From NCBI GenBank assembly GCA_944324805.1, contig CALUXS010000006.1, forward strand, positions 62,001 through 126,000: a stretch of DNA of 64,000 bases. The letters run 5' to 3'. The DNA comes from an uncultured Acholeplasmatales bacterium (GTDB lineage: Bacteria > Bacillota_I > Bacilli_A > Acholeplasmatales > Anaeroplasmataceae). The translations under genes were made by a program, and so were the position numbers. The notes beneath the pieces are model-generated. The model did no database searches. It was not told the DNA's origin and saw only the letters and a program-made list of their open reading frames with translations. Positions 1-64,000 of this stretch are shown here, in pieces; positions within the stretch are counted from its first letter, which is position 1; the number at the start of each line of letters is the position of its first letter.

Positions 1-288
1 TGCTTCGATGAAGGAACATATTGGTATCGTCAAGGACATATTTTTGGTAGTCCTTTCTACTATATTGATTATACGTTAGCTCAAGTTTGTGCGTTGCAAT
101 TTTATTTAGCAAGTAAAAAGGATTATAAAGAAGCATGGAATCGTTATATTTCTTTATGTAAGCTTGGTGGTAGCATGCCATTTACTGATTTAATAAAAGA
201 GGTTGGATTAGAAAATCCATTTAAGGATGGAACTATTAAAAAGATAACTGAAGAACTATTACCGATTATAAATAAAATTGAACTATAG
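1..288 (+). CDS. pepF: M3-family oligoendopeptidase F, C-terminal part (5' end outside window)
   Basis: The reading frame is open from the first base and ends at a TAA at 286-288. The visible ~95 residues match the C-terminal end of the M3B oligoendopeptidase F family: a WYRQGHIFGSPFYYIDYTLA segment followed by an A-L-Q-F helix, a YISLCKLGGSMPF stretch and a final helical tail. Members are cytoplasmic zinc metallopeptidases that cut short peptides. The HExxH zinc motif lies upstream of the window and cannot be seen. A TTG at 94 is internal and not a real start. An XRE regulator follows after 8 bases. Confidence 0.85.
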   Translation, partial: CFDEGTYWYRQGHIFGSPFYYIDYTLAQVCALQFYLASKKDYKEAWNRYISLCKLGGSMPFTDLIKEVGLENPFKDGTIKKITEELLPIINKIEL

Positions 289-296
289 GAGGACTT

Positions 297-503
297 ATGA
301 AGAATAAGGTTTATGAGTACCGAAAAAAGAAAAAAATGACTCAAGAATCTCTAGCAAGGGCTCTTGGAGTGACTAGACAAACAATTATTTCAATTGAACA
401 AGGAAAGTATATAGCATCATTGCCTTTAGCCTTAAAAATGGCTAGTGTTTTTGGTGTGAAAGTAGAAGATATATTTATTTTGGAGGATTCTATCGATGCG
501 TGA
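297..503 (+). CDS. XRE/Cro-type helix-turn-helix regulator, 68 aa
   Basis: Short protein made almost entirely of one HTH_3 domain: YRKKKKMTQESLARALGVTR, then QTIISIEQGKY as recognition helix and a terminal helix ending VEDIF. Such stand-alone regulators usually repress their own small operon. An AGGAGGA precedes the ATG at 297. It overlaps the next gene, a small membrane protein, by 8 bases; this XRE plus membrane-protein pairing is common in Firmicutes and suggests translational coupling and a shared function. Its operator and signal are not evident. Confidence 0.85.
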   Translation: MKNKVYEYRKKKKMTQESLARALGVTRQTIISIEQGKYIASLPLALKMASVFGVKVEDIFILEDSIDA

Positions 504-939
504 TTTAGATACTTTTAAAAAGCACACAAAATATAAACTTATTGTAATGTATTTGTCGATACTTGTTCCGGTTATTTTAGTTACACTTCTAGAAGCATTT
601 TTAAGTGAGCATTTAGCAATTGATATGGTAATATTTAGATATGTATTTTTCACATTGATTGTCGCTGCAATTGTATTTAAAATTGTTAGATATCATCGTA
701 TTTTATTAAGTAATGATTATGCTCAAAGGTGTATAACTAATTTAAATGATGAAAGAAATTTATTTATTGGAATGAAGACCTTAAATTTAAGCTTTAAAAT
801 AGTTGTATTTGTCACAGCAATTTTAACCTTAGTTGGAAGTTTCGTCAGTGAAGTGATGTTTTATGTATTATTAGGTGAGCTTGGAATTATGCTTGTAAGC
901 TACCTTGGCACAAAAATTTATTTTACAAAAAAATACTAA
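496..939 (+). CDS. Small membrane protein paired with XRE regulator, 147 aa
   Basis: Hydrophobic protein with about four predicted membrane segments (roughly residues 14-34, 45-62, 99-117 and 120-140) and a charged loop between segments 2 and 3. I do not recognise a named family beyond the membrane proteins commonly found downstream of XRE regulators. The start at 496 is supported by GGAGG about nine bases upstream, inside the end of the regulator gene. It is co-transcribed with that gene and may be its sensory or effector partner; this is inference. No terminator with a convincing T-run follows before the yebC promoter. Confidence 0.7.
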   Translation: MRDLDTFKKHTKYKLIVMYLSILVPVILVTLLEAFLSEHLAIDMVIFRYVFFTLIVAAIVFKIVRYHRILLSNDYAQRCITNLNDERNLFIGMKTLNLSFKIVVFVTAILTLVGSFVSEVMFYVLLGELGIMLVSYLGTKIYFTKKY

Positions 940-956
940 AATTAATATCAATTTTG

Positions 957-985
957 TTGAAAAAACAACAAAAAATCTATATAAT
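957..985 (+). promoter_or_regulatory. Sigma-A promoter of yebC
   Basis: TTGAAA (957-962) and a perfect TATAAT (980-985) are separated by 17 bases, 45 bases upstream of the yebC start. The TTGTTG...CAACAA dyad across the -35 region could be a weak hairpin closing the upstream unit. Confidence 0.7.
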
Positions 986-1029
986 AGTATGGACATTATT
1001 AAAAAAGAAATTTGAAAGGATGAATTATA

Positions 1030-1755
1030 ATGGGAAGAGCACATGAAGTAAGAGCTGCCTCTATGGCTAAAACAGCCGCAATGAAATCTGCAAAATATGC
1101 AAAATGGGGAAAAGAAATTTTCTTAGCTGCAAAGGCAGGTGTGCCTGATCCAGAAATGAATCAAGGCTTAAAGAAAGTCATTGAAAGAGCTAAAAAAGAT
1201 CAATGTACAGCCGATGTTATTAAACGTGCAATTGAAAAAGCTAAAGGTGCAATCAGCGGTGCAACTAAAGAAAAAGTTTATGAAGGCTATGGAAGTGGAA
1301 ATGTTGCAGTTATCGTTGAGTGCTTAACTGATAATGATAATCGTACATTCGCTGAGGTTAGAACATGCTTTACAAAAACTGGTGGTACAATTGGAACATC
1401 TGTTTCATATATGTTCAATCGTAAATCAGTTTTCAAGTTTGAAGGTTTAAGCGAAGATGAAGCTATGGAAGCATTAATGAATGGTGATGCTGACTGTGAA
1501 GAAATTAAAACAGAAGGCGATTTAACATGTATTTATGCTGATCCAAAAGACTTTAATCAAATTAAGGCTGCTTTAGAAGCTGCTAAGTCTGATATTGAAT
1601 TTGAACAAGCTGAAATTGCTTTATTACCATCTAACTATGTTGATTTAGATGAAGAGCATGAAGAAAAGTTCAGAAGAATGCTTGAAATGTTACGTGAATT
1701 AGATGATGTACAAGAAGTATATCATAACGCTAATATTGTAGAGGATGAAGAATAA
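1030..1755 (+). CDS. yebC: YebC/PmpR family (DUF28, TACO1-like) protein
   Basis: Full-length (241 aa) member of the YebC/TACO1 family. The N-terminus reads MGRAHEVRAASMAKTAAMKS, and the typical GVPDPEMNQGLKKVIERAKK and YEGYGSGNVAVIVECLTDN blocks are present. Family members act as translation factors that relieve ribosome stalling at difficult sequences and have also been described as transcriptional regulators. The ATG at 1030 follows GAAAGGATG. It has its own promoter upstream and an intrinsic terminator directly after its stop, so it looks monocistronic. Confidence 0.95.
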   Translation: MGRAHEVRAASMAKTAAMKSAKYAKWGKEIFLAAKAGVPDPEMNQGLKKVIERAKKDQCTADVIKRAIEKAKGAISGATKEKVYEGYGSGNVAVIVECLTDNDNRTFAEVRTCFTKTGGTIGTSVSYMFNRKSVFKFEGLSEDEAMEALMNGDADCEEIKTEGDLTCIYADPKDFNQIKAALEAAKSDIEFEQAEIALLPSNYVDLDEEHEEKFRRMLEMLRELDDVQEVYHNANIVEDEE

Positions 1756-1778
1756 AAAAAGCCGCTTAGGCTTTTTTG
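1756..1778 (+). terminator. Intrinsic terminator after yebC
   Basis: AAAAAGCC and GGCTTTTTT arms around a five-base loop begin right after the yebC stop. The T-run ends about ten bases before the pyrR start codon, so pyrR expression must pass this hairpin or start nearby. Confidence 0.75.
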
Positions 1779-1787
1779 CTTATTAGT

Positions 1788-2294
1788 ATGAAAAAGTTAT
1801 TAGAAAAAGAACAATTTCTACGTATGCTAAAAAGATTAGCTCATGAAATAATTGAAAATAACGAAGAATTAGAAAAAATAATTCTTGTTGGTATTGAGCG
1901 TAAAGGAACTCCTATTGCTTTAGAATTGCAAAATTTAATCAAAAGCTTTGAAAATGTTTTAGTACCTGTTGAATCTATTAATATAATGAAGCATCGTGAT
2001 GATGATAAAAAAGATGATTCAGTTGAAATTCATTTTAAGAATAATATTAATGGTAAGGTATGTATATTAGTTGATGATGTTTTATACACTGGTAGAAGTG
2101 TAAGAGCTGCAATGGATGCGATTATGGATTTTGGACGTCCGGAAAAAATACAATTAGCAGTTTTAGTCGATAGAGGACATCGAGAATTACCTATTAGAGC
2201 AGACTTTGTTGGTAAAAATTGCCCAACCTCTAAAAACGAAAGAGTTGTTTGTGACTTTTTTGAAAAAGAGGTTTGGATTGCTGATGAAGAATAG
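1788..2294 (+). CDS. pyrR: PyrR-like uracil phosphoribosyltransferase / pyrimidine attenuation regulator
   Basis: A type I phosphoribosyltransferase of 168 aa with the PRPP-binding loop VLVDDVLYTGRS near residues 92-104, and the PyrR-typical LVDRGHRELPIRADFVGKN segment. PyrR converts uracil plus PRPP to UMP and, in many Firmicutes, binds pyr mRNA leaders to promote termination. The ATG at 1788 is preferred over an in-frame TTG at 1776 that lies inside the yebC terminator. No clear Shine-Dalgarno sequence precedes 1788. No pyr biosynthetic genes are in the window, so its RNA targets, if any, are elsewhere. Confidence 0.88.
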   Translation: MKKLLEKEQFLRMLKRLAHEIIENNEELEKIILVGIERKGTPIALELQNLIKSFENVLVPVESINIMKHRDDDKKDDSVEIHFKNNINGKVCILVDDVLYTGRSVRAAMDAIMDFGRPEKIQLAVLVDRGHRELPIRADFVGKNCPTSKNERVVCDFFEKEVWIADEE

Positions 2295-2301
2295 AATTTT
2301 T

Positions 2302-2329
2302 AACTAGCCTATTGAAGGCTAGTTTTTTT
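2302..2329 (+). terminator. Intrinsic terminator after pyrR
   Basis: AACTAGCC (2302-2309) pairs with GGCTAGTT (2317-2324) around a seven-base loop and runs into a T tract. Confidence 0.85.
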
Positions 2330-2341
2330 ATTTTAAATATA

Positions 2342-2382
2342 AATAGCATGCTATTGACATTAAAACGATAGCGTGCTATTAT
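2342..2382 (+). promoter_or_regulatory. marR promoter with two palindromic operators
   Basis: TTGACA (2354-2359), a 17-base spacer and TATTAT (2377-2382) form a strong promoter. A perfect 14-base palindrome AATAGCATGCTATT (2342-2355) overlaps the -35, and a near copy GATAGCGTGCTATT (2367-2380) overlaps the -10. The same motif recurs twice before the ABC exporter genes, which marks it as the operator of the MarR protein encoded at 2404. Confidence 0.8.
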
Positions 2383-2403
2383 ACTTTTAAGGAGAGTGGA
2401 AAT

Positions 2404-2829
2404 ATGGTCAAGTTAAATACATGTGGCGTCTTAATTAAACAAATAAGCGATGAATTAGAAAAAAGAGCCAATAATGGTCTTAGAAAATCTGATTTAACAA
2501 TGACACAAATGAATGCGTTGCTAATATTAAGGAATAATAATGAAAAACCAATGCCATTAAAGGATCTTGAACGCGCATTACATGTAGCACAATCAACTGC
2601 AGCAGGAATTATTAATCGCCTTGAGCAAAAAAAGTTTGTTGAATCATTTGGAAGTTTTGAAGATAAAAGAATTAAGATGGTTAAAATATCGAATCTTGGC
2701 ATCAAGTATTGTCAAACTGCAGATGAACGAGTTGAATTAATTGAAAAGGAAATATTATCTAGTTTAGATGACGTTGAGAAACAAACTTTATTAGAATTAC
2801 TAAAGAAAGTTAGAGATTCTTTGCAATAG
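2404..2829 (+). CDS. MarR-family repressor of the adjacent ABC exporter
   Basis: A 141-aa winged-helix protein: helical N-terminus, then LTMTQMNALLILRNN, a recognition region LHVAQSTAAGIINRLEQKKF, and a wing with the family-typical EDKRIKMVKI. MarR dimers usually bind palindromes and release them when a toxic ligand binds. The start at 2404 follows AAGGAGAGTGG. Operator-like palindromes flank the gene on both sides, so autoregulation and control of the exporter at 2912-6474 is the natural reading. The ligand is unknown. Confidence 0.9.
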   Translation: MVKLNTCGVLIKQISDELEKRANNGLRKSDLTMTQMNALLILRNNNEKPMPLKDLERALHVAQSTAAGIINRLEQKKFVESFGSFEDKRIKMVKISNLGIKYCQTADERVELIEKEILSSLDDVEKQTLLELLKKVRDSLQ

Positions 2830-2867
2830 TTATGTCCACTATAGTGGGCATTTTAAATAAATAATTC

Positions 2868-2895
2868 AATAGCATACTATTGATAGTATGCTATT
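2868..2895 (+). promoter_or_regulatory. Tandem MarR operator before the ABC exporter
   Basis: AATAGCATACTATT (2868-2881) is followed immediately by GATAGTATGCTATT (2882-2895); together they form a larger near-palindrome. Both match the operator motif at the marR promoter. A possible promoter (TTCAAT 2865-2870, TATGCT 2887-2892) lies within them. A weak hairpin CCACTATAGTGG (2836-2847) with only four T residues lies just upstream. Confidence 0.75.
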
Positions 2896-2911
2896 TAGTA
2901 GGAGGTAAAAA

Positions 2912-4666
2912 ATGATAAAAGTTTTGAAATATATAAATAAAAAACAAAGACTATTTATAGTGATTAGCATTCTCTTTATTGTATTACAGGTATGGCTAGA
3001 CTTGAAATTACCAGATTACATGTCAAATATAACTATGCTAGTTCAAACTGAGGGAAGTAAGATGTCTGAAATTCTTACGCAAGGTAGTTATATGTTACTA
3101 TGTGCACTAGGAAGTATGATAGCAGCAATAATTGTCGGATACTTTGCAGCTAGAGTAGCAGCAGGGGTAGCTAAAACATTAAGAGAAAAGGTATATTCAA
3201 AGACATTAGATTTTTCAATGGAGGAAATAAATAAATTTTCTACTGCAAGTTTAAATAATAGATGCACTAATGATATTACCCAGGTACAAACCTTAATTGC
3301 GATGGGATTACAAGCAATAATCAAGGCCCCAATTATGGCTATATGGGCTGTTACAAAGATAGCAAATAAAAATTGGCAATGGACACTAGCAACTGGAATA
3401 GCTGTTTTTGTGCTTGTTATTATTTTAGCTATCACATTAATATTTGCTTTACCTAGATTTAGAAAAATACAAGGATTAACTGATAATTTAAATAGAATTA
3501 CACGAGAACATTTAAAAGGAGTACGTGTAGTTAGAGCATATAACGCAGAAAAATATCAAGAAGAAAAATTTGATAAAGCAAATTTAGAGATAACAAACAA
3601 TAATTTAGTTGCTAATAAGGTTATGGCAATTATGTCCCCTGGTATGACATTTATAAATTCAGGTTTAACGCTATTAGTTTATTGGCTTGGAGCGTATATA
3701 ATTAATGAAGCTAATATCAATGTTAGACTAGAAATATTTTCTGATATGGTTGTATTTTCTAACTATGCAATGCAAGTCATAATGGCATTTATGTTATTAA
3801 ATATGATATTCATATTGTTGCCTCGTGCTCAGGTTGCTGCAAAACGTATATGCGAGGTAATTGATACAAATTTGACTATTAAGGATGGTAATTTAAAAAG
3901 TACTATTGATGCTAGAAGAGGAACTGTTGAATTTAAAAATGTTTCCTTTAAATATCCTGAGGCTAGTGACAATACAATTTCAAATATTTCCTTTACAGCA
4001 AATAAGGGTGAAACTATTGCAATTATAGGTGCTACAGGTTCTGGTAAGACAACTCTTATAAATCTTATTCCTAGATTTTTTGATGTAACTAGTGGTGAGG
4101 TTTTAGTTGATGGTATTAATGTTAAAGATTATAGCTTAGAAGAGTTACATAATAGAATTGGATATGTTTCTCAGAAATCAATTCTATTTTCTGGCAGTGT
4201 CTTTTCTAATGTTGCTTATGGAGATAAAAATGGCTTAATTATAACAAAAAATGATGTTAAGGAAGCTTTAGATATCGCACAAGCAACTGATTTTGTTGAG
4301 AAGATGGATGGAAAATATGATGCTACAATATCGCAAGGAGGAACAAATGTTTCTGGTGGTCAAAAGCAACGTATATCAATAGCAAGAGCAATAGCACGTA
4401 AACCAGAAATACTTATTTTTGATGATTCTTTTTCAGCACTCGATTATAGAACTGATAGAAATTTACGCTCAAAACTTGATGAGAAAGTAAAGGATGTAAC
4501 TAAAATTATTGTAGCCCAACGAATAGGTACAATTAGGTTTGCTGATCAAATTATTGTTTTAGAAAAGGGAGAAATTGTTGGTAAGGGAAAACATGAAGAA
4601 TTATTAAAATCTTGTAGTGTTTATCAAGAAATTGCAAATTCTCAGCTTTCAAAGGAGGAATTATAA
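2912..4666 (+). CDS. ABC exporter half-transporter, degenerate ATP site subunit
   Basis: 584-aa type IV exporter: a six-helix membrane domain (about residues 15-310) fused to an ATPase domain. Walker A is GATGSGKTT (~372-380) and the signature is VSGGQKQR (~478). Walker B is IFDDSFSALD with Asp where the catalytic Glu should be, and the switch position reads VAQRIG with Gln instead of His. That marks it as the non-catalytic half of a heterodimer with the next gene, as in BmrCD/LmrCD-type multidrug exporters. The start at 2912 follows AGGAGG. Substrate unknown; MarR control suggests drugs or toxic metabolites. Confidence 0.88.
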   Translation: MIKVLKYINKKQRLFIVISILFIVLQVWLDLKLPDYMSNITMLVQTEGSKMSEILTQGSYMLLCALGSMIAAIIVGYFAARVAAGVAKTLREKVYSKTLDFSMEEINKFSTASLNNRCTNDITQVQTLIAMGLQAIIKAPIMAIWAVTKIANKNWQWTLATGIAVFVLVIILAITLIFALPRFRKIQGLTDNLNRITREHLKGVRVVRAYNAEKYQEEKFDKANLEITNNNLVANKVMAIMSPGMTFINSGLTLLVYWLGAYIINEANINVRLEIFSDMVVFSNYAMQVIMAFMLLNMIFILLPRAQVAAKRICEVIDTNLTIKDGNLKSTIDARRGTVEFKNVSFKYPEASDNTISNISFTANKGETIAIIGATGSGKTTLINLIPRFFDVTSGEVLVDGINVKDYSLEELHNRIGYVSQKSILFSGSVFSNVAYGDKNGLIITKNDVKEALDIAQATDFVEKMDGKYDATISQGGTNVSGGQKQRISIARAIARKPEILIFDDSFSALDYRTDRNLRSKLDEKVKDVTKIIVAQRIGTIRFADQIIVLEKGEIVGKGKHEELLKSCSVYQEIANSQLSKEEL

Positions 4667-4668
4667 TT

Positions 4669-6474
4669 ATGACAAATCCTCAAAAAAATTTTACAATGAA
4701 TAAAAATTATTATGATAAAAAAGCTAAAAACACTTTAAAAAATAATTATTTAAATTTCTTTCACTTTATTGGCAATTATAAATGGATTATATTAGCCGCA
4801 ATAGCTTTATCAATAGTGGGAACTATCTTCAATTTAATAGGGCCAAGCAAAGTTAGTGATATGACAAATATTATCACAGAGGGGATAAAGACAAGTATTG
4901 ACATTAAAAGTATAGAAAAAATCGCAATTGTCCTTTGTGCTTTATATATAGGGGGTTTTGTTTTTAATTATATTCAAGGGTATATTATGGCAATAGTTTC
5001 TCAACGTGTATCACAAAATATGCGACATAATATTATAAGAAAAATAAATAAATTACCTTTAAAATATTTTGATTCTAGACCTGTGGGCGATACGCTAAGT
5101 CTAGTCACTAATGATATTGACACAATTGGACAAACAATGAATCAAAGCTTTTCTGCATTAATCTCTGCCGTATCTATGCTAATTGGCACAATATTAATGA
5201 TGTTTTTAACTAATTGGATTATGGCAATTGCTGGTATTATATCAGCACTAATAGGCTTTTCATTTATGTTAATTATAGCCTCTAAATCTCAAAAATATTT
5301 TATTACGCAACAAGTAGTATTAGGAGATGTAAATGGATACATAGAAGAAACTTTTAGTGGTCATATAGTTGTTAAAGCTTATAATGGTGAGAAAAAAGCA
5401 ATAAACAATTTTGCTAAAATGAACGATAAACTATATTTATGTGCTTGGAAGAGTCAATTTTTATCGGGAATTATGATGCCTTTAATGGTTTTTGTAGGAA
5501 ATTTAGCATATGTAGTAGTTTGTATAGTTGGAGCTATATTAGCAGTTAGGGGAGACGTATCTTTTGGTACTATAGTGGCATTTATGATTTATATAAGGCT
5601 TTTTACCTCTCCGTTACAAAGTATATCTCAAGCTTCAAATAGTGTACAAAGTATGTCTGCAGCATGTGAAAGAGTATTTGAGTTTTTAGATGAAAAGGAA
5701 ATGGAAGATGAAAGCTATAAAATGGTGTATTTAGACAAAATTGCAGGTGACATTTCGTTTGAGCATGTTATGTTTGGCTATACAACTGATAAAATGATTA
5801 TTAAAGATTTTTCTTTTAATGCTAAGAAGGGGGAAAAAATAGCTATCGTTGGACCAACAGGTGCAGGTAAAACAACAATAGTAAATCTATTGATGCGCTT
5901 TTATGAGTTAACTTCTGGTACAATTAGAATAGATGGAGTATCTATAAGTGAAATTACTAGAGAAAATATTAATAATTTATTTGGTATGGTTTTACAGGAT
6001 TCATGGCTATTTGAAGGGACAATAAGAGAAAATCTTATATACAATAATGAAAATGTGTCAGAAAAAGATTTAGATAAAGTTTGCCAAATGACAGGAATTG
6101 ATAAATTTATTAAACAGCTTCCGGATGGTTATGATACTATAATCAAAGATGACGAAAGTATTTCTGCAGGACAAAAGCAGTTGATTACAATAGCAAGAGC
6201 AATGCTAAAAGATTCACCATTACTTATTTTAGATGAGGCAACTAGTAACGTTGATACTAGAACAGAATTGCAAGTCCAAAATGCTATGGATAAGCTAGTA
6301 GAAGGAAGAACTAGCTTTGTAATAGCACATCGTCTTTCTACAATTAAAAATGCAGATTGTATTCTAGTAGTTAAAGATGGAAATATTGTAGAAAGTGGAA
6401 AGCATAAAGATTTGTTAATGAAAAATGGTTTTTATGCAAAGCTATATAATAGCCAATTTGAAAAAACTAACTAA
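4669..6474 (+). CDS. ABC exporter half-transporter, catalytic subunit
   Basis: 601-aa partner of the preceding gene, two bases downstream. An N-terminal cytosolic tail of about 35 residues precedes six membrane helices. The ATPase domain has Walker A GPTGAGKTT (~394), Walker B ILDEATSNVD with the catalytic Glu (~520) and His switch IAHRLST (~552). Its own signature is the altered ISAGQKQ. In a heterodimer its intact Walker motifs would face the canonical SGGQ of the partner, giving one working and one degenerate site, as is typical of asymmetric exporters. Confidence 0.9.
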   Translation: MTNPQKNFTMNKNYYDKKAKNTLKNNYLNFFHFIGNYKWIILAAIALSIVGTIFNLIGPSKVSDMTNIITEGIKTSIDIKSIEKIAIVLCALYIGGFVFNYIQGYIMAIVSQRVSQNMRHNIIRKINKLPLKYFDSRPVGDTLSLVTNDIDTIGQTMNQSFSALISAVSMLIGTILMMFLTNWIMAIAGIISALIGFSFMLIIASKSQKYFITQQVVLGDVNGYIEETFSGHIVVKAYNGEKKAINNFAKMNDKLYLCAWKSQFLSGIMMPLMVFVGNLAYVVVCIVGAILAVRGDVSFGTIVAFMIYIRLFTSPLQSISQASNSVQSMSAACERVFEFLDEKEMEDESYKMVYLDKIAGDISFEHVMFGYTTDKMIIKDFSFNAKKGEKIAIVGPTGAGKTTIVNLLMRFYELTSGTIRIDGVSISEITRENINNLFGMVLQDSWLFEGTIRENLIYNNENVSEKDLDKVCQMTGIDKFIKQLPDGYDTIIKDDESISAGQKQLITIARAMLKDSPLLILDEATSNVDTRTELQVQNAMDKLVEGRTSFVIAHRLSTIKNADCILVVKDGNIVESGKHKDLLMKNGFYAKLYNSQFEKTN

Positions 6475-6494
6475 ATATTTTTGTTTTATTATGT

Positions 6495-6529
6495 GCTCTA
6501 TTTAATTTTGTTTTAAATAGAGCTTTTAT
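6495..6529 (+). terminator. Intrinsic terminator after the first ABC exporter
   Basis: GCTCTATTT (6495-6503) pairs with AAATAGAGC (6515-6523), followed by TTTTATT. Confidence 0.75.
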
Positions 6530-6531
6530 TA

Positions 6532-6560
6532 TTGACCAATCGGTCAAAAAGTATTATTAT
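6532..6560 (+). promoter_or_regulatory. tetR promoter with TetR-type operator
   Basis: TTGACC (6532-6537) and GGTCAA (6542-6547) form a perfect dyad, AATCGG-centred, typical of TetR/AcrR operators. The left arm is also the -35 element, 17 bases before TATTAT (6555-6560). Autorepression by the protein encoded at 6576 is inferred. Confidence 0.75.
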
Positions 6561-6575
6561 TTAGTTGGTGATTTT

Positions 6576-7172
6576 ATGAATAAGGAAGAAAAAAGTTATC
6601 TTGCTAAGGAAAAAATACTAAAAGCTGCTATAAAGTATTTTGGTAAAAATGGTTATTTAAATGTATCAATGAATGATATTGCTAGAGAAGCAAATCTTTC
6701 AAAGGGTTTACTTTATTATTATTTTAAGAATAAGGATGATTTATATTTATCTTGTGTTGAATATATTTATAAATCATTATTAGACCATTTCTCTAGTATT
6801 AAAGATGGAATTACTTTAGAGTCGTATCTTGAAGAAAGAATGAAAATATTTAGAACCTATCCTAATTTAGCTAAGCTTTTTTTTGAAGCGCTCTTAGAAC
6901 CACCACTTCATTTAGTAAAGCAAATAGAATTTTTAAGAGAGCCATTTGATAGTTTTAATAGAGGGTTATTTTTAGAACTTTTAAAGGGATATAAGCTTAA
7001 AGAAGAAATAGATGAGGAAGAGTTATTAATTTATATGAAAATGCTTCAAGAACTAATAAATGGCTTTTTTAACAATTCTTATTCAAAGAATGAAGATATT
7101 GTTTTTGAACATGAAGAAAAACTAAAAAAAGTAATAAGATTGTTCTTATATGGTATTGTAAAAGAGGAATAG
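6576..7172 (+). CDS. TetR/AcrR-family regulator
   Basis: 198 aa. The N-terminal helix-turn-helix reads ILKAAIKYFGKNGYLNVSMN, then DIAREANLSKGLLYYYFKNK, the classic TetR recognition core; the remainder is an all-helical ligand domain. The start is the ATG at 6576 after TTGGTGATTTT. The gene ends three bases before the antiporter start, so repressor, antiporter and alarmone synthetase appear to form one unit. The dyad in its own promoter points to autoregulation. Ligand unknown. Confidence 0.9.
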   Translation: MNKEEKSYLAKEKILKAAIKYFGKNGYLNVSMNDIAREANLSKGLLYYYFKNKDDLYLSCVEYIYKSLLDHFSSIKDGITLESYLEERMKIFRTYPNLAKLFFEALLEPPLHLVKQIEFLREPFDSFNRGLFLELLKGYKLKEEIDEEELLIYMKMLQELINGFFNNSYSKNEDIVFEHEEKLKKVIRLFLYGIVKEE

Positions 7173-7174
7173 AA

Positions 7175-8422
7175 ATGGATTATTTATTATGGATTTTAGT
7201 AGTTATTATTGCATTTTTAGTAGGTAAATTATTTACTAAAATAAAGATGCCTGCTATTCTAGGCTGGCTTATTACAGGTATGGTTTTAGGGCCATATGCA
7301 TTAAATTTGTTGAAAAACGAATTAATGGTAGGCGAGGCATATAATTTAATTATTCATATATTAGAGTGTACCGTTGGATTGATGATTGGTACAGAACTTG
7401 TGTGGAAGAAGATAAAGAAAAGTGGCAGAGCTATTATTATAACTACATTGTTTCAATCATTAGGGACATTTTTAGTAGTTAGCCTTGTGTTTATGGTTAC
7501 ATTTCTTATAGTAGATATACCTTTATTCTTAGCATTTATATTTGGCGGTATAGCATTAGCAACTGCTCCCGCTCCTTCTTTATCAATTGTTAGAGAATTT
7601 AAAACTGATGGTCCGGTTACTAGAACATTGATTCCTATGGCTGCTTTAGATGATATAGTGGGAGTAGTAGTATTTTTTACAACTATTTCTATTATTAGTG
7701 GTACTAAATCTAATGAAAGTATGCCTTGGTATTTAATTTTGGGTGTAATATTATTACCATTGATAATAGGAGCTGTTGTTGGTATTCTTACTGGATTTGT
7801 TTTAAGAAAAAGCAAGAACATTAACATTAGTTTAATGGTTGTGATAATTGGAATATTAGTTGCTTCAGGAATTGGTTTTATATTTAATGAGTTCTTATTA
7901 CCTGCAGCTTTATTAAATTTTATGTTGATTGGTATGTCTTTTTCAGCAGCATTTGCAAATATGGTAGGCGAAGAAGAATTAGAAACTTTAATGACTAGAT
8001 TTAATCCTATTCTTGGTGTATCATTAATAGTAGTAATACTTAATTTAGGGGCACCTTTAGATTATCATGCAATTTTAGGAGCTGGATTATTTACGGTAAT
8101 TTATATAATTTCAAGGGCTTTTGGAAAATATTTTGGAGCATTTACTGGTGCGGCTTTAACTAAATCTCCTAAGACAGTTAGAAATTATCTTGGATTGACA
8201 TTATTGCCTCATTCAGGAGTTTCACTTGTTTTTACAGGCATTGCAGTAGGAACCCTAAATAATATTGATCCTAGCTTATCTACTATAGTAAATGGTACGA
8301 TTGCTGCTGCCGCTATTATTAATGAAATAATAGCAGTTATAGTAGCACGTAAGGCTTTTAGTATGGCTGGTGAGCTAAATAAAGGAGCTATAAAAGATGG
8401 AGAAAATATTCAAAGCAGCTGA
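7175..8422 (+). CDS. CPA-type cation:proton antiporter
   Basis: 415 aa, about 12 hydrophobic segments, with no C-terminal nucleotide-binding (RCK) domain. Features of the monovalent cation:proton antiporter-2 / NhaA-fold superfamily include PAILGWLITGMVLGP near residue 26 and the paired acidic motif AALDDIVGVVVFF around residue 160. The family exchanges Na+ or K+ for protons at the cytoplasmic membrane. It lies directly behind tetR, and its last 26 bases overlap the start of the alarmone synthetase gene. Ion specificity cannot be read from the sequence. Confidence 0.85.
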   Translation: MDYLLWILVVIIAFLVGKLFTKIKMPAILGWLITGMVLGPYALNLLKNELMVGEAYNLIIHILECTVGLMIGTELVWKKIKKSGRAIIITTLFQSLGTFLVVSLVFMVTFLIVDIPLFLAFIFGGIALATAPAPSLSIVREFKTDGPVTRTLIPMAALDDIVGVVVFFTTISIISGTKSNESMPWYLILGVILLPLIIGAVVGILTGFVLRKSKNINISLMVVIIGILVASGIGFIFNEFLLPAALLNFMLIGMSFSAAFANMVGEEELETLMTRFNPILGVSLIVVILNLGAPLDYHAILGAGLFTVIYIISRAFGKYFGAFTGAALTKSPKTVRNYLGLTLLPHSGVSLVFTGIAVGTLNNIDPSLSTIVNGTIAAAAIINEIIAVIVARKAFSMAGELNKGAIKDGENIQSS

Positions 8423-9059
8423 AGATAGGATTATTAATAATCCAAAAATAATTGAGCTTAGTAAGAAGTTTGCACGTACAAAAGTGATATACAATTGTGC
8501 ATTAAAAGAAGTTACAACAAAATTTGAAATTTTAAATGATGATCTGAGGAGTCGCTACAATAGAGATGCGATAGAATTTATTACAGGTAGAATAAAAACA
8601 CCTGAAAGTATAATAAAGAAATTACAAAAGAAAAATTTAGATTTAACTATTGAAAATGCAGTGGAAAGATTGACTGATATTGCAGGAATTAGAGTTATAT
8701 GTTCATTTATATCTGATATTTATGAAGTTGCAGAAATGTTTACTAAGCAGGATGATATTGAAGTAATTGAAATAAAAGATTATATAAAAAATCCTAAGCC
8801 TAGTGGATATCGTAGCTTACATATGCTTGTTAAAGTGCCAGTTTTCTTTTCGTGTGAAAGAAAGGAACTAATAGTTGAAGTACAGCTTAGAACGATTGCA
8901 ATGGATTTTTGGGCAAGTTTAGAACACCAAATATATTATAAAAAAGATATTAATAATGCTAGTGATATACAAAATAGACTTAGGAGTTGTGCAGATCAAA
9001 TTACGGCTTTAGATATTGAAATGGAAGATATTCATAAGACATTACAAAAATTAAATTAA
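8397..9059 (+). CDS. Small alarmone synthetase (RelP/RelQ-type GTP pyrophosphokinase)
   Basis: 220 aa consisting of a single RelA/SpoT synthetase domain, with no hydrolase or TGS domains. Visible motifs: GRIKTPESIIKKLQKK (substrate loop), DIAGIRVICSF, PKPSGYRSLHMLV and EVQLRTIAMDFWASLEHQIY. Such enzymes transfer pyrophosphate from ATP to GDP or GTP to make (p)ppGpp and are often induced by envelope stress. The ATG at 8397 has AAAGGAG ten bases upstream inside the antiporter gene. Whether it is RelP- or RelQ-like cannot be decided by eye. Confidence 0.92.
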   Translation: MEKIFKAAEDRIINNPKIIELSKKFARTKVIYNCALKEVTTKFEILNDDLRSRYNRDAIEFITGRIKTPESIIKKLQKKNLDLTIENAVERLTDIAGIRVICSFISDIYEVAEMFTKQDDIEVIEIKDYIKNPKPSGYRSLHMLVKVPVFFSCERKELIVEVQLRTIAMDFWASLEHQIYYKKDINNASDIQNRLRSCADQITALDIEMEDIHKTLQKLN

Positions 9060-9072
9060 TAATAAAAATATA

Positions 9073-9140
9073 TTGCAAAATATATAATCTTATGATAGAA
9101 TCTAATGGACTTACTATGGTTAGTACCATGGCGGAAGGAG
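9073..9140 (+). promoter_or_regulatory. rpmE promoter and short leader hairpin
   Basis: TTGCAA (9073-9078), a 17-base spacer and TAGAAT (9096-9101) form the promoter. The short 5' leader carries a hairpin TATGGT / ACCATG (about 9115-9130) just before GGAAGGAG. L31 genes in Firmicutes often have autoregulatory mRNA leaders; a match to a known L31 leader family is only suspected here. Confidence 0.5.
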
Positions 9141-9151
9141 TGTAAAGTACA

Positions 9152-9367
9152 ATGAAAAACGGAATTCATCCAAATTATAAGACTGTAAAAGTTACTTGTA
9201 CTACTTGCGGAAACGTATTTGAAACTGGTTCAGTTCTAGACGAAATTCGTGTTGATACTTGTTCAAAATGTCATCCATTCTATACTGGTAAACAAGTATT
9301 TACTCAAGCAGATGGTCGTGTAGATCGTTTCAATAAGCGTTATGGCTTAAATAAGGAAACAAAGTAA
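9152..9367 (+). CDS. rpmE: 50S ribosomal protein L31, zinc-containing type
   Basis: 71 aa starting [20 protein letters not shown]. The two CxxC pairs at residues 16/19 and 37/40 are the zinc ligands of the C+ form of L31, which is replaced by a zinc-free paralogue in zinc starvation in some species. A strong GGAAGGAG lies ahead of the ATG at 9152. Its own promoter and terminator make it a monocistronic unit. Codon use is biased towards abundant codons, as expected for a ribosomal protein gene. Confidence 0.97.
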
Positions 9368-9377
9368 TTTAGAAATT

Positions 9378-9402
9378 AAGAGCTTTTGAAGCTCTTTTTT
9401 TC
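9378..9402 (+). terminator. Intrinsic terminator after rpmE
   Basis: AAGAGC (9378-9383) and GCTCTT (9391-9396) around a seven-base loop, followed by a T run. Confidence 0.85.
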
Positions 9403-9414
9403 TTTATATAAAAT

Positions 9415-9440
9415 AAAAAAATGTGCCGAGCACATTTTTT
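9415..9440. terminator. Bidirectional terminator between rpmE and the aldo/keto reductase
   Basis: Perfect stem ATGTGC / GCACAT with a three-base loop, flanked by an A run on the left and a T run on the right, so it can stop transcripts from both sides. It directly abuts the stop codon of the minus-strand reductase. Confidence 0.8.
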
Positions 9441-10314
9441 ATGGTAAAGTTATATCAGTTGCTTTAATAAGATCATAGTATTCATTTCTTGTTAAATCGA
9501 TGTTTAGAGCTTTTTTATATTCTTTTAGGCGTTCAATTTTAGTTGTTCCTACAATAGGAATTATATTGGCTGGATGCTTTAATATCCAAGCTACTGCTAT
9601 AACAGATTTAGTAGTTCCATATTTGTTTGCTAGAGAATCTAGTTTTTGATTAAGCTTAATATATTTTGGATTATCGATAAAGCATTCCCAGTTAGAATTT
9701 TGTACAACAGACCATGCTTGTAATTCAATATTTTTTATTCTAGCATAATCAATTAAACCTAAAGTATAATTTTCTTTTGCCATATTGAAAAAAATACCTT
9801 CTGTAACTAGATAATTATGAATTAAAGAAAACTGCACTTGATTGTATTTGAGCTTAAATCCAGTATATTTTTCTAAAGCTTCAATTTGGAGTGGACTCAT
9901 ATTAGATACACCAAAACTTTTTACCATCCCAGTTTCGAATAAGTATGTAAAAGCCTCTTTTATTTCTTGGTAATCAACTAAGATATCAGGGCGATGAATT
10001 AATAAAGAATCAATATAAGTTGTTTTTAATAGACGTAATGATTCCTTTACATGATTAATAATATAGTGTTTACTTGAATTATAGTTTTTATTTTCACTAT
10101 CTATGCCACATTTAGTTTGGATGAATAGTTTTTCGCGTAAATCTTTTTTAGTTTCAAGAAAATTCCCAAATAGTTCCTCGCACTTTCTATTTCCATAAAT
10201 ATCTGCTAAATCAAATGAATTATAACCTAATGTAATAGCATTATCTAAAAAGTCATTAGCTTCACTTTGACTCATATTATTAATTCGCATTAAACCTAAA
10301 TAAATTTTTTTCAT
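9439..10314 (-). CDS. Aldo/keto reductase
   Basis: 291 aa TIM-barrel oxidoreductase of the YdhF/AKR type. The catalytic tetrad can be traced: Asp and Tyr in SFDLADIYGNRKCEELFG, Lys in FIQTKCGI and His in SLLIHRPD. C-terminal IVGTTKIERLKEY is the NADP(H)-binding signature region. It reduces small aldehydes or ketones, substrate unknown. The start at 10314 has AAAGGAGTA upstream on the minus strand. It is transcribed divergently from tdk with a 134-base gap between them. Confidence 0.92.
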   Translation of the reverse strand: MKKIYLGLMRINNMSQSEANDFLDNAITLGYNSFDLADIYGNRKCEELFGNFLETKKDLREKLFIQTKCGIDSENKNYNSSKHYIINHVKESLRLLKTTYIDSLLIHRPDILVDYQEIKEAFTYLFETGMVKSFGVSNMSPLQIEALEKYTGFKLKYNQVQFSLIHNYLVTEGIFFNMAKENYTLGLIDYARIKNIELQAWSVVQNSNWECFIDNPKYIKLNQKLDSLANKYGTTKSVIAVAWILKHPANIIPIVGTTKIERLKEYKKALNIDLTRNEYYDLIKATDITLP

Positions 10315-10414
10315 AAATGTATACTCCTTTTATTGGTAATTTTGTTTATGATTATTTATATTATACTTAATTTAAAAAAGTAAAAATAGTATTTAATTTT
10401 GATTTTAAAACTAG

Positions 10415-10420
10415 TATAAT
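10415..10420 (+). promoter_or_regulatory. Likely -10 element of the tdk-tadA operon
   Basis: Perfect TATAAT preceded by an AT-rich stretch with only a weak -35 (TTTAAT near 10392). It lies 28 bases before the tdk start. Confidence 0.5.
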
Positions 10421-10448
10421 GAACCTTGTATTTAGGAGTGGATAATTT

Positions 10449-11042
10449 ATGTATTATAACGAAAGTAAGACTGGCTTTGTTGAGGTTATTTGTGGACCAA
10501 TGTATGCCGGTAAAACAGAAGAACTAATAAGAAGAACAAAAAGAATGGAATTTGCTAAGAAAAAATATTTAATTTTTAAGCCTAATATTGATAATAGGTA
10601 TGCGATAAATGAAGTTGTTTCTCATAATAAAAAGAGTATGAAGGCCATTAATGTTGATATTAATCATCCTGAACAAATTCTTTCTTATGTTACAAACGAT
10701 ATTCAAGCTATTGTCATAGATGAGGTTCAATTTTTTAATGTGCGTTTATTAGATATAATAGCAAAGTTTGCGAATGAAGGTATGCGTGTTATATGTGCTG
10801 GTTTAGATTTAGATTTTAGAGGTGAACCTTTTGGGCTTATGCCAGCGTTACTTGCAATTGCAGAAAATGTAACTAAACTTACAGCTATTTGTAATAGTTG
10901 TGGCGAAGAAGCAACTAGAACACAAAGATTAGTTAATGGTAAACCGGCATACTATGATGATCCAATTGTTATGGTAGGTGCAACTGAAACTTATGAGGCA
11001 AGATGTCGCAAGTGCCATGAGGTTTTAAGACGTGAACAATAA
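10449..11042 (+). CDS. tdk: Thymidine kinase, type II
   Basis: 197 aa. P-loop CGPMYAGKTEELIRR at residues 15-29, DEVQFF near residue 91, and a C-terminal zinc site from CNSCGE (~148/151) and CRKCH (~186/189), with the lasso-loop tyrosine region following YDDPIVMVGA. It phosphorylates thymidine with ATP in the salvage pathway. The start follows TAGGAGTGG. The 3' end overlaps the next gene by 11 bases, suggesting coupled translation with tadA. Confidence 0.97.
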   Translation: MYYNESKTGFVEVICGPMYAGKTEELIRRTKRMEFAKKKYLIFKPNIDNRYAINEVVSHNKKSMKAINVDINHPEQILSYVTNDIQAIVIDEVQFFNVRLLDIIAKFANEGMRVICAGLDLDFRGEPFGLMPALLAIAENVTKLTAICNSCGEEATRTQRLVNGKPAYYDDPIVMVGATETYEARCRKCHEVLRREQ

Positions 11043-11490
11043 ATTTATGGAGGCCGCATATAAGGAGGCTTTAAAGGCATATAAAAAGAATGAAGTTCCT
11101 GTTGGTGCAGTTATAGTAAGAGATGGAAAAATAATTGCTCGTGGACATAATTTAAGAGAAAGCAAGCAAAACAGTTTAGCACATGCGGAAATTATTGCAA
11201 TAGCTAAAGCATGTAAGAAAATTGGCTTTTGGCGCTTAGATGATGTGGAAATATATGTTACACTTGAGCCTTGTCCTATGTGTACAGGGGCTATTATACA
11301 ATCACGAATTCCCCGATTATATTTTGGTGCATTAGATAAGAGAAATGGATCTGTAATAAGTAATTTAAAAATGCTTGATAATGTGTATACACATAAAGTT
11401 AATTATGTATATGAACAAGATTTACGATTTAGTCAAATTTTAACAGATTTTTTTAAAGAAATGAGAAGTAAGAAAAATGAATCAAAGTAA
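11032..11490 (+). CDS. tadA: tRNA-specific adenosine deaminase
   Basis: 152 aa zinc deaminase that converts adenosine 34 of tRNA-Arg(ACG) to inosine. The catalytic HAE (~51-53) and EPCPMCTGA (~79-87) motifs are intact. GTG at 11032 is chosen as start because GAGG lies about ten bases upstream inside tdk; an ATG at 11047 has no ribosome binding site. The C-terminal lysine-rich tail overlaps the start of the following ECF gene by 14 bases. Confidence 0.93.
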   Translation: MNNKFMEAAYKEALKAYKKNEVPVGAVIVRDGKIIARGHNLRESKQNSLAHAEIIAIAKACKKIGFWRLDDVEIYVTLEPCPMCTGAIIQSRIPRLYFGALDKRNGSVISNLKMLDNVYTHKVNYVYEQDLRFSQILTDFFKEMRSKKNESK

Positions 11491-12031
11491 GAAAATAATA
11501 ATAACATCACTTTTTATAGCTATGGGAGTAGTTTTACCATTATGCTTCCATATGATTCCTAGTGGGGGTAATATATTTTTGCCAATGCATTTGCCAGTTA
11601 TTTTAGGCGGAATGGTTGTAGGACCTTTTTATGGTATTTTAATTGGTATTCTAACACCAACAATTTCGCATCTTTTGACATCGATGCCACCTGCCGCTGT
11701 ATATCCTGGAATGATGCTAGAATTAATAAGCTATGCTTTTTTTAGTGGTCTTTTTGTTAAGGTTATTAAAACTAAAAATAATATTTTAAATGCATACTTG
11801 GCATTAATACCTAGTATGCTAATAGGAAGAATTGTTTCTGGACTAACTAATGCGTTTATTTTTCAGGCAGGAAAATATAATTTTCATACATGGATAACAC
11901 TTTCTTTTGTCACTAGTTTGCCTGGAATCATAATTCAGTTAGCGATTATTCCTGCTTTATATGTCTTTATAAATAATGTAGTTTTAAGTAAGAAGAAGAT
12001 TTCAAATATTGAAATTGATAGTAAAAAATAG
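11477..12031 (+). CDS. ECF transporter S component (vitamin uptake), substrate uncertain
   Basis: 184 aa with about six membrane segments. The FLPMHLPVILGGMVVGPFYG motif and the following GILIGILTP stretch are characteristic of one S-component subgroup of energy-coupling factor transporters, in which a small membrane protein binds a vitamin and shares a common EcfAA'T module. The subgroup includes proteins annotated as pantothenate-type, but the ligand cannot be assigned here. It ends the tdk-tadA operon and is followed by a terminator. No vitamin riboswitch precedes it. Confidence 0.8.
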   Translation: MNQSKKIIITSLFIAMGVVLPLCFHMIPSGGNIFLPMHLPVILGGMVVGPFYGILIGILTPTISHLLTSMPPAAVYPGMMLELISYAFFSGLFVKVIKTKNNILNAYLALIPSMLIGRIVSGLTNAFIFQAGKYNFHTWITLSFVTSLPGIIIQLAIIPALYVFINNVVLSKKKISNIEIDSKK

Positions 12032-12035
12032 TATT

Positions 12036-12058
12036 AAGGAGATTATTCTCCTTTTTTT
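12036..12058 (+). terminator. Intrinsic terminator after the ECF gene
   Basis: AAGGAG (12036-12041) and CTCCTT (12048-12053) with a six-base loop and a T run. Confidence 0.7.
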
Positions 12059-12222
12059 ATTATAAAAAACGAAAAATTTTCTTAAAAATTATAAAATTTT
12101 GATTAATGTAGATAATTATGTTTAAAATTTAGTTATTTATTTTATCTATGCATTAAAATAAAATAACAGGTGTTTTTTTAAGTAGAAAATTGAATTGTAT
12201 TTTCTTTAAAAAAGCCAAAAAA

Positions 12223-12361
12223 GAAAACGTTTTTAAAAAATATAATTCGTTTTTGTTGACAATAATATGACAATTTTCTATAATAATGTCAGTGAAGCGC
12301 TTTTATCGATTCTTTTAAAATATTGTGGGTTTATTTTTTTATGAAATATGAAAGCGTTTAA
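12223..12361 (+). promoter_or_regulatory. mgl-gal operon promoter with three CcpA/LacI-type boxes
   Basis: TTGACA (12256-12261), a 17-base spacer and TATAAT (12279-12284) are a consensus sigma-A promoter. Three boxes with the CG-centred LacI/CcpA pattern surround it: GAAAACGTTTTT (12223-12234), TGAAGCGCTTTTA (12293-12305, at the expected transcription start) and TGAAAGCGTTTAA (12349-12361). Catabolite repression by CcpA and/or a galactose repressor is inferred; no such regulator is encoded nearby. The rest of the 12059-12404 gap is AT-rich with no further recognisable element. Confidence 0.75.
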
Positions 12362-12404
12362 AATTAAGTATTTTTCATAAGACATAGGAGGAAAATTTAA
12401 TATT

Positions 12405-13601
12405 ATGAAAATGAAAAAAGTTTTTATGGGAGCTGCAGTAGCTGCTCTAGGTTTATTCACTGCAAGCTGTAGTGATAATGGTGGTAAGTTAAATCAAGAT
12501 AAACCATTAATTTTCTTTAATCGTCAGCCATCTGATCCTACTACTGGTGCAATTGATATGGACACTATGAATTTTTCAGACCAAACATATTATGTTGGTT
12601 TCGATGCAGCTGGTGGTGGTGCTGTTCAAGGTAAATTAATTACAGATTATCTTGCAACTAAAACAAAAGCTGAAATTGACAAAAATGGCGACGGATACAT
12701 TGGCTATTGTTTATTTATTGGTGACATTGGTCATAATGACTCAAAAGCTCGTACTGAAGGTATCCGTAAGGCTTTAGGAACATGGAAAGATTCTACTGAT
12801 CCTTCTAATAAACAAGAAGGAAAAGTAACTGTTAAAGATGGTGAATTAAAGGTTAAAGAGCTTGATGCAAAAGAAATGAAGAGTGATGCTGGTGCTACTT
12901 GGGATGCTACAACTGCAACAACTTCTACTGGAACTTGGTTCTCACAATATGGTGATCAAATTGATTTATTAGTTTCTAATAATGATGGTATGGCTATGGG
13001 TGCTTTAAAGAGCTCATCATTTGTTGATGGAACTCCAATTTTTGGTTACGATGCTAACTTAGACGCTTTAGAAGCAGTTAAGGCTGGTACTTTAACAGGT
13101 ACAGTTTCACAAAACGTTGATGCACAAGCTATTGGTACTCTACAACTAATTCGTAATATGTTAGATGGTGTTACTGGTGCTGATGTTGTTAAAAAAGGTA
13201 TTACTGAAAAGGATCAATATGGTAATCAAGTAACTGCAGAAATGCAATATAAGTCTGATACAAAGGCATTATTAGCTCTTAATAGTGGAATTAATAAGGA
13301 TAATGTTGATAATTATTTAAATACACGCGATTCAGGTATTAAACAAATTAATGGTGAAGAAAAGAAAGTTTTATTAACTCTATACAATTCTAGCGATAAC
13401 TTCTTATCTTCTTCATATAAACCAGCTTTAGAGTATTATGCAAAATTATTAAATATCAAATTAACTATTGTTGAAGGCGATGGTCAAAGTGAGTCTACAT
13501 GTTTAGATAAATTTACAAACTTAGATCAATATGATGCTTATGCAGTAAATATGGTTAAGACTAATTCAGGTCAAGATTATTTACGTAAACTTAAAGCTTA
13601 A
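12405..13601 (+). CDS. mglB: Galactose/methyl-galactoside-binding lipoprotein, apparently circularly permuted MglB
   Basis: 398 aa with a lipoprotein signal (LFTASC, lipidated Cys22). It carries MglB ligand and calcium motifs in permuted order. Only a short linker after Cys22 leads to PLIFFNRQP (N39, like E. coli N91). Then come a DKNGDGYIG calcium loop (92-100), GHNDSKARTEG (H110, D112, R116), TWDATTA (W166), SNNDGMAMGA (~N192), FGYDA (D216) and SQNVD (N237). The segment normally at the N-terminus, LYNSSDNF with D331 and F333 (like D14 and F16), is at residues 321-385. All sugar contacts are therefore retained. It is the first gene of the mgl-gal operon; AGGAGG lies 13 bases upstream. Confidence 0.9.
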   Translation: MKMKKVFMGAAVAALGLFTASCSDNGGKLNQDKPLIFFNRQPSDPTTGAIDMDTMNFSDQTYYVGFDAAGGGAVQGKLITDYLATKTKAEIDKNGDGYIGYCLFIGDIGHNDSKARTEGIRKALGTWKDSTDPSNKQEGKVTVKDGELKVKELDAKEMKSDAGATWDATTATTSTGTWFSQYGDQIDLLVSNNDGMAMGALKSSSFVDGTPIFGYDANLDALEAVKAGTLTGTVSQNVDAQAIGTLQLIRNMLDGVTGADVVKKGITEKDQYGNQVTAEMQYKSDTKALLALNSGINKDNVDNYLNTRDSGIKQINGEEKKVLLTLYNSSDNFLSSSYKPALEYYAKLLNIKLTIVEGDGQSESTCLDKFTNLDQYDAYAVNMVKTNSGQDYLRKLKA

Positions 13602-13623
13602 TTTATAATGATTTTATGATGAG

Positions 13624-13645
13624 GGTTCTACATACGTGTAGAACC
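13624..13645 (+). terminator. Intercistronic hairpin between mglB and mglA
   Basis: Nine-base perfect stem GGTTCTACA / TGTAGAACC with a TACG loop and only a short T stretch. Probably a leaky terminator or mRNA-stabilising hairpin that keeps binding-protein expression above that of the membrane components. Confidence 0.65.
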
Positions 13646-13673
13646 TTTATCGAGATTTTAGGAGGTTTGAATT

Positions 13674-15185
13674 ATGGAACAACAACAAGTTAATACAACC
13701 CCTATATTAAAAATTTCTAATTTATCGAAGCGATTTGGTAAAAATCAGGTTCTATCTGGAATAGAACTAGAAATAAAAAAGGGAACTGTAATGGGTTTAA
13801 TGGGTGAAAATGGTGCTGGTAAATCCACAATGATGAAATGTCTTTTTGGAATTTACGAGAAGGATGAAGGAGATATTTATTTAGATGGGCAATTAGTTAA
13901 CTTTTCTGGTCCAAAGGATGCACTTGAAAATGGTGTTGCTATGGTGCATCAAGAATTAAATCAGTGTCTAGAGCGTAGTGTTGCCGATAATATGTTTTTA
14001 GGAAGATATCCTACTAAATATGGAATGATTGATGAAAAAGTAATGGAAGAAAAAACAAATCAATTATTTGCTAGATTAGGAATGTATATTTCTCCTAAAA
14101 CTATTATGAAGAAGATGTCAGTTTCAATGCGCCAAATGGTTGAAATAGCCAAAGCTGTTTCCTATGATTCTAAAATAATAGTTCTTGATGAGCCTACCTC
14201 ATCGCTAACAGAAAAAGAAGTTAAAAAACTTTTTTCTATTGTTAATGAATTAAAAAAACAAGGTATTTCATTTGTATATATTTCTCATAAAATGGATGAG
14301 ATTTTTGAGATATGTGATGAAGTATCTGTATTAAGAGATGGTAAAATGATTATGACTAAATCTACTAATGAGACAACTATGCAAGAATTAGTTGCTGCAA
14401 TGGTTGGTAGATCACTAGATAATCGTTTCCCACCTGTAGATAATGAACCAGGAGATGTAATATTAGAGTTACGTAATTTATCGACTAGATTTGCTCCTCA
14501 ATTAAAAGACATTAATCTTAACGTTAGAAAAGGAGAAATACTAGGCCTATATGGACTTGTAGGTGCTGGGCGTAGTGAGTTGTTAGAAACGCTATTTGGA
14601 TTACGTACTATTGCTTATGGCGATATAATTTATGATGGAAAGCAAATGGTTTTTGCAAATAGTGCTGATGCAATGAGTTATGATTTTGCATTTGTTACTG
14701 AAGAACGAAAATTCAATGGTATGTTTGGTAAAGAAACGATAAAATTTAATACTTGTATTTCTAATCTAGATAAGTATAAGAAAAATGGAGTTTTATCTAA
14801 CGCACAAATGTATGATGCAACGACAAAAGCTATTTCAAATATGAGTGTTAAATGTATGGGTCCTGATGAGATAATTTCTGCTTTATCAGGTGGAAACCAA
14901 CAAAAGGTTATTATTGGTAAATGGCTAGAAAGAAATCCTAATGTATTCTTACTTGATGAACCAACTAGAGGTATTGATGTTGGTGCAAAATATGAAATTT
15001 ATCAGTTAATAATAAATATGGCAAAAGAAGGTAAAACTATCATTGTTGTTTCTTCAGAAATGCCTGAAATTTTAGGTATTACAAATAGAATAGCTGTAAT
15101 GTCAAATTATCGTTTAGCAGGTATAGTTAATACAAAAGAAACAAATCAAGAAGAATTATTAAATTTATCTGCGAAATATTTATAA
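13674..15185 (+). CDS. mglA: Galactose/methyl-galactoside ABC transporter ATPase (duplicated NBD)
   Basis: 503 aa with two fused ATPase domains, as usual for sugar importers of the MglA/RbsA class. NBD1 has Walker A MGENGAGKSTMMK (~43) and Walker B VLDEPTSSLT. NBD2 has the class-typical degenerate Walker A LVGAGRSEL, a canonical LSGGNQQK signature and LLDEPTRGIDVG. It powers uptake with MglC. GGAGGTTTG precedes the ATG at 13674. It follows mglB after a hairpin and is 12 bases from the mglC start chosen here. Confidence 0.95.
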   Translation: MEQQQVNTTPILKISNLSKRFGKNQVLSGIELEIKKGTVMGLMGENGAGKSTMMKCLFGIYEKDEGDIYLDGQLVNFSGPKDALENGVAMVHQELNQCLERSVADNMFLGRYPTKYGMIDEKVMEEKTNQLFARLGMYISPKTIMKKMSVSMRQMVEIAKAVSYDSKIIVLDEPTSSLTEKEVKKLFSIVNELKKQGISFVYISHKMDEIFEICDEVSVLRDGKMIMTKSTNETTMQELVAAMVGRSLDNRFPPVDNEPGDVILELRNLSTRFAPQLKDINLNVRKGEILGLYGLVGAGRSELLETLFGLRTIAYGDIIYDGKQMVFANSADAMSYDFAFVTEERKFNGMFGKETIKFNTCISNLDKYKKNGVLSNAQMYDATTKAISNMSVKCMGPDEIISALSGGNQQKVIIGKWLERNPNVFLLDEPTRGIDVGAKYEIYQLIINMAKEGKTIIVVSSEMPEILGITNRIAVMSNYRLAGIVNTKETNQEELLNLSAKYL

Positions 15186-15197
15186 GGAGTGAAAAAA

Positions 15198-16841
15198 ATG
15201 CAAAATGATACAAGAAACATGTTAACTCTAAAAGATAATGAAAAAATATTAGATTATGAAAAGAGAATCTATGACCTTCGTAAAGATGGAGCACAAGCAT
15301 GTGATTTAATTAGTGATAAAATAAGAGAAGTAAAGAAAAATAAAATGCTCTCTCAAAGTAAAAAAGAAGAATTGATTGCATCATTAAATCAAAAACTTTT
15401 AAAAGCCAAAGAAATAAAACTAAAAAATAAGTTAGAATTACGTAGACTTATCGTAGAAGCAAAAAATTATGCAAAAAGTATATCTATTCCAGAATATAAA
15501 AAGGCTCACTTAGAGGAGAAAAAGCTTAAAAAAGAATACAAAAAAGATTATAAAGCTGAATTATCTAAAGCTAAGAATGACCATATTGCAAGAATGAATA
15601 AGATAGATAAAACTGATAGTGTAGCTTTAAAAAAGGAAAAAACATATTATAAATCAGTTTTATTTGATTTGAAAAAGGAATATTTAAATAAGGTTCAAGA
15701 AGTAAAAGATTCGACATATAACATTCATCTAGATTTATATAACGAATTAAATTTATTTGGTGGTGGAAAGGTTAATTACTTAGAAGCTAAAAATCATCAA
15801 TTTATTGAATATGTTTATAGATTCAATCTTAAAGACTTCTTATTAAAGAACGGATTATATATAATAATTTTGATTTTCTTTATTGTCTGTGTTATTATAA
15901 CTCCTATTTTAGGAAAAGGTAATTTATTAACTATAAGACACATTTTCAGTATTCTTGAACAATCTGCTACGCCAATTTTTTATGCTTTAGGTGTTGCTGG
16001 ATTGATATTGCTTGCAGGTACTGACTTATCAATTGGTCGTATGGTTGGTTTAGGTGCTGTTATTACTGGTGTTATATTACACAAGGGAACTAACATAGTT
16101 CAGTTCTTTAGTTTTGGACAATGGAATTTTGATAACATTCCTATGTTTATTAGAGTTGTTATGGCTCTTGGATTATCTGTTCTATTTTGTACTTTATTTA
16201 GTGCACTAGCCGGATTCTTTACTGCTAAATTTAAGATGCATCCATTTATTACAACTTTATCAACTCAATTGTTAATTTATGGTATGTTATATTATGCTAC
16301 TAAAGGAACTCCAGTAGGTGCAATGGATCCAAATATCCAAGATGCTATTGGTGGAACAATAAGAATTTTTGGTTATGGTTTCCCTAAATTGTTCTTATAT
16401 GCTATTGTTGCAATTATAATTGTTTCATTTATTTGGAATAAGACTAAATTCGGTAAGAATATGTATGCTGTAGGTGGAAATTCTGAGGCTGCATCAGTTT
16501 CTGGTATATCAGTATTTTGGACTACACTTGGTGTATTCATAATGGCAGGTATATTATATGGTTTTGGTTCATTCTTTGAATCATTTAGAGCAAATGCCTC
16601 TGCTGGTACTGGATATGGTTTCGAGTTAAATGCTATTGCTGCCTGTGTTGTTGGTGGTATTTCATTTAGTGGTGGTATCGGTAAAATAAAAGGAGCAGTA
16701 TTTGGTGTTTTCATCTTTACAGGTTTAACATATTGTTTAACAGTATTAGGTGTTGATACAAATCTTCAATTCGTTTTAAAGGGTGTCATTATTATGACAG
16801 CTGTTGCATTAGACTGTGCAAAATATCTAAAGAAGAAATAA
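15198..16841 (+). CDS. mglC: Galactose ABC transporter permease with long N-terminal charged extension
   Basis: 547 aa. The C-terminal ~330 residues are a standard MglC/RbsC permease, with GLILLAGTDLSIGRMVGLGA and GKNMYAVGGNSEAASVSGIS visible. The first ~215 residues are an extra, lysine- and glutamate-rich, mostly helical region with coiled-coil character and no signal; the first membrane helix begins near residue 217 (LYIIILIFFIVCV). Typical MglC is about 335 aa. The ATG at 15198 is chosen over a GTG at 15189 because AAGGAG sits eight bases ahead. The extension is presumably cytoplasmic. Confidence 0.9.
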   Translation: MQNDTRNMLTLKDNEKILDYEKRIYDLRKDGAQACDLISDKIREVKKNKMLSQSKKEELIASLNQKLLKAKEIKLKNKLELRRLIVEAKNYAKSISIPEYKKAHLEEKKLKKEYKKDYKAELSKAKNDHIARMNKIDKTDSVALKKEKTYYKSVLFDLKKEYLNKVQEVKDSTYNIHLDLYNELNLFGGGKVNYLEAKNHQFIEYVYRFNLKDFLLKNGLYIIILIFFIVCVIITPILGKGNLLTIRHIFSILEQSATPIFYALGVAGLILLAGTDLSIGRMVGLGAVITGVILHKGTNIVQFFSFGQWNFDNIPMFIRVVMALGLSVLFCTLFSALAGFFTAKFKMHPFITTLSTQLLIYGMLYYATKGTPVGAMDPNIQDAIGGTIRIFGYGFPKLFLYAIVAIIIVSFIWNKTKFGKNMYAVGGNSEAASVSGISVFWTTLGVFIMAGILYGFGSFFESFRANASAGTGYGFELNAIAACVVGGISFSGGIGKIKGAVFGVFIFTGLTYCLTVLGVDTNLQFVLKGVIIMTAVALDCAKYLKKK

Positions 16842-16853
16842 TAGAAATTTTAG

Positions 16854-16873
16854 TGGAGGGAATAATCCCTCCA
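16854..16873 (+). terminator. Intercistronic hairpin between mglC and galM
   Basis: Eight-base stem TGGAGGGA / TCCCTCCA with a four-base loop and only two T residues after it. Likely an attenuating or stabilising hairpin rather than a full terminator, since galM follows at 16893 without a visible promoter. Confidence 0.55.
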
Positions 16874-16892
16874 TTAATTGTATGAGGTCATT

Positions 16893-17834
16893 ATGAATAG
16901 ACAAATAAATTTTATAACTTTAAAAAATAATAAAAATTTAGAAGTAATTTTAGCTAATATTGGCGCAAGTGTTTATTCAGTACGTTTCAATGGACAAGAG
17001 ATGTTATTATCACCTAAGGATAGCTTAGATTTTGCTAATAGTAGAGAATACTATGGGAAAACTTTAGGTAGAGTTGCCGGTAGAATTCTTTCTAAACAAA
17101 ATGGTTTTACACTAGATAATACAGAATATAACTTTACCTTACATGGTGGCTTTGATAATTTGTCATATAAAATTTATAGCTATTCAATAAAAAAGGAAGT
17201 AGGAAAACAAATAGTATCATTTTCTTATATTTCAAAACATTTAGAATGTGGATTTCCTGGTGTTTTAGAACTAAAAGTATATTATATATTGTATGATGAT
17301 GAGGATAAATTATTAGTTAGGTATGAGGCTATAAGTGATCAAAATACAATTTTAAATCTTTCTAATCATATGTATTTTAACTTTGGTACTAAGAATTTAC
17401 TTGATTATTATTTGACAATTCCTGCTAGCAAAATATTAGCATTTGATGAGCATCAACTTCCATTTAAGTCAGAAGATGTTCCTACAGCATTAGATTTTAG
17501 AAATAAAACAAAGATTAATGATAAAATTAATATGATTGAAAAGCTTCAGACTAAAACAATAGATCACACATTTTTATTAGATGATCTAGAAAAACCATGT
17601 TGTATTTTAGAAAACGCAGAATATAAATTAAGCGTTAATAGCTCATATGAAGCCCTAAATTGTTACTTGAATTGTACAAACAAAGGGGTTAAATACATAT
17701 ATGATGATGTTGATACTCTTTATAGAGGTCTAGCTATTGAGCCTCAGCATAACAATTTAGATAGTAATAAGATTAAGTTAGAAAAGGGAAAATTATATAG
17801 CGAATATATTCTTTATACCTTTGAAAGGAAATAA
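16893..17834 (+). CDS. galM: Aldose 1-epimerase (galactose mutarotase)
   Basis: 313 aa of the galactose mutarotase fold. YGKTLGRVAGRI and the catalytic-region histidine in FTLHGGFDN (~84), NHMYFNFG (~158) and the glutamate in LAIEPQHNN (~283) are visible. It interconverts beta- and alpha-galactose so that galactokinase can use imported sugar. The ATG at 16893 follows TGAGGTCATT; an in-frame TTG at 16878 is less likely. It is in the mgl-gal operon and overlaps nothing; galT starts five bases after its stop. Confidence 0.92.
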   Translation: MNRQINFITLKNNKNLEVILANIGASVYSVRFNGQEMLLSPKDSLDFANSREYYGKTLGRVAGRILSKQNGFTLDNTEYNFTLHGGFDNLSYKIYSYSIKKEVGKQIVSFSYISKHLECGFPGVLELKVYYILYDDEDKLLVRYEAISDQNTILNLSNHMYFNFGTKNLLDYYLTIPASKILAFDEHQLPFKSEDVPTALDFRNKTKINDKINMIEKLQTKTIDHTFLLDDLEKPCCILENAEYKLSVNSSYEALNCYLNCTNKGVKYIYDDVDTLYRGLAIEPQHNNLDSNKIKLEKGKLYSEYILYTFERK

Positions 17835-17838
17835 TACG

Positions 17839-19341
17839 ATGGAAGAAGTTAATAAGAAAATTAAAGAGTTAATTGTTTATGCAAGAGGTCATCTTGATTT
17901 AGAAAAGGCTGATGAGATATACCTTGAAAATATTTTATTGGGGGAATTTGAGGAGTCTCATCCTTATAATAATGAGATTGATGAGGAAGCAATTAATAAA
18001 TTATTGGTTCCCGATTCAATTATAACGCCTTTAACGGAGTATCTTGAGAGGGAAAAGGGATTAACAAATAATGAAGCAGAAAGATTCATTACAAAAATAA
18101 TGGGTTTCTTAACGCCAAGGCCTAGCGCAGTAAATGATAAATTTGAAAAATTACATAAAGAGTCTCCACAAAAGGCGGCAGATTATCTTTATAATCTTTC
18201 AATTTGGAATAATTATATTCAAAAGACAAAGGTTGATAAGAATTTATTGTGGGAAGCAAAATTCCCTAATAATACCTTAGAAATCAGTATAAATCTATCA
18301 AAACCTGAAAAAAATAATAAGGATATTAAAAAACTGTTGACAGTTAATTTGGGGGAAAAATATCCGAAGTGTTTACTTTGTAAAGAAAATTTAGGTTTTT
18401 ATGGTAATGATAGTCATCCTGCACGTGAAAACATTCGCTTTGTTCCTTTAAGATTAAATAATGAAGAATGGTTTATGCAATATAGCCCATATGTATATTA
18501 TGATCATCATTGCATAGTGTTATCACATCGTCATAATAATATGCATATTGATAGACCAACGTTAAATGCATTAGTTGATTTTGTAGACTATATGCCTTGT
18601 TTCTTTATTGGAAGTAATGCAGATTTGCCAATTGTTGGTGGTTCAATTTTAAATCATGAACATTTCCAAGGTGGTGCACACATTTTACCAATGCTAAAGG
18701 CTAATGTCTTGAAGGAATATTACATTTTAGATAATGTTAAGGTATCTAAATTAGATTGGTATAATACATGTATTTTATTAGAAACTAAAGATAAAAATAG
18801 TTTATTAAATGTAGCTGAAAATATTTTAGATACTTGGAAAAGTTATGATGATATTGATAACAATATCTTACATTTTACAGATGAGCAGCATAATACTATC
18901 ACACCTGTTGTAAGAAAAATTGATGATACTTATAAAATGTATTTGATTTTACGTAACAATAGAACTAATGAAAAATATCCTGATGGAATATTCCATGCGC
19001 ATCCGGAATATCACATGATTAAAAAAGAAGGTATTGGACTTATTGAAGCTATGGGACTATTTATTCTTCCTGCTCGATTAGTTAGACAATTTAAAGAAAT
19101 TGAGGATGTTTACGGATTAGAGGATGAAAAAATTGTAGCAAAATATCCAGACTTAAAAGATTTTTTACCTATGATTAAAAGCTTACCTGGAAATAATTTG
19201 AAAAAAGAAATAGAAGAATATGTTAATAATACTTGTCGAAGTATTTTAGAAAATGTGGGCGTATTTAAAAATACAGAAAAAGGGACTTTGGGATTTAATA
19301 AATTTATAGAAGAGGTAAGGGTAAGATATGGAAAAAAATAA
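17839..19341 (+). CDS. galT: UDP-glucose:hexose-1-phosphate uridylyltransferase, class II (Firmicutes type)
   Basis: 500 aa, the length and sequence class of Gram-positive GalT rather than the ~350-aa enterobacterial form. The active-site region NHEHFQGGAH is near residue 272 and an HCIVLSHRHNNMH stretch lies before it. It swaps UMP between UDP-glucose and galactose-1-phosphate. The ATG at 17839 follows GAAAGGAAAT; TTG at 17821 would be an upstream alternative inside galM. The 3' end overlaps galK by 14 bases. galE is not in this window. Confidence 0.95.
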   Translation: MEEVNKKIKELIVYARGHLDLEKADEIYLENILLGEFEESHPYNNEIDEEAINKLLVPDSIITPLTEYLEREKGLTNNEAERFITKIMGFLTPRPSAVNDKFEKLHKESPQKAADYLYNLSIWNNYIQKTKVDKNLLWEAKFPNNTLEISINLSKPEKNNKDIKKLLTVNLGEKYPKCLLCKENLGFYGNDSHPARENIRFVPLRLNNEEWFMQYSPYVYYDHHCIVLSHRHNNMHIDRPTLNALVDFVDYMPCFFIGSNADLPIVGGSILNHEHFQGGAHILPMLKANVLKEYYILDNVKVSKLDWYNTCILLETKDKNSLLNVAENILDTWKSYDDIDNNILHFTDEQHNTITPVVRKIDDTYKMYLILRNNRTNEKYPDGIFHAHPEYHMIKKEGIGLIEAMGLFILPARLVRQFKEIEDVYGLEDEKIVAKYPDLKDFLPMIKSLPGNNLKKEIEEYVNNTCRSILENVGVFKNTEKGTLGFNKFIEEVRVRYGKK

Positions 19342-20512
19342 AATTAGAGGCCTAGTTGATGGTTATAAAAAAGAATTTAATGATGAGCCAGTATTCTATG
19401 TTACAGCAGGTGGAAGACTAGAAATCATTGGTAATCATACAGATCATAATCATGGTCTTTGTATAGTCGGTAATTGTTCTTTAAGAATTTGTGCAGTTAT
19501 TAAGCAAAATAGCGATAAAATGGTTAAAATTTTATCTAAAGGACATGAATATTTTGAATTTGACTTAGAAGATTTGAGCGTAAAAACAAGTGAATATAGT
19601 ACAACTAAAGGTATGGTAAGAGGTATTCTAGCAAAAATTAAAGAGTTAGGATACAAGATAGGTGGATTTAACGCATACATTGAAAGTGATATTCCTGAAG
19701 GAAGTGGAGTTTCCTCTAGTGCTGCCTTTGAGGTTTTGATTGGCGAAATAGTTAATTATTTATACAATGATAATAAAATTAGTCATTTAGAGATTGCTAA
19801 AATTGGTCAATATAGTGAACAAAATTATTTCCATAAACCTTGTGGATTATTAGATCAAATTGGAGCTGCATTTAAGGATTGTAACTTTTTAGATTTTAAA
19901 AATATTAAGGATCCTGAAATAACAGGTCTTGATTTTAATTTACCGGTTGATTTATTCTTAATTAATAGTGTTGGTGATCATTCAAATTTGACTCATTTAT
20001 ATGCTGAAATTCCTGATGGAATGCGTAAGGTAGCTAACATGCTAGGAGAAAATTACTTAAGAGATACAAAAGAAGAGGATTTTATTGAGCTTGTTAAGCA
20101 TAATAAAATAGAAGATCCTAAGGCAATAAAAAAGGCAAAACATTTCTACCAAGAAAATAAAAATGTTTTGCAAGCAAGGGATGCAATTATTAATAATAAT
20201 ACTTATGAATTCTTTAAAGCAATTAAGGCATCTCAAGATAGTAGTAATCTTTTCTTAGAAAACACTTATGTTAGAGGTGATGAATATTTAGATTCACCAC
20301 AAGATATTATTGATAAGGTAAATAATATACCATCATTTTCTGAAATGGGAGCAATTAGAATTCATGGTGGTGGCTTTAAAGGTAGTGTTTTAGCGTTTGT
20401 TAAGCATGAATTTAGAGATGAATTTGTTAAATTCCTTAATAATAATTATGCTTCTCGATATCGAGAGGTTAGTATTTCTAAAGAAGGAGTAACTAAAGAA
20501 TTAATTAACTAA
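19328..20512 (+). CDS. galK: Galactokinase
   Basis: 394 aa GHMP kinase. Motifs in order: GRLEIIGNHTDHNHG (galactose-binding signature, ~29-43), PEGSGVSSSAAFE (ATP-binding motif, ~122-134) and IHGGGFKGSVLAF (~344-356). It phosphorylates alpha-galactose at C1. The ATG at 19328 overlaps the end of galT and is preceded by GAGGTAAGGGTAAG. Last gene of the mgl-gal operon, followed by a strong terminator. Confidence 0.96.
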   Translation: MEKNKIRGLVDGYKKEFNDEPVFYVTAGGRLEIIGNHTDHNHGLCIVGNCSLRICAVIKQNSDKMVKILSKGHEYFEFDLEDLSVKTSEYSTTKGMVRGILAKIKELGYKIGGFNAYIESDIPEGSGVSSSAAFEVLIGEIVNYLYNDNKISHLEIAKIGQYSEQNYFHKPCGLLDQIGAAFKDCNFLDFKNIKDPEITGLDFNLPVDLFLINSVGDHSNLTHLYAEIPDGMRKVANMLGENYLRDTKEEDFIELVKHNKIEDPKAIKKAKHFYQENKNVLQARDAIINNNTYEFFKAIKASQDSSNLFLENTYVRGDEYLDSPQDIIDKVNNIPSFSEMGAIRIHGGGFKGSVLAFVKHEFRDEFVKFLNNNYASRYREVSISKEGVTKELIN

Positions 20513-20515
20513 TTT

Positions 20516-20551
20516 GAAGGGGGAATTTTTAAAATCCCCTTTCTATTTTTT
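20516..20551 (+). terminator. Terminator of the mgl-gal operon
   Basis: GAAGGGG and CCCCTTTC arms around an AT-rich loop that can extend the stem, followed by TATTTTTTT. Confidence 0.8.
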
Positions 20552-20598
20552 TACTAAATTTATACAATTTTTAGAGTGTGTTTTTAAACTTAAAGTAG

Positions 20599-20604
20599 TA
20601 TAAT
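20599..20604 (+). promoter_or_regulatory. Likely -10 of the pepV-corA unit
   Basis: Perfect TATAAT 26 bases before the pepV start. The -35 region is weak (TGTGTT near 20577). Confidence 0.45.
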
Positions 20605-20629
20605 GAAAGTAAATTAGGAGTGTGATATC

Positions 20630-22045
20630 ATGAATGAAGAATTAAAATGTAAAATTAGGACATATTTTGAAAACAAGAAGGAAGAAATGTTATCTTTACT
20701 GAGTAAACTTGTAAGTTTTCCTAGTATTGCTAATGTTACTAATGATTCTACAAAACCTTATGGAGAAGAATGTTTTGCCATCTTAAACTATTTTTTAGAA
20801 AAAGCAGCAAATGAAGGTTTTGATGTAAAAAATTATGATAATCACGTAGGAGCAGTTAATCTTAGAAATGATAAACTTGAACAAAGTATTGCATTAATAA
20901 GCCATCTTGATGTTGTCCCTGCAGAAGGAGATTGGGATTATGAACCATTCAGAATGCAAATTGTTAACAATTATGCGATAGGACGTGGTGTATCAGATAA
21001 TAAAATTGCTGCTGTTGCAGTTTATTATATGCTAAAATGCATAAAGGAATTAAATATAAAAACAAAGCATAATATTACTTTGCTTTTAGGTACGGCAGAA
21101 GAGATAGGGATGTATGATGTTGATTATTTTACTAAAAATTATCAATCACCGCTTTTTACCTTAGTTCCAGATGCCTCATATCCATGTGGAAGAGGTGAAT
21201 TTGGGCGTGTTAATTTTAATTTGAGTACAAGGTTAAGTGAAGATTTCTTAGAACTAAAAAGTAATGAGGCCTACAATTTAGTACCTGATTATGCATATGC
21301 AAAATTAAAAATAGTTTTGCCTGAAATTAATAATGAATCAATAAAAGTAACCGTAGATAATGGTGTTTCTTTAGTAGAAGCTTATGGAAAGGCTATTCAT
21401 GCTGCTAAAGCACCACTAGGGGTAAATGCAATAAAGGTTCTATTTAATCATTTGTTGAATTTAAAACAAATAAAAGATGCAGATAAGAAAGCATTAGGAG
21501 CATTACAAGAAGCAAATATTGATGCTTTAGGAACTGGTCTTGGAATTAATTATAGTGATGATTTATCTGGTGAGACTGTTTGTTCTGGAAACATAATGTG
21601 GTATGAAGATAATATTGTCAGTTTAGGTTTCGATATTCGTTATGCAGTTACTGAAAAATTTGATTTTATCAATGAGAAAATTAAGACATTTGCTAAAAAT
21701 AAAGACTTAATATATACGTTAGTAAAAGAAGAAAAGCCATATTATTTGCCAATGGATAATAAAGCAGTTTCTACTGTTTTAAGTGTTTATAATAAAATAA
21801 GCAAGCAAAATATTGATTTTATTCCAATTATGAAGGGTGGTACCTATGCATCTCATATTCCAAATGCACTATCAATTGGAATGAGTTATTTAAGCGAAGA
21901 AGAAAAGGCTAAGCAAAATTTAGACTTTTTACGTGAAGGCCATGGCGGAGCTCATCAAAAGGATGAGGTGTTATCAATTAATGGATTTATGGCTGGTATA
22001 AATTTACTATTTGAAATACTATTAGAATTAGATGAAAGGTTGTAA
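20630..22045 (+). CDS. pepV: PepV-type dipeptidase (M20 metallopeptidase)
   Basis: 471 aa. Metal-site motifs of the Sapep/PepV branch are visible: SHLDVVPAEGDWDYEPF (~93-109), GRGVSDNKIAAVA (~118-130) and the catalytic GTAEEIGMYDVDYF (~155-168), with HGGAHQKDE near the C-terminus. It cleaves dipeptides, usually with Mn2+ or Zn2+, in the cytoplasm. The start at 20630 follows TTAGGAGTGTG. corA begins nine bases after its stop and probably shares the transcript. Confidence 0.93.
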   Translation: MNEELKCKIRTYFENKKEEMLSLLSKLVSFPSIANVTNDSTKPYGEECFAILNYFLEKAANEGFDVKNYDNHVGAVNLRNDKLEQSIALISHLDVVPAEGDWDYEPFRMQIVNNYAIGRGVSDNKIAAVAVYYMLKCIKELNIKTKHNITLLLGTAEEIGMYDVDYFTKNYQSPLFTLVPDASYPCGRGEFGRVNFNLSTRLSEDFLELKSNEAYNLVPDYAYAKLKIVLPEINNESIKVTVDNGVSLVEAYGKAIHAAKAPLGVNAIKVLFNHLLNLKQIKDADKKALGALQEANIDALGTGLGINYSDDLSGETVCSGNIMWYEDNIVSLGFDIRYAVTEKFDFINEKIKTFAKNKDLIYTLVKEEKPYYLPMDNKAVSTVLSVYNKISKQNIDFIPIMKGGTYASHIPNALSIGMSYLSEEEKAKQNLDFLREGHGGAHQKDEVLSINGFMAGINLLFEILLELDERL

Positions 22046-22054
22046 GGTGAAAGC

Positions 22055-23005
22055 ATGCTTGAGTTTTATAAGACTGTTGGAACAGTTACCAAAAAAATTG
22101 ATAAACTAGAAGATGATTGCTGGGTAAATGTTGTAAGTCCAACTGAGGATGAAAAGAAGTATTTGATTGAGGAAATTGGTGTTTTACCAGAGTTTGTTCG
22201 TTCAAGCTTAGATGATGAGGAAAGTCCTCACATTGATTATGATGATGATTTAGATCAACGATTAATTGTCGTTGACTACCCAATAATGAATAATAAAAAA
22301 GATCCTAAAGATATTACGACTTTAGAATATACCACAACTCCACTTGGAATTGTCTCTTACAAAAAGTATTTAATAACAATGTCATTAAAGGAAAATCAAG
22401 AACTTATTGATTTTAAAAATGGCTTAACTAAGGGCTTAAATACTAGTATGAAGACTAGATTTATCTTTATGCTAATGTTAAAAATATCTCAAAGATTTTT
22501 AGCGTATTTAAGACAAATAGATCGTTTATCAAGTTTGACAGAGCAAAAGTTGCATCAGTCAATGCAAAATAGAGAATTGATTCAAATGCTCGGATTAGAA
22601 AAATCCTTAGTGTTCTTTTCTACTTCACTAAAAAGTGATGAAATAATCATCAATAAAATCATGAGAGGTAAGATTTTAAAGCTCTATGAGGAAGATCAAG
22701 ATTTGTTAGATGATGTTTTAATTGAAGTACATCAAGCAATAGAAATGTGTAATATTTATTCTAATATTTTATCGGGAACTATGGATGCTTTTGCTTCAGT
22801 AATATCTAATAATCTTAATATTGTTATGAAGGTTCTAACAGTTATCACTATTGTTATGTCTATTCCTAATATTGTATTTAGCTTCTATGGTATGAATGTT
22901 GAAGGTAGCTTGCCATGGAATTTGTGGTACGTTCCTTTAATTATATCTTTAGTGATATGTATAATTGTTACATTGATTTTCAAAAAGAAGAAGATGTTTC
23001 AATGA
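22055..23005 (+). CDS. corA: CorA-family magnesium/divalent cation transporter
   Basis: 316 aa. A large acidic N-terminal cytosolic domain, long alpha-helical stalk, and two C-terminal membrane helices with the diagnostic YGMN motif at ~276-279 between them, followed by VEGSLPW. Family members form pentameric Mg2+ channels; related proteins may carry Co2+ or Zn2+. AAGGTGAAAGC lies ahead of the ATG at 22055. Lysine-rich C-terminus as usual in the family. Terminator follows directly. Confidence 0.93.
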   Translation: MLEFYKTVGTVTKKIDKLEDDCWVNVVSPTEDEKKYLIEEIGVLPEFVRSSLDDEESPHIDYDDDLDQRLIVVDYPIMNNKKDPKDITTLEYTTTPLGIVSYKKYLITMSLKENQELIDFKNGLTKGLNTSMKTRFIFMLMLKISQRFLAYLRQIDRLSSLTEQKLHQSMQNRELIQMLGLEKSLVFFSTSLKSDEIIINKIMRGKILKLYEEDQDLLDDVLIEVHQAIEMCNIYSNILSGTMDAFASVISNNLNIVMKVLTVITIVMSIPNIVFSFYGMNVEGSLPWNLWYVPLIISLVICIIVTLIFKKKKMFQ

Positions 23006-23010
23006 TTAAT

Positions 23011-23037
23011 GGTCAGCATTTGCTGACCTTTTCTTTT
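23011..23037 (+). terminator. Intrinsic terminator after corA
   Basis: GGTCAGC (23011-23017) and GCTGACC (23022-23028) with a four-base loop and TTTTCTTTTT. Confidence 0.88.
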
Positions 23038-23042
23038 TATAA

Positions 23043-23077
23043 AATTAGTTGATTTGTCAACTAATTGGATTTATAAT
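23043..23077 (+). promoter_or_regulatory. Second marR promoter with perfect palindromic operator
   Basis: AATTAGTTGA (23043-23052) and TCAACTAATT (23057-23066) form a perfect 10-base dyad with a TTTG centre. It overlaps the -35 (TTGATT 23049-23054); TATAAT follows at 23072-23077 after 17 bases. This placement excludes an upstream ATG at 23054 as the translation start of the following gene. Confidence 0.8.
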
Positions 23078-23092
23078 TTTATTGGTGATTAT

Positions 23093-23521
23093 ATGGATAA
23101 TAAATATAGATATTTAACAAAAATAGTTCGTAATATGCGACTTGAAAAGATTAGAGAGGGAGACTTATTAAATGAGAATGAAAGAGAAGCATTAAGATAT
23201 ATAACTAAGCATGATAATTTAATTTTGAATGATTTAGTCTGGTATTTAAATGTTAATAAAGCATTAGTAACAAGAATATGTAAAAAATTAGCGAGCTTAG
23301 GTTTAATTTCTATGACAGAGGGAATTGATAAAAGAACTAAGTTTTTAAATGCTACTGATGAAGGTAGAAGTTATAAAGAATCAATTCAAAGTTTTGAGAT
23401 AAAATATTATGAAAGTCTTTTTAAAAATATAAATAAAGATGAACTAGAAATATTTTTTAATGTGTTAGAAAAAGTATATATTGAATCAAAAAGAATTCGT
23501 AAGGAAGCAAGAATGAAATGA
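23093..23521 (+). CDS. MarR-family regulator of the second ABC exporter
   Basis: 142 aa winged-helix protein: LNDLVWYLNVNKALVTRICK as recognition region, LGLISMTEGIDKRTKFLNAT as wing. The ATG at 23093 is supported by TTGGTGATT and by the promoter just upstream. The stop codon overlaps the start of the next gene (ATGA), indicating coupled translation with the exporter. A perfect dyad over its promoter suggests autoregulation. Its operator differs from that of the MarR at 2404, so the two systems are controlled separately. Confidence 0.88.
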   Translation: MDNKYRYLTKIVRNMRLEKIREGDLLNENEREALRYITKHDNLILNDLVWYLNVNKALVTRICKKLASLGLISMTEGIDKRTKFLNATDEGRSYKESIQSFEIKYYESLFKNINKDELEIFFNVLEKVYIESKRIRKEARMK

Positions 23522-25179
23522 AGGATTATTCTAAAATAAGGACCTATTTTAAAGAAAATTTGGGTTTAGTTATTGCCATGTCAATAACGGGATTATTTTT
23601 TGATGGTTTAATGTGGATATTACCAATTTTAGAGGGGAAAGCTATTAATAGCCTTTATTCAAATGATAAAAGGATAATTATTTTTTTAGTTTCTCTTTTT
23701 TTAGGATTTGTTTTATTTGTTCAAATAAATAGATTCTTTAAGAGATATTTAGTTAGAATTCTAGGCAATAAAATTGCTTTAAAAATGCGACAAATAAGCC
23801 TCGAAAATTTATTATCTTATGACATTGATTATTTTATGACTCATTCTATTGGAGATATTTTAAATAGAAATTTAACAGATATTTACGATACAGCTGAAGG
23901 AATTAGAAAAATTACGACAGAAATATTTGATACTTTCGTCTTATTAATTGGTTATATAGCTTCAATGTTTATTTTAGATTATAAAATAACAATTTTAATA
24001 TTAATACCAATTTTATTATCTATTATTTTTGCTAGATTATTGAAAAATAAAATATATCAAGCAAATAAAGATTACAAAGAGTATTTATCTTCTAATAAGG
24101 AAATTACTTTGACATTACTGAATAATGAGCTTTTTTATCGAGGCTTAGGAGTCAGTGAAAGTTATGACAAGTTATACTATAATTCAATTAGAATATTAAG
24201 AAAAAAGAGTACTAAGGCCTTATTGCTTCAAAGTAGTATGGAGCCAATCTATCAGGCTATTGCTCTTTTAGGAGTTTTTATTATTGTTTTTTTAGGTGGA
24301 TACAAGGTAATAAATAATGAGTATTTAATTGGTACCTTAACATCTTATTTAACAACATATTTGCTTGTAGCAAGAAAGGCTAGTAAGGTCGGAAAAATAT
24401 TTAATGCTTATCAAGCTTTCAATGTTTCTTTTATGAGAGCTAAGGAGTTATTATTTAATAATAAAAAAACTATTCCTGATATTAATTTTAATGATTTAGA
24501 TAAACTAGTACTTATTGATTTTGCTCCGTATAATTCAAAAATAAAACTTCCTAAATTTAATTTTATGCTAGAAAAAGGAGAAATTATCGGAGTTTGTGGA
24601 AAAATACATTGTGGAAAATCAACATTTTTAAACAGTCTAACCGGATTTTATAAATATGAAGGAAAGGCTTTTTTAAATGGAGTAGAAATCAAAAAGCTTG
24701 CTGCTAGTGATATGAAAGCAATTGCTATTTCCTCTTCAAATGTTTGTTTATTTTCGGATACTTTGAAAAATAACATTACATTTAATGAGGAAGGAGATTT
24801 AAATAAAGCTTTATATACTTCAAACCTTTATTATGATTTAGAAGAACTAGGTGGTTTAAATGCTAAAATTTCTCATACTAACCAAAATATCAGTGGTGGT
24901 CAAGCTAGAAGATTATTAGTGGCAAGAGCTCTTTTTTTAGGGAAAAAGGTTATTCTCTTAGATGATCCATTTCAAAGCTTAAATAAAGATCTTGCCGTAG
25001 GAATTATGAAAAAATTAAAAGAAAATTATGGGGATAAAATCATTATCCTTGTTTCAAATAATAAAGATATATTAAAAGAAACATCGAAAATTATTTTTAT
25101 CTTATCGGATAAATATTTATTGTCTAATTATAATGATTTAACTAAAAATTATGATTTTTCTAAGCTTATAGGAGTGTAA
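23518..25179 (+). CDS. ABC exporter half-transporter with degenerate ATP-site residues
   Basis: 553 aa: six-helix exporter membrane domain (to ~300) and ATPase domain. Walker A is GKIHCGKST (~360) and the signature is ISGGQARR (~457). Walker B is VILLDDPFQSL with Asp in place of the catalytic Glu, and the switch His is replaced by Asn (LVSNNKD, ~513). It is thus the likely non-catalytic half of a heterodimer with the gene that follows two bases later. Substrate unknown. The ATPase domain is quite divergent from common multidrug exporters. Confidence 0.85.
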   Translation: MKDYSKIRTYFKENLGLVIAMSITGLFFDGLMWILPILEGKAINSLYSNDKRIIIFLVSLFLGFVLFVQINRFFKRYLVRILGNKIALKMRQISLENLLSYDIDYFMTHSIGDILNRNLTDIYDTAEGIRKITTEIFDTFVLLIGYIASMFILDYKITILILIPILLSIIFARLLKNKIYQANKDYKEYLSSNKEITLTLLNNELFYRGLGVSESYDKLYYNSIRILRKKSTKALLLQSSMEPIYQAIALLGVFIIVFLGGYKVINNEYLIGTLTSYLTTYLLVARKASKVGKIFNAYQAFNVSFMRAKELLFNNKKTIPDINFNDLDKLVLIDFAPYNSKIKLPKFNFMLEKGEIIGVCGKIHCGKSTFLNSLTGFYKYEGKAFLNGVEIKKLAASDMKAIAISSSNVCLFSDTLKNNITFNEEGDLNKALYTSNLYYDLEELGGLNAKISHTNQNISGGQARRLLVARALFLGKKVILLDDPFQSLNKDLAVGIMKKLKENYGDKIIILVSNNKDILKETSKIIFILSDKYLLSNYNDLTKNYDFSKLIGV

Positions 25180-25181
25180 AT

Positions 25182-26795
25182 ATGTTTAAAAGAATATTCA
25201 TAGAATATTTCAAAAGGCATCTAACAAGTCTTATTTTAATTATTTTAATGATTTTAATAGTGACAGTTTTAGCACTTATTCCTGCTCAAATTCTTAGAAT
25301 TATTGTTGATGATATTATCTTTAATAATAAAGCAAATTTGCTTTTATTATTTGGAATTATTTACGCATTATCGTATTTGTTAATAGGTGTTTTTAATTTT
25401 TTAAAAAATCTATTAATGTTAAATACAAGCCAAGTTTTTCTAGAATTTTTGAGAGGCAAAATGTTAACGCATATTCACAAAATTAAATATCAAGATATGG
25501 TAAATAATGATAGTGGAACATTTGAAGCATACTTCAATAATGATACTAACTCTATAAATGAATTGTTTACAAGTGGCGTTATTGATATGGTAACAGATCT
25601 TTTTAAAATATTTGGTATAGTTATTTCAATTTTTATTTATAGTTTGAGATTTGGAATTATTATCTTAATTATTCTTCCTCTAATAATTATTGTAACAGGC
25701 ATTATTAGAAATAAAATGTTAAAAGCTCAATTAAGCAGTAAGAATCTAGAAGGTAATGTTAATAAAATACTATTAGAAAATGTTGAAGGTATTAAAGAGA
25801 TAAAAACAAATCATCTATCATCATATGTTAAGGAAAAGTATATGAAAATTTTAAATAATCACTTCAAGGCTAATCAAGCAAGCAACTTTTATGATTCCTT
25901 TTTTTCGCCTTTGATGCAAATTATAAGAAATTTAGTAGTAGCACTAATCCTAATTGTTAGTGGAATTAATTTAGATATCTTCGGAATGACTATAGGTATG
26001 GTGATTTCTGCAATCACTTTGATATCAGACTTATTTACTCCTATTGAAAATTTAGGAACCGAAATTCAAACTATTCAAAAAAGCGTTGCAGCCATTAAAA
26101 GAATAAATGAGTTTTTTACTTTTCCTAGTGATTTTGAAAAGAAAGAGACTCTTTTAGGAGATAAAATTAATATTAGTTATAAGAATGTATCATTTAGCTA
26201 TGATAAAGAAGTAGTTATTAAAGACTTTTCTTTATTTATAAATGCTGGAGAAAAAATTACTTTTCAAGGCCCTTCAGGTAGTGGTAAATCAACACTAATG
26301 AAGCTTGCATTAGGGATAATAAAGCCTAGTGCTGGTGAAGTTTTAATAAATAATTGCCCTATTTATTTAATCGATAATGCAACAAGAAGAAAATATTTTC
26401 AAATTGTTTATCAAGAACCATTTTTCAGTAATGGTACAATTTATGAGGAGTTGACACTAAGAGACTTTTCAATTAGCAAAGAAAAATGTCAAGAGGCTCT
26501 AAATATAGTTGGATTAGATTACATAGTTAATTTAGACCTAATTTTGAATAAAGATGAATATTCGTCTGGTGAGTTGGCTTTATTAAATATTGCTAGAGTC
26601 TTAGTTCATAATCCGAAGGTTATTTTTTTAGATGAAATGAATGCTAAAATTGATCCTTTTACAGCAAGTAAAATTATTAAAATTATTAATAGCTTTGCTA
26701 AAGATAAAATTGTAATATCTATTAATCATTATGGCGACATTTTAGAAAATTCTAAAATTATTAAGTTAGATAATCAAATCAACAAATCTATTTAA
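25182..26795 (+). CDS. ABC exporter half-transporter, catalytic partner
   Basis: 537 aa exporter subunit. Walker A GPSGSGKST (~363), Walker B VIFLDEMNAKID with the catalytic Glu (~484) and the switch His in SINHYGD (~513) are intact, but its signature is degenerate (YSSGELALL instead of LSGGQ, ~460). Combined with the canonical ISGGQ of the preceding subunit this gives one active composite site. TAGGAGTG precedes the ATG at 25182. No terminator is obvious between it and the SRP RNA gene. Confidence 0.87.
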   Translation: MFKRIFIEYFKRHLTSLILIILMILIVTVLALIPAQILRIIVDDIIFNNKANLLLLFGIIYALSYLLIGVFNFLKNLLMLNTSQVFLEFLRGKMLTHIHKIKYQDMVNNDSGTFEAYFNNDTNSINELFTSGVIDMVTDLFKIFGIVISIFIYSLRFGIIILIILPLIIIVTGIIRNKMLKAQLSSKNLEGNVNKILLENVEGIKEIKTNHLSSYVKEKYMKILNNHFKANQASNFYDSFFSPLMQIIRNLVVALILIVSGINLDIFGMTIGMVISAITLISDLFTPIENLGTEIQTIQKSVAAIKRINEFFTFPSDFEKKETLLGDKINISYKNVSFSYDKEVVIKDFSLFINAGEKITFQGPSGSGKSTLMKLALGIIKPSAGEVLINNCPIYLIDNATRRKYFQIVYQEPFFSNGTIYEELTLRDFSISKEKCQEALNIVGLDYIVNLDLILNKDEYSSGELALLNIARVLVHNPKVIFLDEMNAKIDPFTASKIIKIINSFAKDKIVISINHYGDILENSKIIKLDNQINKSI

Positions 26796-26821
26796 TGGTT
26801 GCTATTTTTAAAAAATTGTGC

Positions 26822-26827
26822 TATTAT
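26822..26827 (+). promoter_or_regulatory. Extended -10 of the SRP RNA gene
   Basis: TGCTATTAT, an extended -10 element, lies a few bases before the RNA; no convincing -35 is seen. Confidence 0.5.
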
Positions 26828-26830
26828 TAA

Positions 26831-26917
26831 TGCACCCTAATCAATTGTCTGTAGTGAACCTGGTCAGGACCGAGAGGTAGCAGCCATAAGCGATCAGATG
26901 ATGTGATTAGGCTTTTT
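26831..26917 (+). ncRNA. ffs: Signal recognition particle RNA, small bacterial (4.5S-like) type
   Basis: The conserved helix 8 core is present: GTGAACC, then GGTCAGGACC, a GAGA tetraloop of the GNRA type, and GGTAGCAGCC. The closing stem pairs CCTAATCA (26836-26843) with TGATTAGG (26904-26911), and a T-run at 26913-26918 ends the transcript. It binds Ffh and guides membrane-protein targeting. It lacks the Alu domain found in Bacillus scRNA. Exact ends are estimated. Confidence 0.95.
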
Positions 26918-26934
26918 TATTTTAGGAGGCTATC

Positions 26935-27738
26935 ATGAATAAAGAACTATTATGGCAGTTTTTGAAGGATATACCTACAGGAATGGTTGTTACATATACT
27001 GATTGTGCTAATGTTTTAGGTAATCCTAATTTAAGAAGATATGTAGGGCATTTACTTCACAATAATCCTAGTCCAGATACTATACCTTGTTACAAGGTAG
27101 TAAATAGTAAAGGAAGGTTAGCCCCAAACTTTGCTTTTGGTGGTAAAGACAGCCAAAGGAAGCTTTTAGAAGCTGAAGGGATAGTTATAAATAATGATTT
27201 TGTTAATTTGCCTGAATATCGCTATGTTCCTATTTTAGAAACTGATAGATTAAAAATTAGACAAATAGTAAAAAAAGATATGGTAGCTTTGAAAGAAATT
27301 TTACAAGATGAAAAAACAATGTATGCATATCTTCATGCTTTTTCTGATGAAGAGGTCAATATATGGTATAAAAATCAGTTAAGAAGATATAAGGAAGATG
27401 GTTTTGGGCTATGGGCAGTATGCTTAAAAGATGATGATTTTATGATTGGCCAATGTGGATTAACGAAACAAAAAACTCCTAATGGTGAAGTTATTGAGGT
27501 CGGATATTTATTCAATAGAAAATATTGGCATAACGGTTATGCAACTGAAGCAGCAAAAGCCGTAATGGAATACGGATTTAAAAAAGGATATGATGAAATA
27601 TATTCTATAATTCGTGACAATAACTATAGTAGCCTTAATGTAGCTAAAAGAAATGGTTTAGATGAGGTTGGCAAAATGGATAAATTTTATTATGGAGAAG
27701 TTTTGCCACATCTAATTTATAGAAGAAAAAATAAGTAA
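26935..27738 (+). CDS. MGMT-like DNA-binding domain fused to a GNAT acetyltransferase
   Basis: 267 aa in two parts. Residues 1-~90 match the MGMT family (O6-alkylguanine methyltransferase DNA-binding domain): a VVTYTDCANVLGN helix-turn-helix start, the active-site-like IPCYKVVNSKGRLA with Cys52, then AFGGKDSQRKLLEAEGI. The usual PCHRV is PCYKV here. Residues ~97-267 are a RimJ/RimL-type GNAT (LETDRLKIRQ, VGYLFNRKYWHNGYATEA, NYSSLNVAKRNG). The function of the fusion is unknown; repair plus acetylation in one polypeptide is only structural inference. AGGAGG precedes the ATG. Confidence 0.88.
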   Translation: MNKELLWQFLKDIPTGMVVTYTDCANVLGNPNLRRYVGHLLHNNPSPDTIPCYKVVNSKGRLAPNFAFGGKDSQRKLLEAEGIVINNDFVNLPEYRYVPILETDRLKIRQIVKKDMVALKEILQDEKTMYAYLHAFSDEEVNIWYKNQLRRYKEDGFGLWAVCLKDDDFMIGQCGLTKQKTPNGEVIEVGYLFNRKYWHNGYATEAAKAVMEYGFKKGYDEIYSIIRDNNYSSLNVAKRNGLDEVGKMDKFYYGEVLPHLIYRRKNK

Positions 27739-27788
27739 TTGTAGTATACTTTTATTTCCTATATAATATTTTTAGAGGAAGTGATAAA

Positions 27789-28826
27789 ATGCGTTACTAT
27801 GAAAGTTCAACAACTGAATTAAAAAGAGAAATTACTGATGAATTAAAAAAAGAAATTATTGCTTTTTTAAATACGCATGGAGGCACAATTTATGTGGGTG
27901 TAAATGATGATGGCTCTATATATTATAATTTAAATCAAAAGGAAAAAGATATTGAGCAAACTAAAATTATTAATTGGTTGGCTAATGATGTTTTTTCTCC
28001 TAATCCCAAGGATTTTATAACCTTAGAATGGAATAATGATGGAGTATTAGAAATTCATGTAGCTGAAGGAGATAGTAAACCATATTACTTGACAAATGAA
28101 GGCTGTAATCCTAAAGGAGTCTTTATTAGATTTGAATCATCTAAACTTATGGCTACTTCTAAAGAGATAAAAGATATGCGTCTAGCAAGTAATAAAATTT
28201 TTTATGAGGATGAGTATTCTAATAATCAAAATTTACATTTTACATATTTAGATAAAAAACAAAAGGAATTAGGAATTAACATTTCTTATCACTCATTAGG
28301 ATTTCTTAGAGATGATAAATGGACTAATTTGGCATATTTATTTTCAGATGAATTAAATATCAAGGCTAAATTATATTTAGTTGATTTAAAAAACAATATT
28401 CTAAGAAAAAAAGAGTGGAAAGGTTCTATATTAAAGCAGGTAGATGAGATAATATCATACTTAGAAAATAATGCTAAAGATGGTTATTCTTTAGATGCTT
28501 TAATAGAAGCATTGAAGAATTCTTTTATTCATAGGAACTGGAGTATTAGAGGAAATATAAAGGTTGAATGGAGTCCTAGTAAAATTAATTTTATTTCCCC
28601 TGGTGGTTTTTACCATTTAACAGAAGAAGAAGCAATTACAGGTAAAACATCATATAGAAATCCTAAGCTAGTGAAAGTTTTTAAGCAATTTGGATATTCG
28701 AAACAATATAAGACAGGAATGAGCAAAATATATAGTTCTTGTAAGGAATACAATGTAGAACCTGTAATAATAGCAACTAGTAATTTATATATTTTAAGTA
28801 TACCTAAAAAAAAGAAGCAAAAATAA
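27789..28826 (+). CDS. AlbA_2/Schlafen-type putative transcriptional regulator with ATPase-like C-terminus
   Basis: 345 aa. The N-terminus matches the AlbA_2 (divergent AAA / Schlafen-like) domain: ESSTTELKREITDELKKEII, FLNTHGGTIYVGVNDDGSIY and the GVFIRFESSKLMAT block. The C-terminal half contains the EALKNSFIHRNW, FISPGGFY and GKTSYRNPKLVKVFKQFG motifs of the GHKL-like C-terminal domain found in these proteins. Annotated members are called ATP-binding or transcriptional regulators, but few are characterised. AGAGGAAGTG precedes the ATG at 27789. A terminator overlaps its lysine-rich end. Confidence 0.82.
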   Translation: MRYYESSTTELKREITDELKKEIIAFLNTHGGTIYVGVNDDGSIYYNLNQKEKDIEQTKIINWLANDVFSPNPKDFITLEWNNDGVLEIHVAEGDSKPYYLTNEGCNPKGVFIRFESSKLMATSKEIKDMRLASNKIFYEDEYSNNQNLHFTYLDKKQKELGINISYHSLGFLRDDKWTNLAYLFSDELNIKAKLYLVDLKNNILRKKEWKGSILKQVDEIISYLENNAKDGYSLDALIEALKNSFIHRNWSIRGNIKVEWSPSKINFISPGGFYHLTEEEAITGKTSYRNPKLVKVFKQFGYSKQYKTGMSKIYSSCKEYNVEPVIIATSNLYILSIPKKKKQK

Positions 28827-28841
28827 TTGCTTCTTTTTTCT
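28813..28841. terminator. Terminator after the AlbA-type gene
   Basis: AGAAGCAA (28813-28820) pairs with TTGCTTCT (28827-28834), then TTTTTCTTTTTTT. The stem begins inside the last codons of the gene. An A run on the left would also allow weak function on the other strand. Confidence 0.8.
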
Positions 28842-28851
28842 TTTTTTAAGT

Positions 28852-28992
28852 TTATAAGGCATAGTCACGTTTTTTATAACAAATACTGCCTAAAAAAATT
28901 AATATTATTACAAAAATAAAATATATAGATGAAGTAATAAGTGAGTTTAAATCTAAATTTAATGCTATTTCAGGACCAAAATATTTGAACAA
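28852..28992 (-). pseudogene. Remnant of an ABC-2-type permease C-terminus
   Basis: The minus strand encodes about 46 residues ending KKRDYAL and including FKYFGPEIALNLDLNSLI followed by a hydrophobic helix. This is the pattern of the extreme C-terminus of ABC-2 / NatB-like permeases. An in-frame TGA lies just upstream and the preceding sequence reads as broken hydrophobic pieces in other frames. It has no start codon with a ribosome binding site and no ATPase gene beside it, so I read it as a decayed gene end. Confidence 0.45.
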
Positions 28993-29074
28993 TCAGTCTT
29001 ACTATTTAGTTTGCCTTTTAAATAACCAAGAAAATAATTGGAAAATAGATAGAAAATTAAATTATATTAAAGCA

Positions 29075-29100
29075 ATAAAAAAGCTGTGAAAATTCACAGC
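29075..29100 (-). terminator. Terminator of the minus-strand P-loop gene
   Basis: Perfect stem GCTGTGAA / TTCACAGC (29083-29100) with an A run on the plus strand to the left, giving a U-run on the minus-strand transcript just after the stop at 29108. Confidence 0.8.
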
Positions 29101-29107
29101 CCTAAAA

Positions 29108-29407
29108 TTATTGTAATTTTGTTACGTCCTCTTCATGCTCAGTATTTAAGGTAACGATTTCTACCTTGCAGCTAAATATTGCATGCAGTAATCTTTCAAT
29201 GTCGTCGATATAAACTACCTTATCGTCATCTTTAACTTCGTTGAACACGATAGGTACTGGTACTACATAACCATATTGTAGGGCTCTTTGTAAAAGTCTT
29301 TCTTTGCGAGCTTGTGATTCGCAAAGAATAGGAACCCTGTTTTCTGCACTTAAGCGTAAAATCTCTCTTGTTTTGCCTGAACCTGGCGCACCTAAAATAA
29401 ATTTCAT
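29108..29407 (-). CDS. Small P-loop NTPase-like protein, 99 aa
   Basis: The N-terminus MKFILGAPGSGKTREI holds a perfect Walker A (G6-T13). VVYIDDIERLL at 64-74 resembles Walker B with Asp68/Asp69, and 17-40 is a basic helix region. No family is recognised. It is less than half the length of a usual P-loop fold, so it may be a minimal or truncated domain. G+C is visibly higher (about 38%) than its neighbours, hinting at acquisition. ATGGAGGATAC precedes the ATG on the minus strand. It has its own promoter, a CcpA-type box and a terminator, so it is expressed alone. Confidence 0.75.
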   Translation of the reverse strand: MKFILGAPGSGKTREILRLSAENRVPILCESQARKERLLQRALQYGYVVPVPIVFNEVKDDDKVVYIDDIERLLHAIFSCKVEIVTLNTEHEEDVTKLQ

Positions 29408-29444
29408 ATTAAGTATCCTCCATAATCGTTTTTTGTTTGTCTTT

Positions 29445-29482
29445 ATTATACTCTATATTTTACAATTTTGAAAGCGTTTTAA
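29445..29482 (-). promoter_or_regulatory. Promoter of the P-loop gene with CcpA/LacI-type box
   Basis: On the minus strand TTTCAA (plus 29468-29473) and TATAAT (plus 29445-29450) are 17 bases apart. A box read on the plus strand as TTGAAAGCGTTTTAA (29468-29482) overlaps the -35; it resembles the boxes at the mgl promoter. Catabolite control is inferred. Confidence 0.6.
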
Positions 29483-29489
29483 AGAAAAA

Positions 29490-29524
29490 TAAAAAAATAT
29501 CCTCACCTGACTACAAGTGAGGAT
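29490..29524 (-). terminator. Terminator of the 34-codon gene
   Basis: ATCCTCAC (29499-29506) pairs with GTGAGGAT (29517-29524); the A run at 29491-29497 is the U tract on the minus strand. Confidence 0.75.
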
Positions 29525-29560
29525 CAAAACATATTTTCTTTTTTCATAGATAAACCTTTC

Positions 29561-29665
29561 TTATTGATTATTTTTATTCATACTGTTTACATCGTTTGAC
29601 CAGCTGTTTATTTTTATAATTGCAGCAGAAACAAATAATCCTAATCCTATAATTACTAATGTCAT
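29561..29665 (-). CDS. Small single-span membrane peptide, 34 aa
   Basis: The peptide starts MTLVIIGLGLFVSAAIIKI, a single membrane helix, then a polar tail rich in Ser and Asn ending in Gln. It is supported by AAAGGAAGGTGATATT directly before the ATG, a promoter 31 bases upstream and a terminator 37 bases downstream, so it forms a complete tiny transcription unit. No family is recognised. Size and layout recall type I toxin or regulatory small membrane proteins, but no antisense RNA could be identified. Confidence 0.65.
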   Translation of the reverse strand: MTLVIIGLGLFVSAAIIKINSWSNDVNSMNKNNQ

Positions 29666-29695
29666 AATATCACCTTCCTTTCATTAGGAAGTAGA

Positions 29696-29724
29696 AGTAT
29701 AATGCTTTTTTAATTTATTTACAA
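29696..29724 (-). promoter_or_regulatory. Promoter of the 34-codon gene
   Basis: Minus strand TTGTAA (plus 29719-29724), a 17-base spacer and TATACT (plus 29696-29701). The rest of the 29408-29777 gap holds only the elements listed here. Confidence 0.65.
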
Positions 29725-29777
29725 GTTAAAAAGTAATGTAAATGTTTTCTATTTTATGAAAACGATTAATAAAAAAT

Positions 29778-30221
29778 CTATGATATGATTTTTGCCACTT
29801 TTCTTTTAAAAAATAAATATAATGTAGCTAAAATAAAGGAAATTGAAAGTAAAATACCTAAAATTATTATTTTTTGTATGAAAAAGTATAGTGCAAAAAC
29901 AAAAGAAAAAATTCCTATTAGAAGTGTAAAAATATCTATTTTTGATTTACTAGGATAATGCTTTAAAGTATCTATTAATAATAGTATAGATGCTATAAAA
30001 TGAATTGTAGCTAATATGAAGCAAATATAGCTAACAACTATTATTAATGCTTTGGCTATTCCCTGAGCAAAGGCAACACCAAAGATTGTAATTATGTTTC
30101 CTTCTATAGTAGTTGTACTATTGGCTGCTTTAATTAGCATAGTAGTTCCTAAAACAATTTCTGTTAGTGCTAATAAAAATACTAAGATAACTATAACGAA
30201 TGGAAGCTTTTTATTTTTCAT
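29778..30221 (-). CDS. Four-helix membrane protein of unknown function, 147 aa
   Basis: About four hydrophobic helices (residues ~7-28, 50-75, 77-92 and 100-140) separated by short polar loops, with a basic C-terminus FFKRKVAK. No motif or family is recognised. GGAGTTGAGAAA lies ahead of the ATG on the minus strand. It stands alone between the divergent GrpB gene and the 34-codon gene, and nothing nearby points to its job. Confidence 0.65.
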   Translation of the reverse strand: MKNKKLPFVIVILVFLLALTEIVLGTTMLIKAANSTTTIEGNIITIFGVAFAQGIAKALIIVVSYICFILATIHFIASILLLIDTLKHYPSKSKIDIFTLLIGIFSFVFALYFFIQKIIILGILLSISFILATLYLFFKRKVAKIIS

Positions 30222-30304
30222 TTTCTCAACTCCTATTTTAATTATATTATAAAAGAAGAGTAAAAATAAGTCTATTTGTGTTATAATAAAAAACGGTGAT
30301 TAAA

Positions 30305-30835
30305 ATGAGCTTAAATGATTTATCGCTTGAGGAGCTTTGGGAACTGTTTCCTATTTCATTAGTAGAGCCTAATTATAAATATGTACTTTACTATGAAGAG
30401 GAAGAAAAATGTTTGAAGAAAATACTACCTGAGGCAACAATTAACCATATAGGTAGTACAGCACTAAAAATAAACACTAAGCCAATTGTTGATATATTAG
30501 TTGAGCATCCTGATTTATTATATGCGAAGAAAAAACTTTTAGAAAATGGATATTTATTAATGAATTGTACAAGTGATAAAATATCTTTTAATAAAGGTTA
30601 TTTAGAAACTGGTTATGCAGAAAAAGTCTATCATATCCATATAAGAATGATTGGTGATCATCCGGAAATTATTTTTAAAAATTATCTTTTGCAGCATCCT
30701 AATTATATGCTAGAGTATGAGAAATTAAAGAAAATTCTTATAAAAAAATATCCGAAAAATAGAGATTTATATACAGAAGGGAAGACAAATTTTGTTAATA
30801 ATATATTAAGATTAGCAAAAGGGGAGATATTTTAA
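30305..30835 (+). CDS. GrpB/UPF0157-family nucleotidyltransferase-like protein
   Basis: 176 aa. The family core is clear: EPNYKYVLYYEEEEKCLKKI, INHIGSTAL and IVDILVEHPD carry the nucleotidyltransferase-like Gly-Ser and Asp-x-Asp-like residues, and HIHIRMIGDHPEIIFKNYL is the typical C-terminal block. Role uncertain; members are often fused to or placed near acetyltransferases or CoA enzymes. The ATG at 30305 follows GGTGATTAAA and is preferred over an in-frame GTG at 30296. The next gene starts two bases after its stop. Confidence 0.85.
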   Translation: MSLNDLSLEELWELFPISLVEPNYKYVLYYEEEEKCLKKILPEATINHIGSTALKINTKPIVDILVEHPDLLYAKKKLLENGYLLMNCTSDKISFNKGYLETGYAEKVYHIHIRMIGDHPEIIFKNYLLQHPNYMLEYEKLKKILIKKYPKNRDLYTEGKTNFVNNILRLAKGEIF

Positions 30836-30837
30836 TT

Positions 30838-32253
30838 ATGAAAATTGGTATGAGAACTATAAAGACAGCCATTGCAATTGGAATATGTCTTTTTATTTAT
30901 ATTTTATTAGAATTAATAGCAACTATACCTGGCGTTAAGCCTGATTTAGCAATTAAGTGGTATAATCCATTTTTCGGAGGTCTTGCAACGGCTTATTCAA
31001 TGCAATCCTCAAAAGCCAAAAGTATAGAGCAGGCTAAGAATCGTTGTATTGCATCACTAATTGGTGGTATTGTAGGAATTGTTTTAATATTTGTTTATGA
31101 GTTAGCAGGTGGAATATGGCCAGCTTTAGTGGATGTCTCATTAGAAAATTGGAATTTTTTATTACCATATTTACTTATAGCTATATTTTCTATTTTAGTT
31201 GTTATATTAGGAAATTTATTTCACCAACCACAAGCAATATTTGTATCTTTATTGACGTTTTTGTCAGTAACTGTTAATCCTGGCACTACCGTTCCTAATT
31301 GGGAATTTCAATTTGGAATAAATAGAATTTTATCTACTATTATTGGTGTGTTAGTAGCACTAGGTGTTAATTTTATGCATATTCCTCATTTCCATAAGAA
31401 TAAAAATATGTTATTTTGTATAGGTATGGAAGGAATTTTAAAAAATGATAATGATTCATTTAGAGGTTATCTAGGATATAAGCTTAATAGTTTTAATGAA
31501 GAGGGAATAAATTATACCTTCTTTACTACTAGAACTCCTGCAACATTTATGAATTTGGCTAAGAGTTATCAATTAGATAAGCCTATAATTTGTATGAGTG
31601 GTGCTGCTATTTATAATCCAGTTACGAATCATTACTTGGCTACTGCACCTTTTTCTAGTGTTCAATCAGATGAATTAAGGCTTTTGTTGAAATTAGAGGA
31701 TATAACTCCTTTTATAAACACTATTGAAAATGATGTTCATTACATTTATGCTTCATGCATTAATAATGAGGCTGAGGCTTTGTATGAGTCAGAAAAGAAG
31801 AATGCTGGTTATGTAAATTATATTCAAGGTGAGCCTAAAAAGGGTGTAGAGGTTTTGTATTTTTTACTTTTAGAGGAAGCTCATAAGATAGATGAAATTA
31901 TTTCTAGATTGAATGCTTCAAAATTGAAGGATGCAATAGAAATACAAGTATATGAATTTTTAGATACAACAAAAACTAATAAGAAGTTGAAGTATATTAA
32001 AATTTATAGCAGCAAGGTAAGAGAATTAAAAGCATTTAGAGATTATGTTTCTCTAAATAATCATTATGTAGTTTCTTTAGCTACTGATGATAACGCTAAA
32101 TATTTAGCATTACATAGTGATTATTTAATTACAATTCCTAAGGCTTCTCCTGAGGTTTTGAAGCGAGCATCAAAGGTTATTACAAATGATAGCTACGATA
32201 AACTTTTTAAGGAAATGCATCATTTATATTATAAAAATATGAAAAAACTATAA
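30838..32253 (+). CDS. FUSC/ArAE-type membrane domain fused to a degenerate Cof-like HAD domain
   Basis: 471 aa. Residues 1-~185 contain several membrane helices resembling aromatic-acid exporter / FUSC proteins (FFGGLATAYSMQSSKAKSIE, then IGGIVGIVLIF). Residues ~190-465 follow the Cof-type HAD hydrolase plan: FTTRTPATFMNLA for motif II and MSGAAIYN for the substrate loop. However, motif I reads CIGMEGILKN instead of DxDGTL, and motif IV reads LATDDNAKY. The nucleophilic Asp is missing, so the HAD part is probably not a phosphatase and may sense or bind a ligand. Confidence 0.75.
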   Translation: MKIGMRTIKTAIAIGICLFIYILLELIATIPGVKPDLAIKWYNPFFGGLATAYSMQSSKAKSIEQAKNRCIASLIGGIVGIVLIFVYELAGGIWPALVDVSLENWNFLLPYLLIAIFSILVVILGNLFHQPQAIFVSLLTFLSVTVNPGTTVPNWEFQFGINRILSTIIGVLVALGVNFMHIPHFHKNKNMLFCIGMEGILKNDNDSFRGYLGYKLNSFNEEGINYTFFTTRTPATFMNLAKSYQLDKPIICMSGAAIYNPVTNHYLATAPFSSVQSDELRLLLKLEDITPFINTIENDVHYIYASCINNEAEALYESEKKNAGYVNYIQGEPKKGVEVLYFLLLEEAHKIDEIISRLNASKLKDAIEIQVYEFLDTTKTNKKLKYIKIYSSKVRELKAFRDYVSLNNHYVVSLATDDNAKYLALHSDYLITIPKASPEVLKRASKVITNDSYDKLFKEMHHLYYKNMKKL

Positions 32254-32324
32254 GGAAAATATTAAGTATTTTCCTTTATTTTTATTCTAAAAAATAGTAT
32301 TATATAAAAACTGAAGGTGATATT

Positions 32325-33134
32325 TTGCAAGCTGTTTTACTAGATGCACTAAAGGATAGTCTTAAAGTATTTTTAGTTGCATTTGTAGTATATTTTTTAT
32401 TAGCATTCTTTGCTAAAAAAATAATTAATCTTTTAAATAAGCATAGTAAAATTGCTCCACTTTTTGGTGCGTTAGTAGGAGTTGTTCCTGAATGTGGAGT
32501 GCCGGTTGTAGGTGCTGATTTATATTCGAAAAGAAAAATAACAACTGGTACAATTATAGCTATTTTTTTGGCTTGCAGTGATGAAGCAATTCCTGTACTA
32601 ATAAGTAGCTCAAAGTGGAAAATGGTTTTTTTACTTGTTGGAATAAAAATTTTAATGGGCTTTACAATTGGTTTTTTAGTTGATTTAATAACAAAAGAAA
32701 AACCAGAAAATAAGAATGATGATGAATTGTATAATGAATGCTGCTCTTTACATAAGTATTTAATTCATCCACTTATAGATGCTTTTAAGGTCTTTATTTA
32801 TGTTCTAATAATTAATATTTTATTTGGTATAATTATATATTATATTGGTGAAGAAAATATAATTGCTTTTTTAAAGGCCAATTATTTACTATCGCCACTT
32901 TTAGCTGTTTTACTTGGATTAGTTCCTAATTGTGCCCCTTCATTATTAATGGCTGAGCTTTATATAATGGGAGGTATTCCTTTTGGTGCTTTATTATCAG
33001 GTCTTGCAGTAAACGCAGGCTTGGGATTAATTTTTTTAATTAAGCAACATGGTATGCTAAAGAAAACAATTTTTATTGTTTTGGTTTTAATTGTATCGGC
33101 TCTATTAGCAGGATATTTAACAATATGGATATAA
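32325..33134 (+). CDS. ArsP_2-type putative metal (manganese/heavy-metal) transporter
   Basis: 269 aa with about eight to ten membrane segments. Two repeat-related motifs, VPECGVPVVGADLY (~54-67) and VPNCAPSLLMAELY (~200-213), and a CCSLH stretch match the putative 10-TM heavy-metal exporter family DUF2899/ArsP_2. A TTG start at 32325 is supported by GAAGGTGATATT. Substrate is not established. The gene stands between a hairpin-poor gap and a terminator and is probably monocistronic. Confidence 0.78.
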   Translation: MQAVLLDALKDSLKVFLVAFVVYFLLAFFAKKIINLLNKHSKIAPLFGALVGVVPECGVPVVGADLYSKRKITTGTIIAIFLACSDEAIPVLISSSKWKMVFLLVGIKILMGFTIGFLVDLITKEKPENKNDDELYNECCSLHKYLIHPLIDAFKVFIYVLIINILFGIIIYYIGEENIIAFLKANYLLSPLLAVLLGLVPNCAPSLLMAELYIMGGIPFGALLSGLAVNAGLGLIFLIKQHGMLKKTIFIVLVLIVSALLAGYLTIWI

Positions 33135-33141
33135 TTTTTTT

Positions 33142-33170
33142 AGAAAGCTGCTTGAAAGCTTTCTTTTTTT
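33142..33170 (+). terminator. Terminator after the ArsP_2-type gene
   Basis: AGAAAGC (33142-33148) pairs with GCTTTCT (33158-33164), followed by a T run. Confidence 0.82.
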
Positions 33171-33182
33171 GTATTATGTGTC

Positions 33183-33211
33183 TTGTCATATGTAAAGTAT
33201 TTGTGTATAAT
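33183..33211 (+). promoter_or_regulatory. Promoter of the nadABC-niaR operon
   Basis: TTGTCA (33183-33188), a 17-base spacer and TATAAT (33206-33211). GTGTCTTGTCA over the -35 is a candidate place for NiaR to bind, but I could not confirm it as an operator. Confidence 0.75.
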
Positions 33212-33233
33212 TATTAGCCGTGAGGTGTATCGT

Positions 33234-34139
33234 ATGACATTGGTTGATAAAATTTTAGAATTGAAAAAGAAGAAAAATGCCATTATTCTTGCGCATTATT
33301 ATGTTAATGAGGATATCCAAAAAATAGCCGATTTTGTAGGAGACTCATTTTATCTTAGTAAGATAGCATTAAATACTGATGCAAGGATAATTGTTTTTGC
33401 AGGTGTAAAATTTATGGGTGAAAGTGCTAAGTTATTGAATTATGATAAAAAAGTATTATTAGTTAATAATGAAGCATTATGCCCTATGGCAGAAATGGCA
33501 TCTATCAATAAAATTAAACAATTAAGAAAAGAATATGATGATTTAAAGGTTGTTTGTTACATTAACTCAACACTAGAGTTAAAAAAAGAATCAGACGTCT
33601 GTGTTACCTCTAGTAATGCGTTAAAGATTATTTCGAGTCTAAATTCTAAAAACATTTATTTTATACCAGATCAAAATCTAGGAAGATATGTTAAAGAAAA
33701 TATAAAAGATAAAAATATAATTTTGAATGACGGATATTGTCCTATTCACAATAGATTAAGTATTGATAATTTGTTAAAGCTAAAGGCTAAGTATCCAAAA
33801 GCAACTGTACTAGCACACCCTGAGTGTCAAAAGGAAATATTAGTTAATTCGGATGTAGTAGGTAGTACAGCATATTTAATAGAAGCAGTTAAAACGATAA
33901 AAAATGATGAATTTATTGTTTTAACAGAGGAAGGAATCCTTTATGAGCTTAAAAAGAGATATCCTAATTATCGGTTTTATGAGCCAGATTATAGAATGCT
34001 TTGTGGCGATATGAAAAAAAATACATTAGTCGAATTATATGATACTTTACTAGAAGAAAAAAATGAGGTTATTATTAATTCTTTAGATAGAATTAAAGCA
34101 TTAAAACCTCTTGAGGAGATGCTTAAATATGCTAAATAA
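33234..34139 (+). CDS. nadA: Quinolinate synthase A
   Basis: 301 aa 4Fe-4S enzyme that condenses iminoaspartate with dihydroxyacetone phosphate. The three cluster cysteines are seen in ALCPMAEM, DVCVTSS and HPECQKE. AHYYVNEDIQKIADFVGDSF is the N-terminal signature. The ATG at 33234 follows GTGAGGTGTA and lies after the promoter; a TTG at 33183 falls inside the promoter and is rejected. The 3' end overlaps nadB by 11 bases. Confidence 0.96.
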   Translation: MTLVDKILELKKKKNAIILAHYYVNEDIQKIADFVGDSFYLSKIALNTDARIIVFAGVKFMGESAKLLNYDKKVLLVNNEALCPMAEMASINKIKQLRKEYDDLKVVCYINSTLELKKESDVCVTSSNALKIISSLNSKNIYFIPDQNLGRYVKENIKDKNIILNDGYCPIHNRLSIDNLLKLKAKYPKATVLAHPECQKEILVNSDVVGSTAYLIEAVKTIKNDEFIVLTEEGILYELKKRYPNYRFYEPDYRMLCGDMKKNTLVELYDTLLEEKNEVIINSLDRIKALKPLEEMLKYAK

Positions 34140-35403
34140 TGTTTATGATGTTATTATTGTAGGAACAGGTGTTTCAGGATTATACGCTGCCTTAAATTTA
34201 GAAAATCAAAAAATTCTAATGATTACTAAAGCAAAGCTAGAAGAAAATGACTCTTTTCTAGCTCAAGGTGGAATATGTATGTTAAAAGATGAAAATGATT
34301 ATGATTCTTTTTTAGAAGATACTATTAAAGCCGGACATTACGAAAATGATATTGAGGCAGTTAAAACTATGATTAATCATTCAAGGGAAACAATTAATGA
34401 TTTAGAAAAGTATGGAGTAGAATTTGCTAAAAAGGATGGAAAGTTTATTTTTACAAAAGAGGGAGCGCATAGTACAAATAGGATATTATATCATGAGGAC
34501 ATAACAGGAAAAGAAATAACATCAAAGCTTCTTGCTAAAGTAAAGGATAGAGAAAACATAGAATTAGTTGAAAATGCTACTTTGCTAGATATATTCATTA
34601 GTGATAATTATTGTACAGGAGCATTAATAAGATATCAAAATAAAGATTATTGTATAAATGCAAAAAATGTGTTACTAGCAACAGGTGGAGTCGGAGGAAT
34701 GTATAATAATTCTACAAATTATCCTCATTTAACAGGAGATAGCTTGGTAATTTGCTACAAGCACAATATTGAATTTAAAAATGTTAATTATGTTCAAATA
34801 CATCCTACTACTTTGTATCAAGAAACTAAGGGAAGACGCTTTTTGATTTCTGAATCAGTTAGGGGTGAAGGAGCACTACTTTATAATAGTAAATATGAAC
34901 GTTTTGCAAAAGAAACATTGCCAAGAGATATTTTATCAAATCTAATTTTAGAGGAAATGAAAAAAGAAGGAAGTAAGCATGTTTGGTTAGATATGCGTCC
35001 ATTAGGAAAAAGTGTTATTTTGAGCCATTTTCCTAACATTTATAAGACGTGTAAGGAGAATGGTTATGATCCATTAAATAAGCTTATACCTGTTGTACCT
35101 GCACAGCATTACTATATGGGTGGTGTCAAAGTTGATTTAAATAGTAAAACATCTGTTAATGGTTTGTATGTTTTAGGAGAAGCTGCTTGCAATGGAGTTC
35201 ATGGGAAAAATAGATTAGCTTCAAACTCTCTTTTAGAAAGTTTGGTTTTCGCTAAATTGGCTGCTAGAAATATTATAGCTACTAATCTTCCACTTAGGAA
35301 AGATATGAACTATACCTATAATGAAGATGAAATGAAAAGAATAAGGGATAAAGTAGAAAAAATGGTTAAAGGAGAAATAGAATATGAATTACCTAGAAAT
35401 TGA
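34129..35403 (+). CDS. nadB: L-aspartate oxidase, short form
   Basis: 424 aa flavoprotein making iminoaspartate for NadA. VIIVGTGVSGLYAALN is the FAD-binding P-loop; QGGICML, EGAHSTNRILYHEDITGKEI, VQIHPTTLY, PRDILS, HYYMGGV and RLASNSLLESLVFA are standard family blocks. It lacks the ~100-residue C-terminal helical domain of the longer E. coli enzyme. ATG at 34129 is chosen because GAGGAG precedes it; an in-frame TTG at 34111 is an alternative. Overlaps nadC by 20 bases. Confidence 0.94.
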   Translation: MLNNVYDVIIVGTGVSGLYAALNLENQKILMITKAKLEENDSFLAQGGICMLKDENDYDSFLEDTIKAGHYENDIEAVKTMINHSRETINDLEKYGVEFAKKDGKFIFTKEGAHSTNRILYHEDITGKEITSKLLAKVKDRENIELVENATLLDIFISDNYCTGALIRYQNKDYCINAKNVLLATGGVGGMYNNSTNYPHLTGDSLVICYKHNIEFKNVNYVQIHPTTLYQETKGRRFLISESVRGEGALLYNSKYERFAKETLPRDILSNLILEEMKKEGSKHVWLDMRPLGKSVILSHFPNIYKTCKENGYDPLNKLIPVVPAQHYYMGGVKVDLNSKTSVNGLYVLGEAACNGVHGKNRLASNSLLESLVFAKLAARNIIATNLPLRKDMNYTYNEDEMKRIRDKVEKMVKGEIEYELPRN

Positions 35404-36223
35404 TCCATTATTAATTATGGCATTAAAAGAAGATATAAATAATGAAGATATAACTACTAATGCAATTATGAAAAATGATAAAAAAGGTAAGGCTTTTTTA
35501 TATGCTAAGGAAGATGGAATAATCTGTGGATTAGATATTTTTAGTCGCGTTTATAGTTTACTTGATCCTAATATGAATACTAAATTTAGTGTTTCTGATG
35601 GAGATGAAGTGAAAAAAGGTATGGAAATAGGGTTTGTTGAAGGCTCGATAAAGGTAATTTTAGAAGGAGAAAGAACAGCTTTAAATTACTTACAAAGAAT
35701 GAGTGGAATAGCCACTAAAACTAGGAAAATAGTAAATCTTTTAAAAGGTACTAATATAAAACTATTAGATACAAGAAAAACTACACCTAATATGCGCATT
35801 TTTGAAAAATATGCAGTAAGAATTGGTGGAGGAATAAATCATCGCTACAATTTGTCAGATGGAATTTTAATTAAAGATAATCATATAGATGCTGCAGGAA
35901 GCATAACAAATGCAATTAATCTTACAAGGGCTTATGCAGGGTATGTGCATAGAATTGAAGTAGAGGTCGAAAGCTTATCTCAAGTTAAAGAGGCCATAGA
36001 AGCAAAGGCAGATATTATTATGCTTGATAATATGGATAAGGAGACAATGCTAGAGGCAATAAAAATAATTGATAAAAAAGCTATGATAGAGTGTTCAGGT
36101 AATATGGATTATGATAAAATAGAATTAATGAAGGAAATAGGAGTTGATTATATTTCCTCTGGAGCATTAACACATTCTGCTCCGATTCTTGATTTATCAT
36201 TAAAACATTTAAAGGTGGAATAG
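35384..36223 (+). CDS. nadC: Quinolinate phosphoribosyltransferase
   Basis: 279 aa. DTRKTTPNMRIFEKYAVRIG and NHRYNLSDGILIKDNH are the active-site signatures, and IMLDNMDKE lies in the barrel. It converts quinolinate and PRPP to nicotinate mononucleotide with release of CO2. GGAGAAATAG precedes the ATG within nadB. The next gene, niaR, starts two bases after the stop. Confidence 0.97.
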   Translation: MNYLEIDPLLIMALKEDINNEDITTNAIMKNDKKGKAFLYAKEDGIICGLDIFSRVYSLLDPNMNTKFSVSDGDEVKKGMEIGFVEGSIKVILEGERTALNYLQRMSGIATKTRKIVNLLKGTNIKLLDTRKTTPNMRIFEKYAVRIGGGINHRYNLSDGILIKDNHIDAAGSITNAINLTRAYAGYVHRIEVEVESLSQVKEAIEAKADIIMLDNMDKETMLEAIKIIDKKAMIECSGNMDYDKIELMKEIGVDYISSGALTHSAPILDLSLKHLKVE

Positions 36224-36224
36224 C

Positions 36225-36731
36225 ATGAATAAAGAAGAGCGCTTAGCAAAAATGAAAGAAATACTTTTGAATACGAATGAAGCTGTTAGTGGAACAAAAT
36301 TAGCATTAGCACTAGGGGTTTCTAGGCAGGTTATTGTTCAATATGTAGGAATTTTGAAGGCTGAGGGCTTGAAAGTATTAGCTACAAGTCAAGGATATCT
36401 ACTAGAAAAAAGTCCATACTTAGAAAAGATAGTTCAGGTTAAGCATACTGATGAAGAAATTAGAGAAGAATTGTATTTATTTGTAGATGCTGGGGCAATT
36501 GTTAAAGATGTATATGTTATGCATCCAATTTATGGGAAAGTATTAGCGTCTTTGAATGTTTCTTCACGTAACGATGTAGATATTTTTATGAACAAGCTTC
36601 AAAATGAAGAGGCTTCACCATTAAAAAATATTACTGATAATATTCATTTTCATACAATTCTAGTAAGAGATGAAACTATTTATAGTCTAGTGTTAAATAG
36701 ACTTAAAGATAAAAAATTTTTAGTCAATTGA
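36225..36731 (+). CDS. niaR: NiaR-type repressor of NAD biosynthesis
   Basis: 168 aa. An N-terminal HTH_11 domain (AVSGTKLALALGVSRQVIVQ) is followed by a 3H domain named after three conserved histidines, here near residue 99 (VMHPIYG) and residues 140 and 142 (IHFHT). NiaR proteins repress nad and niacin uptake genes using niacin as co-repressor. Being last in the nadABC operon implies autoregulation. AAAGGTGGAATAGC precedes the ATG. Confidence 0.9.
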   Translation: MNKEERLAKMKEILLNTNEAVSGTKLALALGVSRQVIVQYVGILKAEGLKVLATSQGYLLEKSPYLEKIVQVKHTDEEIREELYLFVDAGAIVKDVYVMHPIYGKVLASLNVSSRNDVDIFMNKLQNEEASPLKNITDNIHFHTILVRDETIYSLVLNRLKDKKFLVN

Positions 36732-36751
36732 TAAATGAAAACATTTAATTA

Positions 36752-36779
36752 TTGAAAGTTTTTAATTTTGTGATAAAAT
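36752..36779 (+). promoter_or_regulatory. fhs operon promoter
   Basis: TTGAAA (36752-36757), a 16-base spacer and TAAAAT (36774-36779) imply a leader of about 138 bases before fhs. Confidence 0.65.
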
Positions 36780-36811
36780 TCTTGTGTATTATATTAAAGG
36801 AGGCGCGTATT

Positions 36812-36865
36812 ATGATTAAATACCATATTTCTTTTTTGGTCTTGAAGCGCGCTATCATAGTATAG
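36812..36865 (+). CDS. Putative leader peptide upstream of fhs, 17 aa
   Basis: MIKYHISFLVLKRAIIV is encoded behind a very strong AAAGGAGG (36796-36803) eight bases from the ATG. The ORF ends eight bases before an intrinsic terminator that precedes fhs. GCGCG at 36803-36807, touching the ribosome binding site, can pair with CGCGC at 36848-36852 inside the ORF, so ribosome occupancy could change leader folding. The arrangement resembles translation-coupled attenuation. No amino acid is strongly over-represented. Expression is unproven. Confidence 0.5.
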   Translation: MIKYHISFLVLKRAIIV

Positions 36866-36873
36866 TTTTTTTT

Positions 36874-36908
36874 AACAGCCCCCATAAGTGCGGCTGTTTT
36901 TCTTTTTA
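36874..36908 (+). terminator. Attenuator-type terminator in the fhs leader
   Basis: AACAGCC (36874-36880) pairs with GGCTGTT (36892-36898) around the loop CCCATAAGTGC; TTTTTCTTTTT follows. It ends only 16 bases before the fhs start, so full transcription requires readthrough. Confidence 0.75.
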
Positions 36909-36923
36909 AGGAGGAGGAAAAAT

Positions 36924-38576
36924 ATGACAGATTTAGAAATTGCTCAAAGTGTAACACCAAAAAACATTGTTGAAATTGCTAGTAAGCTAGGTATTAAAGA
37001 AGATGATCTTACATGCTATGGTAAGGATAAGGCTAAAGTTAGTTTAGATTTATTGAAGAATGAAACTAAGGGAAAATTAATATTAGTAACTGCAATAAGT
37101 CCAACCCCAGCCGGAGAAGGTAAATCAACAACTACAATCGGTTTAGCTGATGCTTTGAATAGATTAAATAAGAATGTGTCAGTTTGTTTACGTGAGCCAT
37201 CATTAGGTCCTGTAATGGGCGTAAAGGGTGGTGCTTGTGGTGGTGGCTATGCTCAAGTTATCCCAATGGAAGATATCAATCTTCATTTTACTGGAGATTT
37301 ACATGCTATTACAACAGCAAATAATGCAATTTGTGCTTTACTTGATAATCACATTATGCAAGGAAATGAACTTAATATTGATCCTACTCGTATTGTCATT
37401 CATCGTGTTTTAGATATGAATGATCGTGCTTTAAGAAATGTAGTAGTTGGTCTTGGTGGTACTAGCAATGGTATTCCTAGAGAAGACCACTTTGATATTA
37501 CAGTTGCCTCAGAGGTTATGGCTGTTTTGTGTCTTGCTAATTCAGCAGAAGATTTTAAAAAGAGAATTGGCAAAATGGTAGTTGCATATACTTATGATAG
37601 AATGCCTGTAACTGTAAGTGATTTAAAAATTGAGGGTGCGATTACTTTATTAATGAAAAACGCACTAGCTCCTAATTTAGTTCAAACACTTGAACATACG
37701 CCAGCCTTTATTCATGGTGGACCATTTGCTAATATTGCACATGGTTGCAATAGTGTTTTTGCCACAAAAATGGCATTAGGATTAAGCGACTATGTAGTAA
37801 CAGAAGCTGGATTTGGTGCTGATTTAGGAGCAGAAAAATTCTTTGATATTAAGTGCCGCCAAGCTAATTTGAAGCCTAGTGCAACAGTAATCGTTGCGAC
37901 AATTAGAGCTTTAAAGATGCATGGTGGTGTATTAAAAGAAGATTTAGCAAAAGAAAATGTTGAGGCATTGTTAAATGGTGTAAGTAATTTAGAGCGTCAT
38001 TGTGAGAATATTAAGAAATTTAATGTTCCATTTGTAATTGCAATAAATCGCTTTAATACAGATACACAAGCAGAAATTGATGCTTTAGAAGCATGGGCTA
38101 ATGAGAAGGGATATCTAATTTCTTTATCTGAGGTTTTTGCTAAGGGTGGAGAAGGTGCTATAGATTTAGCAAATAAAGTATTAAGTGTAATTAGTGAAGA
38201 AAATGGCTTTGCACCTTTATATGATTTAAATTTAACTCTTAAGAAAAAAATTGAAAAAATTTGTAAAGAAATATATGGTGCTAGCCAAGTGACATATACT
38301 ACAAATGCTAAAAATCAATTATCAAGAATGACTAAGCTAGGATATGATAAGTTACCAATATGTATGGCTAAAACTCAGTATTCTTTTTCAGATAATCCTA
38401 AGCTTTTAGGCGCACCTAAAGATTTTACAATTGAAATAAGAGAGGTAATCCCTGCAATAGGTGCTGGCTTTATTGTTTGCTTAACTGGTGATATTATGCG
38501 TATGCCTGGCTTACCTAAGGAACCTGCTGCCTTGAAAATGGATGTTGTAGATGGAAAAGCGGTTGGCTTATTCTAA
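36924..38576 (+). CDS. fhs: Formate-tetrahydrofolate ligase
   Basis: 550 aa ATP-dependent enzyme making 10-formyl-THF from formate. [21 protein letters not shown] is the P-loop region near residue 57; [20 protein letters not shown] and [16 protein letters not shown] are diagnostic. ATG at 36924 follows AAGGAGGAGGAAAA; an in-frame ATG at 36888 lies inside the terminator and is rejected. The product feeds PurN and PurH of the pur operon at 44-60 kb, which matches its operon with purE. Confidence 0.97.
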
Positions 38577-38591
38577 TTTTGGAGGTATTGT

Positions 38592-40307
38592 ATGAAAAAT
38601 ATTAAGTATATAAATGATAATAAAAGAGTAATCCTAAATTTTACTCAGGTTTATTGTAAAAGTTCTACAGAGGTATTAAATAGCGAATGCTTTAGTGACG
38701 TTTTTGGTCGTTTTGTTGATAGCTTAGAAAAACATGAGCGTCTAGATATGCTTTTCTTACTAAATAAGCTTGAGAATCCTAAACATAGTTTCATAGAGTT
38801 ATTTAAACTTTTACATAGTTTTCCTTATGATGAAATAAAAGAAGTAACTAATATGTATGATGAGGTATTAGAGCATAGAGGTCTATTATATCAGTTAGTT
38901 GAGGATTTTTATAATTATTGGCGTAAGCTTGAACGTTATTCATTAATTGTTGCTAAAAGAGTAGAAACAGGTGTACAAAACAATGTTTTTATTGAATCTA
39001 ATCAACGTTTCACAGAAGTAATTTTAAAAACATATCGTTCTATTAGTGAAAAAATATATGGTAATAAGTTTTCAATTTATCGTCAATTACCAGCTGGTAT
39101 TAATGCATCTATGCTAATTAGTGATTTAGCATGGGCACCTACAGGAAGTGTTTATGAGGTTTTCAATCAAATTCCTTGTATTGAATCGGTTATGATTAGA
39201 CCACCATTTATTTCTTATTCAAGAAAAAATAAGCGTACAGGTGTATATCCTGAGGTCTTCACTAATCCTTTAGTTGGTGTTAGCTTAAATCCTGATGAAT
39301 ACCTATGCTACCCTGCTAAAGTTGGAAGTGCATTAGCATTAATTTATTTTCATCGTGATTTTATGGCTCATGGTATAGCCATTTCAAATCTATTTGATTT
39401 TGCGTCTTGGCAAGAAGTAGAAGGAAAAAAGCCAAATTTAGTATATCTATTTGGTTATGGTGATGAAGAGTCTTGCTTCTATTATGATAAAGATTGGGAT
39501 ATTTATGTTGGTAAAGCTCCGTTATCAAAGGATGTAGATTATTTTGGATATATGAAAAAAATGCTTTTAACTTTGTATAACGTTAAAATGATTAGAGAAG
39601 GTGCACTTCCTATTCATGGTGCTTGCGTCAATATTGTACTAAAAAATAAAACACGAAAAACAGTAGTAATTATTGGTGATAGTGGTGCCGGTAAGAGCGA
39701 AACTTTAGAAGCATTAAGTCAATGTGCTGGTGATGATATCATTGCTATGCATACAATTTTTGATGATATGGGTACATTTAAATTTGTTGATGGTAAAGTA
39801 AAGGCATATGGAACAGAAATTGGTGCCTTTGTGCGTTTAGATGATATGGCTACTGATTATGCCTATAAGGAAATGGATAGAGCTATTTTCATGAATCCTG
39901 ATAAGGTAAATTCACGTTTAGTTATACCTGTATCAACTTATCAACAAATCATGCATGGCTATGATGTAGATATGGTATTGTATGCTAATAATTATGATGA
40001 TTGTGATGATATTAAGTTCTTTGATAATAAAGATGATGCATTAAAAACATTTGTAAGAGGGGCCCGCAAAGCTAAGGGAACTACAGGCGAGGTTGGATTA
40101 GTTGAATCTTTCTTTGCTAACCCATTTGGTCCTGTGCAAAAGGAAGCAGAAACAAGAGTTTTATTAGAACAATATTTCACAAAATTATTTGAGACAAATG
40201 TTTTAGTTGGTGAGATTCATACAAGACTTGCTGTACCGGGAATGGAACAAGATGGTCCTCAAGCTATGGCAAATCGTTTATTTAGTTTATTAAAGGGAGA
40301 TAAGTAA
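38592..40307 (+). CDS. HprK/PEPCK-like P-loop protein of unknown role, between fhs and purE
   Basis: 571 aa. Near residues 361-369 there is GDSGAGKSE, the P-loop form shared by HPr kinase and PEP carboxykinase families, followed by an acidic GDDIIAMH and DDMGTFKF (~391). Around 330-345 [17 protein letters not shown] resembles the strand before such P-loops. The first ~330 residues are not recognised, with [15 protein letters not shown] and [13 protein letters not shown] as distinctive stretches. It may be a distant ATP-PEPCK relative or a small-molecule kinase; no substrate can be assigned. Tight spacing puts it in the fhs-purE operon. Confidence 0.65.
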
Positions 40308-40308
40308 A

Positions 40309-40782
40309 ATGATTAAGGTTGGCGTAATTATGGGTTCTATCTCAGATTATGAGGTTATGAAGGATGCTTGTGTTTTATTAGAGGAATTTGGTGTTTCTTA
40401 TGAAAAGAAAATTGTATCAGCACATAGAACTCCTGATTTATTGTTTAGCTATGCCAAGGAAGCAAAGGATAGAGGCTTAAAGGTTATTATTGCAGGTGCT
40501 GGTGGTGCTGCTCATTTACCAGGAATGGTGGCAGCAAATACTACATTACCTGTTATTGGTGTTCCGGTAAAAAGTAGAGCTTTAAATGGTTTAGACTCTT
40601 TATTATCAATTGTACAAATGCCTGCAGGTGTACCTGTTTTAACAGTAGCAATAAACGGAGCTAAAAATGCTGCTTTATCAGCACTATCAATTTTAGCTTT
40701 AGAAGATAATAGTGTTGCTAAAAAATTAGAAGAATTTAGAGAAAAACAAACTAAAACTGTTTTAGAAACAAATTTAGAATAA
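40309..40782 (+). CDS. purE: N5-carboxyaminoimidazole ribonucleotide mutase
   Basis: 157 aa class I Pur[27 protein letters not shown] and [15 protein letters not shown] contain the substrate-binding Ser-Asp and His residues. Class I enzymes need PurK, which is present at 44210 in the main pur operon, so purE and purK are split between two operons. The start is one base after the stop of the preceding gene. Terminator follows. Confidence 0.97.
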
Positions 40783-40788
40783 AAAGTT

Positions 40789-40816
40789 GAGCTTTAGTCT
40801 TCTAAAGCTCTTTTTT
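40789..40816 (+). terminator. Terminator after purE
   Basis: GAGCTTTAG (40789-40797) and CTAAAGCTC (40802-40810) with a four-base loop and TTTTTT. Confidence 0.88.
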
Positions 40817-40835
40817 ATTTTCGGAGGATGATAAA

Positions 40836-41819
40836 ATGAAAAAATTAATTTGCATAGGTGAAGCGTTAATTGACTTTATTCCAATTGAAAAAGGATTATC
40901 ATTAAAAGATACACCAAGTTTTGAAAAAGCCTGTGGAGGAGCACCTGCAAATGTTTGTGCTAGCTGTGCTAAATTAGGAGAAAATGCTATTTTATTAACA
41001 AAATTAGGAAATGATAGTTTTGGTGACTTTATCGTTGAAACATTAGCTAATGTTGGGGTAAATACAACATATATTAAAAGAAGTAGTGAGTATGAGACAT
41101 CTTTAGCTTTTGCTTCTTTGACTAAAAGTGGAGAAAGAAGTTTTGCATTTTATCGTAAAAATGCTGCCGATTTATTCTTTGATAAGGAAGATTTAGCAGT
41201 AGAACTTTTTGATTCTCAATCAATATTACATTTTTGTAGTGTTGATTTAGTACCATCTAAAATGAAAGATGCACATATAGAAGCAATTAAGATGATGAGA
41301 GAAAAAGGTGGAATAATTTCTTTTGATCCTAATTTAAGGATACCTCTTTGGTCAGATGCTAGCTTGCTAAAAAAGACAGTTTTAGAATTTATAGATTATG
41401 CAGATATTATTAAAATTTCTGATGATGAAATTAGATTTTTATTTGACACAGAAGATATTGATGCTGTAAAAGTTTTTTTATTCAAAAAAGGAGTTAAGTG
41501 GTTTATTTACAGTAAAGGAAAAGATGGAGTGATTCTTTTTACACCTAGCGCAAAATATGAGGTAAATGGTTATAGTGTTAGTACAATAGACACTACAGGT
41601 GCAGGAGATTCACTAATAGGAGCAATATTAGCTGAATTGTTACAAAAAAATATAAGTAAAGATAAACTACTAGTTTTAAAAGATGAAGAATATAATAGCA
41701 TTTTAGATTTTGCTAATTTATATGCTGCCCATACAACAACTAAAAAGGGAGCTATTCCTGCATTAGCAAATAAAAAAGAAATTATGCAGTTTAAAAAGTA
41801 CGTAAATAAATCCAAATAG
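40836..41819 (+). CDS. PfkB-family sugar kinase, probable fructokinase
   Basis: 327 aa ribokinase-fold enzyme. CIGEALIDFIP at the N-terminus, GGAPANVCASCAKLG (~34-48) and the catalytic DTTGAGDSLIGA (~251-262) are seen, with RSFAFYRKNAAD typical of fructokinases (ScrK-like). It would phosphorylate fructose or a related sugar with ATP. CGGAGGATG precedes the ATG. No sugar transporter lies next to it, so the substrate is inferred from family resemblance only. Confidence 0.88.
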   Translation: MKKLICIGEALIDFIPIEKGLSLKDTPSFEKACGGAPANVCASCAKLGENAILLTKLGNDSFGDFIVETLANVGVNTTYIKRSSEYETSLAFASLTKSGERSFAFYRKNAADLFFDKEDLAVELFDSQSILHFCSVDLVPSKMKDAHIEAIKMMREKGGIISFDPNLRIPLWSDASLLKKTVLEFIDYADIIKISDDEIRFLFDTEDIDAVKVFLFKKGVKWFIYSKGKDGVILFTPSAKYEVNGYSVSTIDTTGAGDSLIGAILAELLQKNISKDKLLVLKDEEYNSILDFANLYAAHTTTKKGAIPALANKKEIMQFKKYVNKSK

Positions 41820-41871
41820 TTTATGAACAAATAAAAAGCTTATGTGTCTTATTGTTTAGGAGGATGATAAG

Positions 41872-43155
41872 ATGGATAAGAATGATATTTTAAGTGAATT
41901 ATATACTTTAAGGGCTGGATTATCGTTGATATCGTTGAATAAAGATAAGGTTGTTAAATTAGAAAAAGAACGTGAGAATAATAAGGACGAGTTGTCAAAT
42001 TTAAAAAAAGAGAGTAAAAATAAAGAAAAAAGTATTAATGATATTTCTAAACAACTCGATTTGCTTAATTGTAAGAATAGTAAAGAACTGGCTGAAAATG
42101 ATTATAAAAAGAAATATTATGATGCTAAAACCATGCTAGCAGAGCTTAAAAAAAATAATTTTATTGTTAATACCATTGAGGCAATCAAAGATTTTGGTGG
42201 TTTTTTCATAATAGCTTTTATTGTATTTGCTGTTGTTTTAGGAATAGGTTTATTTTTAATATTTGACATTAAAAATAATGGCTCAGGGTCTTTTTGGGAT
42301 AAGATACAAGTTTTTCTGGGTAATGCTTCTTTAGTTATTAGTTGTCTTGCTTTAGGAAGCATAATTTTATTTATTTTATTTTTATTTTTTAAAAATGTAT
42401 TTTTTTCAATAAAAGGTACAAGAAGAAAAAAAGTAAGAATGAAGGAATTAAAAAATAATATTAAATATTTAGAACAAAATCATAGTATAGAAGTTAAAAG
42501 AATCGAAGAAGAAATTAGAAAAATTGACATCTCAAATCGTGATAAACTTGATTCAAAAAAGCAGTTGTTGTTCAGTGAATTAAAAGATTTGACTGAAAAA
42601 AAGCAAAAGGTTGATGTTACTATTGATGAAAAAAGTAATTATATTAAACAATATGCCTATGAATCAAATGTTACTATTAAGACTTTAGAAAATACTTTTT
42701 CAAGTCTAATTGATGAAAGAGATTGGGAAAATTTAGATTCAGTTATATACTTTATAGAAACAGGACGCGCTGATTCTATAAAGGAAGCTTTACAATTAGT
42801 TGATAGTAAAAAAGGTGTTGAAGAAATAAAAGCTCTAATCATTACAGCGAGTGAAAATATTCAAAACACAATTAGTGCAAATACTAAGAGAATGGCTAGT
42901 TATTTAACTAGTTGCTTCAATCACTTAGAAAATGAAATTAAGCAACAAGGGGAAATTATTAGTGAAAAAATTGATGGTTATAATAGTAAATTGACTAAAT
43001 TAGAAAATAAGGTATATTTATCTTTATCGCAAGGAGCAATTAATAATGCTTTATTAGCTAAACTTAATGAAACTTCAAAAAATCTAGTAGAAGATTCAAA
43101 TTATATGCGTACTTTAGCCACAAATGCAGAAATTAGAAGAAGAAATAATTTATAA
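41872..43155 (+). CDS. Coiled-coil membrane protein of unknown function, 427 aa
   Basis: A lysine/glutamate-rich coiled coil (~20-95) is followed by two membrane helices (~105-130 and ~148-175), a second coiled coil (~185-265), and a C-terminal domain with DERDWENLDSVIYFIETGRA (~281-300) then DSIKEALQLVD. The latter motif recurs in poorly characterised Firmicutes membrane proteins. The rest is helical and Asn/Lys-rich. No enzyme motif. AGGAGGATG precedes the ATG. The next gene, also a membrane protein, follows after 103 bases. Confidence 0.7.
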   Translation: MDKNDILSELYTLRAGLSLISLNKDKVVKLEKERENNKDELSNLKKESKNKEKSINDISKQLDLLNCKNSKELAENDYKKKYYDAKTMLAELKKNNFIVNTIEAIKDFGGFFIIAFIVFAVVLGIGLFLIFDIKNNGSGSFWDKIQVFLGNASLVISCLALGSIILFILFLFFKNVFFSIKGTRRKKVRMKELKNNIKYLEQNHSIEVKRIEEEIRKIDISNRDKLDSKKQLLFSELKDLTEKKQKVDVTIDEKSNYIKQYAYESNVTIKTLENTFSSLIDERDWENLDSVIYFIETGRADSIKEALQLVDSKKGVEEIKALIITASENIQNTISANTKRMASYLTSCFNHLENEIKQQGEIISEKIDGYNSKLTKLENKVYLSLSQGAINNALLAKLNETSKNLVEDSNYMRTLATNAEIRRRNNL

Positions 43156-43258
43156 AATATAATATTTAAGAAATATATATCCCACCATTTTTAAATTTTA
43201 TGGGAAAAAAGATGAAAAGCTAAATCTTATTTTATGTAAAAAATGGAGGATAAAGAAA

Positions 43259-43816
43259 ATGAAAAAAGGTTTTGTGATAAGTATTTTAGCTATTGCAGCA
43301 GTATTATTAATTTTGATGTTTGTCTTTAATGGTAGTAATGGAGATATTTATATTAAAAGTTATGTAGGTTTTATCTACAGCAAAGATGCTACATATTCTT
43401 TTACTTGGTTTACAGGAACACTTTATTTGCTTAATTTAATAGCTTTAATAATCTTCTCTACTCGTACAGTCGTAATATTTGATGGCAAAAACTTTGAATG
43501 TAATTTTATAGTTACTATTTTATCTTTAACAACGATTATTCTTTATTATGCAAAGGGTTCAATTGCTGATATTTCTGATATAATAGCATTAATAAAGTAC
43601 CATAACATAATAATAGTTTTAGTATTTTTACTACAATTTGCATTGGTTGTTGTTGCAATTACACAATTGCTGTTTTATATTGTATTTTCACAGGGTAGAA
43701 AAATTACTTCATTAAATAAAAGAATTATTAATTATGAAATAGCATTAGAAGAAATTGAAAATAAGCTTGATATAATTAATGATAAAAAAGATGAAAAAAA
43801 TAGTCACTTAAATTAG
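43259..43816 (+). CDS. Membrane protein of unknown function, 185 aa
   Basis: About four membrane segments (~5-24, 50-66, 82-96, 115-148) and a charged, possibly coiled C-terminal tail (ITSLNKRIINYEIALEEIEN). No family is recognised. AATGGAGGATAAAG supports the ATG at 43259. The 43156-43258 gap contains no clear promoter or terminator, so co-transcription with the preceding coiled-coil membrane protein is plausible. A strong terminator follows. Confidence 0.65.
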   Translation: MKKGFVISILAIAAVLLILMFVFNGSNGDIYIKSYVGFIYSKDATYSFTWFTGTLYLLNLIALIIFSTRTVVIFDGKNFECNFIVTILSLTTIILYYAKGSIADISDIIALIKYHNIIIVLVFLLQFALVVVAITQLLFYIVFSQGRKITSLNKRIINYEIALEEIENKLDIINDKKDEKNSHLN

Positions 43817-43841
43817 GAACAAATTTATTTGTTCCTTTTTT
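43815..43841 (+). terminator. Terminator after the 185-aa membrane protein
   Basis: AGGAACAAA (43815-43823) pairs with TTTGTTCCT (43828-43836), then a T run. Confidence 0.88.
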
Positions 43842-43936
43842 GTATTTATATTTATAAAATTAACATAATAGAAAAAATAGAATTATGAAATCGTTTACTT
43901 AATTTATTGAAGATATTTAATATTTATTTAGTTTGT

Positions 43937-43944
43937 GCTATAAT
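43937..43944 (+). promoter_or_regulatory. pur operon promoter (extended -10)
   Basis: TATAAT at 43939-43944 with an upstream TG (TGC-TATAAT). The -35 is weak. It lies immediately before the riboswitch. Confidence 0.65.
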
Positions 43945-43952
43945 GAAAACGT

Positions 43953-44025
43953 AATCTTATATAATAGCTTAAATATGGTAAGCAAGTCTCTACCCTAAAA
44001 CCTTAAATTTTAGGACTATAAGATT
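43953..44025 (+). promoter_or_regulatory. Purine riboswitch aptamer, guanine/hypoxanthine class
   Basis: P1 pairs AATCTTAT (43953-43960) with ATAAGATT (44018-44025). P2 pairs GCTTA with TAAGC around loop AATATGG, and P3 pairs CCTAAAA with TTTTAGG around loop CCTTAAA. The two loops can kiss through GG and CC, as in the xpt aptamer. The J2/3 core is AAGTCTCTACC. The specificity base in J3/1 (GACTAT) is C, which selects guanine rather than adenine. It controls the operon ending in guaB-guaA. Confidence 0.92.
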
Positions 44026-44030
44026 AAGTA

Positions 44031-44060
44031 ATTGAATTTTATATTCAATTTTTTTGGTTT
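44031..44060 (+). terminator. Riboswitch expression-platform terminator
   Basis: ATTGAAT (44031-44037) pairs with ATTCAAT (44043-44049) and is followed by a run of T. Ligand-stabilised P1 would leave this terminator free to form, switching the operon off when guanine is plentiful. Confidence 0.8.
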
Positions 44061-44091
44061 TTGAGACTTTTACCAGGATTGGAAGGTTCTT

Positions 44092-44157
44092 ATGAAAATG
44101 ACAATGCTAGGTAATAATATTTTAAAGATTATGCCATTATTTATGGCACTTTTATAA
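44092..44157 (+). CDS. Putative Met-rich leader peptide upstream of purK, 21 aa
   Basis: A 21-codon ORF beginning MKMTMLGNNILKI, with five methionines, lies behind GGATTGGAAGG five bases from its ATG. It sits between the riboswitch terminator and a second terminator that precedes purK. TGCCAT / ATGGCA inside its 3' half forms a small hairpin (about 44132-44148). Layout parallels the fhs leader, where a short ORF also precedes a terminator. Translation is not proven. Confidence 0.45.
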   Translation: MKMTMLGNNILKIMPLFMALL

Positions 44158-44160
44158 CGG

Positions 44161-44197
44161 AATCAGCACGCACTTTTGGGCTGATTTTTTTGTTTTT
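44161..44197 (+). terminator. Second attenuator-type terminator before purK
   Basis: AATCAGC (44161-44167) pairs with GCTGATT (44180-44186) around the loop ACGCACTTTTGG; a T-rich tail runs to the purK ribosome binding site. Transcription of the operon must pass two terminators. Confidence 0.75.
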
Positions 44198-44209
44198 TAG
44201 GAGGTTTTT

Positions 44210-45289
44210 ATGACTATTGGTATTATTGGTGGTGGTCAGCTTGGAATGATGATTGCTGAAGCCGCTTCAAAACAAGGTGTTAGCTGTATTGCATTAGATC
44301 CTAATCCAGATTGCTCTTGTAAGTATGTATGCAAGGAAATTATTTGCGGAGAATATAATGACATTTCTAAGTTAGAGGAATTAGGTAAAAAGTGTGATGT
44401 TATCACTTATGAGTTTGAAAATATTTTAGCTTCACCACTTGAGTTTTTAGTTAAAAACTATAATTTACCACAAGGAATTAGACAACTATTTGATTCTCAA
44501 AATCGAATAAGAGAAAAAGATAATGCTAGAAAATTTGGACTCTTAACACCGCCTTATCGTAAGGTTACTTCTAAAGAAGAATTAATTTCTGCATTAGATG
44601 AAATAGGATATCCTGCAATTTATAAGACAACGACTTTAGGTTACGATGGTCATGGACAATATAAAATAAATTGTTTAGCTGATGTTAATAATGTTGTTTT
44701 AGCTGCAGAGGGTATTTTAGAAGGCTATGTTAAATTTGATTATGAGGCTTCCATTATTATGATTAGAGATAAAGAAAAAATAGTTTCTTTACCAATAGCT
44801 ATCAATAAACATAAAAATGGAATTTTAGATTTAAGTATTGTAGGAATTGAAAAGCCTATTTTTAATGAAATTAAGAAGGCTTCTTATCAATTTATGATAG
44901 AAACAAATTATTATGGAATTTTAACAATTGAGTATTTTGTTAAAGATGATAAATTTTATTTTAATGAGATGGCTCCTCGCCCTCATAATAGTGGACACTA
45001 TTCAATTGAAGGAGCTACATTTAGTCAGTATGACTTATTAGTTAATTATTTAGTTGGGAAAAAACTTGAAGAACCAAAGCTAATAAGTCCTACTATAATG
45101 AAGAACATTCTAGGTTTTGACTATGATGTATTTAAAAACTTTAAGCCTAGCGAAAATGTTTATTTACATGATTATCATAAAAAAGAAGTTAGAGAGAAAA
45201 GAAAAATGGCTCATATAACATTTACTAATTTAACTTTAGATGAATACCAAAGTAAATATAAAAATATGTTTAAAGGAGAAGAAGAGTAA
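44210..45289 (+). CDS. purK: N5-carboxyaminoimidazole ribonucleotide synthase
   Basis: 359 aa ATP-grasp enzyme that makes N5-CAIR from AIR, bicarbonate and ATP. IGIIGGGQLGMMIAEAA is the N-terminal signature; TTLGYDGHGQYKI and FNEMAPRPHNSGHYSIEGA are ATP-grasp and substrate motifs. It works with PurE encoded at 40309. TAGGAGGTTTTT precedes the ATG. First gene of the pur operon; its stop overlaps the purL start by one base. Confidence 0.96.
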   Translation: MTIGIIGGGQLGMMIAEAASKQGVSCIALDPNPDCSCKYVCKEIICGEYNDISKLEELGKKCDVITYEFENILASPLEFLVKNYNLPQGIRQLFDSQNRIREKDNARKFGLLTPPYRKVTSKEELISALDEIGYPAIYKTTTLGYDGHGQYKINCLADVNNVVLAAEGILEGYVKFDYEASIIMIRDKEKIVSLPIAINKHKNGILDLSIVGIEKPIFNEIKKASYQFMIETNYYGILTIEYFVKDDKFYFNEMAPRPHNSGHYSIEGATFSQYDLLVNYLVGKKLEEPKLISPTIMKNILGFDYDVFKNFKPSENVYLHDYHKKEVREKRKMAHITFTNLTLDEYQSKYKNMFKGEEE

Positions 45290-48200
45290 TGAATTATCGC
45301 GTCTATGTTGAAAAGAAACCGGAATTTCAAATTGAGGCTAAGTCACTAGCTAGTGAATTAAATTTAAATTTAGGTTTAAAACTAAATGAGGTTAGATTCA
45401 TCAATGTTTATGATGTATTTAATTGTGATGAGGATTTATTAGAAAAAGCAAAATATAAGGTATTTGGTGAAATAGTAACTGATGTTGTTTCACTAGAACT
45501 AGATATGACAGGATATAAAGCCTTTGCCATGGAATATTTACCTGGTCAATTTGATCAAAGAGCTGATGCAGCTATGAGCTGTATGATGCTTATTGATCCA
45601 AATAGTAAAGTTGAGATTAGAAGTGGTAAAATTTTCTTATTTGAGAATGTAGTCACTGATGAAGACCTTTCAAAAATTAAAAAATATTTAATAAATGCAG
45701 TTGAAGCTCGAGAAAAAGATTTAAATGTTCTTACAAATGAAATGAATACATCTGTTAAAAAAGTTGAAATTTTGAATGGATTTAGAAATATAACTGATTA
45801 TGAAGAAGTTTGTAAGAAATTTGGCTTAGCAATGAATAGTGATGACGTAAAAACTGTTGTAGATTATTTTAAAGCTGAGGGGCGTGACCCTTATGAAACA
45901 GAACTTAGAATTCTTGATACATATTGGTCTGATCATTGTCGTCATACTACTTTTACAACTAGACTTGATGATGTTAAGTTCCTAGACTCACCTTTAAAAT
46001 CTAATTTAGAAGAAAGCTATAAGCTTTATTTAGAACTTCGTAAATTAACAGGACGTGAAAAGAAAAATCTTTGCTTAATGGATTTGGCATGTATCGGAGC
46101 AATTGCCTTAAGAAAAAGTGGTAATCTAGATGATTTAGAGGTATCAGAAGAAAATAATGCTTGTAGTATTTATGTTGATATTGAAAATTCTGGTAAAAAA
46201 GAACGATGGTTACTACAATTTAAGAATGAAACGCATAATCATCCTACTGAAATTGAGCCTTTTGGTGGCGCATCAACCTGTTTAGGTGGTGCTATTCGTG
46301 ATCCTCTTTCAGGACGTAGTTATGTTTATCAAGCAATGCGTGTTACTGGTGCTGGCAATATTTATGAAGAGGTAAAAAATACTATTCCAGGAAAATTGCC
46401 TCAAAGGATAATTTCAACTAAAGCAGCAGCAGGATATTCATCTTATGGTAATCAAATTGGATTAGCAACTACACATGTAAGAGAAATATATCATCCTAAT
46501 TACGTTGCTAAACGCTTAGAAGTAGGAGCTGTAGTTGGCGCTGTTAAAGCAAGTAATGTAAAACGTGAGTCACCAATGCCTGGCGATTTAATATTACTTC
46601 TTGGTGGTAAAACCGGACGTGATGGAATTGGTGGTGCAACAGGATCATCTAAGGAACATACAGAAAAGTCAATCGAATTATGTTCATCAGAGGTTCAAAA
46701 GGGTAATGCTCCAGAAGAAAGAAAACTATCACGCTTGTTTAGACGTGAAGATGTAACATCACTTATTAAAAAGAGTAATGACTTTGGAGCTGGTGGTGTT
46801 TCTGTAGCGATTGGTGAATTAGCAGATGGTTTAGATATAAATTTAGATGTTGTTCCTGTTAAATATTTAGGATTAAATGCAACCGAGCTTGCTATATCTG
46901 AATCGCAAGAAAGAATGGCTGTTGTTATAGATCCTAAAGATGAAAAGAAGTTTTTAGAGTTGTGTCATGAAGAAAATGTTTTAGCAACAAGAGTTGCTGT
47001 TGTAACAAAAGAAAAACGTTTAGTAATGCATTATAAGGGAGAAAAAGTAGTTGATATTAAACGTAGTTTTATTGATAGTGCAGGGGCATTGCATAAAACA
47101 AACGTTATAGTTGATTCTAGTCTAGAAAACTATCCTAGCTATGAACCTTCAAAGAACGTAAAAGAAAGTATGCTTAAAACATTATCTTTACCAAATGTTA
47201 CAAGTCAAAAGGGTTTAATTGAAATGTTTGATTCGACAATTGGTCGTTCAACAGTTTTAATGCCTTTTGGTGGTAAAACACAAAGAACGGAAACGCAGGT
47301 AAGTTGTGAGTTATTACCTGTGATGGGAAAAACAAATGACGCTTCTATGATGGCTTATGGGTATAATCCGTTCATTTCAAGTTACAGCCCATATTTAGGT
47401 TCAATGTATGCGATTATTGAATCTATTAGTAAGATAGTTGCTGCTGGTGGTGCTTATAACAAGATTCGTTTTAGCTTCCAAGAATATTTCAAACGTATGA
47501 ATAGTGCTTATGATTTTGGTCTTCCTTTACAATCGTTATTAGGAGCTTTAGAAATGCAAATGGCATTTAGACTACCATCTATTGGCGGTAAAGATTCAAT
47601 GAGTGGTACATATAAAGACATTTCTGTTCCTCCTATGCTTATGAGTTTTGGTGTTACAATGGTAGATGCTAGAGATGTCATTTCTCCTGAGTTTAAAAAA
47701 GAAGGTAATTATGTTTATTTGATTAAGCATAATGAACTTGAAAATCATCTTCCTAATGTAGAAGAGCTTAAAAATAATTTTAGTTTTGTAACTAAGAATA
47801 TAAGAGAAAAAAAGATAGTTAGTGGTTATGCACTAGGCTTTGGTGGCCTTTTAGAAGCTGTTGCTAAGATGAGTTTTGGTAACAATATAGGTGCTAATAT
47901 TAATTATGATGAAAAGTTATTAGGTGAATATAATTATGGTTCAATATTAGTAGAATCTAATGAAAAACTAGATTATGATAGTGCTATTTTCTTAGGAAAA
48001 ACAATTGCAGATAAAGTAATTATTAATGAAGAAGAAATGGATATTGTAGAGCTATATGAAGCTAATAGAAAACCATTTACTAATATTTATAAAGATGATG
48101 TCAACCTAAATAGTCCATTAGAAGAACTATTACCATATCATTCATACCAAAAATTTAGCAATCCAAAGGATGGTGCTGTTAAGGTTTATTTACCTGTTTT

Positions 48201-48978
48201 CCCAGGAACAAATTGTGATTATGATACAGCAAGAGCATTTAAAGCCGAAGGAGCTATTCCTACCTTCCATGTATTCAAAAATCTTTCTGGTAAAGATGTT
48301 ATGGATTCAATTAAAGAAATGGTAAAACATATAGATGAAACAGATATCTTTGTATTATCAGGTGGATTTAGTGCTGGTGATGAACCTGATGGTTCAGGTA
48401 AATTTATTTCAAATGTGCTAAATAATGAAGAGGTAAAGAGTGCTATTAATCGTTTACTAGCTAGAAAAGGTCTAATTTTAGGAATTTGTAATGGTTTCCA
48501 AGCTTTAGTGAAATCAGGACTCTTGCCAAATGGTAAAATTGGTGAGGTTTATTCTGATTCGCCTACATTATTTAGAAACGATATAAATAGACATATATCA
48601 AAAATTGTTCATACTAAGGTCATGACAAATAATTCTCCATGGTTACAAAGTTTTAATGGTGGGGAAATTTATGAAATAGCAGTATCACATGGTGAAGGAA
48701 AATTTGTTGTTAATAAGAAATATTATGACGAATTAGTTGCAAATGGTCAAATAGCTTTCCAATATGTTGATGATAATGGTAATGCAACAAATTTAAGTCC
48801 ATATAATCCAAATGGTTCTTATTATGCAATTGAAGGCATTTGCAGTCCTGATGGACTAATATTAGGAAAAATGGGTCATACAGAACGTTATACAGATAAT
48901 TGCTTTAAGAACATTTATGGTGAAAAGAAACAAAATATTTTCAAGAATGCAGTTAATTATTTTAGAAAATTAGATTAG
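45289..48978 (+). CDS. purL: Phosphoribosylformylglycinamidine synthase, single-chain large type
   Basis: 1229 aa, the long form that unites PurS-, PurL- and PurQ-like parts. NETHNHPTEIEPFGGASTC and GGKTGRDGIGGATGSS lie in the synthetase core, and a C-terminal glutaminase domain contains ILGICNGFQALVKSGLLP with the nucleophilic Cys, plus a catalytic His in MGHTERYTDN. This explains the absence of separate purS and purQ genes. It converts FGAR, glutamine and ATP to FGAM. Confidence 0.97.
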   Translation: MNYRVYVEKKPEFQIEAKSLASELNLNLGLKLNEVRFINVYDVFNCDEDLLEKAKYKVFGEIVTDVVSLELDMTGYKAFAMEYLPGQFDQRADAAMSCMMLIDPNSKVEIRSGKIFLFENVVTDEDLSKIKKYLINAVEAREKDLNVLTNEMNTSVKKVEILNGFRNITDYEEVCKKFGLAMNSDDVKTVVDYFKAEGRDPYETELRILDTYWSDHCRHTTFTTRLDDVKFLDSPLKSNLEESYKLYLELRKLTGREKKNLCLMDLACIGAIALRKSGNLDDLEVSEENNACSIYVDIENSGKKERWLLQFKNETHNHPTEIEPFGGASTCLGGAIRDPLSGRSYVYQAMRVTGAGNIYEEVKNTIPGKLPQRIISTKAAAGYSSYGNQIGLATTHVREIYHPNYVAKRLEVGAVVGAVKASNVKRESPMPGDLILLLGGKTGRDGIGGATGSSKEHTEKSIELCSSEVQKGNAPEERKLSRLFRREDVTSLIKKSNDFGAGGVSVAIGELADGLDINLDVVPVKYLGLNATELAISESQERMAVVIDPKDEKKFLELCHEENVLATRVAVVTKEKRLVMHYKGEKVVDIKRSFIDSAGALHKTNVIVDSSLENYPSYEPSKNVKESMLKTLSLPNVTSQKGLIEMFDSTIGRSTVLMPFGGKTQRTETQVSCELLPVMGKTNDASMMAYGYNPFISSYSPYLGSMYAIIESISKIVAAGGAYNKIRFSFQEYFKRMNSAYDFGLPLQSLLGALEMQMAFRLPSIGGKDSMSGTYKDISVPPMLMSFGVTMVDARDVISPEFKKEGNYVYLIKHNELENHLPNVEELKNNFSFVTKNIREKKIVSGYALGFGGLLEAVAKMSFGNNIGANINYDEKLLGEYNYGSILVESNEKLDYDSAIFLGKTIADKVIINEEEMDIVELYEANRKPFTNIYKDDVNLNSPLEELLPYHSYQKFSNPKDGAVKVYLPVFPGTNCDYDTARAFKAEGAIPTFHVFKNLSGKDVMDSIKEMVKHIDETDIFVLSGGFSAGDEPDGSGKFISNVLNNEEVKSAINRLLARKGLILGICNGFQALVKSGLLPNGKIGEVYSDSPTLFRNDINRHISKIVHTKVMTNNSPWLQSFNGGEIYEIAVSHGEGKFVVNKKYYDELVANGQIAFQYVDDNGNATNLSPYNPNGSYYAIEGICSPDGLILGKMGHTERYTDNCFKNIYGEKKQNIFKNAVNYFRKLD

Positions 48979-48988
48979 GAGTAAGATT

Positions 48989-49699
48989 ATGAAACAATTA
49001 GAAAAAATTTATGAGGGTAAAGCAAAACAAATCTATCGTACAGAAGATGAAAATTTGATTATTATGCATTATAAGGATGATGCAACAGCTTATAATGGTA
49101 TTAAAAAAGCCCAAATTAAAGAAAAGGGGACTTTAAATAATAAAATTTCAACTATTATTTATAAATATTTAATCGCAAAGGGTATTCCAACTCATTATAT
49201 TGAAACGATAAATGACTGTGATCAATTATGCAAAAAGGTTACTATTTTCCCATTAGAAGTTATTTGTAGAAATTATGTAGCAGGTTCTATGTCAAAGCGT
49301 TTAGGAATACCTGAAGGAACAAAGCCTGAAAATGTTATTTTTGAAATTTGTTATAAAAATGATACTTTAGGTGATCCTTTAATCAATGATCATCATGCTG
49401 TGGCTCTTAAGGCTGCAACTTATGATGAACTAAAAGAAATTTATAAATTAACTAGTGAAATAAATGAATATTTGAAGGAACTATTCTCTAAGGTAGGAAT
49501 TATTCTAGTTGATTTCAAAATTGAGTTTGGTAAAACATTTGATGGTAAGATTGTATTAGCAGATGAAATTAGTCCTGATACAGCACGTTTATGGGATGAA
49601 AAGACACATGATAAGTTAGATAAGGATCGTTTCCGTCGTGATTTAGGACATGTTACAGAGGCTTACCAAGAAATATATAAACGCTTAGGGAGCTTATAA
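48989..49699 (+). CDS. purC: SAICAR synthetase
   Basis: 236 aa. YEGKAKQIYRTEDENLIIMH, FPLEVICRNYVAGSMSKRLG and LVDFKIEFGKTFDGKIVLAD are standard PurC blocks; ADEISPDTARLWD follows. It joins CAIR and aspartate with ATP. TTAGGAGTAAG precedes the ATG at 48989. Two bases separate it from purF. Confidence 0.97.
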   Translation: MKQLEKIYEGKAKQIYRTEDENLIIMHYKDDATAYNGIKKAQIKEKGTLNNKISTIIYKYLIAKGIPTHYIETINDCDQLCKKVTIFPLEVICRNYVAGSMSKRLGIPEGTKPENVIFEICYKNDTLGDPLINDHHAVALKAATYDELKEIYKLTSEINEYLKELFSKVGIILVDFKIEFGKTFDGKIVLADEISPDTARLWDEKTHDKLDKDRFRRDLGHVTEAYQEIYKRLGSL

Positions 49700-49701
49700 G
49701 A

Positions 49702-51105
49702 ATGAGTGAAATATTAGATCGTGGTTTGCATGAGGAATGTGGTGTTTTTGGTGTCTTTGGCATCAAAAATGCCGCTAGCCTTGTCTATTATGGCCTTCAT
49801 AGTTTACAACATCGAGGTCAAGAAGCATGTGGAATAGTAAGCTATGATGGTGAATTTCATAGAATGAAAGGTCTAGGTTTGGTTACTGAAGTTTTCAATG
49901 AAAATAATCTATCAAATTTAAAGGGAGATAATGCAATTGGTCACGTTCGTTATTCAACTGCAGGTGGCGGTGGAATGGAAAATGTACAACCATTATTTTT
50001 CCGTCATCATACAGGAGATTTCGCATTAGCACATAATGGAAATATTGTTAATTCTAAGGAACTTAAACATTACTTAGAGGATCGTGGCAGTATTTTTCAA
50101 TCTACATCAGATACTGAAATTTTAGCGCATTTAATTAAAAAGGGGCATAATGAAGAAAATAGATTACCTGCAATTTCTGATGCATTAAATATGCTTGAAG
50201 GTGCCTTTGCCTTTTTAATTTTAACGAAAGACAAATTGTATGTAAGTAGAGATAAATATGGACTTAGACCATTATCTATTGCTAAGCTTGATGATGGATA
50301 TGTAGTTAGTTCTGAAACTTGTGCTTTTGAGGTTATTGGTGCAAAATATATTAGAGATATATTGCCAGGAGAGATAGTAGTTATAGATAAAAATGGAATT
50401 AATAGTTTCAGATATTCGCAATTTCAAAAGCATAAAATGTGTGCTATGGAATATATTTATTTTGCTCGCCCTGATAGTGATATAGAGGGTACAAATGTTC
50501 ACACATTCCGCAAGGAAAGTGGCAAATTATTATATCGTCAAAATCCTATTGATGGTGATATTGTTGTTGGAGTTCCTGACTCAAGTTTGTCAGCTGCAAT
50601 AGGTTATGCTGAGGAATCAGGAATTGCCTATGAAATGGGTCTAATTAAAAACAAATATATAGGCAGAACATTCATTCAACCATCTCAAGAATTAAGAGAA
50701 AAAGGAGTTAGAATGAAGCTTTCTGCTGTTAGTAGTATTGTTAAAGATAAAAGAGTTATTTTAATAGATGATTCAATTGTAAGAGGAACAACATCTAAGC
50801 GAATTGTTAAGATGCTTAGAGACTCAGGAGCAAAGGAAGTACATGTTTGTATTGCTTCTCCTCAAATAACTCATCCTTGCTTTTATGGTGTAGATATTTC
50901 TACTTATGATGAACTGATTAGTGCACATAAAAGCGTAGAAGAGGTAAGAGAAATGATTGGAGCTGATTCTCTTGTCTTTTTAGATGAAGAAAATTTGTTT
51001 AAAGCAGCTAAGAGAGCAGAATTATGCACAGCTTGTTTTTGCGGTAAATATCCTACAGCTTTATATCAAAGCTATAAGGATGCTAATAAAGATGGAAAAT
51101 TTTAG
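49702..51105 (+). CDS. purF: Amidophosphoribosyltransferase
   Basis: 467 aa, first committed enzyme of purine synthesis. A short propeptide-like start precedes the N-terminal nucleophile Cys13 (HEECGVFGVFG). HRGQEACGIVSYDG and GHVRYSTAG mark the glutaminase domain, and VILIDDSIVRGTTSKRIVKM the PRPP site. Cys in KMCAMEYIYF and the C-terminal CTACFCGKYP fit the iron-sulfur, Bacillus-like subclass. It transfers ammonia from glutamine to PRPP. Confidence 0.97.
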   Translation: MSEILDRGLHEECGVFGVFGIKNAASLVYYGLHSLQHRGQEACGIVSYDGEFHRMKGLGLVTEVFNENNLSNLKGDNAIGHVRYSTAGGGGMENVQPLFFRHHTGDFALAHNGNIVNSKELKHYLEDRGSIFQSTSDTEILAHLIKKGHNEENRLPAISDALNMLEGAFAFLILTKDKLYVSRDKYGLRPLSIAKLDDGYVVSSETCAFEVIGAKYIRDILPGEIVVIDKNGINSFRYSQFQKHKMCAMEYIYFARPDSDIEGTNVHTFRKESGKLLYRQNPIDGDIVVGVPDSSLSAAIGYAEESGIAYEMGLIKNKYIGRTFIQPSQELREKGVRMKLSAVSSIVKDKRVILIDDSIVRGTTSKRIVKMLRDSGAKEVHVCIASPQITHPCFYGVDISTYDELISAHKSVEEVREMIGADSLVFLDEENLFKAAKRAELCTACFCGKYPTALYQSYKDANKDGKF

Positions 51106-51117
51106 GAGGAATTTAAA

Positions 51118-52140
51118 ATGGGTTCAAAAGAATATGAAAAGTCTGGTGTAGATTTAGAAGCTGGATATGAGGTAGTAAGAAGAATTAAAAAACATGTTGC
51201 TAGTACAAATAGAACAGGTGTAATGGGAAATATTGGCTCATTTGGTGGAATGTTTGATTTATCAATTCTTAACTACAAAGAACCAGTACTAGTATCTGGT
51301 ACTGATGGAGTTGGAACTAAACTTAAATTGGCTTTTGAGATGGATAAACATGATACAATTGGTATTGATGCAGTTGCTATGTGTGTTAATGATGTTTTAG
51401 CTCAAGGTGCTGAACCTTTATTCTTCCTTGATTATGTTGCGGTTGGGAAAAATTATCCTAGTCAAGTTGAACAAATTGTAAAAGGTGTCGCTGATGGTTG
51501 TAAAATGGCAGGTTGTGCTCTAGTTGGAGGAGAAACAGCAGAAATGCCAGGTTTATATGGTGCAGGCGAATATGATATTGCTGGTTTTACAACAGGTGTA
51601 GTTGAAAAAAGTAAAATTATTGATGGTTCTAAAGTTGAAGTTGGCGACATATTAATTGGAATTGCTTCATCAGGTGTGCATTCAAATGGCTTTAGTTTAG
51701 TTAGAAGAATTCTAAAGGATAATAGTTTAGATTTAAAACAAAATTATTGTTTTTCTCGTCCATTAGGGGAAGTATTATTAGAGCCAACAAAAATCTATGT
51801 AAAACCAGTTTTAAAGGCAATTAAGACAGGAAAAATTCATGGTGTAGCACATATTACTGGCGGTGGATTTGATGAAAATATTCCTCGTATTTTAAAAGAA
51901 GGTCAAGGATTAAATATTGATGAAGGAACTTGGCCAATTTTACCTATTTTTAAATTTTTAGAAGAAAATGGAAAAATTAGCCATCGCGAAATGTTTAATG
52001 TTTTCAATATGGGAATTGGTATGGTTCTAGCAGTAAATCCAAAGGATGCTCAAGAAATTCAAACTCTTCTAATGGAAGAAGGAGAAAAAGCATACATTAT
52101 TGGTAGTGTAACAGGAACACCTGGAGTGATTATTAAATGA
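51118..52140 (+). CDS. purM: Phosphoribosylformylglycinamidine cyclo-ligase (AIR synthetase)
   Basis: 340 aa. [46 protein letters not shown] and [11 protein letters not shown] are hallmark blocks, with [16 protein letters not shown] towards the C-terminus. It closes the imidazole ring of AIR using ATP. TAGGAGGAATT precedes the ATG. Its TGA stop overlaps the purN start (ATGA). Confidence 0.97.
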
Positions 52141-52706
52141 AAAATATAGCAGTTTTTGCTAGTGGCAATGGTTCAAATTTTGAAGCAATTGCGAAGGCAT
52201 GTCAAGATGGTATTATAAAGGCGAATTTAGTATTACTTTTTTCGGATAAAAAAAATGCTTATGTTTTAGAAAGAGCAAAAAAGTACAATATTACTAGCAA
52301 GGTAATAACGTTAAAGAGCTGTAAAAATAAAGAAGAATATGAGAATAAAATATTGGCTGTTTTAAAGCCTTTGAATATTGATTATATATTTTTAGCTGGA
52401 TATATGAAAATATGTGATAGTACATTATTAAACGCATACCCTAATCGTATAATTAATATTCATCCTGCACTTTTACCAGCTTTTAAAGGTGCACACGCCA
52501 TTTTAGATGCTTATAATTATGGTGTTAAGGTATTTGGTATTACAATCCACTATGTTTCACCTGAATTAGATGGTGGCAAAATTATTGCTCAAGATATTAT
52601 ATCTTATCAAGAGGGTGACTCAATTGAAGTGGTTGAAGAAAAGATACATGCTTTAGAGCATAAGTTGTATGTTAAAACAATCTGCAAGTTATTAGAGGAG
52701 AAATAA
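52137..52706 (+). CDS. purN: Phosphoribosylglycinamide formyltransferase
   Basis: 189 aa. [50 protein letters not shown] and [17 protein letters not shown] carry the formyl-THF transfer site (Asn, His, Asp). It uses 10-formyl-THF made by Fhs and FolD. The start overlaps the purM stop; purH begins one base after its own stop. Confidence 0.97.
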
Positions 52707-52707
52707 A

Positions 52708-54237
52708 ATGAGAGCTTTAATTAGTGTTAGTGATAAAAGAGGATTAATTCCTTTCGCAAAGGGATTATTAGAGCTAGGATTTGAAATAGTAGCCACAGGT
52801 GGCACAATGCGTTTATTAGAGGAAAATAATATTCCTGTTACTTATATTGAAGATGTTACAGGATTTCCTGAAATATTAGATGGAAGAGTAAAAACTTTGC
52901 ATCCAAATATTCATGGTGCACTTTTAGCAAGACGTGATTTAGATTCTCATATGCAAGCCTTAAAGGAACATAATATCACGCCTATTGATTTAGTTTGTGT
53001 GAACTTATATCCTTTTAAGGAAACTATTGCAAAAGAAGGAGTTACATTACCTGAAGCAATTGAACAAATTGATATTGGTGGTCCATCAATGCTTCGTAGT
53101 GCTGCTAAAAATAATGCTTCAGTATATGTAGTTTGCGATCCTAATGATTATGAACGTGTGTTAGAGGCTTTAAAAGGAAATGATGATAATAGTAAGTTTA
53201 GATTAGAGCTTGCAACAAAAGTTTTTGAACATACAGCACAATATGATTCAATGATTGCTACTTATTTGGCTAGTAAAGCAAATAGAGATGAAAAAATATT
53301 TGTTAATGGAAAGAAAGTGATGGATTTACGCTATGGTGAAAATCCTCATCAAAAGGCTGCTTTCTATCAACTTGGCGATAATACATCATATTCCTTAGCT
53401 AGTGCTAAACAGCTACATGGTAAAGAATTATCATATAACAATATTCAAGATGCTAATGCAGCACTTATGATAACTGCAGAATTTGATGAACCATTTGTAG
53501 TTGGTTTAAAGCATATGAATCCTTGTGGGGCAGCTATAGGTAATGATGTAGTTGAGGCTTGGACGAAAGCTTACAATGCTGATCCTGTTTCTATTTTTGG
53601 TGGTATTGTTGCAACTAATCAAGTAATTACAAAAGAAGTAGCGTTACTTATGAAACCTATTTTCTTAGAGGTTATTTTAGCACCTAAATTTGAAGATGAT
53701 GCAATAGAAGTATTTGCAAAAAAGAAAAATATAAGATTGATTGAAGTTGATATGAGTAAGTTTAAGAATGAAAAACAATATGTTTCTGTTCATGGTGGAT
53801 TACTTGTTCAAGACTTTGATTCTAAAGCTAATACACTTACTATTAATGCTGAAATGACAGTTTCAAAGAAAAAACCTACTGAAGAACAAGTTAGAGATTT
53901 GAATTTTGCATGGAAAATTGTTAAGCATGTAAAGAGTAATGCAATTGTTTTAGCAAAAGATGGTGTGACTTGTGGTGTAGGTGCAGGCCAAATGAATAGA
54001 ATTGGATCTTTGAAAATTGCTTCAGATGAGGCAAAGGAATTTAAGCATAATGAAGGACTTGTTTTGGCATCTGATGGCTTTTTCCCATTTGATGATTGTG
54101 TGAGATTTGCAAGTGAGAATAATGTATTAGCAATAGTTCAACCAGGAGGCTCAGTACGAGATGAAGATTCAATAAAAGCTTGTGATGAGCTTGGTATGGT
54201 TATGCTATTTTCAGGAAGGAGACATTTTAAACACTAA
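52708..54237 (+). CDS. purH: Bifunctional AICAR transformylase / IMP cyclohydrolase
   Basis: 509 aa. The N-terminal MGS-like cyclohydrolase domain shows SVSDKRGLIPFAKGL, ATGGTMRLLEENNI and VKTLHPNIHGALLARRD. The C-terminal transformylase has DLRYGENPHQKAAFY, LKHMNPCGAAIG and SDGFFPFDDCVRFASEN. It completes IMP synthesis with a second 10-formyl-THF. GAGGAGAAAT precedes the ATG; its TAA overlaps the purD start by one base. Confidence 0.97.
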   Translation: MRALISVSDKRGLIPFAKGLLELGFEIVATGGTMRLLEENNIPVTYIEDVTGFPEILDGRVKTLHPNIHGALLARRDLDSHMQALKEHNITPIDLVCVNLYPFKETIAKEGVTLPEAIEQIDIGGPSMLRSAAKNNASVYVVCDPNDYERVLEALKGNDDNSKFRLELATKVFEHTAQYDSMIATYLASKANRDEKIFVNGKKVMDLRYGENPHQKAAFYQLGDNTSYSLASAKQLHGKELSYNNIQDANAALMITAEFDEPFVVGLKHMNPCGAAIGNDVVEAWTKAYNADPVSIFGGIVATNQVITKEVALLMKPIFLEVILAPKFEDDAIEVFAKKKNIRLIEVDMSKFKNEKQYVSVHGGLLVQDFDSKANTLTINAEMTVSKKKPTEEQVRDLNFAWKIVKHVKSNAIVLAKDGVTCGVGAGQMNRIGSLKIASDEAKEFKHNEGLVLASDGFFPFDDCVRFASENNVLAIVQPGGSVRDEDSIKACDELGMVMLFSGRRHFKH

Positions 54238-55487
54238 TGAGAAAAGTATTAGTTATTGGCTCAGGTGGTAGATGCGATGCTATTTGTCAAAAATTGAAGG
54301 AAAGTGACAAAGTTGATATGCTATTTGCTGCTCCTGGTAATCCTGGTATGTCACGCTATGGTGTTTCTATTCCAATTAAGGTAGATGAAATTGAAAAACT
54401 AGTAAACTTTGCTAAAAAGGAAGAAATTGATTTAACAATTGTTGGTCCGGAAGCTTCGCTTGCTTTAGGAATAGTTGATGCATTTAAAAAGGAAGGCTTA
54501 AGAATATTTGGTCCTACAAAAGCCGCTACAATGATTGAAAGTAGTAAGTCATTTGCAAAGGATTTAATGAAAAAGTATCATATTCCTACTGCAAATTATG
54601 AAACATTCAGTGATTATTCTAAAGCATTAGAGTATGTTAAAAATGGTAGTTTTCCTGTTGTTTTAAAATATGATGGTTTAGCAGCAGGAAAAGGAGTAGT
54701 AGTTTGTAAGGATTTACTAGAGGCTGATGAAACGCTTAAAGATATGTTAATTGATGATCACTTTGGTCATGGTAAGGTTGTAATTGAAGAGTATTTAGAA
54801 GGACCTGAATTTTCTTATATGTGTTTTGTAAATAATGACAAGGTCTACCCTATGCTTCCTGCTCAAGATCATAAGAGAGCTTTTGATAATGATGAAGGCT
54901 TAAATACGGGCGGAATGGGTGCATATACAGGTTTAAGCTTCTTAACAAAAGAAGATGAGGAATACGCATATAATGAAATAATGGTCAAAACAGCAAAAGC
55001 TATGGTAAACGAAGGAGTTCCTTTTGTTGGTGTTTTGTATGGTGGATTGATGAAAACTAAAAATGGCATAAAGGTTATTGAGTTTAATGCACGTTTTGGT
55101 GATCCTGAAACAGAAGTTGTACTTCCTTGTTTAATTAGTGATATTTATGATGTATTTTGTGCTATAATAGATGGAAAAGCTCCTGAGTTATTGTGGGATA
55201 GACGCCCTACTCTTGGTGTTGTACTTGCATCAAAAGGTTATCCAGGCGATTATGAAAAGGGATATCCTATTTTCATACCTACTTTCGATGATGGATATGT
55301 TTTCCATATGGGTACTGCTATTAAGAATGATACACTAGTTACTGCTGGTGGTAGAGTATTAATGGTTGTTTCAAAGGGCTATACATTGGAAGAAGCCTAT
55401 GATAATGCCTATAATATGGTTAAAGAAATTAAATGTGATAATCTTTTCTATCGTCATGACATAGGAGCAAAATCATTAAAGGGGTAG
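54237..55487 (+). CDS. purD: Phosphoribosylamine-glycine ligase
   Basis: 416 aa ATP-grasp enzyme. KVLVIGSGGRCDAI is a variant of the usual GxGGREHA start, with Arg-Cys-Asp replacing Arg-Glu-His. IVGPEASLALGIVDAF, KYDGLAAGKGVVVCKDL, GGMGAYTG and EFNARFGDPETEVVLP are intact. It joins glycine to phosphoribosylamine. Translationally coupled to purH. Confidence 0.96.
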   Translation: MRKVLVIGSGGRCDAICQKLKESDKVDMLFAAPGNPGMSRYGVSIPIKVDEIEKLVNFAKKEEIDLTIVGPEASLALGIVDAFKKEGLRIFGPTKAATMIESSKSFAKDLMKKYHIPTANYETFSDYSKALEYVKNGSFPVVLKYDGLAAGKGVVVCKDLLEADETLKDMLIDDHFGHGKVVIEEYLEGPEFSYMCFVNNDKVYPMLPAQDHKRAFDNDEGLNTGGMGAYTGLSFLTKEDEEYAYNEIMVKTAKAMVNEGVPFVGVLYGGLMKTKNGIKVIEFNARFGDPETEVVLPCLISDIYDVFCAIIDGKAPELLWDRRPTLGVVLASKGYPGDYEKGYPIFIPTFDDGYVFHMGTAIKNDTLVTAGGRVLMVVSKGYTLEEAYDNAYNMVKEIKCDNLFYRHDIGAKSLKG

Positions 55488-55494
55488 TATTATT

Positions 55495-56355
55495 ATGGCA
55501 ATTATTATTAGTGGAACAAATGTTGCGAAAGCAAGAAAAGAAAGACTAAAGGAAGAAATTTCATTAAGCTCTAAGCTTTATAATAGAAGTCCTAAGCTTG
55601 CAGTTATTTTAGTTGGAAATGATGTTGGGTCATTATCATATGTTAAAGGTAAAGCTAAAGCTGCTAGTGAGGTTGGTATTTTAATTGATACCTATCATTA
55701 TGAGAAAAGTATTACTGAAGAAGAAATAGTAAAAAAGATAGATGAATTAAATAATGATTCAACTGTTGATGGTATTTTAGTTCAACTTCCATTACCAAAG
55801 CATATTAGAACTGATGTTGTAATTGAGCTTATTTCACCTAAAAAAGATGTTGATGGCTTTCATCCACGTAATGTTGCTTCATTATACTTGAAACAAGAAG
55901 GTATTTTACCTTGTACTCCTAAAGGAGTTATCGCTCTATTAGATAGTGAAAATATTGAAATAGATGGTAAAAGAGCTGTTGTAGTAGGTAGAAGTAATAT
56001 TGTAGGCATGCCAATGGCTAAAATGCTTTTAGATCGAAATGCAACAGTTACAATTTGCCATTCACATACAAAAAATTTGCAGGATGTAACTAAGAATGCC
56101 GATATATTAATTGCAGCTTTAGGTAAAGCTAAATTCATTAAAGAGAATATGGTTAAAGATGGGGCTGTAGTAATTGATGTAGGTGCTAATCGTGATCCTG
56201 AAACAAATAAATTATGCGGAGATGTTGATTTTGTAAATGTGTCAAATAAGTGTAGTTATATAACAAAGGTTCCTGGTGGAGTAGGACCAATGACGATTTG
56301 TTGCTTACTTGAAAATACATATATTGCATATTTGAATAATAATAGGAGGAAATAA
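55495..56355 (+). CDS. folD: Methylene-THF dehydrogenase / methenyl-THF cyclohydrolase
   Basis: 286 aa bifunctional enzyme linking methylene-THF and 10-formyl-THF. Catalytic Tyr and Lys lie in [29 protein letters not shown] is the signature, and [17 protein letters not shown] is the NADP site; [16 protein letters not shown] is C-terminal. Its place inside the pur operon fits supply of formyl units to PurN and PurH. Confidence 0.97.
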
Positions 56356-56357
56356 TA

Positions 56358-59125
<2,768 letters not shown>

Positions 59126-59139
59126 TTTGAGGTGACTAC

Positions 59140-60681
59140 ATGTTTCATGAAAAGGTATTAGTATTAGACTTTGGCGGACAATATAATCAATTGATTGCTC
59201 GTCGAGTTCGTGAGTGTAATGTATATTGTGAGGTTCACCCATATACAATGACACTTGAAAAAATTAAAGAATATAATCCAAAGGGAATTATTTTTACAGG
59301 AGGACCTAACTCTGTATATGGTGAAGATTCTCCACTAGTTTCTAAGGAAATATTTGAATTAGGAGTGCCAATTTTAGGAATTTGCTATGGATCACAAATG
59401 ATGGCACACTTATTAGGTGGTAAGGTTTCTAGTGCAATTGTTAGTGAATATGGTAAGACAAAAATCAATGTTTCAAATTCTTCAAAACTATTTAAGAATG
59501 TAAAACCAGAAACTATTGTTTGGATGAGCCATACTGACTATATAGCAAAAGCTCCTGAATCATTTACAATTACAGCGTATTCTAAGGATTGTCCTGTAGC
59601 AGCAATGGAAGATGAAAAAAACAATTTGTATGCAGTTCAATTCCATCCTGAAGTAATGCATTCAGAAGAAGGTATGACAATGCTTAAAAACTTTGTTACC
59701 TTGATTTGTGGCTGTAAAGGTGATTGGCAAATGTCAAATTTTGTGACAGAAACAATCAAACAAATAAGAGAAAAAGTTGGTTCAGGTAAGGTTTTATGTG
59801 CTTTATCTGGTGGTGTTGACTCATCTGTTGCAGCTGTATTATTATCAAAAGCAGTTGGTAAACAATTAACATGCGTATTTGTTGATCATGGTCTACTTCG
59901 TAAAAATGAAGGTGATGAGGTAGAAGCTGTATTTGGCCCTAATGGTCACTACGATTTAAATTTTATTCGTGTAAATGCACAAAATCGTTTTTATGATAAG
60001 CTTAAGGGTGTTACAGAACCTGAAAGAAAACGTAAGATAATTGGTGAAGAATTTATTCGTGTTTTTGAGGATGAGGCTAAGAAAATTGGTTCAGTAGATT
60101 TCTTAGTTCAAGGAACAATTTATCCTGACGTTATTGAATCAGGCTTAGGAAAATCTGCTGTTATCAAATCACATCATAATGTTGGTGGTTTACCATCAGT
60201 TGTAGATTTTAAGGAAATAATAGAACCTCTACGTTTATTATTTAAAGATGAAGTTCGTAAGGTAGGTTTAGAACTTGGTATACCAAGTAATTTAGTATAT
60301 CGTCAACCATTCCCAGGTCCTGGCTTAGGTATTCGTATCATTGGAGAAGTTACTGCAGAAAAGGTAAAAATTGTTCAAGATGCTGATTATATTTATCGTG
60401 AAGAAATAACTAAGGCAGGTTTAGACAAAGGTTTAGGCCAATATTTTGCTGCTCTTACTAATATGCAATCAGTAGGTGTAATGGGTGATGAAAGAACTTA
60501 TGATTATGCAATTGCTTTGCGTGCTGTAATGACTTCTGATTTTATGACTGCCGACTGGGCAAGAATCCCTTATGACGTATTAGACATTATTTCTAGACGT
60601 ATCGTAAATGAAGTAAAAGGTGTTAATAGAGTACTTTATGATTGTACATCTAAACCACCTGCAACAATTGAATTTGAATAA
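59140..60681 (+). CDS. guaA: GMP synthase (glutamine-hydrolysing)
   Basis: 513 aa. An N-terminal class I glutaminase ([17 protein letters not shown] with nucleophilic Cys, FHPEV with His) is followed by an ATP-pyrophosphatase domain ([15 protein letters not shown]) and dimerisation domain ([14 protein letters not shown]-terminal KPPATIEFE). It aminates XMP to GMP. GAGGTGACTAC precedes the ATG. Last gene of the pur operon; a guanine-sensing riboswitch at the front closes the feedback loop. Confidence 0.98.
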
Positions 60682-60701
60682 AAAAATATTTTTATATAAA
60701 G

Positions 60702-60742
60702 ACCCTTAGCTTTTAAAATTATTTAATAGCTGAGGGTTTTAT
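60702..60742 (+). terminator. Terminator of the pur operon
   Basis: ACCCTTAGC (60702-60710) pairs with GCTGAGGGT (60729-60737, one G-U pair) around a long AT-rich loop, then TTTTATTATT. Confidence 0.75.
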
Positions 60743-60793
60743 TATTAAATTTTGTATAATAAAATTAAATAATTAGTTTGGAAGTGTAGAAAA

Positions 60794-61246
60794 ATGGTAG
60801 TACAGTTTGGAGAAAATAATGACATAAGCGATTGGGCAAATCTTGTTAACGAACTAAAAACAAGTTTTCCTGGCTTAGAAACTAGAGATGAAATTAATGA
60901 ACATATAAGGCTAGTTTTAGAGTTTATGGATAAAAAAGAAGCATTATGTGTGAAAATAGATAAAAAAATTGTTGGAGTTCTATTGTTTTCAAAGGATAAA
61001 AATATGATTTGTTGTTTAGGTGTATCTAGTAAGTATAGAAAAATATGTATAGGATCAATGTTGCTAGAAGAAGCTATAAATAATTTAGATAGAAAAAAAG
61101 AAATAGTGGTATCAACTTTTAGAGAAGAAGATAAAAATGGAATCGCTCCTAGAAATCTATACAAAAAATTTGGATTTGTAGAAGGCGAATTAATAGAAGA
61201 ATTTGGTTATCCAGCACAAAAGCTTATTTTGTTCCCTATTAGTTAA
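60794..61246 (+). CDS. GNAT-family N-acetyltransferase
   Basis: 150 aa. The acetyl-CoA-binding region is MICCLGVSSKYRKICIGSML (~76-95, a relaxed R/QxxGxG/A motif), followed by a beta-bulge strand EIVVSTF and LYKKFGFVEGE near the C-terminus. Substrate unknown. GGAAGTGTAGAAAA precedes the ATG. It sits alone between the pur terminator and the next promoter. Confidence 0.82.
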   Translation: MVVQFGENNDISDWANLVNELKTSFPGLETRDEINEHIRLVLEFMDKKEALCVKIDKKIVGVLLFSKDKNMICCLGVSSKYRKICIGSMLLEEAINNLDRKKEIVVSTFREEDKNGIAPRNLYKKFGFVEGELIEEFGYPAQKLILFPIS

Positions 61247-61273
61247 AATCACTAATTATAAAAATTATTTTTC

Positions 61274-61315
61274 TTGACATAACTTACAAACAAAAGTATA
61301 ATGAACATCGTTCAT
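61274..61315 (+). promoter_or_regulatory. Consensus promoter with an inverted-repeat operator
   Basis: TTGACA (61274-61279), a 17-base spacer and TATAAT (61297-61302) form a near-ideal promoter. Overlapping the end of the -10 is ATGAAC-ATC-GTTCAT (61301-61315), a perfect six-base dyad with a three-base centre, well placed to block initiation. The cognate regulator is not identified in the window. Confidence 0.75.
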
Positions 61316-61334
61316 ATTGATGAGGGATGATATT

Positions 61335-61751
61335 ATGAAGGTAAAAAAAAGAGTGCTGTTATTATTTGCTGGAATAGTGTGGCTAATAGCAGGTTTTAAT
61401 GTTTTAAGAATAGGAATTATATGCTATAAAGAATATAAAACGTTTCTTAATTTCTTTATATCCTTTTTAGTGTTTTTAATATTTCAGATTTTTATATTTT
61501 CTAGATTAGTAAAAAAGCACACAAGAAGGATACATAGTTATGAAAATGAAAAACAATTCTTTTTAATTTTTTTTGATTTAAAATCATTCATTATTATGGT
61601 AATTATGATATCGGGAGGTATTATAATTAGAAGTTTTAATTTAGCTCCAGAAATATTTATTGCTACATTTTATACAGGTCTAGGTGCATCATTAATGCTT
61701 GCAGGAATATTGTTTACATTTGAATTTATTAGATTTAATATATATATTTAA
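61335..61751 (+). CDS. Four-helix membrane protein of unknown function, 138 aa
   Basis: Starts MKVKKRVLLLFAGIVWLIAG, then helices near 38-58, 85-102 and 108-132, with a polar KKHTRRIHSYENEK loop in the middle. It belongs to a type of conserved small membrane protein seen in Firmicutes but has no assigned function. ATG at 61335 follows TGAGGGATG; a TTG at 61317 is rejected because it lies at the operator. A regulated strong promoter in front suggests an inducible function. Confidence 0.7.
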   Translation: MKVKKRVLLLFAGIVWLIAGFNVLRIGIICYKEYKTFLNFFISFLVFLIFQIFIFSRLVKKHTRRIHSYENEKQFFLIFFDLKSFIIMVIMISGGIIIRSFNLAPEIFIATFYTGLGASLMLAGILFTFEFIRFNIYI

Positions 61752-61777
61752 AAAACGGACATAAAATGTCCGTTTTT
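61750..61777. terminator. Bidirectional-type terminator after the 138-aa membrane protein
   Basis: AAAACGGACAT and ATGTCCGTTTT arms with a three-base loop, flanked by A and T runs. Confidence 0.88.
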
Positions 61778-61843
61778 TATGTTCTTTTATTAAGTATTAA
61801 ATTTTGGTATAATCTCATTATATATTAAAGAAGGTATTTTAGG

Positions 61844-62416
61844 ATGGAATTAGATTTAGATAATCTTTTAAAGATAAAAACAAAAGGAAGAGATGATAGT
61901 CAATCAAATTATCAAAATTTTCCATATGAACCAACACCATATGAAGTTTTAGAGCGTTTATCTAGTACAGGATATATAAAAAAATCTGATGTTATTATTG
62001 ATTTCGGTTCTGGAAAAGGCCGAGTTGATTTTTATTTATCATACCAACTTAAATGTCATATGATTGGTATCGAATATGATAAGAGATTATATGAAATGGC
62101 AAATATTAATAAAGAAACTGCTAAATCTAGTAGTAGAGTTAGATTTATTAACATAAATGCAAATGATTATGAAATAGATTCAAATGCAACAGGAGCATAT
62201 TTTTTTAATCCTTTTTCTGTAAATATTCTAGAAAAGATTATAATAAAATTAAAGGAGAAAAAAAACTTCAAATTGTTTTTTTATTATCCATCAGATAAAT
62301 ATATTGATTTTTTAAATGGATGCGATTTTATTAAATTAGTAGATAAGATTGATTGTGTTGATTTAATAGTAAATCCTAATGAAAGAGAATGTGTTTTGTT
62401 TTATGAAATAATTTAA
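61844..62416 (+). CDS. Class I SAM-dependent methyltransferase
   Basis: 190 aa. SDVIIDFGSGKGRVDFYLSY (~48-67) is the glycine-rich SAM site, and MIGIEYDKRLYEMA the acidic residue binding the ribose. GAYFFNPFSVNILEKI takes the place of the catalytic motif IV, with N-P-F where DNA/RNA N-methyltransferases have N/D-P-P-Y/F. The N-terminal YQNFPYEPTPYEVLERL is seen in a family of uncharacterised methyltransferases. Substrate unknown. Monocistronic between two terminators. Confidence 0.82.
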   Translation: MELDLDNLLKIKTKGRDDSQSNYQNFPYEPTPYEVLERLSSTGYIKKSDVIIDFGSGKGRVDFYLSYQLKCHMIGIEYDKRLYEMANINKETAKSSSRVRFININANDYEIDSNATGAYFFNPFSVNILEKIIIKLKEKKNFKLFFYYPSDKYIDFLNGCDFIKLVDKIDCVDLIVNPNERECVLFYEII

Positions 62417-62417
62417 A

Positions 62418-62451
62418 AAAGGTAATAAATGGCTTATTTATTACCTTTTTT
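62418..62451 (+). terminator. Terminator after the methyltransferase gene
   Basis: GGTAATAAAT (62421-62430) pairs with ATTTATTACC (62436-62445) around GGCTT, then T run; the A run on the left would also permit weak function on the minus strand. Confidence 0.88.
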
Positions 62452-62552
62452 ATTTGCAATTAGAACTATTTAACATCATAACCTTAATGAATATATTTAA
62501 AATGATGATAATAGAAAAAATTATATTTAATATAAGAGTCTATAAAAAAGTA

Positions 62553-62581
62553 AAAGCTGAAAGTAGTTATACAATCAGCTT
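62553..62581 (-). terminator. Probable terminator of the M13 peptidase gene
   Basis: AAGCTGA (62554-62560) and TCAGCTT (62575-62581) form a stem eight bases after the minus-strand stop; the minus transcript continues with a moderately U-rich stretch. Confidence 0.5.
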
Positions 62582-62588
62582 GATTACA

Positions 62589-64000
62589 TTACCAAATTAT
62601 TACTCTTTTTTCAGGAGCTAAATACATTTTATCTGTATCCTTAATAGAAAAGGCTTCATGGAATTCCTTGAAATTTCTTACTTGCATATTAGCTCTATAA
62701 TAGCTTGGTCCGTGAACATCTACTGTTAATAAAAGTTTAATGTACTCAGGACGAGCTTTCATACACCAAATACGTGCATAATTAATAAAGAATTGTTTCA
62801 AATCACAGTTTGGTTTAATTCGTTTTAATGATTCTAAAGAAGAAGTAATACCACCATTATCAGCTATGTTTTCTGAAACAGAAAGCTTTCCATTTACCTT
62901 AGCGTCAAGTAAAGGTAACCCATCAAATTCATCAATCATAAGCTTTGTTTTCTTCTTAAAGTTCTTGTAATCCTCTTTTGTCCACCAATTATTTATATTG
63001 CCAAATTCATCCATTTGAGCACCATTATTATCAAAGGCATGAGAAATTTCATGACCAATTACTGCACCTATACCACCATAATTTTCTTCAATGCTTTGGT
63101 TTATTGAATAGAATGGTGCTTGCAAAATAGCTGCAGGGAATGTTATGTCATTGAATGAAGGATTATAGCAAGCATTTACGGTATTACCTGACATTACCCA
63201 AACACTTCTATCAACCGCTTTGAATAATTTTTTATCTTCAAAACTAGAACGAGTTTTATCTAATGTATCAATAATTTCTATAAGTGAGCTATTAACACTA
63301 AAAGATAAGTTATAGAATAAATCATTAATTTTGTCAGGGTATCCAATTTTTATTTCCATCTTATCAAGCTTTGTTATTGCTTTGTTGATTGTTTCTTTTG
63401 ATAGCCAAGTATTATTATTTAAACGATTTTTGTAGCTTAAAATAAGATTTTTAACTATATTTACTACATCCTTTTTAGCCTCTTCACCAAAGTATTTTTT
63501 GCCATAATATACGCCGATTACTTCATCATAATAAGAGTTAGCAAGACGATAAGCAAATTTTTCTTTGCTAGACATAACTTTAGCACCACTGATTGTTCTT
63601 TGGAATGTCCCTGCTAAATTACGATATTCTTCTGATAAATAAGCTACATTTTGTAATATTAGATTAACCTTTGCCCATGCTTGATATAAATCATAGTTAT
63701 TTTCCATAAGATCTTTAAAATTTTTTAAAAAACGTGGATCATAAACAATTATATTTGCTGGTTCTTTACCAAATCTTGCTAGAATTAATTGTTTTAAACT
63801 TGGATTAAGTAGTTTATAGACTTTAGAATTAGGGTATGGATTATAAGCCTTTATATAATCAGCCCACTCTTCACTAGACTTAACAATTAATCTAATTTTA
63901 TCATCAAAACTAATTGTTTTTTCAATCAATTCAGATTGGTTAGGATAATTCAATTTTTCTAAAATGTTTTTTACCATTTCTTTATACACATTTAGTAATA
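62589..64000 (-). CDS. pepO: M13-family (neprilysin/PepO) zinc endopeptidase, N-terminus outside window
   Basis: About 470 residues are visible; the frame remains open to the right edge, so roughly 160 N-terminal residues are missing relative to the ~630 aa of the family. GAVIGHEISHAFDNNGAQ contains the HExxH zinc motif, SVSENIADNGGI the third ligand Glu, and VDVHGPSYYRANMQVRN the substrate-binding region. The visible part has no signal or membrane segment, as in cytoplasmic bacterial PepO proteins. A GTG at 63989 is internal, not the start. It hydrolyses oligopeptides. Confidence 0.93.
   Translation of the reverse strand, partial: LLNVYKEMVKNILEKLNYPNQSELIEKTISFDDKIRLIVKSSEEWADYIKAYNPYPNSKVYKLLNPSLKQLILARFGKEPANIIVYDPRFLKNFKDLMENNYDLYQAWAKVNLILQNVAYLSEEYRNLAGTFQRTISGAKVMSSKEKFAYRLANSYYDEVIGVYYGKKYFGEEAKKDVVNIVKNLILSYKNRLNNNTWLSKETINKAITKLDKMEIKIGYPDKINDLFYNLSFSVNSSLIEIIDTLDKTRSSFEDKKLFKAVDRSVWVMSGNTVNACYNPSFNDITFPAAILQAPFYSINQSIEENYGGIGAVIGHEISHAFDNNGAQMDEFGNINNWWTKEDYKNFKKKTKLMIDEFDGLPLLDAKVNGKLSVSENIADNGGITSSLESLKRIKPNCDLKQFFINYARIWCMKARPEYIKLLLTVDVHGPSYYRANMQVRNFKEFHEAFSIKDTDKMYLAPEKRVIIW

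Follow-up and report, generated by a model that had tools for sequence, protein, structure and literature searches.

The purine operon of this uncultured bacterium is preceded by a guanine-type riboswitch, and between this riboswitch and the first gene there is space for a second device, a short open reading frame (ORF) followed by a terminator, which raises the question of whether the leader is read in two separate stages, as an earlier note had proposed, or as one. The window, i.e., the whole stretch of 64,000 nucleotides that was analysed, is part of a 1.83-Mb assembly comprising 22 contigs. The pur genes are co-directional from purK through guaB and guaA, ending at 60681, and the best five named PurK relatives were all metagenome assemblies, three of which carried the label Acholeplasmatales and the other two Bacillales and Clostridia. 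Elsewhere in the window we found a small bacterial SRP RNA (26833-26917, 51 bits) and, between fhs and purE, an ORF of 571 residues (38592-40304) with a 10-residue loop motif, for which no Pfam family was found at E 1e-10. The features of the leader are the following:

43917-43944, plus strand: sigma-70-like candidate promoter, TTAATA-16-TATAAT with TG before the second hexamer (10/12)
43937-44038, plus strand: purine riboswitch aptamer, guanine-type (RF00167)
44030-44050, plus strand: weak A/U hairpin, possible first terminator or spacer hairpin (-4.6 kcal/mol; T7 run at 44049-44055)
44069-44080, plus strand: helix 1, 5' strand, immediately upstream of the leader SD
44081-44086, plus strand: SD-like GGAAGG of the leader ORF, from the sequence
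44092-44157, plus strand: leader ORF, MKMTMLGNNILKIMPLFMALL and stop codon, 21 codons with five Met including the start
44103-44114, plus strand: helix 1, 3' strand, within the leader ORF
44132-44148, plus strand: helix 2, UGCCAU/AUGGCA, within the leader ORF, candidate RNA polymerase pause hairpin
44158-44159, plus strand: conserved YG step (C then G), 11 nt past the last G-C pair of helix 2
44161-44191, plus strand: intrinsic terminator, its first arm 3 nt downstream of the leader stop codon
44210-45289, plus strand: purK, first gene of the operon (PurK_C and ATP-grasp domains)

Since promoter-like sites are no rarer in shuffled sequence (mean 4.0), it is only the position of the candidate promoter that speaks for it. 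The aptamer was matched by RF00167 at 80 bits (E 1e-12; gathering cut-off 37 bits) and has in J3/1 a C, which we take to mark the guanine type; this single nucleotide is what points to guanine specificity. No other known riboswitch came near its gathering score in the pur and fhs leaders. The terminator before purK has the stem AATCAGC/GCTGATT (44161-44186) followed by a T run, with -9.6 kcal/mol including flanks, and in this respect the earlier note, which described a short ORF with five Met in 21 codons, a good ribosome-binding site and a terminator before purK, was accurate. The whole leader (264 nt) folds better than every shuffle (z -5.0), and the second module on its own (139 nt) beats 200 of 200 shuffles (z -3.8). 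This second module had no match in Rfam 15 at gathering score, rli40 giving only 11.8 bits vs 100. One candidate for another copy in the genome, a DNA match on C11, was rejected as it falls inside coding sequence.

A conserved ORF and terminator in the leaders of relatives

The purK leaders were compared across 55 genomes of the family, among which a leader motif recurs: ACTTGGATCGGAG, start codon, CAAGTTAAT, CCATT-loop-AATGG, stop codon, and terminator. Model R1 was made from seven family leaders bearing this motif with the window left out, and its detection of the window element is an independent test; within the 64-kb window the element ranked first of six matches, with 25.7 bits (E 0.0054) vs 17.0 bits for the next. 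In the family, R1 led to 22 accepted elements among the 55 genomes, 19 of them before purK and three before purL (G004, G014, and G022, in which no purK was found and purL was named by likeness to the PurL of the window). By genus they are distributed as 20/27 in g2, 1/8 in g1 (the window), and 1/11 in g5. Apart from the twelve weaker matches described below, the set leaves out the rest of the R1 matches, all with E of 0.2 or above, among them the divergent leader of G006, which together with those of G013 and G035 was read by eye and stands outside the 22. Model R2, built from all 22 elements including that of the window, gave no accepted member outside the family in 160 genomes of the order and 395 sampled from the class: its matches were found in 23 of the 160, one of them (G012) noise, and in seven of the 395, all within the family. 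Twelve weaker R1 matches in the family lie in or between other genes and lack by eye the features of the element, and the R2 match on C93 of G012 was rejected in the same way. As far as sequence comparison goes, the ORF with its terminator forms a conserved element absent from Rfam 15.

A PurK tree of 30 rows places the window as the first branch of its genus, ahead of G035 (support 88/76) and of six members devoid of the ORF, and the starred branches force at least three changes for the combination of riboswitch and ORF. The leaders of these six have instead, by eye, a GUAGAG-type strand at a terminator before purK. The ORF in the purK leader of G035 (L006) reads through the terminator and ends in an ATGA that overlaps the purK start, which suggests translational coupling to purK.

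The reading frame is conserved along with the element. Frame 0, taken from the aligned ATG, ends at -10 to +15 nt from the terminator arm in 21/22, whereas frames +1 and +2 remain open to the terminator in 0/22, all being closed by nt 35. The ORF has 21-25 codons in 18/22 (the remaining four have 27, 29, 29, and 43), its stop codon falls -6 to +9 nt from the script-drawn terminator arm in 18/22, running into or beyond the terminator in the other 4/22, and the residue at codon 7 is Q, E, or N in 20/22 peptides. Substitution scores make a weak coding test: for codons 1-9 (20 rows, without the window and G043) frame 0 scored +0.16 against -2.9 and -1.8 for the other forward frames, with one reverse frame higher (+0.72), and in the C-terminal block (21/22 rows, G005 having no motif) the lead of frame 0 was small, -0.39 vs -0.83 and -2.19. 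The case for a coding leader is thus made by the openness of the frame instead.

The structure was assessed in alignment A4, with 22 rows that were fitted to the model, so that the figures are biased towards it; the rows are also related, and neither the shuffles nor the rank test take account of kinship. With these limits, 88.5% of the cells are paired, vs 29-40% after a shift of the partner by 1-3 columns, and double changes appear at 7/15 pairs (shuffled mean 2.0). Helix 2 covaries at 5/5 pairs with 97% of cells paired. Covariation is weak in helix 1 (2/10 pairs; 84% of cells paired), which encloses the ribosome-binding site of the leader ORF; in the window both of its strands have changed and the pairing is kept. 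The second, translation-linked module ending at the terminator before purK that the earlier note had postulated is therefore upheld, being selected for frame and structure among relatives.

A YG step follows helix 2 at 10-13 nt in 20/22 (shuffled 6.6, sd 2.1, with 0/2000 as high, kinship ignored), most often at 12 nt; in the window the distance is 11 nt and the step comes directly after the stop codon. From the consensus of hisL-type pauses, the hairpin and Y-1 G+1 are found in 20/22, and G-10 is not conserved. The hisL pause requires the hairpin and G+1 (PMC9291695). In E. coli, a stop codon 5 bp upstream of a terminator cut its efficiency from ~90% to <10% in a translation-dependent way, and terminators lying less than 100 bp into a coding region are efficient (PMC4824070); it is for this latter reason that pausing would be necessary in a short leader. 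Pairing of an antiterminator with the terminator arm showed no excess in these leaders (mean z +0.46).

Proposed coupling between riboswitch and leader ORF

A purine aptamer of Rfam grade lies upstream of the ORF module in 11/22, and the ORF module stands alone in the remaining 11/22, so that the riboswitch is dispensable for it. Where both are present, two strands could link them, which in the window are:

43976-43990, plus strand: aptamer strand UGGUAAGCAAGUCUC, 3' side of P2 plus J2/3, complementary to 44063-44075
44063-44075, plus strand: anti-aptamer strand GAGACUUUUACCA, from complementarity, in part shared with helix 1 (5' strand)

Between them 13 pairs with a 2-nt bulge are predicted at -15.5 kcal/mol, a strength reached by 0/300 shuffles, and the window is the strongest case. 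Set against one consensus aptamer, the leader up to the SD gave -10.6 to -15.5 kcal/mol in riboswitch-bearing members vs -4.6 to -10.8 in riboswitch-less ones (p 5e-5); for complementarity to the own aptamer the shuffle p was 0.000-0.070 in the eleven riboswitch leaders, and 0.037 in the riboswitch-less G025. The linker from P1 to the leader strand has 4-26 nt in 10/11 of the leaders with riboswitch and ORF, and 35 nt in the window. A linker of 4-26 nt is too short to hold a terminator for the riboswitch, so that in most members its effect should pass through the ORF module, the one platform left to it, and a single integrated translation-coupled attenuator is most likely, rather than two stages.

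Equilibrium folding gave no ligand-dependent helix 1, which was predicted with or without the aptamer held and with SD access unchanged, and this counts against the proposed guanine route. Helix 1 was not predicted at all in G016, G023, and G001, and the aptamer pairing dominated short transcripts in the window and G022 only. It is from the complementarity and the missing terminators, not from energies, that we infer a route from guanine to the leader. In two riboswitch-less leaders, L130 (G017) and L140 (G018), a small hairpin is seen by eye just upstream of the element, and its 3' arm might base-pair with helix 1 (5' strand), which would resemble the pairing of the aptamer in riboswitch-bearing leaders.

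The explanation that we favor, with somewhat more confidence than doubt, is a translation-coupled transcription attenuator of the purine operon, located downstream of a guanine riboswitch that itself lacks a strong terminator. What the comparison of leaders shows is the element with its frame and helices, the spacing of stop codon and terminator, the YG step, and the aptamer complementarity; from this arrangement we infer pausing, occlusion by the ribosome, and both the route and the sign of the guanine effect. RNA polymerase would form helix 2 and pause at the YG step ~11-12 nt later, letting the ribosome on the leader ORF catch up; at the leader stop codon this ribosome would cover the first arm of the terminator, resulting in read-through into purK, and when the leader is untranslated the terminator would form. 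Guanine would set the translation of the leader: without it the aptamer strand would pair with the anti-aptamer strand and helix 1 be kept from closing round the leader ribosome-binding site, and in its presence the aptamer would stay folded, helix 1 close, and the operon be off.

In pyrBI-type attenuation a leader ORF reaches the terminator, the polymerase pauses at a U-rich run, and no antiterminator is known to take part. The leaders described here are alike in that their ORF extends up to the terminator (by sequence, with the 18/22 stops noted above), in the pausing proposed for them, and in lacking a detectable antiterminator; they differ in preceding a purine operon and in having a hairpin before a YG step instead of a U-rich run. 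They might represent a purine counterpart of pyrBI, a reading that we regard as rather doubtful, in which release from the pause needs GTP (G+1) and the sequence that comes next is A-rich, so that low GTP or ATP would lengthen the pause, the leader ribosome would catch up, and purine synthesis would be switched on without any ligand-binding RNA. The guanine riboswitch would be a second input in half of the members, setting initiation on the leader. If this were true, one and the same terminator would read nucleotide supply, through the timing of polymerase and ribosome, and guanine, through the aptamer.

Two independent attenuators in series, with guanine acting at hairpin 44030-44050 and ORF plus terminator answering to another translation-linked signal, seem unlikely. 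The occurrence of the ORF module alone in half of the members agrees with them, as does a hairpin with a T run seen by eye at the matching place in same-genus leaders. In the window, the earlier note had the riboswitch terminator ending near 44060, and a hairpin with its T7 run does exist there, but it is weak, holds a single G-C pair, and is absent from the list of the terminator scan. Moreover, such a hairpin cannot fit in 10/11 of the leaders with riboswitch and ORF, yet the aptamer complementarity is kept there. Two independent stages are therefore improbable as a general rule, and the layout is possible in the window and before fhs in G054, because of the extra hairpin between riboswitch and ORF.

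Leaders of fhs

The earlier note also saw the same module before fhs. A leader with that general layout is indeed present in the window, with a different ORF:

36812-36865, plus strand: leader ORF before fhs, MIKYHISFLVLKRAIIV, with SD, 17 codons; terminator at 36874-36901

In this leader the SD region pairs with the last part of the ORF, the helix layout is other than that of the purK element, the sequence is by eye unrelated, and neither R1 nor R2 reported it. Judged on these features, it is an analogous layout and not the same element. An ORF with terminator was seen by eye in 2/23 usable fhs leaders (window and G035), with G054 as a third case. In the latter (L014, ~1481-1820) a guanine riboswitch (77 bits), a hairpin, a 31-codon ORF, and a terminator precede fhs; this could be a true two-stage leader, and perhaps a distant member of the element. 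In genus g2, fhs leaders such as L183, L191, L192, L193, and L196 show upstream of fhs a box similar to AAACGTTTTC/AAACGTTTAC, which may be an operator, and the conserved stretch GTATATCGTAAAAA..ACA..TGATTTT, which may be a leader element not yet described.

The leader peptide and known systems

That the leader encodes an arrest peptide, which would sense a metabolite inside the ribosome and make it stall and block the terminator as in tna, appears quite improbable. There is a recurrent [MI]QVN and [NMD][GAV]-x-[FL] pattern and a stop at the terminator, but the recurrent residues sit on the strands of the helices, the last motif is 0-18 codons from the stop instead of at a fixed distance as in tna, and QV and NG are lost in the window. 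We give very little credence to a new structured riboswitch with a merely incidental ORF, as covariation and conserved nucleotides might indicate, against the frame kept to the terminator in 21/22 with no other frame open and the stop codons located there in 18. Amino-acid attenuation, with stalled ribosomes counting Met or another residue, is suggested by the five Met of the window and is scarcely credible, as the number of internal Met varies between 0 and 4 in the 22 homologues (G003 has none), there is no run of codons for one amino acid that all 22 leaders share, and an antiterminator was not found. Met-richness is not conserved, and the methionine or one-carbon signal put forward in the earlier note is for this reason unsupported.

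If our preferred reading of a single translation-coupled attenuator is true, purine synthesis would here be under a leader-peptide attenuator, and a guanine riboswitch would act on an intrinsic terminator through the translation of a tiny ORF, in place of having its own terminator. Where no terminator follows a riboswitch, the latter would not necessarily be broken, nor act on the ribosome-binding site of the main gene. The family, with riboswitch and ORF, ORF only, or riboswitch only, is a natural experiment in which the wiring is directly testable. In the open-access literature we found nothing beyond a review for guanine riboswitch and leader peptide together, no mention of a purine operon in the papers turned up, and only an archaeal genome paper for Acholeplasmatales and riboswitch.

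Among known systems, the leader-peptide attenuators of trp and his, with the hisL pause, share a hairpin followed by Y-1 G+1 inside the leader ORF (PMC9291695); unlike them, the leaders studied here have no codon run and no antiterminator that we could find, and their ORF contains helix 2 with both of its arms. The tandem leader ORFs of Salmonella mgtCBR also bring several inputs, a purine nucleotide (ATP) included, into one leader; there, however, transcription goes up at high ATP, and the abstract names no aptamer (PMC3641672). The purine riboswitch of B. subtilis yxjA has a guanine aptamer with which a ligand-free helix competes by strand exchange, as proposed here, but that helix faces P1 and an intrinsic terminator (PMC9756952), whereas ours would involve P2-J2/3 and the helix round the leader ribosome-binding site. 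Finally, riboswitch control of a uORF is already known in M. tuberculosis, where the Mbox-uORF (PMC12810186) and the B12 riboswitch-uORF (PMC11260477) likewise set uORF translation and thereby decide downstream expression, although with other ligands and through Rho-dependent termination or reinitiation, not an intrinsic terminator at the ORF stop.
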